Below the pieces are notes generated by a model, which did not search any database, was not told the DNA's origin, and worked only from the letters and a program-made list of their open reading frames with translations. Of a DNA stretch of 28,346 bases, positions 1 to 28,346 are shown piece after piece. The position numbers and the translations under genes were made by a program. Position 1 is the stretch's first letter. Each line of letters opens with the position of its first letter. Source of the DNA: a virus; the IMG/VR virus record IMGVR_UViG_3300031576_000243, positions 1 to 28,346 of that record; one strand, 5' to 3'.

Positions 1-70
1 ACTTTGCGCATGGCGGCCCGGATTCTTCGAACTTCCGGCCTTCCTTGCAGAGCCGCCGACCGTAGGTAGG
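1..70. other. Left edge; no definable gene
   Basis: Seventy bases precede the small terminase start. All three forward frames are open for most of this stretch: frame 1 stops at 67-69, frame 3 at 63-65, and frame 2 runs into the terminase. The tail of an upstream gene could lie here, but no frame can be chosen. In many phages the gene before terS is an HNH endonuclease. The frame-3 text (AHGGPDSSNFRP) is vaguely HNH-like, but this is not enough to call one. Confidence 0.3.
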
Positions 71-544
71 GTGCCGACTGGCCCGAAGCCCAAGCCGCCA
101 TCTCAGAGGCAGGGCCACCACCCGAAGCCCCCAGAGATCGTTGTTGCCGACCTTGATGGTCGCTTGCCGAGCCCGCCCGCGCACCTGAGCGAGGTCGGCA
201 AAGAGGTCTGGTCCCTTGTGGGTGAGCCCCTCGCCGAAGCGGGCATCCTCCAGGGTTCGCACCTGCCGCTCCTGTCGATGTTCGCTTCGGCGGTAGAGAT
301 GGCGCGGATAGCCGAGGAGGAGATCGCCGCCCATGGGTTCCTGCGGAAGGGCAACCCGAAGGGGAAGGGATCAGCGGAGGTTATCTCTCCCCATTTCCGT
401 GTCTGGAGAGACGCCGCAGCGACCGCGAGGGCACTGGGCGAGCAGCTTGGGGCGTCCCCTGTATCCATGGCCCGCCTCGGGCTCGCGTCCCTTAGGGGTA
501 AAACGCTCCAACAGCGGCTTATCGAGTCATTCGGTGACGAGTGA
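71..544 (+). CDS. terS: Terminase small subunit, P27 family
   Basis: DNA-recognition subunit of the packaging motor. It would bind the packaging site and hand DNA to the large subunit encoded next. The 157-aa protein has a Pro- and basic-rich N-terminus. A segment follows (PSPPAHLSEVGKEVW, about residues 33-47) that is typical of P27-type small terminases. The C-terminal half is helical, with the SPVSMARLGL pattern usual near the end of this family. The start is GTG with a weak TAGGTAGG just upstream. The frame stays open to the window edge, so the true start could be further upstream. The stop overlaps the large terminase start (TGATG), as expected for a terS-terL pair. The call rests on pattern recognition plus synteny. 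Confidence 0.85.
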   Translation: MPTGPKPKPPSQRQGHHPKPPEIVVADLDGRLPSPPAHLSEVGKEVWSLVGEPLAEAGILQGSHLPLLSMFASAVEMARIAEEEIAAHGFLRKGNPKGKGSAEVISPHFRVWRDAAATARALGEQLGASPVSMARLGLASLRGKTLQQRLIESFGDE

Positions 545-1962
545 TGCTGGCCGTGGACACCCCCCGGCTTGCCCGTATCGACCCCATCCGGTTCATCGAA
601 GGGGCCTTGCGGCACACGATGGACCGCTTCGCCGGCCAGCCGTTCCTCCTCCGGGACTGGCAGCAGGAGTTCATCCGCGAACTGTTCCGGGAAGTCGCCG
701 GGATCCGGGTCTACACGAGGGGTCTGCTGGGGGTCCCCAAGGGATCGGGCAAGTCGGCGCTCGCCTCCGCGCTGGGACTTCATGGCCTGGTCGCTGATGG
801 GGTGTATTCCCCAGAGGTCTATGCCGTGGCCGGGGACAAGTACCAGGCCCGCATCGTGTTCGACGTGGCGAAGACGATGGTTGAGTTCTCACCGAACCTC
901 GTTCGCGACCTGAAGCTCTACCGGGACGCGATCGAGGACCCGAACACGGGAGGCGTGTTCCGAGTCCTCTCCGCCGACGCGCCCCTCAAGCACGGGTTAC
1001 GACCATCTCGGGTCATCTTCGATGAGGTTCACGTCCAACCGAACCGCGAGCTCTGGGACACCTTGGAAGCGGGGCTCGTCAAGCGGTACGACGCGATGAT
1101 GATCGGCATCACGACGGCGGGCTGGGACGAGGACTCGCTGCTGGGCGACCTCTGCCGCGAGGGTGCGAAGGGCGAGGACCCACGTTACCTTTACCGGTGG
1201 TTCGGACTGCCCACTGACTCCCGGATGGACCCGTTCTCCGAGGAGGCATGGGCCATTGCCAACCCGGCGTTGGGGGACTTCCTTCCCGTTGAGGGTCTTC
1301 GAGATATGGCGCGGCGCCTACCGGAGTCGGTGTTCCGCCGGCTGCACCTGAATCAGTGGGTCGCCTCGGAGCAGGGATGGATCAAGCCGTCGGAGTGGGA
1401 TGCGCTTCGTGGCAAGGTTGCCATCCCCGACGGCGCGACGGTGGTGCTCGGCGTGGACGCCGGCATCAAGCACGACTCAACGTGCGTCGTGACGGGATGG
1501 CTGAACGACAAGGGCAAGCTCATCGCTGACTTTCGGTTGTGGGAGCCCGAGGACCGCGATGACGAGGTGCTCGACCTGGGACTCGTGGAAGCTCACATCC
1601 GCGACCAGGCTAAGCGTTACGACGTGCGCGAGGTTGCCTATGACCCGTACTTCTTCACGCGCTCCGCCCAGATCCTCGAGGACGAGGGATTGCCGATGGT
1701 GGAGTTCAGCCAATCCAACGAGTTGATGGTGAAGGCCTCGGGAACCCTGTTCGACCTGATCCGCACTGGTCGCCTTACCCATGCGGGTGACAAGCAGGCA
1801 CGTAAGCAGGTACTCGCCGCGGTGGTGAAGGAGACCGAGCGCGGCTGGCGTATCTCGAAGGCCGCGTCCAAGAAGAAGATCGACGCCGGGGTCGCGCTCG
1901 CGATGGCGGCGTGGCGCCTGGCAGGACAAGGAGAGGAACAACCGTGGGTGATGGTGCTCTAA
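544..1962 (+). CDS. terL: Terminase large subunit (ATPase-nuclease)
   Basis: Motor that pumps DNA into the prohead through the portal and cuts the concatemer. Of 472 aa, the N-terminal ATPase domain has Walker A GVPKGSGKS (about 63-71), Walker B RVIFDEVH (about 156-163) and a coupling motif GITTAG (about 188-193). The C-terminal RNase H-like nuclease shows three acidic positions: GVDAG (D305), YDPYF (D367) and KKKIDAGVALAMA (D447). Length and motif order match the phage Terminase_1/Terminase_6 type. The ATG at 544 overlaps the terS stop as TGATG. A GTG at 541 in the same frame is an alternative start. The 3' end overlaps the next gene by 19 bases. Confidence 0.97.
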   Translation: MLAVDTPRLARIDPIRFIEGALRHTMDRFAGQPFLLRDWQQEFIRELFREVAGIRVYTRGLLGVPKGSGKSALASALGLHGLVADGVYSPEVYAVAGDKYQARIVFDVAKTMVEFSPNLVRDLKLYRDAIEDPNTGGVFRVLSADAPLKHGLRPSRVIFDEVHVQPNRELWDTLEAGLVKRYDAMMIGITTAGWDEDSLLGDLCREGAKGEDPRYLYRWFGLPTDSRMDPFSEEAWAIANPALGDFLPVEGLRDMARRLPESVFRRLHLNQWVASEQGWIKPSEWDALRGKVAIPDGATVVLGVDAGIKHDSTCVVTGWLNDKGKLIADFRLWEPEDRDDEVLDLGLVEAHIRDQAKRYDVREVAYDPYFFTRSAQILEDEGLPMVEFSQSNELMVKASGTLFDLIRTGRLTHAGDKQARKQVLAAVVKETERGWRISKAASKKKIDAGVALAMAAWRLAGQGEEQPWVMVL

Positions 1963-2282
1963 CGATCGTGATCGGCCTCGGAATCGTGATGGCTCCGCTG
2001 CTCGTGATGGCGGGCTGGTTCGCGGCCCAAAGACAGCAGCGGGTTGACCGGCTCATCCGACATACCGTGATCATCGAAACCACAGACGCTCGGACCATCA
2101 AGGGCGTGCTCGTGGCGTCCTATGCCGACACGTTCGTCATGGCCCACGCGGTCTACGTGGGCGTCGGCCCCGACGGGGGTCAGACCGAGTTCCAGCTTCC
2201 CGGCGAAGTGTGGGTTCCTCGCGGCCAGGTGTCGTTCATCCACAAGCCCTCCTTGCCTGACGCCGCACCATCGAACCTGTGA
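1944..2282 (+). CDS. Small membrane protein between terL and portal
   Basis: No family is recognised with certainty. The 112-aa product starts with one strong transmembrane segment (residues about 5-27, IVIGLGIVMAPLLVMAGWFA). A beta-rich domain follows with a pattern like a small Sm-type barrel (VIIETTDARTIKGVLVAS, then a VYVGVG strand and VPRGQVSFI). Start choice: GTG 1944 is preceded by AAGGAGAGG (about 1928-1936). An in-frame GTG at 1911 would give 11 more residues but has no such site. The gene starts inside the terL end and its stop overlaps the portal start (GTGA), so it is translationally coupled to both. Small membrane proteins at this position occur in other actinophages. A role in prohead assembly at the membrane is only a guess. 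Confidence 0.75.
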   Translation: MGDGALTIVIGLGIVMAPLLVMAGWFAAQRQQRVDRLIRHTVIIETTDARTIKGVLVASYADTFVMAHAVYVGVGPDGGQTEFQLPGEVWVPRGQVSFIHKPSLPDAAPSNL

Positions 2283-3787
2283 CGGTGCTGTTCACTACCG
2301 AAGGCCGTAAGGCCGTAGAGTCTCGCGGCTACGGTTCCTATCCCGGCTCGTTCCGACGTGCCCGCTATGTCGGCTCCGTTCCGCTCGTTGGGAATCTCTC
2401 ATACTCCTACGCCAAGATCTACAAAACGCAGCCGTGGGTCTACGCAGCCGTGCAGAAGTTCGCCCGCGCCGTCGGGCAGCTCCCGCTCAAGGTCTACCGG
2501 GGCGAGGGCGAGGCCAAGGAGCGCATCCGTGAGGACGGGACCTCGGCCGGCGCACTCGTGTCGTTGCTTCGCGAGCCCTACCGCAGGTGTACGCCGACCC
2601 ACTTCAAGCGCACCTGGGAATCCTCGATGAAGGTCTATGGGAACTTCTTCGCCGTCAAGCGTGACCCGTTCGCCGAGGCTTCGAGTCTCGGATTGCCGAC
2701 AGGGTTGTATCCGGTCGGCTGGTGGCGCGTGGAGCCGATCGAGGACCCACCGGGGACCCTCGCCTACTACGTCATCCGAGACGACATGGGCAAGCCCTAT
2801 CCGTTCATGCCGGAAGAGGTCATCCACGACGGCTACTGGTCGCCCGATTCCGTTGTCGGCATCTCACCGCTCGAACCCTTGCGGCGCACGCTCGCGATCG
2901 AGGACGCGACCTCGCGGGCCACGCTCGCCTCCTATGCCAACGGCGTCCGGCCGTTCGGGGCGCTCGTCTCGACGCAGGGCCGACCCTTCACCGCGGATCA
3001 GGCGGCGAACATCCGCGCCGAGATGGAGGAGACCTACGGCGGCGTGGACAAAGCGTTCCGTCTCGCGGTCCTCGGAGGGGGGCTGTCGTTCGAGAAGATG
3101 GAGATGGGCTTCCATGAGCAGGAGCTCATCCCCGTCCGCAAGCTCGCACGCGAAGAGGTCGCCGCGGCCATGTCCATCGACCCGACGCAGATCGGCATCT
3201 TGGACAGGGCAACGTTCTCCAACGTCACCGAGGCTCACCGGGGTTTCTACATGGATTCGGTCGGCCCGGACCTCGTGGGGATCGAGGAGACGCTCGAGGC
3301 CCAGTTGCTCCGGCTGGAGCCCGAGTGGGCCGACCTCGATCTTGAGTTCGACATGAACGAGGTTCTGAAGGCGGACGTGGGGGCGCGTGGGACGTTCTAT
3401 GCGCAGCTCATCCGGCTCGGGTTCACGCCGAACGAGATCCGCAAGCTAGAGAATCTGCCGCCGCTGGCGGGTGCGTGGGCGAACTCGGGCTACGTGGCCC
3501 GTGAGCTCCAGCCCCTCGACGAGGAACTTCAGGGGGGCGGGCGCATGTCGGTCGCCGAACTGGCAGTGGCTCTGCAGAAGATTTACCTCTCGGTGGGGAA
3601 AGTCATCACCGCCCAAGAGGCACGTGAGATCCTGGACCGAGAGGGCGCGGAGCTAGGTGCACTGCCAGGGGATCTGCCTAACGTGCCGTCTGGGCTAGGG
3701 GGGCAGCCGTCCGCGGAGGAGGCTGCCGAGGAAGCAGTGAGGGCACTCGTCGGTCATTGGCTCCAAGCAGGTGGCACCCAAGGTTAG
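2279..3787 (+). CDS. Portal protein, HK97/SPP1-like
   Basis: Dodecameric ring at one capsid vertex through which DNA enters and leaves, and the docking site for terminase and connector. The 502-aa length fits the HK97-type Phage_portal family. Family-like features are the early KTQPWVYAAVQKFARAVGQL segment (about residues 50-69), the LYPVGWWRVEP strand region (about 142-152), the GISPLEPLRRTLAIE helix (about 194-208), and the VAAAMSIDPTQIG segment (about 294-306). The last is the characteristic region before the C-terminal crown. The extreme C-terminus (about 455-500) is Glu/Ala/Gly-rich and poorly conserved. Start GTG overlaps the preceding stop (GTGA). It sits directly upstream of the protease and capsid genes in canonical order. 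Confidence 0.95.
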   Translation: MTVLFTTEGRKAVESRGYGSYPGSFRRARYVGSVPLVGNLSYSYAKIYKTQPWVYAAVQKFARAVGQLPLKVYRGEGEAKERIREDGTSAGALVSLLREPYRRCTPTHFKRTWESSMKVYGNFFAVKRDPFAEASSLGLPTGLYPVGWWRVEPIEDPPGTLAYYVIRDDMGKPYPFMPEEVIHDGYWSPDSVVGISPLEPLRRTLAIEDATSRATLASYANGVRPFGALVSTQGRPFTADQAANIRAEMEETYGGVDKAFRLAVLGGGLSFEKMEMGFHEQELIPVRKLAREEVAAAMSIDPTQIGILDRATFSNVTEAHRGFYMDSVGPDLVGIEETLEAQLLRLEPEWADLDLEFDMNEVLKADVGARGTFYAQLIRLGFTPNEIRKLENLPPLAGAWANSGYVARELQPLDEELQGGGRMSVAELAVALQKIYLSVGKVITAQEAREILDREGAELGALPGDLPNVPSGLGGQPSAEEAAEEAVRALVGHWLQAGGTQG

Positions 3788-3801
3788 GCGGGGAGGGCGG
3801 C

Positions 3802-3885
3802 GTGGAAAGCGGCGCGTCGGGATGGGTCTCTGCGGCGTACCCGCTCATCCTTGACGCTGCACTGACCGTCAACGTGTGGAGATAG
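3802..3885 (+). CDS. Candidate 27-aa leader ORF coupled to prohead protease
   Basis: This is a tiny ORF in the only gap of the capsid module. It begins with GTG at 3802 behind a strong GGGGAGGG (about 3790-3797) and encodes 27 aa ending in LTVNVWR. Its TAG stop (3883-3885) shares its last base with GTG 3885, a good start for the protease (TAGTG), as at the 10623 junction. The best ribosome site here therefore serves the leader, and protease translation may depend on re-initiation. No homology is recognised. It could equally be a chance ORF. Confidence 0.4.
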   Translation: MESGASGWVSAAYPLILDAALTVNVWR

Positions 3886-4595
3886 TGCGCGCTCATCTCG
3901 CGGCGAAAGTCCAACGACGGGCCTTCCCCGTTGAGTTCAAGTTCGATGACGCCGGCCCTCCTGGTTCGTTCACTGGCTACATGTCGATCTACGGCAACGT
4001 CGATTCCTACGGCGACGTCATGGTGCCCGGTGCCTTCGACGAATCCATCGCAACGCGAGGGCTGCCATTCGTCTCCTTCGAACATATGTGGGACTTCACC
4101 GGACCCATCGGGGAACTCACCGCTGCCGAGGATGACGACATAGGTCTCAAGGTCGCCGGACAGCTCTACATCGACGATCCGTTCGTGTCTCGCGTCTACC
4201 GCGCAGCGAAGGCAGGCGGTATCCGGGACATGTCGTTCGCCTATATCGCGGGTGATACGGAGGAGATCGACGATGACAACGCCGCCGATTATCCCGCGGG
4301 CGCGACCCGTGCCGTCAAGTCCGTCGAGTGGCTGGAAGCAGGCATCGTCGTCAAGGGTGCGAACCCCGAGGCGGGCCTATTGCAGGTGGCCTCGCATCAG
4401 ACACGGGATCTCGTTGCATCCGTCCTCGACTTCGACTCCGCAGTTGCGGATGAGGAGTTCATGGCGCGGCTGGAAGCCGAGATCGAAGCCCGCAACGCTC
4501 AGCGGCTCACGGGCGAGGAACGCCAAGCCTATCTGCGCTCCTTGACCGCGCTGCGACTGTCCGACCTAGACACACCCAACCAAGGAGATATCTGA
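3885..4595 (+). CDS. Prohead (HK97-type) maturation protease
   Basis: Serine protease that trims the delta domain of the capsid protein during prohead maturation. The 236-aa product contains the family core. GYMSIYGNVDSYGDVMVPGAF (positions about 31-51) is the common N-terminal block. EHMWDFTGPIG carries the likely catalytic His (about H67). GGIRDMSFAY carries the likely catalytic Ser (about S117). The C-terminal third is charged and helical, as in HK97 gp4-like proteases that act partly as scaffold. Start: GTG 3885 overlaps the leader stop. An in-frame GTG at 3876 would add three residues and cannot be excluded. It is followed by the capsid gene after two bases. Confidence 0.92.
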   Translation: MRAHLAAKVQRRAFPVEFKFDDAGPPGSFTGYMSIYGNVDSYGDVMVPGAFDESIATRGLPFVSFEHMWDFTGPIGELTAAEDDDIGLKVAGQLYIDDPFVSRVYRAAKAGGIRDMSFAYIAGDTEEIDDDNAADYPAGATRAVKSVEWLEAGIVVKGANPEAGLLQVASHQTRDLVASVLDFDSAVADEEFMARLEAEIEARNAQRLTGEERQAYLRSLTALRLSDLDTPNQGDI

Positions 4596-4597
4596 CG

Positions 4598-5938
4598 ATG
4601 AGCATGGACGAGATGCGACGGAAGGTTCAGGCGGACCTCGAAGAGGCCCGGAAGGCTTTCAAGCAGCGCAGGGCTGCGCTGGATAAGGCGCTGGAGGACA
4701 TCAAGGTGTCCGGTGAGGACATCACCTCTGACAACGACAAGTTCGCCGAGTTCAAGGAGAACTTCGGCACCCCGGCTCAGGAGGCAGCGAACCGCGTCCG
4801 CGACGCCGAGGTCCGGTGGAACGAGGTTCTGGACATGGCGGGGGCCATGGGTATCGCGGTTCCTTCGGCTGACATTGACACGGCCTCCGCTCCGAAGGTG
4901 GAGCGTCAGGTCCGCACCATCCGCGAGCTGATCAGCAAGCGGCTGGCCGACTCGCCCGAATACAAGGCGGCTGCTGAGCGCATCGGCAAGGTTGGTTTCT
5001 CCGGCGCCCGCATGGACCCGATCGAGCTTCTTACCCGCGATGAGTTGGTCGATTTCATGGAGCGCAAGGCCCTGGTGACGGGCGCCTCAGCGACCTCGGC
5101 CGGTGCGGCAGTCCTCAACGACTTCCTGCCCGGTTCCGTGGACCGTGCGCCATTCGCTCCCAACCGGTTGCTCGACGTGATTCCGGTGGGTCGTACCGAC
5201 TCTGACACCGTGGACTACCTGGTGGAGGACGCATTCACCAACGCTGCTGCGGAGACGGCGGAGGCGACCATCGTCACGGACGGTGCGCTGCCCGAGTCTG
5301 CGGCGACGTTCACTCGGGTCCAGGACCCGGTGGAGCTGGTCGGTCACTTCATCCCGGTGACTACGCGAGGCTTGGAGGACTACGGCCAGTTGGAGTCGCT
5401 CCTCGAGCGGCGCCTCATCGGTGGGGTCCTGAACCGGATCGAGAACCAGGTCTACGATGGCAACGGGACCGCGCCCAACCTGTCGGGCATCACCGACCGA
5501 GCGGGCATCCTGTCCCAGGCCCTAGGTGCCGACAGCCGTTCCGATGCGATCCTCAAGGCGATGACCGGCATCCGCATCGGTGCCACGGTCAACGACACGA
5601 TGGGGATGCTCACCGTAGCCGTTCATCCGTCCGACTGGCAGGACATCCGTCTGGAGAAGGACGCCAACGGCAACTACATCTACGGTCCTCCGACCGGTCC
5701 GGTCGGGTTCTCGATGTGGGGCTATCCAGTCGTTCAGGCCATCTCGATGACCGCCGGCACGGGGCTCGTGGGTGCCTTCGATGAGTGCGAGCTGTTCGTG
5801 CGGCGCGGCCTGTCAGTGGAGTCCTCGAACACGCACTCAGACTGGTTCATCAGGGAGATCGTGGCGCTGAAGGCCACGACCCGACTGACGTTCGTGGTCT
5901 ACAAGCCCGCGGCCTTCAGCAACGTGACCGGCATCTAG
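4598..5938 (+). CDS. Major capsid protein, HK97 fold
   Basis: Shell subunit of the icosahedral head. The 446-aa product has an N-terminal charged, coiled-coil delta (scaffold) domain over about residues 1-125, starting DEMRRKVQADLEEARKAF. The core follows: the stretch from about residue 150 (LVTGASATSAGAAVLNDF) through LLDVIPVGRTDSDTV is the usual E-loop and N-arm entry of Phage_capsid proteins. VAVHPSDWQDIRLEKD, GPPTGPVGFSMWGYPVV and the C-terminal FIREIVALKATTRLTFVVYKP are the standard P- and A-domain blocks. Protease cleavage would fall between about residues 110 and 160; the exact site cannot be read. A strong AAGGAGA at about 4582-4588 precedes the ATG, in line with high expression. Confidence 0.96.
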   Translation: MSMDEMRRKVQADLEEARKAFKQRRAALDKALEDIKVSGEDITSDNDKFAEFKENFGTPAQEAANRVRDAEVRWNEVLDMAGAMGIAVPSADIDTASAPKVERQVRTIRELISKRLADSPEYKAAAERIGKVGFSGARMDPIELLTRDELVDFMERKALVTGASATSAGAAVLNDFLPGSVDRAPFAPNRLLDVIPVGRTDSDTVDYLVEDAFTNAAAETAEATIVTDGALPESAATFTRVQDPVELVGHFIPVTTRGLEDYGQLESLLERRLIGGVLNRIENQVYDGNGTAPNLSGITDRAGILSQALGADSRSDAILKAMTGIRIGATVNDTMGMLTVAVHPSDWQDIRLEKDANGNYIYGPPTGPVGFSMWGYPVVQAISMTAGTGLVGAFDECELFVRRGLSVESSNTHSDWFIREIVALKATTRLTFVVYKPAAFSNVTGI

Positions 5939-5944
5939 GACGAG

Positions 5945-6244
5945 ATGCCGCTCACATTGCCCAGGAAGGATGGAACGTCCCACACCGTGACCGGTGCGGA
6001 CTACCAGGCTCAACAGGAGCGGGAGCTGCGGGGGCCGGATAGACCGGCCCCCGTTCCCGAAGAGGACATGAACGGCCTTCACACCTTGGAATCGGATGTC
6101 TGGGTTGACCGAGGCGACGGGGTGCAACAGAAGCTCTACCGCCACGGAACCAAGATCCCGGACGAAGAGGCCATCCGGCTGGGGCTCAAGAAAGCCCCGA
6201 AGCCAACCAACAAGAAGCTCACACCGGAGAACAAGAAAGGGTAA
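5945..6244 (+). CDS. Hypothetical protein following the capsid gene
   Basis: A 99-aa polar protein with no certain family. The N-terminus reads like a short structural module (PLTLPRKDGTSHTVTGADY). A Pro-rich linker follows (about residues 29-41). Then comes a conserved-looking block, VQQKLYRHGTKIPDEEAIRL (about 60-79), of the kind seen in small phage proteins encoded after capsid genes. The C-terminus is very Lys-rich. It is most likely a minor head protein, but its function is unknown. The ATG is six bases after the capsid stop, with only a weak AGGACGAG site, so some coupling to capsid translation is likely. A 10-bp perfect hairpin lies inside its 5' part. Confidence 0.7.
   Translation: MPLTLPRKDGTSHTVTGADYQAQQERELRGPDRPAPVPEEDMNGLHTLESDVWVDRGDGVQQKLYRHGTKIPDEEAIRLGLKKAPKPTNKKLTPENKKG
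6029..6053 (+). promoter_or_regulatory. Strong hairpin just downstream of the capsid gene
   Basis: A perfect 10-bp inverted repeat (arms 6029-6038 and 6044-6053, arm CGGGGGCCGG, loop ATAGA) lies about 90 bases after the capsid stop codon, inside gene 5945. It codes the Pro-rich linker. There is no T-run after it, so it is not a standard intrinsic terminator. It could act as an mRNA 3'-stability or processing element that separates capsid mRNA from downstream genes. Confidence 0.4.
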
Positions 6245-6247
6245 TCC

Positions 6248-6469
6248 ATGCCAACGCCTGTATTCGACGAGGACAAGGGGGCCTGGGCGCAGGCTGCTGC
6301 GATCGTGGCACTCACCGACAGCTCGGGCGGAACCCCATCAGATACCATCGTCGACGTTCCGGCGGCGTATACCGAGGCCACGCTCGCTAACCAGATCGCA
6401 TCGCTCGCGACGAAGATCAACGCGATCCGCACGGCGCTCATCAACGCCGGCATCTTGGCGACGGACTGA
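6248..6469 (+). CDS. Head fibre-like small protein
   Basis: A 73-aa protein. Its C-terminal half (VPAAYTEATLANQIASLATK, then NAIRTALINAGIL) resembles the short C-terminal helix-rich region of phage head-fibre proteins (Phage_fiber_2 type). These typically end in an ALANAIKALRDALVAAGL-like sequence. The N-terminus is short and acidic. An AAAGG motif (about 6236-6240) precedes the ATG. Its stop overlaps the next start (TGATG). It is likely a virion surface protein on the head, given its place after the capsid gene. Family assignment is by resemblance only. Confidence 0.55.
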   Translation: MPTPVFDEDKGAWAQAAAIVALTDSSGGTPSDTIVDVPAAYTEATLANQIASLATKINAIRTALINAGILATD

Positions 6470-6747
6470 TGGCGCTTTCGCTCCCGAACTCGGGCGCGGA
6501 TGTCACGGTCTCTACAACGGCGGTGTCGCTCATCGCCGTGAATCCGGCTCGCGTCTCGCTCATTCTGTCCAACGTCTCGGCGAATGGCTGTCGGGTCGGC
6601 GCTGCTTCTGTGACGGCGACCACGGGCCTCAAGCTCGCCGGCAACACGCAGCTCGTCCTGAACCCTGCGCCGACGACCCAGGTCTTCGCCATCCGTGATG
6701 CCGCTGCGGACGCGGTAGTCAACGCTCAGGAGATCGTGAATGCCTGA
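6469..6747 (+). CDS. Small beta-sandwich virion protein
   Basis: A 92-aa protein that reads as an all-beta domain with alternating hydrophobics (VSLIAVNPARVSLILSNVSA, then GCRVGAASVTATTGLKLA and TTQVFAIRDAAADAV). Short proteins with this pattern (a strand, SLILSN, V-G-ASVT, L-L-G, then VYAI) are common beside capsid or fibre genes in phages. They are taken to be decoration or fibre-associated proteins; the function is not established. Start and stop both overlap neighbours as TGATG, which makes translational coupling across 6248-6884 very likely. Confidence 0.65.
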   Translation: MALSLPNSGADVTVSTTAVSLIAVNPARVSLILSNVSANGCRVGAASVTATTGLKLAGNTQLVLNPAPTTQVFAIRDAAADAVVNAQEIVNA

Positions 6748-6884
6748 TGGCGACGCTCTACGACGGCCCGGTCACCTCGCTTGCGGCCGTGAACTCGGCC
6801 GGGGCGGGCTTTCCTGACGGCGTTCGCTGGTACTGGCTCACCGACCATAACGGCGACGATCGTGAGGGGGTGACCCGTGGCTGA
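6747..6884 (+). CDS. 45-aa hypothetical in the decoration cassette
   Basis: An ATG at 6747 overlaps the previous stop (TGATG). The frame runs 45 codons (starts MATLYDGPVTSLAAVNSAG) and ends eight bases inside the next gene. There is no RBS of its own, so translation would be coupled. Its final codons contain the GTGAGGGGGTG site (6862-6872) used by the 955-aa gene at 6877. It fills an otherwise empty 130-base gap and has codon use like its neighbours, which supports it being real. No function can be given. Confidence 0.55.
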   Translation: MATLYDGPVTSLAAVNSAGAGFPDGVRWYWLTDHNGDDREGVTRG

Positions 6885-9744
6885 TCAAACAACGGTCGGC
6901 AATACCACTGGCCAGCCGAATGACTACATCGTGTCCAGCGATGATGCTGGGGCGAGTGGTCAGGTTCAGCGCGTCAAGCTCGCCCAGTCCGCCGATGGTT
7001 CGGCTGCCCATGTAACCGCCGACGCGGATGGCCTACTGGTCAACCTGGGCGTAAACAATGACGTGACCATCACCGGTTCCGTCACGGTGGCGGACGGCGG
7101 TGGATCGATCACGGTAGACAACGCCACCCTGTCAGTGGTCGGTGGGGGCGTTGAGGCCACTGCGCTCCGGGTCACCATCGCCAACGACTCCACGGGCGTT
7201 CTCTCGGTAGACGACAACGGCGCGTCTCTCACGGTGGACAACGCCACTATCTCTGTGGTGGGCGGTGGTACGGAAGCAACCGCCCAGCGCGTGACCATCG
7301 CCAATGATTCCACCGGTGTCCTTTCGGTAGATGACAACGGTGGATCGCTCACGGTTGATGGAACCGTAGCCATCTCGGGGACGGTCACCGTTGACTCCGA
7401 GCTCGCGGCTGCTGCTGCGCTCACAGACAACTTCGCCAACCCGACCACGGCGCCCGTGGGCGCGTTCGCCATGGTCTGGGACGGGGCTACATGGGACCGG
7501 CTGCCGGGGAACTCGGTCGATGGCGCGCTGGTCAACCTCGGGGCCAACAACGATGTCGTCGTCTCTGGCTCCGTCTCGATCACGGGCGGGGTCGCGGTCA
7601 CCCAAGGTACAGCCTCGAACCTGAACGCCGAAGTCCAGGGCGACGCGGCCCATGATGCTCCGGTGACCGGGAACCCCGTTCTGATGGGGGGTCGGGCGCA
7701 GGCCACCGCGCCGACCGATGTATCGCTCGACGGCGACGCGGTGAACGCCTGGGTCCTGCGTAACGGAGCTCAGGCCACGGCCCTTACTGCCGCAGGTGCA
7801 CTTATCGGCGGCGATGCGGCCAACGGGCTCGACGTCGACGTGACCCGGCTCCCGGCCCTGGTCGCTGGCTCGGCCAACATCGGTGACGTAGATGTACTCA
7901 CGGTCCCTGCCCCGCTCTCCACGACAGGGGGCGGTACAGAAGCGACAGCACTTCGCGTCACGGTCGCCAACGATTCCACTGGGCTGGTCTCGGTCGACGA
8001 CAACGGCGGGAGCTTGACGGTCGATGCTCCGGTCGGCACGCCCGCGAACGTCCAGGTGGGTGACGGCACCAGGACCGCCACCGTTCGAGACACTGGTACC
8101 TCCGACTCGTTGAACGTTGCGATCGTGGACGCAGCCGGCGCACAGATCACGTCTTTCGGCGGGGGCACGCAGTACACCGAGGATGCGGTTGCCGCCACGG
8201 ATCCGGTTGGTACGCAGCCCGTCATGACCCGCCGCGACGCCCCCACGGCTCTCGTCTCGGCCAACCTCGATGTTGTATCGCAGCAAGCCACGAACTTCGG
8301 TGCCGCATACGTTCAGGTGGTCTCGAGCGGCGGCGCGCTCATCGACTCGTTCGGCGGTTCGGGCGGCACTGCTCAAGCCGATGAATCGGCGTTCACCGAA
8401 GGCACCACGAACATGACGCCGATCGGCGGCGTTCTGAACGACACGATCACCTCTGATCCTACCGAGGATCAGGCGGCAGCCGTCCGCATCACGGCGAAGC
8501 GCGGTCTGCACGCCAACCTCCGCAAGGTCGATGGCACGGAGATCGGGTCGGGGGCCGGTACCGAGGCCAATGCCCTTCGAGTGACGCTGGCGACGGACTC
8601 TACGGGCCTCGTCTCGGTTGACGACAACGGCGGTTCCCTCACGGTCGATGGCTCGGTCTCGATCACCGGAACCGTCGACACGGAACTTCCCGCAGCGGCG
8701 GCGCTCGCGGATGGTGTCGCCAACCCGACCGTCCCGGGGGTGGGGGCGTCTCTCATCGGCTTCGACGGAGTGACGTGGGACAGACTGAGGACGACGGAAG
8801 CGTTCGCAGGAACTGGCGACACTGTTCCGATCGTTGGTGCTCTTGCCGCTGGCATCGGGCCGGGCTTCGACGTCAGGGACAATCCGGCGAACCTCGGTAC
8901 GGCGGTGAACTCCGCCAGCGTCTTCGACACGAACGGTGCCAACCTTGTAACGGTGGGCATCAACACCACCACCACAGGAACGTTCACCTTCGAGGGCACG
9001 GCGGACAACACGAACTGGATTCTGGTCGCTACGTGGGAGATCACGGCGGCGGCGCAGTCCAACGCTATCGTCACATCAGCCCAGACACCGACGGCAGGGG
9101 GTGTTTTCCAGATGAACGCCGCCGGGTTCCGTCAGGTCCGACTGCGAACCGTGTCCACTCTCGGGGCGACGATGGCTCACTTCTTCACCGCGAGCCTTGC
9201 GCTACCCGTTCAGCATGAGGTGCATGGGGCCATCCAGATCGATCAGCCCCTAACAGCCTTTCCTATCTACGTTGGTGGTCGGGCTTCGACTGCTATCCCG
9301 CCTGCCGTCAGCGCAGACGGCGACGGACAGTGGATATGGATGAATCGAAGCGGAGCCATCATCCCGGCGATGGCTCCGCACGTCGGAATGAACTCCGATC
9401 CATGGAACCTCGTTCACGAGGCGGCTCAGTACACCTCTACGCAGACTTCTACGGTCCTAGTGACGGGTGGCGCAGGGGATAAGATCGTCGTGACGAAAGT
9501 TCAGATCCAGGCGGGCGGTACCGTGGCGGGTACCCTCCAGCTCTATTTTGGGACGGGAGCGTTCGCGCGCGGCACCAACCGCGCCATCTTCGACGGGGAG
9601 TTCGCGCCCTCGGCCACACTGAAGCCGGGCGTCGTGATGGACGGGCCGTTCATCGCCGGCACGAACGGCGACGACGTGATGGTGACCACGTCGACCGCGA
9701 TCAACCCATTGACAATCAATCTCTGGTACTACGTGGTGACGTAA
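6877..9744 (+). CDS. Large repetitive beta-rich virion (fibre/decoration) protein
   Basis: The largest gene in the window, 955 aa. It contains no Cys in the parts read and is rich in Ala, Thr, Val, Asp and Gly. It is built from repeated modules. One is LSVDDNGGSLTVD preceded by ALRVTIANDSTG, with copies at about residues 87-117, 127-157, 352-386 and 560-592. Another contains LAAAAALTDNFANPTTAPVG / LPAAAALADGVANPTVPGVG and ends in W-D-R-L (near 180-210 and 605-635). The C-terminal 160 residues are non-repetitive and beta-rich and may be a head or receptor-facing domain. Such sequences are usual in phage fibre or surface proteins. Its place in the head module makes a head fibre plausible. Start GTG has a strong upstream AGGGGGTG. 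Confidence 0.75.
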   Translation: MADQTTVGNTTGQPNDYIVSSDDAGASGQVQRVKLAQSADGSAAHVTADADGLLVNLGVNNDVTITGSVTVADGGGSITVDNATLSVVGGGVEATALRVTIANDSTGVLSVDDNGASLTVDNATISVVGGGTEATAQRVTIANDSTGVLSVDDNGGSLTVDGTVAISGTVTVDSELAAAAALTDNFANPTTAPVGAFAMVWDGATWDRLPGNSVDGALVNLGANNDVVVSGSVSITGGVAVTQGTASNLNAEVQGDAAHDAPVTGNPVLMGGRAQATAPTDVSLDGDAVNAWVLRNGAQATALTAAGALIGGDAANGLDVDVTRLPALVAGSANIGDVDVLTVPAPLSTTGGGTEATALRVTVANDSTGLVSVDDNGGSLTVDAPVGTPANVQVGDGTRTATVRDTGTSDSLNVAIVDAAGAQITSFGGGTQYTEDAVAATDPVGTQPVMTRRDAPTALVSANLDVVSQQATNFGAAYVQVVSSGGALIDSFGGSGGTAQADESAFTEGTTNMTPIGGVLNDTITSDPTEDQAAAVRITAKRGLHANLRKVDGTEIGSGAGTEANALRVTLATDSTGLVSVDDNGGSLTVDGSVSITGTVDTELPAAAALADGVANPTVPGVGASLIGFDGVTWDRLRTTEAFAGTGDTVPIVGALAAGIGPGFDVRDNPANLGTAVNSASVFDTNGANLVTVGINTTTTGTFTFEGTADNTNWILVATWEITAAAQSNAIVTSAQTPTAGGVFQMNAAGFRQVRLRTVSTLGATMAHFFTASLALPVQHEVHGAIQIDQPLTAFPIYVGGRASTAIPPAVSADGDGQWIWMNRSGAIIPAMAPHVGMNSDPWNLVHEAAQYTSTQTSTVLVTGGAGDKIVVTKVQIQAGGTVAGTLQLYFGTGAFARGTNRAIFDGEFAPSATLKPGVVMDGPFIAGTNGDDVMVTTSTAINPLTINLWYYVVT
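7141..7362 (+). repeat. 120-bp tandem coding repeat, with dispersed copies
   Basis: Two adjacent copies (7141-7260 and 7261-about 7362) encode the module ending in DDNG-SLTVD. Related copies start at about 7929 and 8551. The DNA has diverged at third positions while the protein is kept, so the duplications are old and selected at protein level. Confidence 0.8.
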
Positions 9745-9747
9745 CCC

Positions 9748-10623
9748 GTGGCTGTCGCCTTCTCCGTCGAGCGGGCCGAAGACCCCGACACCACCAACCA
9801 GACGGCCTACACGGTCGGAGCGGCGTTCACCCCCGCGGCCAACACGCTTCTGATCCTCGTCAACGCCTCGGTAGACCAGACGGATGGGACGTACACCATC
9901 TCCACGGTGGCCGGGGGGTCGCTCACGTGGAACTCGATACGCGCCGCGCTCGCGCAGACATCGACCGACTTCTACCGGCTGGAGTCGTTCACGGCGCTCG
10001 TCGGCGGATCCCCTGTGTCCACGACCGTCGTGGTGACGCACTCGGAGTCGGTCACCGGGCATATCGGCTGGGTGGGCGAGTTCACCGGACACAACACCAC
10101 GACGCCCATCAAGGCCTCGGCCGTGGGAACCTGGACGACGGACCCGAGCCTGTCTCTGGCAGCGGCGCCGGATTCTGACTCGCTCGTGCTCATGACCGGG
10201 CAGCTTCGCCGGAACCCTCCTGCATGGACCGAGGAGGCGGGATGGACTGAGCACATGGACATCGGCCACGGCACACCGCCGAACGGTGCGGCCGTCTGGT
10301 CGAAGGCGAACGACCAGTCGTTCACCGCGACCGGAGTCGACCTCGCGGGCGGCGGGCAGATATTCGAGATTGACGCCGCCGCGGCGGGCGGAGCTACCGA
10401 GGACGAGTTTTACATCGGAGCCGGCTACTACGGCCACAACGCCTACAACTATCGCCGCGGTAAGCGTGAGCGATGGGAGCGGTGGCGGCCCGGGCCGACG
10501 CTCCTGCGGTCCTGGACGAGCGTTGACGGCGTTCTGGTCGCAGCGTGGGTCCACCCGCTGCGCGACGAGATCCTGGGCGCTCGAGACGGCCTGTATGTGC
10601 CAGTCTTGAGAGAGGTCGCCTAG
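9748..10623 (+). CDS. Putative virion surface protein, jelly-roll-like
   Basis: A 291-aa protein that follows the 955-aa gene after three bases. Residues about 1-210 are an all-beta domain (for example NTLLILVNASVD, VVVTHSESVTGHIGWVGEFTG, DSLVLMTGQLRR). This type is frequent in phage and bacterial surface proteins of unknown function and resembles lectin or carbohydrate-binding sandwiches. The last 70 residues are different: EFYIGAGYYGHNAYNYRRG and an Arg/Trp-rich stretch (RGKRERWERWRPG, about 237-249) look like an attached, more basic domain. A receptor-binding or decoration role is inferred. The start GTG has only a weak GGTGA site, and GTG 9748 is the first in-frame start after the preceding stop. 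Confidence 0.6.
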   Translation: MAVAFSVERAEDPDTTNQTAYTVGAAFTPAANTLLILVNASVDQTDGTYTISTVAGGSLTWNSIRAALAQTSTDFYRLESFTALVGGSPVSTTVVVTHSESVTGHIGWVGEFTGHNTTTPIKASAVGTWTTDPSLSLAAAPDSDSLVLMTGQLRRNPPAWTEEAGWTEHMDIGHGTPPNGAAVWSKANDQSFTATGVDLAGGGQIFEIDAAAAGGATEDEFYIGAGYYGHNAYNYRRGKRERWERWRPGPTLLRSWTSVDGVLVAAWVHPLRDEILGARDGLYVPVLREVA

Positions 10624-10769
10624 TGAGCATGTTGATGTTGTTCCGGCCTAGCGCAGGTGCGCCAGTAGTGGTGGCACGGCCGTATGACATGACCCCACGT
10701 CCCCGCGACTTCCGAACCCTCCGATTCACGATCACGTGTCTCGCGGCGGTGGCGGGAGTGATGGTCTGA
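10623..10769 (+). CDS. 48-aa hypothetical, hydrophobic C-terminus
   Basis: The GTG at 10623 shares a base with the previous stop (TAGTG) and sits behind GAGAGAGG (about 10609-10616). The 48-aa product is basic in the middle (ARPYDMTPRPRDFRTLRF) and ends in a short hydrophobic tail (TCLAAVAGVMV), which could be a weak membrane anchor. It shows no similarity to a known family. The good RBS and the coupled start argue for a real gene. It closes the decoration cassette, and 46 bases with no clear signal separate it from the connector gene. Confidence 0.5.
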   Translation: MSMLMLFRPSAGAPVVVARPYDMTPRPRDFRTLRFTITCLAAVAGVMV

Positions 10770-10815
10770 GCCTTGAGTCGGGAAGGACACTGAGATCGTG
10801 AGGATGGTGAGCTAG

Positions 10816-11493
10816 TTGGCCTATATCGTCTTTGGTGACATGCGGAATGGAACCCTATATCCGTATGTGCGGGTCCCATCCTCCGGGATCGGTGCGGTCA
10901 CCGATGCGCGGCTCACGTCGATGATCGTGGCAGCCTCGAACATCATCGACACGTTCACCAACGACCACTTCGAGGCCTCGGCCGCAGCCACCATCCGGGT
11001 GCACGGCACGGCCGAGCTGAAGCTGATGCTTCCCAAACGGGTCCGCGCCATCACATCGGTCAGCGTCGTTGACTACGCGGGCACGGTCACGGCGTTCGAC
11101 TCGACGTACTGGCGCATCCACACGTCGTTCAAGAGCGTGTCTGGGACCAACATCATCCAGTCGCCCACGGGTACCGATGCTCTGGAGCTCAAGAAGTTCC
11201 TCACGGTCGGCGACTGGATCGGGAACTGGCCGGCGCCGCCCTCGTACATCGAGATAGTGGGTGACTTCGACTGGCTTGCTACGCCCGAGATCGTGAAGTG
11301 GGCCGCGGCGACCCTCGTCTGGTCGTGGTGCCGGTCCGACTTCCCCCCCGGTACGGAAGAGGTCGACTCGGGCTCCGTGTCCCTTCGTCGCGGCCGTACG
11401 CCCGGATGGTCGACGGGACTGCGCGAAGTGGACGACGCCTTGCGCTCGGCGGGGATGGTGCGCGAGCAGTACGGGCATGTGGCGGTCGTATGA
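10816..11493 (+). CDS. Head-tail connector (gp6-like adaptor)
   Basis: A 225-aa protein at the position of the connector that seals the portal. The N-terminal half is helical (DARLTSMIVAASNIIDTFTN, about residues 29-48). A beta section follows (AELKLMLPKRVRAITSVSVV) of the kind in phage adaptors, where crossed strands and a small helical bundle precede a YIEIVGDF strand and the helical PEIVKWAAATLVWSW block. That ...I-G-F-W..P..I..A...LV order is typical of gp6-like connectors. The start is TTG at 10816 behind GGATGGTGAG; an in-frame ATG at 10840 is possible. The stop overlaps the next start (ATGA). Confidence 0.65.
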   Translation: MAYIVFGDMRNGTLYPYVRVPSSGIGAVTDARLTSMIVAASNIIDTFTNDHFEASAAATIRVHGTAELKLMLPKRVRAITSVSVVDYAGTVTAFDSTYWRIHTSFKSVSGTNIIQSPTGTDALELKKFLTVGDWIGNWPAPPSYIEIVGDFDWLATPEIVKWAAATLVWSWCRSDFPPGTEEVDSGSVSLRRGRTPGWSTGLREVDDALRSAGMVREQYGHVAVV

Positions 11494-11933
11494 CGCAGCT
11501 CGAACGCGATATCACGAACCAGCTCATCACGAACTTCACGTCGGAGGTAGCTGGCACCGCAGACTGGACGTTCTTTCGGGAGGAGCCGCTGTACCACCAG
11601 GCGGTCGGACAGAACTGCGCCGTCTTCTTCCAGTCTGAGCAACAGTCCATCGAGGACGCAACGACGGGCTGGATGACTTGGCTACAGACCTACATCGTCC
11701 GCTACTGGGAGCCTGCGCCCGAGGGACCGGGGCTCGTGGTGGATGAGGCAGCGGCGCTCGCTGTCGAGGTCATCTATGACGATGTGATGCTCTCCATCAC
11801 CAACCACCAGGGTGGCGTCGGCACCTCCGGCAGAACTTGGGCCACGGCCGGTAGGAAGTTCCTCCTCCAGGACGAGAAGACCATACGTGGTTTCGAGATC
11901 GCGCTCACCGCGACCGTGAGTCGGGCCTACTGA
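11490..11933 (+). CDS. Tail terminator or head-closure-like protein
   Basis: A 147-aa protein starting at the ATG that overlaps the connector stop. The N-terminus is helical (LERDITNQLITNFTSE). The remainder alternates beta and helix and ends in a strand typical of tail terminators (RGFEIALTATVSRAY). Size and place between the connector and the gp10-like gene fit a tail terminator or head-closure ring. Which of the two cannot be decided from sequence alone. The frame is open further upstream (to 11298), but that part overlaps the connector, so ATG 11490 is the sensible start. Confidence 0.5.
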   Translation: MTQLERDITNQLITNFTSEVAGTADWTFFREEPLYHQAVGQNCAVFFQSEQQSIEDATTGWMTWLQTYIVRYWEPAPEGPGLVVDEAAALAVEVIYDDVMLSITNHQGGVGTSGRTWATAGRKFLLQDEKTIRGFEIALTATVSRAY

Positions 11934-12349
11934 TGGCGTTCTCCAGGATCGTCTGGCAGCCCCAGCGGATCACCCATCCCCTCCGCGCAGCGTTCCGGCC
12001 GGCGGTGTTCGGCGTGGTGCGGACCGCACGAGCCATCGCACCGGGACCACGGGCGCGGACGGCCACCAAGGTCTCCTTTTACAAGATCGACGGGGGCGCG
12101 GTCCTTCATGCTCCCAAGCTCGGGCCGCGCATCTACCCCATCGTGTCCGGTTCTCGTTCGGGCATCCGAGAGACCTCCGGTCACTTCGTCATCCCCGGCA
12201 ATCCTATCCGGGTCGTGAAGCGCATCGACCACCCTGGCACGAGGGCGAATCCATGGCTCTCCCGCGCCGGGGCGACCTTCGGAGCCGAGTACAACCGCGC
12301 AGCCCGCATCGCGCTCGCTCGATCTGGAAGGGCACTCGGACTGCGCTGA
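11933..12349 (+). CDS. Neck / tail completion protein, HK97 gp10-like
   Basis: A 138-aa, strongly basic protein. The C-terminal block HPGTRANPWLSRAGATFGAE (about residues 103-122) is close to the HPGT-xx-NPFL-xxA signature near the end of HK97 gp10-family proteins. These act at the head-tail joint. The N-terminal half (AFRPAVFGVVRTARAIAPGP) matches the helix and A-P-x-G turn that precede the beta sheet in that family. Start ATG overlaps the previous stop (TGATG). It is the last gene before a 280-base non-coding interval. Its own stop codon lies inside the first copy of a direct repeat. Confidence 0.7.
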   Translation: MAFSRIVWQPQRITHPLRAAFRPAVFGVVRTARAIAPGPRARTATKVSFYKIDGGAVLHAPKLGPRIYPIVSGSRSGIRETSGHFVIPGNPIRVVKRIDHPGTRANPWLSRAGATFGAEYNRAARIALARSGRALGLR

Positions 12350-12363
12350 GTCCTTGACCCGCT
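12340..12363 (+). repeat. 24-bp direct repeat, copy 1
   Basis: The sequence begins ACTGCGCTGAGTCCTTGACC and matches copy 2 at 12590-12613 in 22 of 24 positions. The copies are exactly 250 bp apart. This copy contains the stop codon of the gp10-like gene. Confidence 0.85.
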
Positions 12364-12443
12364 AGCAGGATGGGGCTTCCGGGATACGGGGTTCGAGATC
12401 CAGGTCCGGATCCGCAGGCCTGAGTCCTATGCCTTAGAGCAGA

Positions 12444-12496
12444 GAGCCCCCGGAGGCCTCCAGGGGCTCACGCCTTGGGGGCTCGCTAGAGCCTCC
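12444..12496 (+). promoter_or_regulatory. Two adjacent hairpins with possible alternative pairing
   Basis: The first (12444-12469) is an almost perfect 26-base palindrome: GAGCCCC and GGGGCTC arms around GGAGGCCTCC, with one mismatch. The second (12477-12496) pairs GGGGGCTC with GAGCCTCC over a GCTA loop, with one G-T wobble. The right arm of the first can also pair with the right arm of the second, so two exclusive folds are possible, as in attenuators. No T-run follows either, so simple intrinsic termination is not supported. Confidence 0.45.
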
Positions 12497-12589
12497 CGTC
12501 ACGGCTGCCAGCCCGCCATTGCCGTGTGTATCGGGCCGACTGCGTAGCAGCCTACCATGCCTAGCCGCGTCGTCTGGGACTGATGGCCC

Positions 12590-12613
12590 ACTGCGTTGAG
12601 TCCTTGACCTGCT
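12590..12613 (+). repeat. 24-bp direct repeat, copy 2
   Basis: It begins ACTGCGTTGAGTCCTTGACC and ends 15 bases before the start of gene 12629. The two differences from copy 1 are both C/T. It may be the footprint of an inserted or duplicated segment, or a paired binding site. Confidence 0.85.
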
Positions 12614-12628
12614 CGTGATCTTGGTTAC

Positions 12629-12811
12629 GTGGCGAGATTCCACCTTTCACCAGGCGCCGAGATCGCTGGCAACGGGGACGGCGGCGAAGAGATTCGGATG
12701 CTCTTCGATGACAAGGGCTACCTAGAGGTTCCCGACGGCTTCCAGGAAGCCGAACGCCTGCTCGCTGCCGCCGGGCTCCAACCCATCAGAGAACCCAAGA
12801 AGGAGTCCTAA
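12629..12811 (+). CDS. Small hypothetical before the tail tube gene
   Basis: A 60-aa acidic protein (starts MARFHLSPGAEIAGNGDG). It has a repeated theme of short strands and a final helix (FQEAERLLAAAGLQPIREPK). Similar short proteins precede tail tube genes in other actinophages; none has a known role. The GTG start lacks a clear ribosome site. An ATG inside (12698) would give a very short product, so GTG 12629 is kept. Its last codons carry the AAGGAG that serves the next gene. The stop TAA is immediately followed by the tail tube GTG. Confidence 0.55.
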   Translation: MARFHLSPGAEIAGNGDGGEEIRMLFDDKGYLEVPDGFQEAERLLAAAGLQPIREPKKES

Positions 12812-13828
12812 GTGCCCGTCGTAACCCCGGCTAACAATTTCCTTTTCGGCCTCCACAGGCAGACGAACGAAGCGACGGTCGGCACCGTGGCGGACTACTC
12901 GTTCCCGGTGTATTCCTCGGACACGGGGCCTGAGTACGAATCTAACCGCGTCGAGGTCACGGACGCTGCTTCCATCGAGGCCGACCCTTACAAGGGTCCG
13001 ACGTCGCAGCGTGCCAGCTTCGAGGTGCCGGCGTTCGACAACGCGCTCGGGACGAGCCTTCAGGCGCTCTGGCCGACAGACACCGCGACCGGCACGGCTC
13101 CTTCGAGGGTTCACACGTTCTCCGGTCTGGGCACGACGCAATCGTGGATGTCCTACTACACCCGATGGGTGCCCTCGCCGTCGCTGGATCAGACCTTCGG
13201 CAAGGGCCAGTGTTCCGGGATCACGTTCGCCATCGGCCCGGAAGGCGGGCCGCTGCGGGTAACCAACACGTTCGTCGGACAGGAAACCACCGTCGCCGCC
13301 TGGACGGCTACAACCGCTGCCGTTCTAGCGGATGGCTGGCTTGGGATGCAGTATTCAGGGGCCGACATCAGAGTCGACTTCGACACGCCGAACGTGGTTC
13401 CGACCGTAGTGGTTACGAACTTCCGTTCCCTGTCGTTGAGCGTGGGTCGTACTGCTACGCCGGAACCGACCGCTGATAGCGTTCAGGTTTCGCGCATCAG
13501 CCAAGGCAAGGTCGTGAACACCGGCTCGATAGAGATGCTGTTCGATAGCTGGGATGCATACCGGGCTTCGTACTTCGGCTCGGTCGGCGGTTCTGCGGTA
13601 TCGGCGACCATCGTCTACGGGGCGCTGCAACTGAACTTCAAGCACAGTGTCTCCGCGACCTCGCTCCTCGGGATTTACGTCCCAAGGGTTCAGTTCAAGG
13701 TCGGCATCCCGGTCCCGAACCCCGACGGGTCGGCGCTCGTCCATAGCGTCGAGCTCATCATCGCGAAGCCCACTACCGGGGATCACGTTCAGCCAACGCT
13801 AACTAATAACGTCACCCCTGCGTACTAG
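12812..13828 (+). CDS. Major tail (tube) protein
   Basis: The subunit that stacks in rings around the tape measure. The 338-aa protein is beta-rich throughout with few charged helices. Features expected of long-form siphophage tube proteins are the early NNFLFGLHRQTNEATVGTVA, the SQRASFEVPAFDNALGTSLQ block (about residues 67-86), FGKGQCSGITFAIGPEGGPL (about 128-147), and a C-terminal strand pair with a conserved V-P-R-V-Q-F motif. AAGGAG lies seven bases before GTG 12812. Its position directly before the tail assembly chaperone pair is canonical and is the best support for the call. Confidence 0.85.
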   Translation: MPVVTPANNFLFGLHRQTNEATVGTVADYSFPVYSSDTGPEYESNRVEVTDAASIEADPYKGPTSQRASFEVPAFDNALGTSLQALWPTDTATGTAPSRVHTFSGLGTTQSWMSYYTRWVPSPSLDQTFGKGQCSGITFAIGPEGGPLRVTNTFVGQETTVAAWTATTAAVLADGWLGMQYSGADIRVDFDTPNVVPTVVVTNFRSLSLSVGRTATPEPTADSVQVSRISQGKVVNTGSIEMLFDSWDAYRASYFGSVGGSAVSATIVYGALQLNFKHSVSATSLLGIYVPRVQFKVGIPVPNPDGSALVHSVELIIAKPTTGDHVQPTLTNNVTPAY

Positions 13829-13882
13829 GCCGAACACGGACGCTCTCTCGCTCCAACGGGAGACCCGAGTATAGGAGGTTCC

Positions 13883-14293
13883 ATGTCAGGAGCTCTCGAA
13901 CGATTGAGAGAGCGCAACCGCGCCGACATCACGCTTGAGTCGGGGACGGTGGTCACGCTGCAACTGCCCAACCTGCGGGATTGCTTCGCAGCCGGCGGTA
14001 TCCCGTTGACGCTGTTGGAGAAGGTGAACAAGCAGAGCCAGGAGGCATCCAGCAACGGGAAGACCGCGCTCGACCCCGAAGAGACGGAACGCTACATCGA
14101 GTTCCAGCGGCTCCTCGTGGCCAAGGCTGTTGTTGCGATCGACGGAGAGTCCTGCGAGCTCACACCTGAGGACGTGTCCGCGTTCGACGACGCCGAGTTC
14201 TACGAGCTCCTGGGCTACGCGATGCGGGAAAAGGCGCTGCCGGGAAAAGGCGCCGCTGGTGGCAGCGGCGGACGAAGCGGAATCCTCGGGTGA
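13883..14293 (+). CDS. Tail assembly chaperone, upstream product (gpG-like)
   Basis: A 136-aa chaperone that keeps the tape measure soluble and recruits tube subunits. It opens with ALERLRERNRADITLESGTV, the usual start of this family in actinophages. Helical segments follow, and it ends in a Gly/Ala-rich tail (GKGAAGGSGGRSGILG). A near-perfect AGGAGG (13875-13880) precedes the ATG. The slippery heptamer G GGA AAA lies at 14242-14248 in the correct phase. A -1 slip gives a second, longer product that continues in the next frame (see 14248-14556). Gene order tube protein, chaperone pair, tape measure is as in lambda and most siphophages. Confidence 0.88.
   Translation: MSGALERLRERNRADITLESGTVVTLQLPNLRDCFAAGGIPLTLLEKVNKQSQEASSNGKTALDPEETERYIEFQRLLVAKAVVAIDGESCELTPEDVSAFDDAEFYELLGYAMREKALPGKGAAGGSGGRSGILG
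14242..14248 (+). promoter_or_regulatory. Programmed -1 ribosomal frameshift site
   Basis: The heptamer GGGAAAA is read in frame 0 as (CC)G GGA AAA, the X XXY YYZ arrangement that lets both tRNAs re-pair after a -1 slip. The -1 frame from 14248 has no stop and joins the frame of the 14290 gene. A 7-bp hairpin (arms 14251-14257 and 14264-14270, arm CGCCGCT) starts two bases after the heptamer. That spacing is closer than usual but could still stimulate slipping. An identical GGGAAAA at 14226 is out of phase. Confidence 0.85.
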
Positions 14294-14556
14294 CAACGGA
14301 CGAGCTGGCCCGATTCCTGGAGTCCCCCACCGGCAAGCTCTACGGGCGGGTGTGCGAGCACTACGGCCATCGTCCCGGCGAACCCCTGGAAGACGAAGAC
14401 GACGTGATGGCGTTCGCCCTCGACGCTGCGTTCTTCGTGCAGGCCGTGGAGCACGTCAAGTCACTTGACCAGCCCGAGATGGGTGACCTTCAACCGGCTG
14501 ATGGGCGGATCGTGACCGACCTTGCTCGGCAGATGGCCGAGATGGAGCGCGGCTGA
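14248..14556 (+). CDS. Tail assembly chaperone, frameshift extension (gpT-like)
   Basis: This is the -1 frame part of the fused product, about 224 aa when joined as 13883..14248 plus 14248..14556. The unique part begins with an Arg/Trp-rich stretch encoded just after the slip and continues with TTDELARFLESPTGKLYGRV. A helical domain follows that is typical of the downstream chaperone part. A GTG at 14290 overlapping the frame-0 stop (GTGA) could also start a separate 88-aa protein. The intact reading from the slip site and the textbook heptamer favour the frameshift. It ends at TGATG, overlapping the tape measure start. Confidence 0.8.
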   Translation, partial: RRRWWQRRTKRNPRVTTDELARFLESPTGKLYGRVCEHYGHRPGEPLEDEDDVMAFALDAAFFVQAVEHVKSLDQPEMGDLQPADGRIVTDLARQMAEMERG

Positions 14557-16142
14557 TGCCCGGTGCTCTCGGGTCCTTCCTCGGCGGATTCGGCGGATCT
14601 ACGGTCGGCGCTGCAGTCGTTCAGATGATCCTTGATACGAAGCAGTTCGATGCCGAGCTTGCCAAGTCGAAGGCGCAACTTCAAACCTCTACGGGTGCGA
14701 TGGGCGGCGCCCTGTCGAAGTTCAAGGGGCTCGGTCTGGCTGCTGGTGCCGCCGCGGCAGGGAGCATCGTTGCGATAGGAGCCGCGTCTATCAAGGCTGC
14801 CTCGGATCAAGAGGAGGCGCTGAACAAGGCGCGGGTCATCTTCGGGGAGACATCTGCGACCGTAGAGCGATTCGCTGCGACATCTGCGGCCTCCTTCGGT
14901 ATCTCGAAGACGGCTGCTCTGTCTGCCGCGGGGACGTTCGGCGGACTGTTCCAGACGGTTGGGATTGCAGCCGGCTCCATCGACGACATGTCAGTGAAGC
15001 TCGTCCAGCTAGCCGCCGATCTCGCATCATTCAACAACGTTGACCCTACCGAGGCGCTTGACAAGCTTCGGGCGGGGCTGGCCGGAGAATCTGAACCGCT
15101 GCGAGCACTCAACGTCTTCCTCTCCGAGGCTCGCGTGAAGGCGGAAGCCTTCTCCTCCGGGATCGCTACGGTTGGGTCGGAACTGACCGAGGCCCAGAAG
15201 GTTCAGGCCCGCTACAACATCATCGTCAAGGACTCGGGGAAGGCCCAAGGAGACTTCGAGCGCACATCGGGCTCCCTGGCGAACAAGCAGCGGATCTTGA
15301 CTGCGAGGTTCAAGGACGCTGCGGCCGAACTAGGCGACTCGCTCCTGCCTGTCGTCACAGCGGCGACAGAGGGGCTGATCCTTCTTGCGGATGCGCTGGA
15401 GGTAGTCACACGGAACACGACAAACTTTTTCAAGGAGGTCTCCGAAGTCCCCGGTGAGCTTGAGGGGTTTCTATTCGATGTTATCCCCGGCCTGGAATGG
15501 CTGAGCAGGAAACTAGATGAGGGTGGGACAGCGACCCTTCGTTTCGGCCAGGCCATCGTTGGGACGGGCGGCGCTGCTGAAGTGATGGCCGATTCGACTC
15601 TCCGTACGGGCAAGGCTATCGAGGGGGCGGGTGCTGCTGCCGAAGAGGCGGTGTCCCCACTCGAAGCGTTGGCAATCGCTCACAAGGAGGCCGCAGAGAA
15701 GGCGAAAGCGCAGAAGACCGCTGAGTTGTCATTGGCAGGCGGCTTGCTGGGTCTGATAGGGAGCGTACAAAGCGTCAGGGATGCACAACGTGAGGTCGTC
15801 GCGCTCCGAGAGAAAGGCAAGACCGGCACTAGGGCTTTCAGGGATGCCGAGATCGATCTCCTGGGGTCGCAGATCGGTCTTAAAGAGGCCGTGCGGGGGT
15901 ATGCGGCCGAATTGGATGAAGCCGGCCTCAAGCAGGGTGCCGTCATCCGCGAGCTCGTGCGGTTCGGACAACAGGTGGGCTTGCGGCGCGGTGAGGTGCT
16001 CGACCTCGTTGCCGCCCTCAATACCCTTCCCTCATTGAAGCGGATCAATGTTGAGGTCGATGTGAGTAGCACCGTCCGGGGATCGTTGACTGCCGCAGAG
16101 GTCTCCCGCGCCCTCGCCGGATCTCTCGTGAGGCTCCGCTGA
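14556..16142 (+). CDS. Tape measure protein
   Basis: The protein that fills the tail lumen, sets tail length and is ejected with the DNA. At 528 aa it is short for the class. At the usual 1.5 angstrom per residue it implies a tail near 80 nm (inference). The N-terminus has a Gly-rich turn (LGSFLGGFGGSTVGA) and then the core found in TP901-type tape measures: ILDTKQFDAELAKSKAQL, a hydrophobic Ala/Gly segment (about residues 57-80), DQEEALNKARVIFGETSATV, TALSAAGTFGGLFQTVG. Coiled-coil-like Ala/Glu-rich helices (about 360-440) follow. It has no obvious peptidase or lysozyme domain. It overlaps both neighbours by TGATG. Confidence 0.92.
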   Translation: MPGALGSFLGGFGGSTVGAAVVQMILDTKQFDAELAKSKAQLQTSTGAMGGALSKFKGLGLAAGAAAAGSIVAIGAASIKAASDQEEALNKARVIFGETSATVERFAATSAASFGISKTAALSAAGTFGGLFQTVGIAAGSIDDMSVKLVQLAADLASFNNVDPTEALDKLRAGLAGESEPLRALNVFLSEARVKAEAFSSGIATVGSELTEAQKVQARYNIIVKDSGKAQGDFERTSGSLANKQRILTARFKDAAAELGDSLLPVVTAATEGLILLADALEVVTRNTTNFFKEVSEVPGELEGFLFDVIPGLEWLSRKLDEGGTATLRFGQAIVGTGGAAEVMADSTLRTGKAIEGAGAAAEEAVSPLEALAIAHKEAAEKAKAQKTAELSLAGGLLGLIGSVQSVRDAQREVVALREKGKTGTRAFRDAEIDLLGSQIGLKEAVRGYAAELDEAGLKQGAVIRELVRFGQQVGLRRGEVLDLVAALNTLPSLKRINVEVDVSSTVRGSLTAAEVSRALAGSLVRLR

Positions 16143-16585
16143 TGGCTATCACTTTCCAGACGGCGACCGTGAACATGAACTCGGGAAACTACGCGCTCGT
16201 CGACCTTGAGCTCGGCGTCCCCCCTCGAGACGAGGTTTGGATCGAGCCTATGAACTCCGTAGCCGACCCCACGCTCGCAGCGCGTATCGACCGGAAGACG
16301 CTGATGACCATCACCCTTTCGGTGAAGGGAACCACGACGGCGAATGTCGTGGCAAACGTGAAGGCCGTACGAGATGAGTTCTGGAACCAGAACAACACGA
16401 TCACCTACGCCATCGGGGTGGGTGTCACGACGCTCGCCATCAAGACCTACCCCACGTCCATCGCTCCCCCGATCGGCCAGGCAGACAACCTGTACGTGAC
16501 GGCCTCGGGACAGCTCCTCATCCCCCGGTGGGAGTTCCAGGTCTGGCGCCATCCCTACGTGGCCTCCGTGCCGGTCGTGGTGTAG
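16142..16585 (+). CDS. Minor tail protein, distal-tail-like
   Basis: A 147-aa beta-rich protein directly after the tape measure, the usual place of the distal tail (Dit-like) protein. It alternates strands (ALVDLELGVPPRDEVWIEPM, TLMTITLSVKGTTTANVVAN, ITYAIGVGVTTLAIKTYPT) and ends with a short hydrophobic strand (ASVPVVV). A classical Dit has an N-terminal ring domain of about this size, so this could be the ring part without an attached lectin domain. It starts at TGATG and ends directly against the next ATG. The assignment relies more on order than on motif. Confidence 0.6.
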   Translation: MAITFQTATVNMNSGNYALVDLELGVPPRDEVWIEPMNSVADPTLAARIDRKTLMTITLSVKGTTTANVVANVKAVRDEFWNQNNTITYAIGVGVTTLAIKTYPTSIAPPIGQADNLYVTASGQLLIPRWEFQVWRHPYVASVPVVV

Positions 16586-18184
16586 ATGGCCGTCGCGCTG
16601 CCGCTCAACGTCGTGAAGGTGCAGAACGGGGTCAACACCCGGAATCTGAACGGCGGTGCTGCGAACGCCGATAACATCCGTCACTCATCCGTTGCGAACG
16701 GCGGCTATGAGCTCTTGGGGTGCCGCATCCCGAAGACGGAATACGACTCGTTCGCTTCGAGCGTGTACGTCTACGGAGCAGCGGTTGAGGCACGGCTCCT
16801 CACTCCTACGGGAACCCAAGTCTGGGATGGCATCCTGCGGACCGCTGTCCCGATGCCCGATGAGACCGTGACCCTTGAGGCCATCGGCAACAATGTGCTG
16901 CTCGAGGAACGGGAACAGAACCTCCTCTGGCAGTCGCGGTTCTACGGGGACTGGTCGGTGGGCTCGGACGATCCGTTCGACTTCAACGACTCGGACGCTT
17001 TCAACGATTCTGTCCGCAAGGGGTCGATCCAATGGCAGGTGCCGAAGGGTCAGAACGTCCAGGGACTCGCGAACCCCGTCAACAACCCCTGCGACCGTTC
17101 GCGGATCATGTGGTTCATCGACAACACGATCGCGGTTCGCCGTGTGGCGGGCCGTATCAAGCAGAACGTGTCGGCCGGCGTGTATGGGCTCCGTCTCGAA
17201 CGGTGGATCACCGTGAGCACGACGACAACCGACGCCGAAGTGGTCGCCGACCTGTCGAGCCTCATCAACACCGTCGCTACGGATACCTTCGATTCCGTCA
17301 TCACTGTTGCGAACGCCCGGCCCGTGATGGGCTTCCTGTTCTGGCGAACCAGCAACACGACCGCCACGGCCAGCGCGCTCAAGGTGTGGATCACAGAGCT
17401 TCGGGTGAGCGGCAACGCCTACCGCACAACCCCCGCCGACTGGGACGTCTACTCGGTCGACCAAGTGGCAGCGGACCTCGCCGACAATCTGGGATGGGCA
17501 GTCGGCGCGACCTCGCACTCGTTGAACATCCTTCCACTGTGGTGGGACGAGGGGACCTGGGCCGAGCTCATGGACTACCTGGCTGCGATCTCTGAGCGGT
17601 ATTGGATCGTGGACACCGGCCCGACACTTCGCCTCCGCTCGTGGACGTCCGGGAGCCTCTGGACCGCCAACGCTTTCGGTTCGTCCGCTCATGCGCTCGC
17701 GGATATCAGGCCTTCCGATGACCGCTATACGCATATCAACATCACTTACCGCTACATCGATAAGCGCAAGTGGCGACACTTCGAGCTTCCGACCGGTGTG
17801 CCGTTCGCCGCTGGCCGTCGGCGTACCTTGCGGTTCCGGATAGCTGACCCTCAAAAGAAGCCGGCTACCGGGATCGTCCCCCTGTTCGTGTCCTCGGTTG
17901 CGTCCGCGTTGGCGACCGAGTACGGCACGGAGCTCCTGACCGGGACCATCACGCTCTCCTTCGCCACGAGCGGCACCGAGCGCTCCTCACACGAGATCAA
18001 GTCCGGTGACCGAATCACCATCTCGGACTGGCCGGGGGGAGCCAAGACGTTCAGGATCTATGAGACAGACCACCGCGACGACGCGCCGTCGATACTCGGG
18101 GTAGGCCGGAACCCCCAGACACTCGAACGCCTGCTCCTTCGACGCGAGAAGCGACAAGCGCGAGCAGGGGTGATCCAGTCGTGA
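16586..18184 (+). CDS. Tail tip / baseplate hub-like protein
   Basis: A 532-aa protein that follows the distal-tail-like gene without a gap. The N-terminus includes a strand-rich part (AAVEARLLTPTGTQVWDGIL, about residues 66-85). This resembles the beginning of hub or tail-associated proteins, which assemble at the tip. A middle domain (about 130-270) is beta-rich, and a segment near 310-350 (LMDYLAAISERYWIVDTGPT) precedes another domain. The C-terminal part (about 430-515) has TITLSFATSGTERSSHEIKS and DRITISDWPGG, as in tip proteins that bind the fibre. There is no recognisable peptidase motif. GTGA joins it to the next gene. Confidence 0.6.
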   Translation: MAVALPLNVVKVQNGVNTRNLNGGAANADNIRHSSVANGGYELLGCRIPKTEYDSFASSVYVYGAAVEARLLTPTGTQVWDGILRTAVPMPDETVTLEAIGNNVLLEEREQNLLWQSRFYGDWSVGSDDPFDFNDSDAFNDSVRKGSIQWQVPKGQNVQGLANPVNNPCDRSRIMWFIDNTIAVRRVAGRIKQNVSAGVYGLRLERWITVSTTTTDAEVVADLSSLINTVATDTFDSVITVANARPVMGFLFWRTSNTTATASALKVWITELRVSGNAYRTTPADWDVYSVDQVAADLADNLGWAVGATSHSLNILPLWWDEGTWAELMDYLAAISERYWIVDTGPTLRLRSWTSGSLWTANAFGSSAHALADIRPSDDRYTHINITYRYIDKRKWRHFELPTGVPFAAGRRRTLRFRIADPQKKPATGIVPLFVSSVASALATEYGTELLTGTITLSFATSGTERSSHEIKSGDRITISDWPGGAKTFRIYETDHRDDAPSILGVGRNPQTLERLLLRREKRQARAGVIQS

Positions 18185-18531
18185 GATGGCGAGCGTGTTA
18201 CTCCGATGGTGCGGATCTGTGGGACGGACCGGGGGCCTATCCGACCATCGATCGGAGCCGGCTCGAGCGGTTCGAGGTCTACGGGGAAGGCTCAGTGCCG
18301 CTCCTTGCGGTCGATGTTCACGGACGACTCGTCTACCGGCTGCGTAGGTGGGCAAGGACCGACGGCACGCAGGGAAGTGCCGTCCTGGTCGCCTGTGAGG
18401 CCCAGGATCGATCGGAAGTGGATCTGTGGGTGATCACCCCAGGTGAGCGCGGAGCGACGCTCAGGTGCCAGCAGGGCTACGGGGATGACGTGTTCACGGC
18501 ACCACCTGAGCTGCAAGAGGAGGAACGGTAG
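18181..18531 (+). CDS. Hypothetical tail-region protein
   Basis: A 116-aa protein of unknown family between two tail genes. It has a Trp/Tyr-rich N-terminus (MRWRACYSDGADLWDGPG) and then a strand-turn-strand section (VPLLAVDVHGRLVYRLRRW). A second one (VLVACEAQDRSEVDLWVITP) ends in a charged tail. This looks like a small beta domain, possibly a tip component. The GTG overlaps the previous stop (GTGA). The end of the gene carries the AGAGGAGG used by the next gene, so it is firmly in the tail operon. Confidence 0.6.
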   Translation: MRWRACYSDGADLWDGPGAYPTIDRSRLERFEVYGEGSVPLLAVDVHGRLVYRLRRWARTDGTQGSAVLVACEAQDRSEVDLWVITPGERGATLRCQQGYGDDVFTAPPELQEEER

Positions 18532-20427
18532 ATGGTTGGGCAAGCGGTCTGCTCTTTCGCGGATGGGTTCGAGGCGGGGGAGCTTCACGCTTTCGTGTAC
18601 GCGGGGCAATCGAACGCGTCCCTCGTGACCTCTCCCGTTCATTCGGGGACCTACGCGGCACGGCTGAACGTGACCGTCGGGCGGGCCTGGCTGATGCTCC
18701 ACTACGACGGTGCTGCGTCCACGATCCAGCGGTGGTACGTGAACTTCACCACGCTCCCCTCGGCTAATGCCTACGTCCTCTACGGGCGAGAGCAGTCGGG
18801 CACCGCCCACAGGATCGGCATCGCGTACAACGCGGCCACGGGTCGGTTTCGGTCGTTCGCCGAAGACCTCGATGAGACGTTGTTCGGGGCCGACGGCGAC
18901 GTGGCCATAACGGGCAACTGGATACAGCTCGATATGAAGATCACCGACACCACGGTTGATTGGCAGGTGGCGGGCAACGCCCAGCCCTCCGGTTCCTTCG
19001 CCAGTATCAGCGGCGGCGCGATTGGGCGATGTTCCCTGGGGAACCAGGACGGCGGAACGGCGACGTTCGATTGTTATTGGGATGACGGTGTAGGGGTTCA
19101 GGTGGATGCGGCTAAGACGCCGCAGTACCCCATCGGTGCTGGGTATGTCGCGAGGCTCGTACCCACCGGAGTGGGGACGCACGTCGGGGCTTCGGACTTC
19201 ACCGACTCCGGCTCGAACAACCCGCCCGTGAACCCGCACCTGTTGGTAGATGAGATCCCGACGGCGGAGGCTGATACGGACTACGTGGCCCAAACCACCC
19301 TGAATACGGCTTCCTACATGGAGTACGAGCTGACCGACCTCCCCTCGGATGCCCTCATGGTGCACGGGGCCAAGACCTTCACCGGTTACAAGGGTCCCTC
19401 GGCGGGAACGTCGGGGCTCGGCATCCGGGTCGTGTACGGCGGCACCGAGACGACGTTGTTCAACGCCGCGGTCGGGGTCGGAACGGCGAAGGAGTACCTG
19501 AGGGCCGACTTCTCGCCGACCGGGTTCCCGCTTGCTCCGTCGGGAGTGAACGGCTTGAAATACCGCCACGGATTCTCCGGCGATGTGACGCCGAACCTGC
19601 GGGTGCATGACGTTGCGGTGAACGTTGCTTACGGCACCACGGCTCAGGGACCAGATCGGGCCACGACTCTCAAGGGCGCCATCAAGATCATCCGCTCAGG
19701 AACGAGCACCCTCAAGGGATTCATCAGGGGCGGGCGGAACACGACGCTCACTGGCTACATCGGATACGCCGGGCCGAACTTCCGGGGGACCTTCACCACG
19801 ACCGAGCGCGACGCGCTTCCCTACAACCGGGTGCAAGACGTCATCATCAACCTGACCACCGGCTACGAGGAGATCTGGGACGGGGCGGCGTGGGACCAAG
19901 GCAGGCAGATAGTCGTTGCCGAGGGGAAGAGAACGACGGCCGGGTCTCAGATAGTGAAGCAGACGGCCACGGCCACCACGATCGCGGCGTCCCCTGGAAC
20001 GAAAGTGCTTGGGTTCGATGCCCCCGGAGGGTCTGGCAACGGTGTCGGGAACACGGTATGGAGGTCGACTGCCTGGGGCAAGGCAACCGGTCCCTCGGAC
20101 GCTACGCCGGACACGTTCACGGTCCATATGCCGACGCTGACCACGCCCGGCGCGATCACTTTCGTCGGACCGGTCAGCACCGCTTTCACGGACAAGTTCT
20201 GGCTCGTCGAATCGGTCGCGTCGGCAAACGCAGATGCGACCCAATGTCGCAGCGTTACGAGGCTCTATCAAGAGCTGTCGGGGACGCTCGTGGTCACTGT
20301 CTGGTTCGACGCGTCGGACTTGAGCACTGTGCCGGGTTACCACATCACCGTGACTCGACCTTCAGCGGCAGGCTACTCGATGACGGCTGAGGGCACGAGC
20401 ATCGTCGTTTCTCAACCTTGGGGATAG
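18532..20427 (+). CDS. Tail fibre / minor tail protein with LamG-like domain
   Basis: A 631-aa protein with AGAGGAGG (about 18515-18522) upstream. Residues about 8-190 have the pattern of a concanavalin/LamG-like sandwich: an FADGFEAGE opening, IQRWYVNFTTLP, HRIGIAYNAATGRFRSFAED and WIQLDMKITDTTVDWQVAG. A second beta domain (about 225-360) follows, with WDDGVGVQVD as a linker. A third region near residue 420 has GTFTTTERDALPYNRVQDVI and a TGYEEIWDGAAW-like end. That is the common phage-fibre turn that binds the next module. The C-terminal 200 residues are again beta. Host receptor binding is the likely role (inference). Confidence 0.75.
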   Translation: MVGQAVCSFADGFEAGELHAFVYAGQSNASLVTSPVHSGTYAARLNVTVGRAWLMLHYDGAASTIQRWYVNFTTLPSANAYVLYGREQSGTAHRIGIAYNAATGRFRSFAEDLDETLFGADGDVAITGNWIQLDMKITDTTVDWQVAGNAQPSGSFASISGGAIGRCSLGNQDGGTATFDCYWDDGVGVQVDAAKTPQYPIGAGYVARLVPTGVGTHVGASDFTDSGSNNPPVNPHLLVDEIPTAEADTDYVAQTTLNTASYMEYELTDLPSDALMVHGAKTFTGYKGPSAGTSGLGIRVVYGGTETTLFNAAVGVGTAKEYLRADFSPTGFPLAPSGVNGLKYRHGFSGDVTPNLRVHDVAVNVAYGTTAQGPDRATTLKGAIKIIRSGTSTLKGFIRGGRNTTLTGYIGYAGPNFRGTFTTTERDALPYNRVQDVIINLTTGYEEIWDGAAWDQGRQIVVAEGKRTTAGSQIVKQTATATTIAASPGTKVLGFDAPGGSGNGVGNTVWRSTAWGKATGPSDATPDTFTVHMPTLTTPGAITFVGPVSTAFTDKFWLVESVASANADATQCRSVTRLYQELSGTLVVTVWFDASDLSTVPGYHITVTRPSAAGYSMTAEGTSIVVSQPWG

Positions 20428-20436
20428 GAGACTGAC

Positions 20437-20985
20437 ATGGCAGCTGGAGTTTCCATTCGACATTGGACCGGCGCCGCCGGTTCTCCGACGAAGACCGATG
20501 TAACCTCGGCTACCACGGTCGCGGTGGCCGACAACGCTCACTACGGCTCGGGGACCATCAACCCGGTGACGATCCCGTCGGCGGGGACGAACTATTCGTT
20601 CTGGGTGCCCTACCGGCTGTTCGTCGATAGCACGCCGAACTCATCCATCGGAACCATCCGCTTTCACACCGACGGAACGAACTCTTCACCGACCGGCGTA
20701 ACGTGGAAGGGGAACACAGCCACGTCCTACATCCAGCCGACGGGCACCGTGGGTACGACTGGCATCATCCTGAATACGACGAACTACTCGACGCTCGCGG
20801 GCGCCACGGTGGACATCTTCACCTGGACGAGCGGTTCGCCCAAGACCATCACGGGCTCGCTCTCGGCTCCGTCTACGGGTGACCTGGGGGACCTGCTGGT
20901 GGTTCAGATGGAGGTCGCGTCTACCGTCGTCACGACCGGCGAGACGACCGGCGAAGTCGCGACGTTCGTATGGGACGAAACTTAA
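20437..20985 (+). CDS. Minor virion protein, fibre-associated
   Basis: A 182-aa, Thr/Ser/Gly-rich, all-beta protein with no charged cluster. It starts MAAGVSIRHWTGAAGSPTKT. The content (IGTIRFHTDGTNSSPTGVTW, GDLLVVQMEVASTV) is like small surface or fibre-tip proteins at the end of tail operons in soil and freshwater phages. It has AGGAGA (about 20426-20431) before the ATG. It is the last gene of the structural series; a 183-base region with two hairpins separates it from the secreted fusion gene. Function is inferred from context and composition only. Confidence 0.55.
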   Translation: MAAGVSIRHWTGAAGSPTKTDVTSATTVAVADNAHYGSGTINPVTIPSAGTNYSFWVPYRLFVDSTPNSSIGTIRFHTDGTNSSPTGVTWKGNTATSYIQPTGTVGTTGIILNTTNYSTLAGATVDIFTWTSGSPKTITGSLSAPSTGDLGDLLVVQMEVASTVVTTGETTGEVATFVWDET

Positions 20986-21084
20986 GATGACCGTTAGTTC
21001 CTGTGCAGCCGGTGATCCTGCCTTGGCAGCTTCCTCCCCGTCCCTTCCGGGCCGAGGTATAGTTGACCTAGCAAAAGTGGGTGA

Positions 21085-21112
21085 GGGGGCGGGGAACCAG
21101 TTCCCCGCCCTC
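21085..21112 (+). terminator. Possible terminator hairpin, no T-run
   Basis: A nearly perfect stem of 13 bp including one G-T wobble (arms 21085-21097 and 21100-21112). The arm core is GGGCGGGGAAC, with a minimal turn. No run of T follows on either strand, so it resembles the T-less terminator hairpins proposed for actinobacteria. An mRNA-stabilising role is also possible. It falls after the final structural gene, where a terminator would be expected. Confidence 0.5.
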
Positions 21113-21147
21113 CCGTATATCCGGGCCACTTGAGATGGCCACCTTGA

Positions 21148-21166
21148 CCCCACCGACACGGTGGGG
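21148..21166 (+). promoter_or_regulatory. Hairpin masking the start region of the secreted fusion
   Basis: A perfect 8-bp stem (CCCCACCG / CGGTGGGG, loop ACA) ends two bases before GTG 21169. The right arm contains the only G-rich Shine-Dalgarno-like stretch. Translation of the fusion gene may therefore be weak or conditional. Confidence 0.4.
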
Positions 21167-21168
21167 GT

Positions 21169-22875
21169 GTGCGGCGGCTCGCCTGGCTCTTACCGTTCCT
21201 GCTCCTTGCGGTGTTCCTCCCGGCATCCCAGGCTGTCATCCAGGGCGAGCATCGGTTTTCCGTCTTCTGCCGCATCTCGCACACCTCGGCCGATGACCCG
21301 ATCGTGTTCCCCGGCCAGCCGGGAGCTGCGCACGAGCATGCGTTCTTCGGTCCCCCGAGTCTGAGCGCGGGGAGCACGTATGGGACGAACACGCACGACA
21401 CGACAACATGCGAGGCTCCCGAGGACACAGCGGGCTACTGGACCCCGACGCTTCGCATCAGTGGGAGCCGGGTCGTTCCCCGAAGCGTCTTCGCCTACTA
21501 CCGTGCTGGCATTGGCGAGGGCCGCATCATCAGGCCGTATCCCCCGGATCTTCGCATCGTCGCAGACCGGTTCGCGTGGCTCTGCCTGGATTCCCAGACG
21601 TTCGCTAGCCCGCCCAACTGCGACGGCTCGCCCGGACACTCCAATCCTGGAGCGCAGGGCGCGGGCCTGCGTGTCACGTTCCCGCAATGTTGGGACGGCT
21701 ACCGCATCGACTCCCCCGACCATCGCTCCCACATGGCCTACCCGGTCGCCGGGGCCTGTCCCCCGTCGCATCCCGTCGTCGTCCCCCGGCTAGCTCAGAA
21801 CTTCCGCTACGGCATCCGAAACCTCACCGGGGCACAGATGGCCCCGAGCCCGGATGGTTCCGTGGCTGGTCCTCACGCCGACTTCTGGAACACCTGGGAC
21901 CAACGGGCGCTGGAGATCCTGGTGGCGTCGTGCATGGGTGCAAGCAAGTCGCAGGGTGACGCCTTCTGTGCTCGTGTGCAAACGGTCCCCATCCCCGGCC
22001 CCTCGCCATCGCCCTCTCCGAGCCCAAGCCCAAGCCCGTCACCTTCCCCGTCACCCTCACCCAGTCCTTCCCCATCGCCCAGTCCTTCCCCATCCCCCAG
22101 TCCGTCGCCGACTCCGGGACCGGGCTTGCACGTGGCCGGCGCGGGCGACCTCTGCGGCAACTGCGGACCAACGTCCGATCGGGTCATCGCGCTGGGGCCG
22201 GACCTCGTACTGACGTTCGGCGACAACCAGTACCCCTCGGGGACGCTCGCGACGTTCCTTTCGAACTACGACCCCCGCTGGGGCCGGTTCAAGACCATCA
22301 CCCGGCCGAGCGCGGGCAACCACGACTGGCAGACCGCCAACGCTCAGGGCTACCGTGACTACTTCGGATTCCCCACTGGGCCGCTCTGGTACACCTACGA
22401 GCGCGATGGGTGGACGTTCATCGCGATGGACACCCACCAGACCGGCACGAAGCCCGCGCAGGTTCCATTCGTCGCCCAGGCTGTTGCCGGGGCGCCTACG
22501 TGTGAGATCGCCTACGGCCACCACCCGCGCTGGTCATCCGGATCGAATCACGGCTCGGACCCATCCCAACAGGCGCTCTGGCAGACGCTCGTCGACGGCA
22601 GGGCCGATATCGTCATTTACGGCCACGACCATGAGTACGAGCGGTTCGGAACCCTGAACCGCAACGGCCAGCCCGATCCGAACGGTACTCGCGAGTTCGT
22701 CGTCGGAACCGGAGGAGCGGGCCTGTATGGGTTCGGCACTCCGCTGCCGGGGTCGGAGCGCCGCATCCTCGCTCACGGGGTCATCTCGCTCCGGCTCGGG
22801 GATGGGGCCTACACCTGGCAGTTCGTGAACACGGCCGGCCAGGTGCTCGACTCGGGAGCGGGAACATGTCGATGA
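21169..22875 (+). CDS. Secreted DUF1996 - Pro-Ser linker - metallophosphoesterase fusion
   Basis: A 568-aa three-part protein. Residues 1-22 form a Sec signal peptide (RR, hydrophobic core, ASQA/V). Residues about 27-270 match DUF1996: SHTSADDPIVFPG, HEHAFFG, GYWTPTL, FPQCWDGYRIDSPDHRSHMA (171-190), CPPSHPVVVP and HADFWNTWD. Residues 278-318 are a (Pro-Ser)n linker ending PTPGPG. Residues 320-568 form a calcineurin-like phosphoesterase. Its metal-site motifs are AGAGDLC (D327), TFGDNQYP (D352), GNHDW (N384, H385), YGHHPRW (H451) and YGHDHEYER (H486, H488). All parts look intact. DUF1996 has no established activity. This may be a secreted or virion-borne enzyme acting on host surface phosphate esters, or cargo changing the host exterior. 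Its place between tail fibre and endolysin is striking. Confidence 0.85.
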   Translation: MRRLAWLLPFLLLAVFLPASQAVIQGEHRFSVFCRISHTSADDPIVFPGQPGAAHEHAFFGPPSLSAGSTYGTNTHDTTTCEAPEDTAGYWTPTLRISGSRVVPRSVFAYYRAGIGEGRIIRPYPPDLRIVADRFAWLCLDSQTFASPPNCDGSPGHSNPGAQGAGLRVTFPQCWDGYRIDSPDHRSHMAYPVAGACPPSHPVVVPRLAQNFRYGIRNLTGAQMAPSPDGSVAGPHADFWNTWDQRALEILVASCMGASKSQGDAFCARVQTVPIPGPSPSPSPSPSPSPSPSPSPSPSPSPSPSPSPSPSPSPTPGPGLHVAGAGDLCGNCGPTSDRVIALGPDLVLTFGDNQYPSGTLATFLSNYDPRWGRFKTITRPSAGNHDWQTANAQGYRDYFGFPTGPLWYTYERDGWTFIAMDTHQTGTKPAQVPFVAQAVAGAPTCEIAYGHHPRWSSGSNHGSDPSQQALWQTLVDGRADIVIYGHDHEYERFGTLNRNGQPDPNGTREFVVGTGGAGLYGFGTPLPGSERRILAHGVISLRLGDGAYTWQFVNTAGQVLDSGAGTCR

Positions 22876-22988
22876 TCTGCTCCGAGTGCGGAGCACTAGT
22901 GGCTGTCAGCGCTGAGAAGTATTGCGGTGGCTTGGATGAGGAGCGAACCGTAGCGTTCCTTGCGTCCGAAACCATCCTGACCTCGTGA
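22866..22988 (+). CDS. 40-aa Cys-containing mini-protein
   Basis: An ATG at 22866 has GGGAG at 22854-22858, seven bases upstream. A second in-frame ATG at 22872 overlaps the previous stop (ATGA) and may be the true start. The product (starts MSMICSECGALVAVSAEK) has C5, C8 and C20, a half zinc-ribbon pattern. It ends in a helical stretch, and its stop overlaps the endolysin start (GTGA). Coupling on both sides supports it as a real gene. Function is unknown. Confidence 0.55.
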   Translation: MSMICSECGALVAVSAEKYCGGLDEERTVAFLASETILTS

Positions 22989-23683
22989 TATACAAGCTGC
23001 GGTCGGCGGGATGGTTCGCCGAGGTCGGCGGGATCCCCGTAACGAAGATGAGGCTCCCCGCCGGCTTCTACGGCGGCTGGCCCGAGGCTCCGATAGGGGC
23101 CATGTGGCATTTCACCGCGGGCTGTGGCGGCGGAGCCGAGGTCTTCGGAGTGCTCAAGGCCCGCGGTATCTCGGCGCACTTCCTGGTCGATCGGCAAGGG
23201 CGCATCTTCCAGTACGTGTCGCTGCTCGACAGAGCGGCCCACGCCTTCGACGCGAACCATCGCTACTACGGGGTGGAGCACGCCGCCACCGTCGCCAATG
23301 GCCCCTGCCCGCTCACCGACGCGCAGCTCGCCGCCTCCGCGAAGCTGATGGCCGGGCTCGTGGGCTTCATCAAGGCTCACTGGGGGACCACGGTACCGAT
23401 ACGCCACGTCGAGGGCTGCCGCTTCGCCGCAGGTTTCAAGCAGCACAACGACGGACTCGGGAGCCCCGAGTGGCCGTGCCCGTGGAACCCGAACCGACAC
23501 GTGGACGGGCTCTATCGGTGGTCGTGGACGAAGTACCTGAAGGCCATTACCGACGCAGCTACTCCCACGACGTTCGTGTTTCAGGGCCGCCGGTATCGGA
23601 AGCTGCGGAACCTGTTGCGGAGGCTCAGGCGTCGGCTCCGCAGAGCGCGAGGCGAGCTCCACGTGGAAGTGAGCTCGCGGTGA
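22985..23683 (+). CDS. Endolysin, N-acetylmuramoyl-L-alanine amidase (Amidase_2)
   Basis: It cuts the bond between N-acetylmuramic acid and L-alanine in peptidoglycan to release progeny. The 232-aa protein has an Amidase_2 domain over residues about 20-175. Zinc-ligand and active-site elements visible are MWHFTAG (H42), ISAHFLVDRQGRIFQYV (62-78), YYGVEHA (E98), RHVEGC and FKQHNDGLGSPEWPCPW (H154, C165). No signal peptide or SAR segment is present, so a holin is needed for access. The C-terminus has no known cell-wall-binding domain but a very basic stretch (about 202-222, many Arg), which may bind the anionic wall or membrane. The GTG is coupled to the preceding mini-gene by GTGA. Confidence 0.92.
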   Translation: MIYKLRSAGWFAEVGGIPVTKMRLPAGFYGGWPEAPIGAMWHFTAGCGGGAEVFGVLKARGISAHFLVDRQGRIFQYVSLLDRAAHAFDANHRYYGVEHAATVANGPCPLTDAQLAASAKLMAGLVGFIKAHWGTTVPIRHVEGCRFAAGFKQHNDGLGSPEWPCPWNPNRHVDGLYRWSWTKYLKAITDAATPTTFVFQGRRYRKLRNLLRRLRRRLRRARGELHVEVSSR

Positions 23684-23844
23684 AGGTTCGCTACGGCTCC
23701 GGCACCGATCAGTGGGTGGAGATGGACCCCTCGGACTATCGTAGGTATCTGGCCGGTGTCGATGAGCAAGCATCCCGCGACGCCGCAGCCGACATGGGTG
23801 AGTACCTGGAGTTCGAGCGCATCGTGGAGGTATCCAATGTCTAA
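23680..23844 (+). CDS. 54-aa hypothetical after the endolysin
   Basis: GTG 23680 overlaps the endolysin stop (GTGA), with GGAAGTGAG upstream (about 23665-23673). The product is acidic (starts MKVRYGSGTDQWVEMDPSDY) with one beta hairpin and a helix (RRYLAGVDEQASRDAAADMG). No family is recognised. Its end overlaps the next gene by eight bases. The frame is open much further upstream, but that part is only the shadow of the endolysin. Confidence 0.55.
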   Translation: MKVRYGSGTDQWVEMDPSDYRRYLAGVDEQASRDAAADMGEYLEFERIVEVSNV

Positions 23845-23944
23845 GAAGTGCTCGTCTTGTGGTTACTGCCCGACCTGTGGTCGTGTCAACGCTCACTTGC
23901 TGCCCCAGGATCCGCCCCACGTGACTTACGGGCGGCGAGGGTGA
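23837..23944 (+). CDS. 35-aa CxxCxxCxxC mini-protein
   Basis: An ATG at 23837 has GGAGG seven bases upstream. The product starts MSKKCSSCGYCPTCGRVNAH. Four Cys at positions 5, 8, 11 and 14 with a spacing of three form one tight cluster, most simply a zinc-binding knot. An iron-sulfur site is less likely. Very similar mini-proteins (a CGYCPxCGR core) recur in actinophage genomes, with no known function. The stop overlaps the following GTG (GTGA). Confidence 0.65.
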   Translation: MSKKCSSCGYCPTCGRVNAHLLPQDPPHVTYGRRG

Positions 23945-24117
23945 ATGGGTTCGGGCGGGTTCGCCTGGCCATGGCCTGGGTCATCCTGGGCGTCTGGGTG
24001 GGATCCTTAGTGCTTGAGGCCGTGCTACCGAGCTACGACGCGCCGACCTCTATCCACGTCCTGATGATGCTGGTGGCCGGGGCGATGTTCGGGCCAAAGA
24101 TCGGGGGGAGACACTGA
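23941..24117 (+). CDS. Small membrane protein, holin candidate 1
   Basis: 58 aa with two hydrophobic segments (residues about 8-27, RLAMAWVILGVWVGSLVLEA, and about 37-53, HVLMMLVAGAMFGPKIG). The short turn between them includes LPSYDAP. Size and topology suit a holin or a small partner of one. GGCGAGG precedes GTG 23941, which overlaps the previous stop. It is coupled to the next membrane protein by TGATG, so the two could form a holin/antiholin-like pair. That pairing is inference. Confidence 0.55.
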   Translation: MNGFGRVRLAMAWVILGVWVGSLVLEAVLPSYDAPTSIHVLMMLVAGAMFGPKIGGRH

Positions 24118-24401
24118 TGCTCGCCGTGGGCCTGCTCCGCGATTCCATCCTGGGACTCTCGGCTTTCAGCGCGGGCGTCGCCTTGTGGCTCACGTACACC
24201 AGCGTCCGGACCCGCGTCCGTTACTGGTGGGCCTACGCACTCGCCGGAACTGGGTTCGCGGTCCTCGTCCTGCTAGTGGCTGAGGCCGTGTTCGGCGCCT
24301 CGTCCATCCCTGTGACGTGGCGCTCCGTCCTGTACGCAGTAGCCCTTACCGCTACGGGTATCGGTATCGGAGGGATAGCGCGAGATCGCGGTGGTCGATG
24401 A
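24117..24401 (+). CDS. Three-TM membrane protein, holin candidate 2
   Basis: 94 aa with three predicted membrane segments: residues about 10-27 (ILGLSAFSAGVALWLTYT), 37-59 (WWAYALAGTGFAVLVLLVAE) and 70-86 (VLYAVALTATGIGIGGI). It has a basic loop (SVRTRVRY) after the first and a basic C-terminus (ARDRGGR). Three-span proteins of this length near the endolysin are commonly class I holins. No residue-level signature proves the call. ATG 24117 overlaps the previous stop, and its stop overlaps the next ATG (ATGA). Confidence 0.5.
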   Translation: MLAVGLLRDSILGLSAFSAGVALWLTYTSVRTRVRYWWAYALAGTGFAVLVLLVAEAVFGASSIPVTWRSVLYAVALTATGIGIGGIARDRGGR

Positions 24402-24754
24402 GTCCCGGTCCGTACCTTCCCGAGCCTCCCGAGGAGAACGCCGAGCTTGAGCGCGTCGTGGCGGAGCCACGCTCACGGCCTATCCTCGTCGCATTCGTCC
24501 TGGCGGTGGCACTCGGCTTGGGTGGGTTCCTCGTCGGATTCACGGTAGGGGGCTCCCCCGCCCTGGACACGCCTGGATGTGTGCTCAAGGTCTACGGGGG
24601 GCTGCGGACGTCGGGGGACTTCGCCGACCCCAAGGTGTGGGCGGAGCTTCAGGCGATCGCCGACAAGAACGGCTCAACCATCGCCAAGGGAAGCCTCGGC
24701 CCGACCCCGATACTCGTTGAGCAGGACTGCACAAGCGAGAGCCGACGTGGGTGA
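24398..24754 (+). CDS. Single-span membrane protein with exported domain
   Basis: A 118-aa protein. An acidic, Pro-rich cytoplasmic start (LPEPPEENAELERVVAEP) is followed by one membrane segment (about residues 29-50). The remaining 65 residues are probably outside the membrane. They contain two Cys (GCVLKVYGG and EQDC) that could form a disulfide, and one helix (KVWAELQAIADKNGSTIAKG). The family is unknown. In this lysis region it may help the holin or act at the envelope. The ATG overlaps the previous stop, and the next GTG overlaps its own stop. Confidence 0.55.
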   Translation: MSPGPYLPEPPEENAELERVVAEPRSRPILVAFVLAVALGLGGFLVGFTVGGSPALDTPGCVLKVYGGLRTSGDFADPKVWAELQAIADKNGSTIAKGSLGPTPILVEQDCTSESRRG

Positions 24755-24924
24755 ACGTCCGGCGCTGCTACTGGTGCGAGACCACGATGCGCCTGGATCG
24801 TGGCGGGTACTGGGTATGTGTTCATTGCGATCTTCCCAATTGTCGAGCTGTCGGGCTGTGTTTGCTCTGCCGGCTCGTGGATGCGAAGGTCCGGATAGAC
24901 AAGCTCTTCAAGAAGAAGCGTTGA
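24751..24924 (+). CDS. 57-aa Cys-rich, zinc-ribbon-like protein
   Basis: GTG 24751 overlaps the previous stop (GTGA). The 57-aa product has seven Cys (6, 9, 23, 26, 31, 37, 40) in CxxC pairs: RRCYWCETT, WVCVHCD and LCLLCR. A very basic C-terminus (DKLFKKKR) follows. This is a plausible two-zinc or treble-clef-like nucleic-acid-binding mini-domain. No named family is assigned. Ordered CxxC pairs over the whole length make a chance ORF unlikely. Confidence 0.6.
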   Translation: MNVRRCYWCETTMRLDRGGYWVCVHCDLPNCRAVGLCLLCRLVDAKVRIDKLFKKKR

Positions 24925-24925
24925 C

Positions 24926-25186
24926 GTGAGGGAGGACATCCAGCGTCATCCGTCGGGGGCCAGGCCGATCATCAAAGTGTCTTGGCTGGATGCCTCCTTC
25001 GAGTTCGACTTCGATGTTGCGCCGAGGCCCGTGATCGTCTCGACGATCGGCTATGAGCTGCCCGAGCGCCTGACCCCGTTCGGGCACGTTGGGGTCGCCG
25101 CCGAGTGGCTGGGTGGGGACCACTACCGCGCCGCGACGTTCATCCCGACCAAGAGCATCAACCACAAGGAGGTTCTGAAACCATGA
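24926..25186 (+). CDS. Small phage protein of unknown function
   Basis: An 86-aa protein. The pattern is IKVSWLDASFEFDFDVAPRP, then VIVSTIGYELPERLTPFGHV, VAAEWLGGDHYRAATFIPTK and a short tail. It resembles a small beta protein common in phage accessory regions: a V-x-W-x-D-A strand, a T-x-G-x-x-L turn, a V-x-x-A-E strand, then an IP-x-x-x-I end. Its role is not known. The GTG comes one base after the previous stop with only a weak purine-rich site. Its end carries the AAGGAGG of the next gene, and its stop overlaps the next start (ATGA). Confidence 0.6.
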   Translation: MREDIQRHPSGARPIIKVSWLDASFEFDFDVAPRPVIVSTIGYELPERLTPFGHVGVAAEWLGGDHYRAATFIPTKSINHKEVLKP

Positions 25187-25416
25187 ACCATTGTCCCGGC
25201 TGTTCGTGCCATGTCATCGTGGCGTGCCAGCACTGCTATTGCATGGGTGGTTCTAATGGCGGCACCACTGCTGGTCCGCCTCGTGTGATGTGCTGCAAGT
25301 GTGGAGACCGCCACGGATCCGGCAACTACACTTACAGCTTCACGAACCACGCCGCCGCCGTTTCAAACATCCTTACTTACGAGTGGCCCAATACGACAGG
25401 AGGCAACTCCCGATGA
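25183..25416 (+). CDS. 77-aa Cys-rich protein (nine Cys)
   Basis: ATG 25183 has AAGGAGG about ten bases upstream and overlaps the previous stop. Cys lie at 4, 7, 9, 15, 18, 20, 37, 38 and 40, with H10, H17 and H44 nearby. The N-terminal half (HCPGCSCHVIVACQHCYCMG) is a compact metal-binding core. The C-terminal half is polar and ends at the next start. Binding of two zinc ions is likely. It also resembles metallothionein-like knots, so metal storage cannot be ruled out. Function is unknown. Confidence 0.55.
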   Translation: MNHCPGCSCHVIVACQHCYCMGGSNGGTTAGPPRVMCCKCGDRHGSGNYTYSFTNHAAAVSNILTYEWPNTTGGNSR

Positions 25417-25598
25417 GCAAGTACAAGGAGCTCGTCATCAATGCGCTGCTCGCCGGGTTCTGGGCTGGCCTAGCTGCATGGCAGGTCTCGGGTGAGTGGT
25501 CCAAGGGTGCCCTGTTCGCTGCCGGTGCAGTCGCTTTGCGTACGGCGGTCGGCTACCTCTGCCAAGCAGTGGGACGCCCGGTACCCGTAGACGTGTGA
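25413..25598 (+). CDS. Small two-TM protein, holin candidate 3 (best)
   Basis: 61 aa starting MSKYKELVINALLAGFWAGL. Two membrane helices (about residues 8-26 and 31-50) flank a short polar turn (SGEWSK). The basic, short N-terminus and the pattern AALFAAGAVALRTAVGYL are like the small actinophage holins encoded near, but not next to, the endolysin. A strong AGGAGG (about 25397-25402) and the ATGA overlap support the start. Of the membrane proteins in this region it looks most like a classical holin. Confidence 0.6.
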   Translation: MSKYKELVINALLAGFWAGLAAWQVSGEWSKGALFAAGAVALRTAVGYLCQAVGRPVPVDV

Positions 25599-25729
25599 CG
25601 AATCCCCCGTTCATCCGCTGTCCCATCTGTGGGGAGTGGATCCGGGTGACTGACGACGCATGTTTCCCGTGCGGCACGACTTTCCGGGGTTCCGAGCTCT
25701 GGGAGATGTACGAACAACAGGACAGATAG
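25595..25729 (+). CDS. 44-aa zinc-ribbon mini-protein
   Basis: GTG 25595 overlaps the previous stop (GTGA). The product has C9 and C12 in RCPICGEW and C23 and C26 in ACFPCGTTF, a complete four-Cys zinc ribbon. A helical acidic tail (ELWEMYEQQD) follows. This knuckle-loop-knuckle arrangement is typical of nucleic-acid- or protein-binding ribbons. The function is unknown. It lies directly before a DNA-binding-like gene and the intracellular phosphoesterase, so it may work with them. Confidence 0.65.
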   Translation: MTNPPFIRCPICGEWIRVTDDACFPCGTTFRGSELWEMYEQQDR

Positions 25730-25738
25730 GAGGAAAGG

Positions 25739-25987
25739 GTGGCCGAGGACACCAAGAAACCGCCCAAACGCTCGCTGGTGGAGTTCCAGCGGGACAAGCG
25801 ACGCGCCGCGTGCGTCGTCTGCTCGTTGCCGAGCGACCTGTACGAACAGCTCAAGCTTGCGCGGGCTCGGAAAATCTCTCAGGTGGAGGCTATCGACTGG
25901 CTGAAAGAGGAAGAGGGCATCACCATCACCCGTGCCGACTTCTCCACCCACAATTCCGCACACCACGACACCTGGGATGAGCCCTGA
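25739..25987 (+). CDS. Small helix-turn-helix-like protein
   Basis: An 82-aa protein with a strong AGGAGG (25728-25733) before GTG 25739. A basic N-terminus (KRSLVEFQRDKRRAA) is followed by a segment that reads like a compact helical DNA-binding domain: CSLPSDLYEQLKLARARKIS, VEAIDWLKEEEGITITRADF, then a conserved-looking STHNSAHH. Related short proteins (a helix, then a W-L-x-E-G-x-x-I-x-x-A-D-F turn, then H) occur just before phosphoesterase genes in actinophages. DNA binding or a regulatory role is inferred. The stop overlaps the next ATG (TGATG), so it is co-translated with the phosphoesterase. Confidence 0.6.
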   Translation: MAEDTKKPPKRSLVEFQRDKRRAACVVCSLPSDLYEQLKLARARKISQVEAIDWLKEEEGITITRADFSTHNSAHHDTWDEP

Positions 25988-27096
25988 TGGCCGAGAAGAA
26001 GAAGCTCGGGCTGGAGGAGTTCGTTGCAGAACGTGACGAGGCGAGGTTCGCGGAGAACCAGGAGATCGCCCGGACGCTCCGTGCGGCGCGGGCCGACGCA
26101 GCCGAGTCCCGCTCCCGTCTCGCGGAGCTGGAATCGCGGCTCAAGCTATTCGAGGGACTCGAGGAAGCCCAGCTCACACCCCCCGCGTGGCTCACCCCCG
26201 AGAAGGCATCGAAGCAGATCCATGTGGCTACCCCGGCGTTCGTCTACACCGACGCCCATACGGGGGAGACGGTCGACCCCGGTGCCACGGACGGCCTGAA
26301 CGCCTACAACCGGGAGATATCGGCGCAGCGCCATCGCCGGTTCTTCGAAAAGGCGATCGTCACGGCTCGGGATTACCTGTCGGGCGTTAGCTACGACGGC
26401 GCGGTGGTGTTTTCAACTGGGGACGACGTGTCGGGGCTCATCCACGAGGAGCTGCAGCGGACGAACGCCGAGACCGTCATGGAGTCGGTGCTCTCAGAGG
26501 CCGAGCACCAGGAAGCTGGGTTCCGCATGCTCGCTGAGGCTTTCGGGCACCTCCATGTCGTGAAGGTGCCGGGGAACCACGGACGCTATAAGACAGGGCG
26601 CCCAGAGCACAAGAGCTACAACAAGAACAACTTCGACTGGCTCATCGGTCGCCTGGTGGCCAAGGAACTCCGCGCCGATGACCGGATCACGTTCACCATC
26701 GCCGACGCACCGAACGCCCGAGCTCGCGTCTACGACACGCGATTCCTCGTCACCCACGGGTTTGAGTTCAAGGGCGGAACTGGCATCTCGGGCGCCCTGG
26801 CGCCGCTGATGCTCGGTACTCACCGCAAGACCCGGCGCGAGGCGATGGCTGGTAAGCTGACGGGCGAGCGCCGGGACTACGACTGCATGGTGATGGGCCA
26901 CCTGCATCAGCGCATCTCGCTTCCGGCGAGGGGTGTGCTCGTCGGAGGGTGCCTGAAGGGCTACGACGAGTTCGCTTACGACTACAACTTCGAGCCGGAC
27001 GAACCCACGCAAGAGGCGTTCCTCATCACACCCGAACGAGGGATCACGTTCAACTGGCCGATCCACGTCATGGACCGCAAGGCCGAGGGCTGGTAA
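25987..27096 (+). CDS. Intracellular calcineurin-like metallophosphoesterase
   Basis: A 369-aa two-metal phosphoesterase without a signal peptide. A charged coiled-coil N-terminus (about 10-62) precedes the catalytic domain. Motifs in order are YTDAHTG (D89, H91), STGDDVSG (D146), PGNHGRY (N197, H198), THGFEFKG (H257) and VMGHLHQ (H305, H307), a complete set of metal and catalytic positions. The family includes SbcD/Mre11-type nucleases and phage nucleic-acid-end or nucleotide phosphatases. The substrate cannot be told. The exact start ATG overlaps the preceding HTH-like gene. It is unrelated in sequence to the secreted phosphoesterase at 21169 apart from the shared fold, so the phage has two phosphoesterases in different compartments. 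Confidence 0.88.
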   Translation: MAEKKKLGLEEFVAERDEARFAENQEIARTLRAARADAAESRSRLAELESRLKLFEGLEEAQLTPPAWLTPEKASKQIHVATPAFVYTDAHTGETVDPGATDGLNAYNREISAQRHRRFFEKAIVTARDYLSGVSYDGAVVFSTGDDVSGLIHEELQRTNAETVMESVLSEAEHQEAGFRMLAEAFGHLHVVKVPGNHGRYKTGRPEHKSYNKNNFDWLIGRLVAKELRADDRITFTIADAPNARARVYDTRFLVTHGFEFKGGTGISGALAPLMLGTHRKTRREAMAGKLTGERRDYDCMVMGHLHQRISLPARGVLVGGCLKGYDEFAYDYNFEPDEPTQEAFLITPERGITFNWPIHVMDRKAEGW

Positions 27097-27127
27097 AAAA
27101 CGGCGGGTAGTGGGTAAAAATCCCGCC
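27095..27127 (-). terminator. Intrinsic terminator on the minus strand
   Basis: The minus strand reads GGCGGG, a 14-base loop, CCCGCC, G, then TTTTTT (T-run at 27100-27095). This is a standard intrinsic terminator. On the + strand the same stem (27102-27127) has no T-run. It follows immediately after the phosphoesterase stop, so it would end a leftward transcript converging on the late operon. Confidence 0.7.
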
Positions 27128-27145
27128 CCAACGCGCCCCTGAGAA

Positions 27146-27271
27146 CTACGGGTCCAAGAGCCGTGCGATCTCTTCGAGCGTCCAGGCGTGATCCGCAACG
27201 CTAGCCGTGGCGGACGTGTTGCCGTGCCGATCGACGAGACAGCGACCGCCAATGATGAACGGCGTTCCCAC
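27146..27271 (-). CDS. Candidate 41-aa leftward ORF
   Basis: Between the minus-strand terminator and the start of gene 27311 is a leftward frame starting GTG at 27271. The product begins MGTPFIIGGRCLVDRHGN and ends in a helix (DHAWTLEEIARLL). It ends 19 bases before the terminator stem, exactly where a short leftward gene would be expected. The composition looks protein-like, but no RBS is seen. The frame extends further upstream, where it is antisense to + genes. It may instead be a non-coding leftward RNA. Confidence 0.35.
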   Translation of the reverse strand: MGTPFIIGGRCLVDRHGNTSATASVADHAWTLEEIARLLDP

Positions 27272-27310
27272 TTGACGCGCCGATGCCGATGTGTCAGAGT
27301 CGCTCTCGTG

Positions 27311-27478
27311 GTGAGTCTCATCCGCCCGGAGACCGTCTACTGTCAGACCTGTGGAGGGCTCTCCGCCGTCGTCGGAACCGGGCTCCCTGAGCCGGTCCCA
27401 GACGTCACTCGCATCTACCACGTCCGCGTGGATCTCGAGTGCGGCCACACCACCAAGATCGTGAGGCCCCGCCCATGA
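27311..27478 (+). CDS. 55-aa Cys/His mini-protein
   Basis: Starts with GTG 27311 (or GTG 27308, one codon earlier). C11 and C14 in VYCQTCGG and C44 and H46 in LECGHTT form a CCCH zinc site around a beta strand (IYHVRVDLE). There is no strong RBS. A TTGACG at 27272-27277 might be part of a promoter, but its -10 (CAGAGT after 17 bases) is poor. The stop overlaps the next ATG (ATGA). It follows the first gap after the phosphoesterase, so it may start a new transcript. Confidence 0.6.
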   Translation: MSLIRPETVYCQTCGGLSAVVGTGLPEPVPDVTRIYHVRVDLECGHTTKIVRPRP

Positions 27479-27621
27479 GTGCTCTCGGCGGTGACGAGTA
27501 CATCCAGCTCGTGCTCTGGCTCGTACGCCAGCCGTGGGGATACCGCTGGCGTCCCGTTTCGACCATCGAGCCCTCTGAGGCTCTGGCATCTCCGAAGGAG
27601 GAACCATGCTCACCCCGCTAG
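27475..27621 (+). CDS. 48-aa hypothetical
   Basis: ATG 27475 overlaps the previous stop (ATGA) and is preceded by GTGAGG. The product begins [20 protein letters not shown] and has a Trp-rich amphipathic first half. The second half is polar and Pro/Ser-rich and is encoded over the AAGGAGG of the next gene. No family is recognised. The tight coupling on both sides is the main support. Confidence 0.5.
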
Positions 27622-27731
27622 GGAGGCTCTTCTTCACGATCTTGATGGTGCTGTGCGTCGGCTACATCCTCGGCCACATCGCCACCGCGCTTATGACCGC
27701 CGGAAACGCTCTCGGCGAGGCCCCGATGTGA
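27606..27731 (+). CDS. 41-aa single-span membrane protein
   Basis: ATG 27606 with a very strong AAGGAGG (about 27595-27601). It encodes 41 aa with one membrane helix ([20 protein letters not shown], residues about 8-27) and a short Ala/Gly-rich tail. Its start lies inside the end of the preceding gene, and its stop overlaps the pentapeptide gene (GTGA). The optimal RBS argues that it is expressed. The function is unknown. Confidence 0.6.
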
Positions 27732-28346
27732 GCACTCGCCCACTTCTCGGGGTGCTGGTGGAGGCCGCCGGACTCCCACTCAAGCCACCGAAGCGTGGAC
27801 ACCGATGGGGCCTGAAGGCCGTCGATCGCGACTTTGAGTCGTCTCGGGGGTTCGTGTGGCCATTCCCCGGTGGCAGGGCGACTAGCCCCAAGCGACCCAC
27901 GCCGGGAGGCCCCTGCCCGGCGTGGGAGGGGGATGGGCTCTGCGTCGGCGTGACGGCTTGGGGGCTGGCGCAGGGAGGCCACGGGCTCACGACCGTGCTC
28001 ATCGTGTCCTATACCAAGACCTACGGCGCGGACGCTGACAAGGTGCGGGTTGGCTGGGCTGATGTTCATCACGTCCTCGACGTGCCCAAGATGATCCGAG
28101 GGGCCAATCTCTTCGGGGCCGACCTCTCCGGGGCCAATCTCTTCGGGGCCAATCTCTTCGAGGCCAACCTCTTCGGGGCCAACCTCTCCGGGGTCATCCT
28201 CTCCAGGGCCAATCTCTTCGGGGCCGACCTCTCCGGGGCCAATCTCTTCGGGGCCAATCTCTTCGGGGCCAACCTCTCCGGGGCCAACCTCTCCAGGGCC
28301 AACCTCTTCGGGGCCAACCTCTCCGGGGCCGACCCGCACGGAGCCA
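27728..28346 (+). CDS. Pentapeptide-repeat protein, 3' truncated by window edge
   Basis: GTG 27728 overlaps the previous stop (GTGA). The frame has no stop before the edge, giving at least 206 residues. The N-terminal 124 residues are a separate domain: [41 protein letters not shown] and [20 protein letters not shown]. This kind of domain comes before pentapeptide repeats in other phage and actinobacterial proteins. From residue 125, 16 pentads of A(N/D)L(F/S)G follow. These are expected to fold as a square right-handed beta-helix with Leu inside. Family members include DNA mimics that bind gyrase (MfpA, Qnr); whether this one does is unknown. Minus-strand frames here that read as GPEEVG repeats are only the mirror of these repeats. 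Confidence 0.85.
28100..28346 (+). repeat. 15-bp tandem repeat encoding pentapeptides
   Basis: About 16 copies of a 15-bp unit of the type GGGGCCAATCTCTTC. Many copies are identical at DNA level, not only at protein level, with a few variants ([20 protein letters not shown]). Such high DNA identity suggests recent expansion by slippage and also a risk of assembly collapse here. Confidence 0.9.

Follow-up and report, generated by a model that had tools for sequence, protein, structure and literature searches.

The virus record analysed here encodes a protein of 568 amino acids, predicted to be exported, in which a domain of family DUF1996 is joined to a metallophosphoesterase that is purple-acid-phosphatase-like by profile, predicted fold and motif. 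Both halves are members of known families, and what appears to be new is the join, which was found nowhere else in the genomes and contigs searched. The protein would sit among the secreted modular phosphatases and among the accessory genes of phage lysis units, and its likeliest job, which can be put forward only tentatively, is to aid in dismantling the host envelope around lysis and release. The features discussed below are collected in Table 1; "the window" refers throughout to the whole stretch of 28,346 bases.

Table 1. Features of the 568-aa gene and its surroundings, in positions of the window.
Feature	Position	Strand	Basis
Strong G+C-rich hairpin, 12-bp stem, without T run	21085-21112	+	z -2.9 for 21050-21125
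Gene for 568-aa predicted exported two-domain protein	21169-22875	+	ORF and Pfam search
Predicted Sec signal peptide, residues 1-22	21169-21234	+	sequence read and hydropathy
DUF1996, residues 43-243	21295-21897	+	Pfam, alignment, AF2 model
Pro-Ser linker, about residues 274-319, roughly 40-45 residues	21988-22125	+	sequence read
Purple-acid-phosphatase-like metallophosphoesterase	22114-22872	+	Pfam, profile, AF2 model, motifs
38-aa CxxC ORF	22872-22988	+	ATG overlaps stop of 568-aa gene (ATGA)
Amidase_2 endolysin	22985-23683	+	Amidase_2 2e-14; GTG overlaps stop of 38-aa ORF
Candidate holins among overlapping small ORFs; hydrophobic segments in two of these (23941-24117 and 24117-24401)	23680-24401	+	hydropathy

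The record holds genes for terminase (TerL), portal, prohead protease, capsid and tape measure, in keeping with its earlier description as a phage genome. Searches with the terminase and portal returned distant matches only; the sole pointers to a host, the kinship of DUF1996 and the relatives of these two proteins, suggest an actinobacterium. Elsewhere in the window, a second phosphoesterase-like protein (25987-27096) carries GNHGR and MGHLH motifs by eye, has no signal peptide and gave no Pfam or NCBIfam match, a repeat-rich protein of 955 residues (6877-9744) lies in the structural region and matches nothing in Pfam or PHROG, and a pentapeptide-repeat gene with 15-bp tandem units (28100-28334) stands at the end of the contig.

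The 568-aa gene is a single uninterrupted frame with a GTG start, in which signal peptide, DUF1996, Pro-Ser linker and metallophosphoesterase follow one another, an order that an earlier note on this DNA had proposed and that reading of the ORF and a Pfam search both confirm. The domain search recommended in that note placed both halves above their cut-offs, DUF1996 (PF09362) with an E value of 4.6e-33 and 115.7 bits against 27 over profile positions 1-237 of 237, and Metallophos (PF00149) at residues 327-490 with an E value of 3.6e-07 and 31.3 bits against 21.5. The first 22 residues look like a typical Sec signal peptide (MRRLAWLLPFLLLAVFLPASQA, next residue V) and form the sole hydrophobic segment of the protein by hydropathy. 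Export is probable from this predicted signal peptide, and the proposal of an exported two-domain protein with an intact two-metal site is thus supported by signal peptide prediction, Pfam and motifs. The two halves were modelled separately; a joint alignment had misplaced DUF1996 onto the enzyme half.

The C-terminal half combines its profile match with the two-metal motifs GD, GDNQY, GNHD, HH and GHDH of calcineurin-like phosphoesterases, which lie at residues 326-328 (GDL), 351-355 (GDNQY), 383-386 (GNHD), 450-453 (GHHP) and 485-488 (GHDH). The description "calcineurin-like" used earlier therefore holds for the profile and the two-metal site, but the enzyme is nearer to purple acid phosphatases than to generic enzymes of that class. 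These phosphatases rank first in a PDB profile search with 42 relatives (wheat 6gja, 1.6e-23), and they are the best folds for the AF2 model of the enzyme half, which has a pLDDT of 95.5 (probability 1.00, TM about 0.83, E 1.2e-14). The Tyr of GDxxY distinguishes purple acid phosphatases from other calcineurin-like enzymes. All seven candidate metal ligands are present, including this invariant Tyr, and the G-D, Y, H and GHDH positions do not vary across the 42 enzyme relatives. Within the five-motif set of purple acid phosphatases (DxG, GDxxY, GNH(D/E), xxxH, GHxH) the Gly of DxG is absent, the site reading DLC. Pfam gave no PhoD match in the protein at E values up to 1. Purple acid phosphatases are further marked by an Fe(III)-M(II) centre, a purple colour and activity at acid pH; for the enzyme half, phosphatase activity is a prediction from fold and motifs.

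The DUF1996 half has conserved residues at D43, H55, H57, H188, H236, D238 and W243, of which the Asp/His set (all but W243) may form a metal or catalytic site. The signature described for fungal members, D-x4-P, HxH, YW and HxD (PMC4738358), is present as D43-P48, H55EH57, Y90W91 and H236AD238. DUF1996 has no known activity, and the AF2 model of this half (pLDDT 84.8, mainly strands), though confident, resembles no solved structure: searches of the PDB by sequence and by fold, and of the viral library BFVD, gave no structural relative. The only functional work found concerns Vlp1-3 of the fungus Beauveria, vacuolar DUF1996 proteins; mutants that lack them are more sensitive to wall, osmotic, oxidative and metal stress (PMC4738358). 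In the absence of a structural relative, it is the domain partners that suggest glycan binding. In bacteria, one DUF1996 carries a fused CBM6 (L173), another DUF1996 protein (L190) ends in an LPFTG-type wall-anchor tail, and an actinobacterial MAG (L174, 613-5364) encodes a protein of 1584 residues that unites a GH81 glucanase and two CBM6 with DUF1996, which is helpful for guessing what the domain does. In a tree the DUF1996 of the window groups with actinobacterial sequences (100/100) and a few phage rows, and the 40 members of the main phage group stand apart.

DUF1996 had been described as mainly fungal and actinobacterial, but it is frequent in viral contigs too. One scan gave 78 viral loci, some of them near-identical, and another about 15 more, of which about 90 were fetched; matches labelled as Salmonella "phage" include chromosomal contigs and were left out. 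In these viral contigs (L009-L085, L195-L221) the domain is usually accompanied by a signal peptide and by an N-terminal extension that varies. DUF1996 was matched in 67 of the 67 viral proteins scanned, with Metallophos added only in that of the window, which itself matches no PHROGs family. The enzyme half, with five viral relatives, is rare in viruses, and bacteria commonly have it as a secreted module. Searches for the same two-domain order, as had been advised, found no other fusion in the viral contigs and GenBank phages searched, at 80 bacterial phosphatase loci (55 of which were followed down to the reading frame), or in about 180 actinobacterial and other genomes, where each domain match covered one half. 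The combination looks unique so far.

What varies is the partner of the enzyme. The nearest viral relative of the enzyme half (L007, 53-54%), its sister in the tree (100/97), has a GH99-like domain in place of DUF1996, the same GH99-like and phosphatase arrangement is seen by eye in another virus contig (L223), and a Lentzea chromosome (L112) has GH99 fused to the same enzyme domain, so that the module upstream of the enzyme appears to have been swapped. Bacterial partners of the enzyme half are CBM96, F5/8C with fn3, and GH99; between them, the DUF1996 and phosphatase modules of secreted bacterial proteins carry CBM6, CBM96, GH81, GH99, F5/8C or PKD. DUF1996 and phosphatase genes adjoin in two actinobacterial genomes (L184, L191), where about 0.03 such pairs would be expected by chance, a rough estimate for a pattern spotted after the fact. 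Two further viral proteins (L168, 7398-8648; L225, 5164-6687) have a C-terminal metallophosphoesterase behind unrelated N-terminal regions. At L007 10731-11591, genes for a secreted CAP-domain protein and an RTX-like protein come after the GH99-phosphatase gene and directly ahead of the capsid gene, making up a small cluster of exported proteins inside the phage head module.

Downstream, ATGA and GTGA overlaps chain the 568-aa gene to the 38-aa ORF, the amidase and the small membrane proteins, the endolysin stop overlapping the start of the next small ORF. Judged from these overlapping start and stop codons, the 568-aa gene is the opening gene of a translationally coupled string, and its linkage to Amidase_2 and to small hydrophobic proteins that are candidate holins is that of a lysis cassette; the small ORFs drew no confident Pfam assignment. 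The gene had been placed between the last tail gene and the endolysin, which understates the link to the endolysin, coupled and not simply near, and overlooks the 38-codon ORF that intervenes. The supposed last tail gene (20437-20985) does follow the tape-measure gene; it has no family match, so the label "tail" rests on that position. The hairpin upstream separates the structural genes from the unit of the 568-aa gene and may end the structural transcript; no consensus terminator or sigma-70 promoter was found before the gene.

The association with lysis genes extends to other phages. For 105 genes lying no more than about two places from phage DUF1996, the families that rank first are those of endolysin, holin and spanin (examples are L009, L017, L038 and L055), and no such family is among the top 25 listed for 98 genes five to ten places off in the same contigs. 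As single-protein families rank below those listed, some loci are related and exceptions exist, this is called an enrichment and not a rule: DUF1996 lies by PhoH in L027 and by a virion gene in L054, and the closest actinophage DUF1996 genes, L059 and L072, are by tail-region or terminase genes. The amidase of the window was found in none of the other DUF1996 virus records searched, and the lysis linkage was therefore judged through PHROG families.

These observations suggest a modular secreted enzyme, probably produced late in infection. The Sec signal peptide would take the protein out of the cell, where the DUF1996 half would anchor it on, or act on, a host-envelope glycan, and the flexible Pro-Ser arm would give reach to the C-terminal half, which may remove phosphates (or cut phosphodiesters) on phosphorylated polymers linked to the wall or surface. 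The place of the gene in the coupled string of the amidase endolysin points to late expression and to envelope dismantling around lysis or release as the likeliest job, while the envelope glycan is suggested by the fusions of DUF1996 to CBM6 and GH81, by the LPFTG-type tail, and by those of the enzyme half to CBM96, F5/8C and GH99. Late expression, substrate and lysis-stage role are each predicted from gene context and domain partners, and the reading as a whole falls a little short of being probable. The envelope-modifying role suggested in the earlier note is in this way plausible on the grounds of predicted export, coupling to lysis genes and glycan-module partners.

An alternative is that the protein is the product of an auxiliary metabolic gene, an exported phosphatase that frees phosphate from organic esters in the surroundings of the infected cell for phage DNA synthesis. 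Phosphate supply would suit a secreted phosphatase just as well, purple acid phosphatases and phytase-type enzymes are classic phosphate scavengers, and the bacterial relatives resemble secreted phosphatases, many with glycan-binding modules; the coupling to the endolysin, however, makes late expression probable, when added phosphate is least useful, and scavenging is rather unlikely. Wall teichoic acids are common receptors for phages of Gram-positive bacteria, and a wall-bound protein that strips phosphate decorations used as receptors might shield the infected cell from superinfection or spare progeny from binding to debris. The anatomy this asks for is identical to that behind the envelope and lysis reading, and a role in superinfection or on teichoic acid was proposed for gp22 of phage P1312 (PMC4569894); we regard it as unlikely here. 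Slightly less likely again is a tail or decoration enzyme that travels with the virion and acts at entry. The 568-aa gene does come after the structural genes, the DUF1996 of L059 starts 34 bp after a tail-region gene and P1312 gp22 is directly behind a tail gene, but the predicted signal peptide would carry the protein out of the cell and not to assembling virions, the strong hairpin stands between the structural genes and the 568-aa gene, and the coupling is to lysis genes, not tail genes.

That the fusion is an assembly chimera, two phage genes brought together through the Pro-Ser linker, is very improbable: it is known from a single contig with no second copy found in viral searches, and high-GC metagenomes commonly contain Pro-Ser linkers, but the linker has no exact internal repeat longer than 17 bp, both halves fit the composition of the contig, and the module before the enzyme is swapped in several independent genomes. 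The linker DNA mixes Pro and Ser codons, the GC3 of the two halves is 0.80 and 0.84, and the tetranucleotide make-up of each is within the spread of same-sized contig pieces, which makes a repeat-driven join unlikely. Frame, linker repeats and composition gave no sign of the frame break or assembly join that the earlier note had named as fatal to the fusion, and such an artefact was rejected as unlikely on the linker repeat and composition tests. The DUF1996 half is preceded by structural genes, coupling ties the enzyme half to a phage amidase gene, and the viral protein closest to that half (L007) is also a Pro/Ser-linked fusion, on a contig with a capsid gene.

If envelope dismantling is indeed the role of the 568-aa protein, the phage would have a lysis module able to dephosphorylate the wall as well, a new type of lysis accessory. 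DUF1996 is a common phage-borne domain, often beside lysis genes and joined in bacteria to glycan-active modules, and this pattern offers a testable role for it in fungi, bacteria and phages, the binding or cleavage of envelope glycan. A broader and bolder proposal, to which we give only a modest chance, is that DUF1996 is a glycan-directed domain common to phages, bacteria and fungi, used by phages at the envelope in lysis and here wired to a phosphatase of the purple acid type as the first wall-dephosphorylating lysis accessory.

Among described phage proteins, the nearest is gp22 of Thermobifida phage P1312, a metallophosphatase with a carbohydrate-binding-like region encoded directly after the tail genes, for which its authors proposed teichoic acid or DNA as target and a role in superinfection (PMC4569894). 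It is a partial precedent, though without DUF1996, and the statement that no such system had been described was too strong. The resemblance lies in an actinophage metallophosphatase with a CBM4_9-like region, encoded just after tail genes; gp22 is, however, a protein of 1096 residues that tests as PhoD class (4e-14) with a weak CBM4_9 match, whereas the window protein has no PhoD match, so that the two would at most work alike and belong to different families. No hydrophobic signal peptide is seen at the start of the gp22 sequence, although its authors predict one (PMC4569894). Gp48 of mycobacteriophage A10ZJ24 is likewise a phage-encoded metallophosphoesterase, with a reported role in evasion of bacterial antiviral immunity and no mention of a signal peptide (PMC12287305). 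The Beauveria Vlp1-3 proteins share domain and signature with the DUF1996 half but are single-domain, vacuolar and without known activity, unlike the predicted exported fusion (PMC4738358).

On the enzyme side, the plant phytase (6gja/6git) and pig uteroferrin (1ute/7ov8) share fold, motif order, ligand Tyr, GNHD, HH and GHDH with the window enzyme, which at about 20% identity is shorter, is without the N-terminal domain of these phosphatases, has DLC for DxG, and is phage-borne and fused to DUF1996. The secreted modular phosphoesterases of Actinomycetota, Gemmatimonadota and Chloroflexota (for example Lentzea L112, L180, L182) share the enzyme domain, with an identity of about 37-48%, and have linkers and often a sugar-binding or glycosidase module, but they are chromosomal, and in place of DUF1996 their N-terminal module is GH99, CBM96, F5/8C, Big or PKD. 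A related design is seen in L007, on a contig with a capsid gene, and in L223, where a GH99-like domain, a Pro/Ser linker and a phosphatase of the window type follow one another; the N-terminal modules differ, and the L007 gene adjoins the capsid gene whereas that of the window adjoins the endolysin unit.
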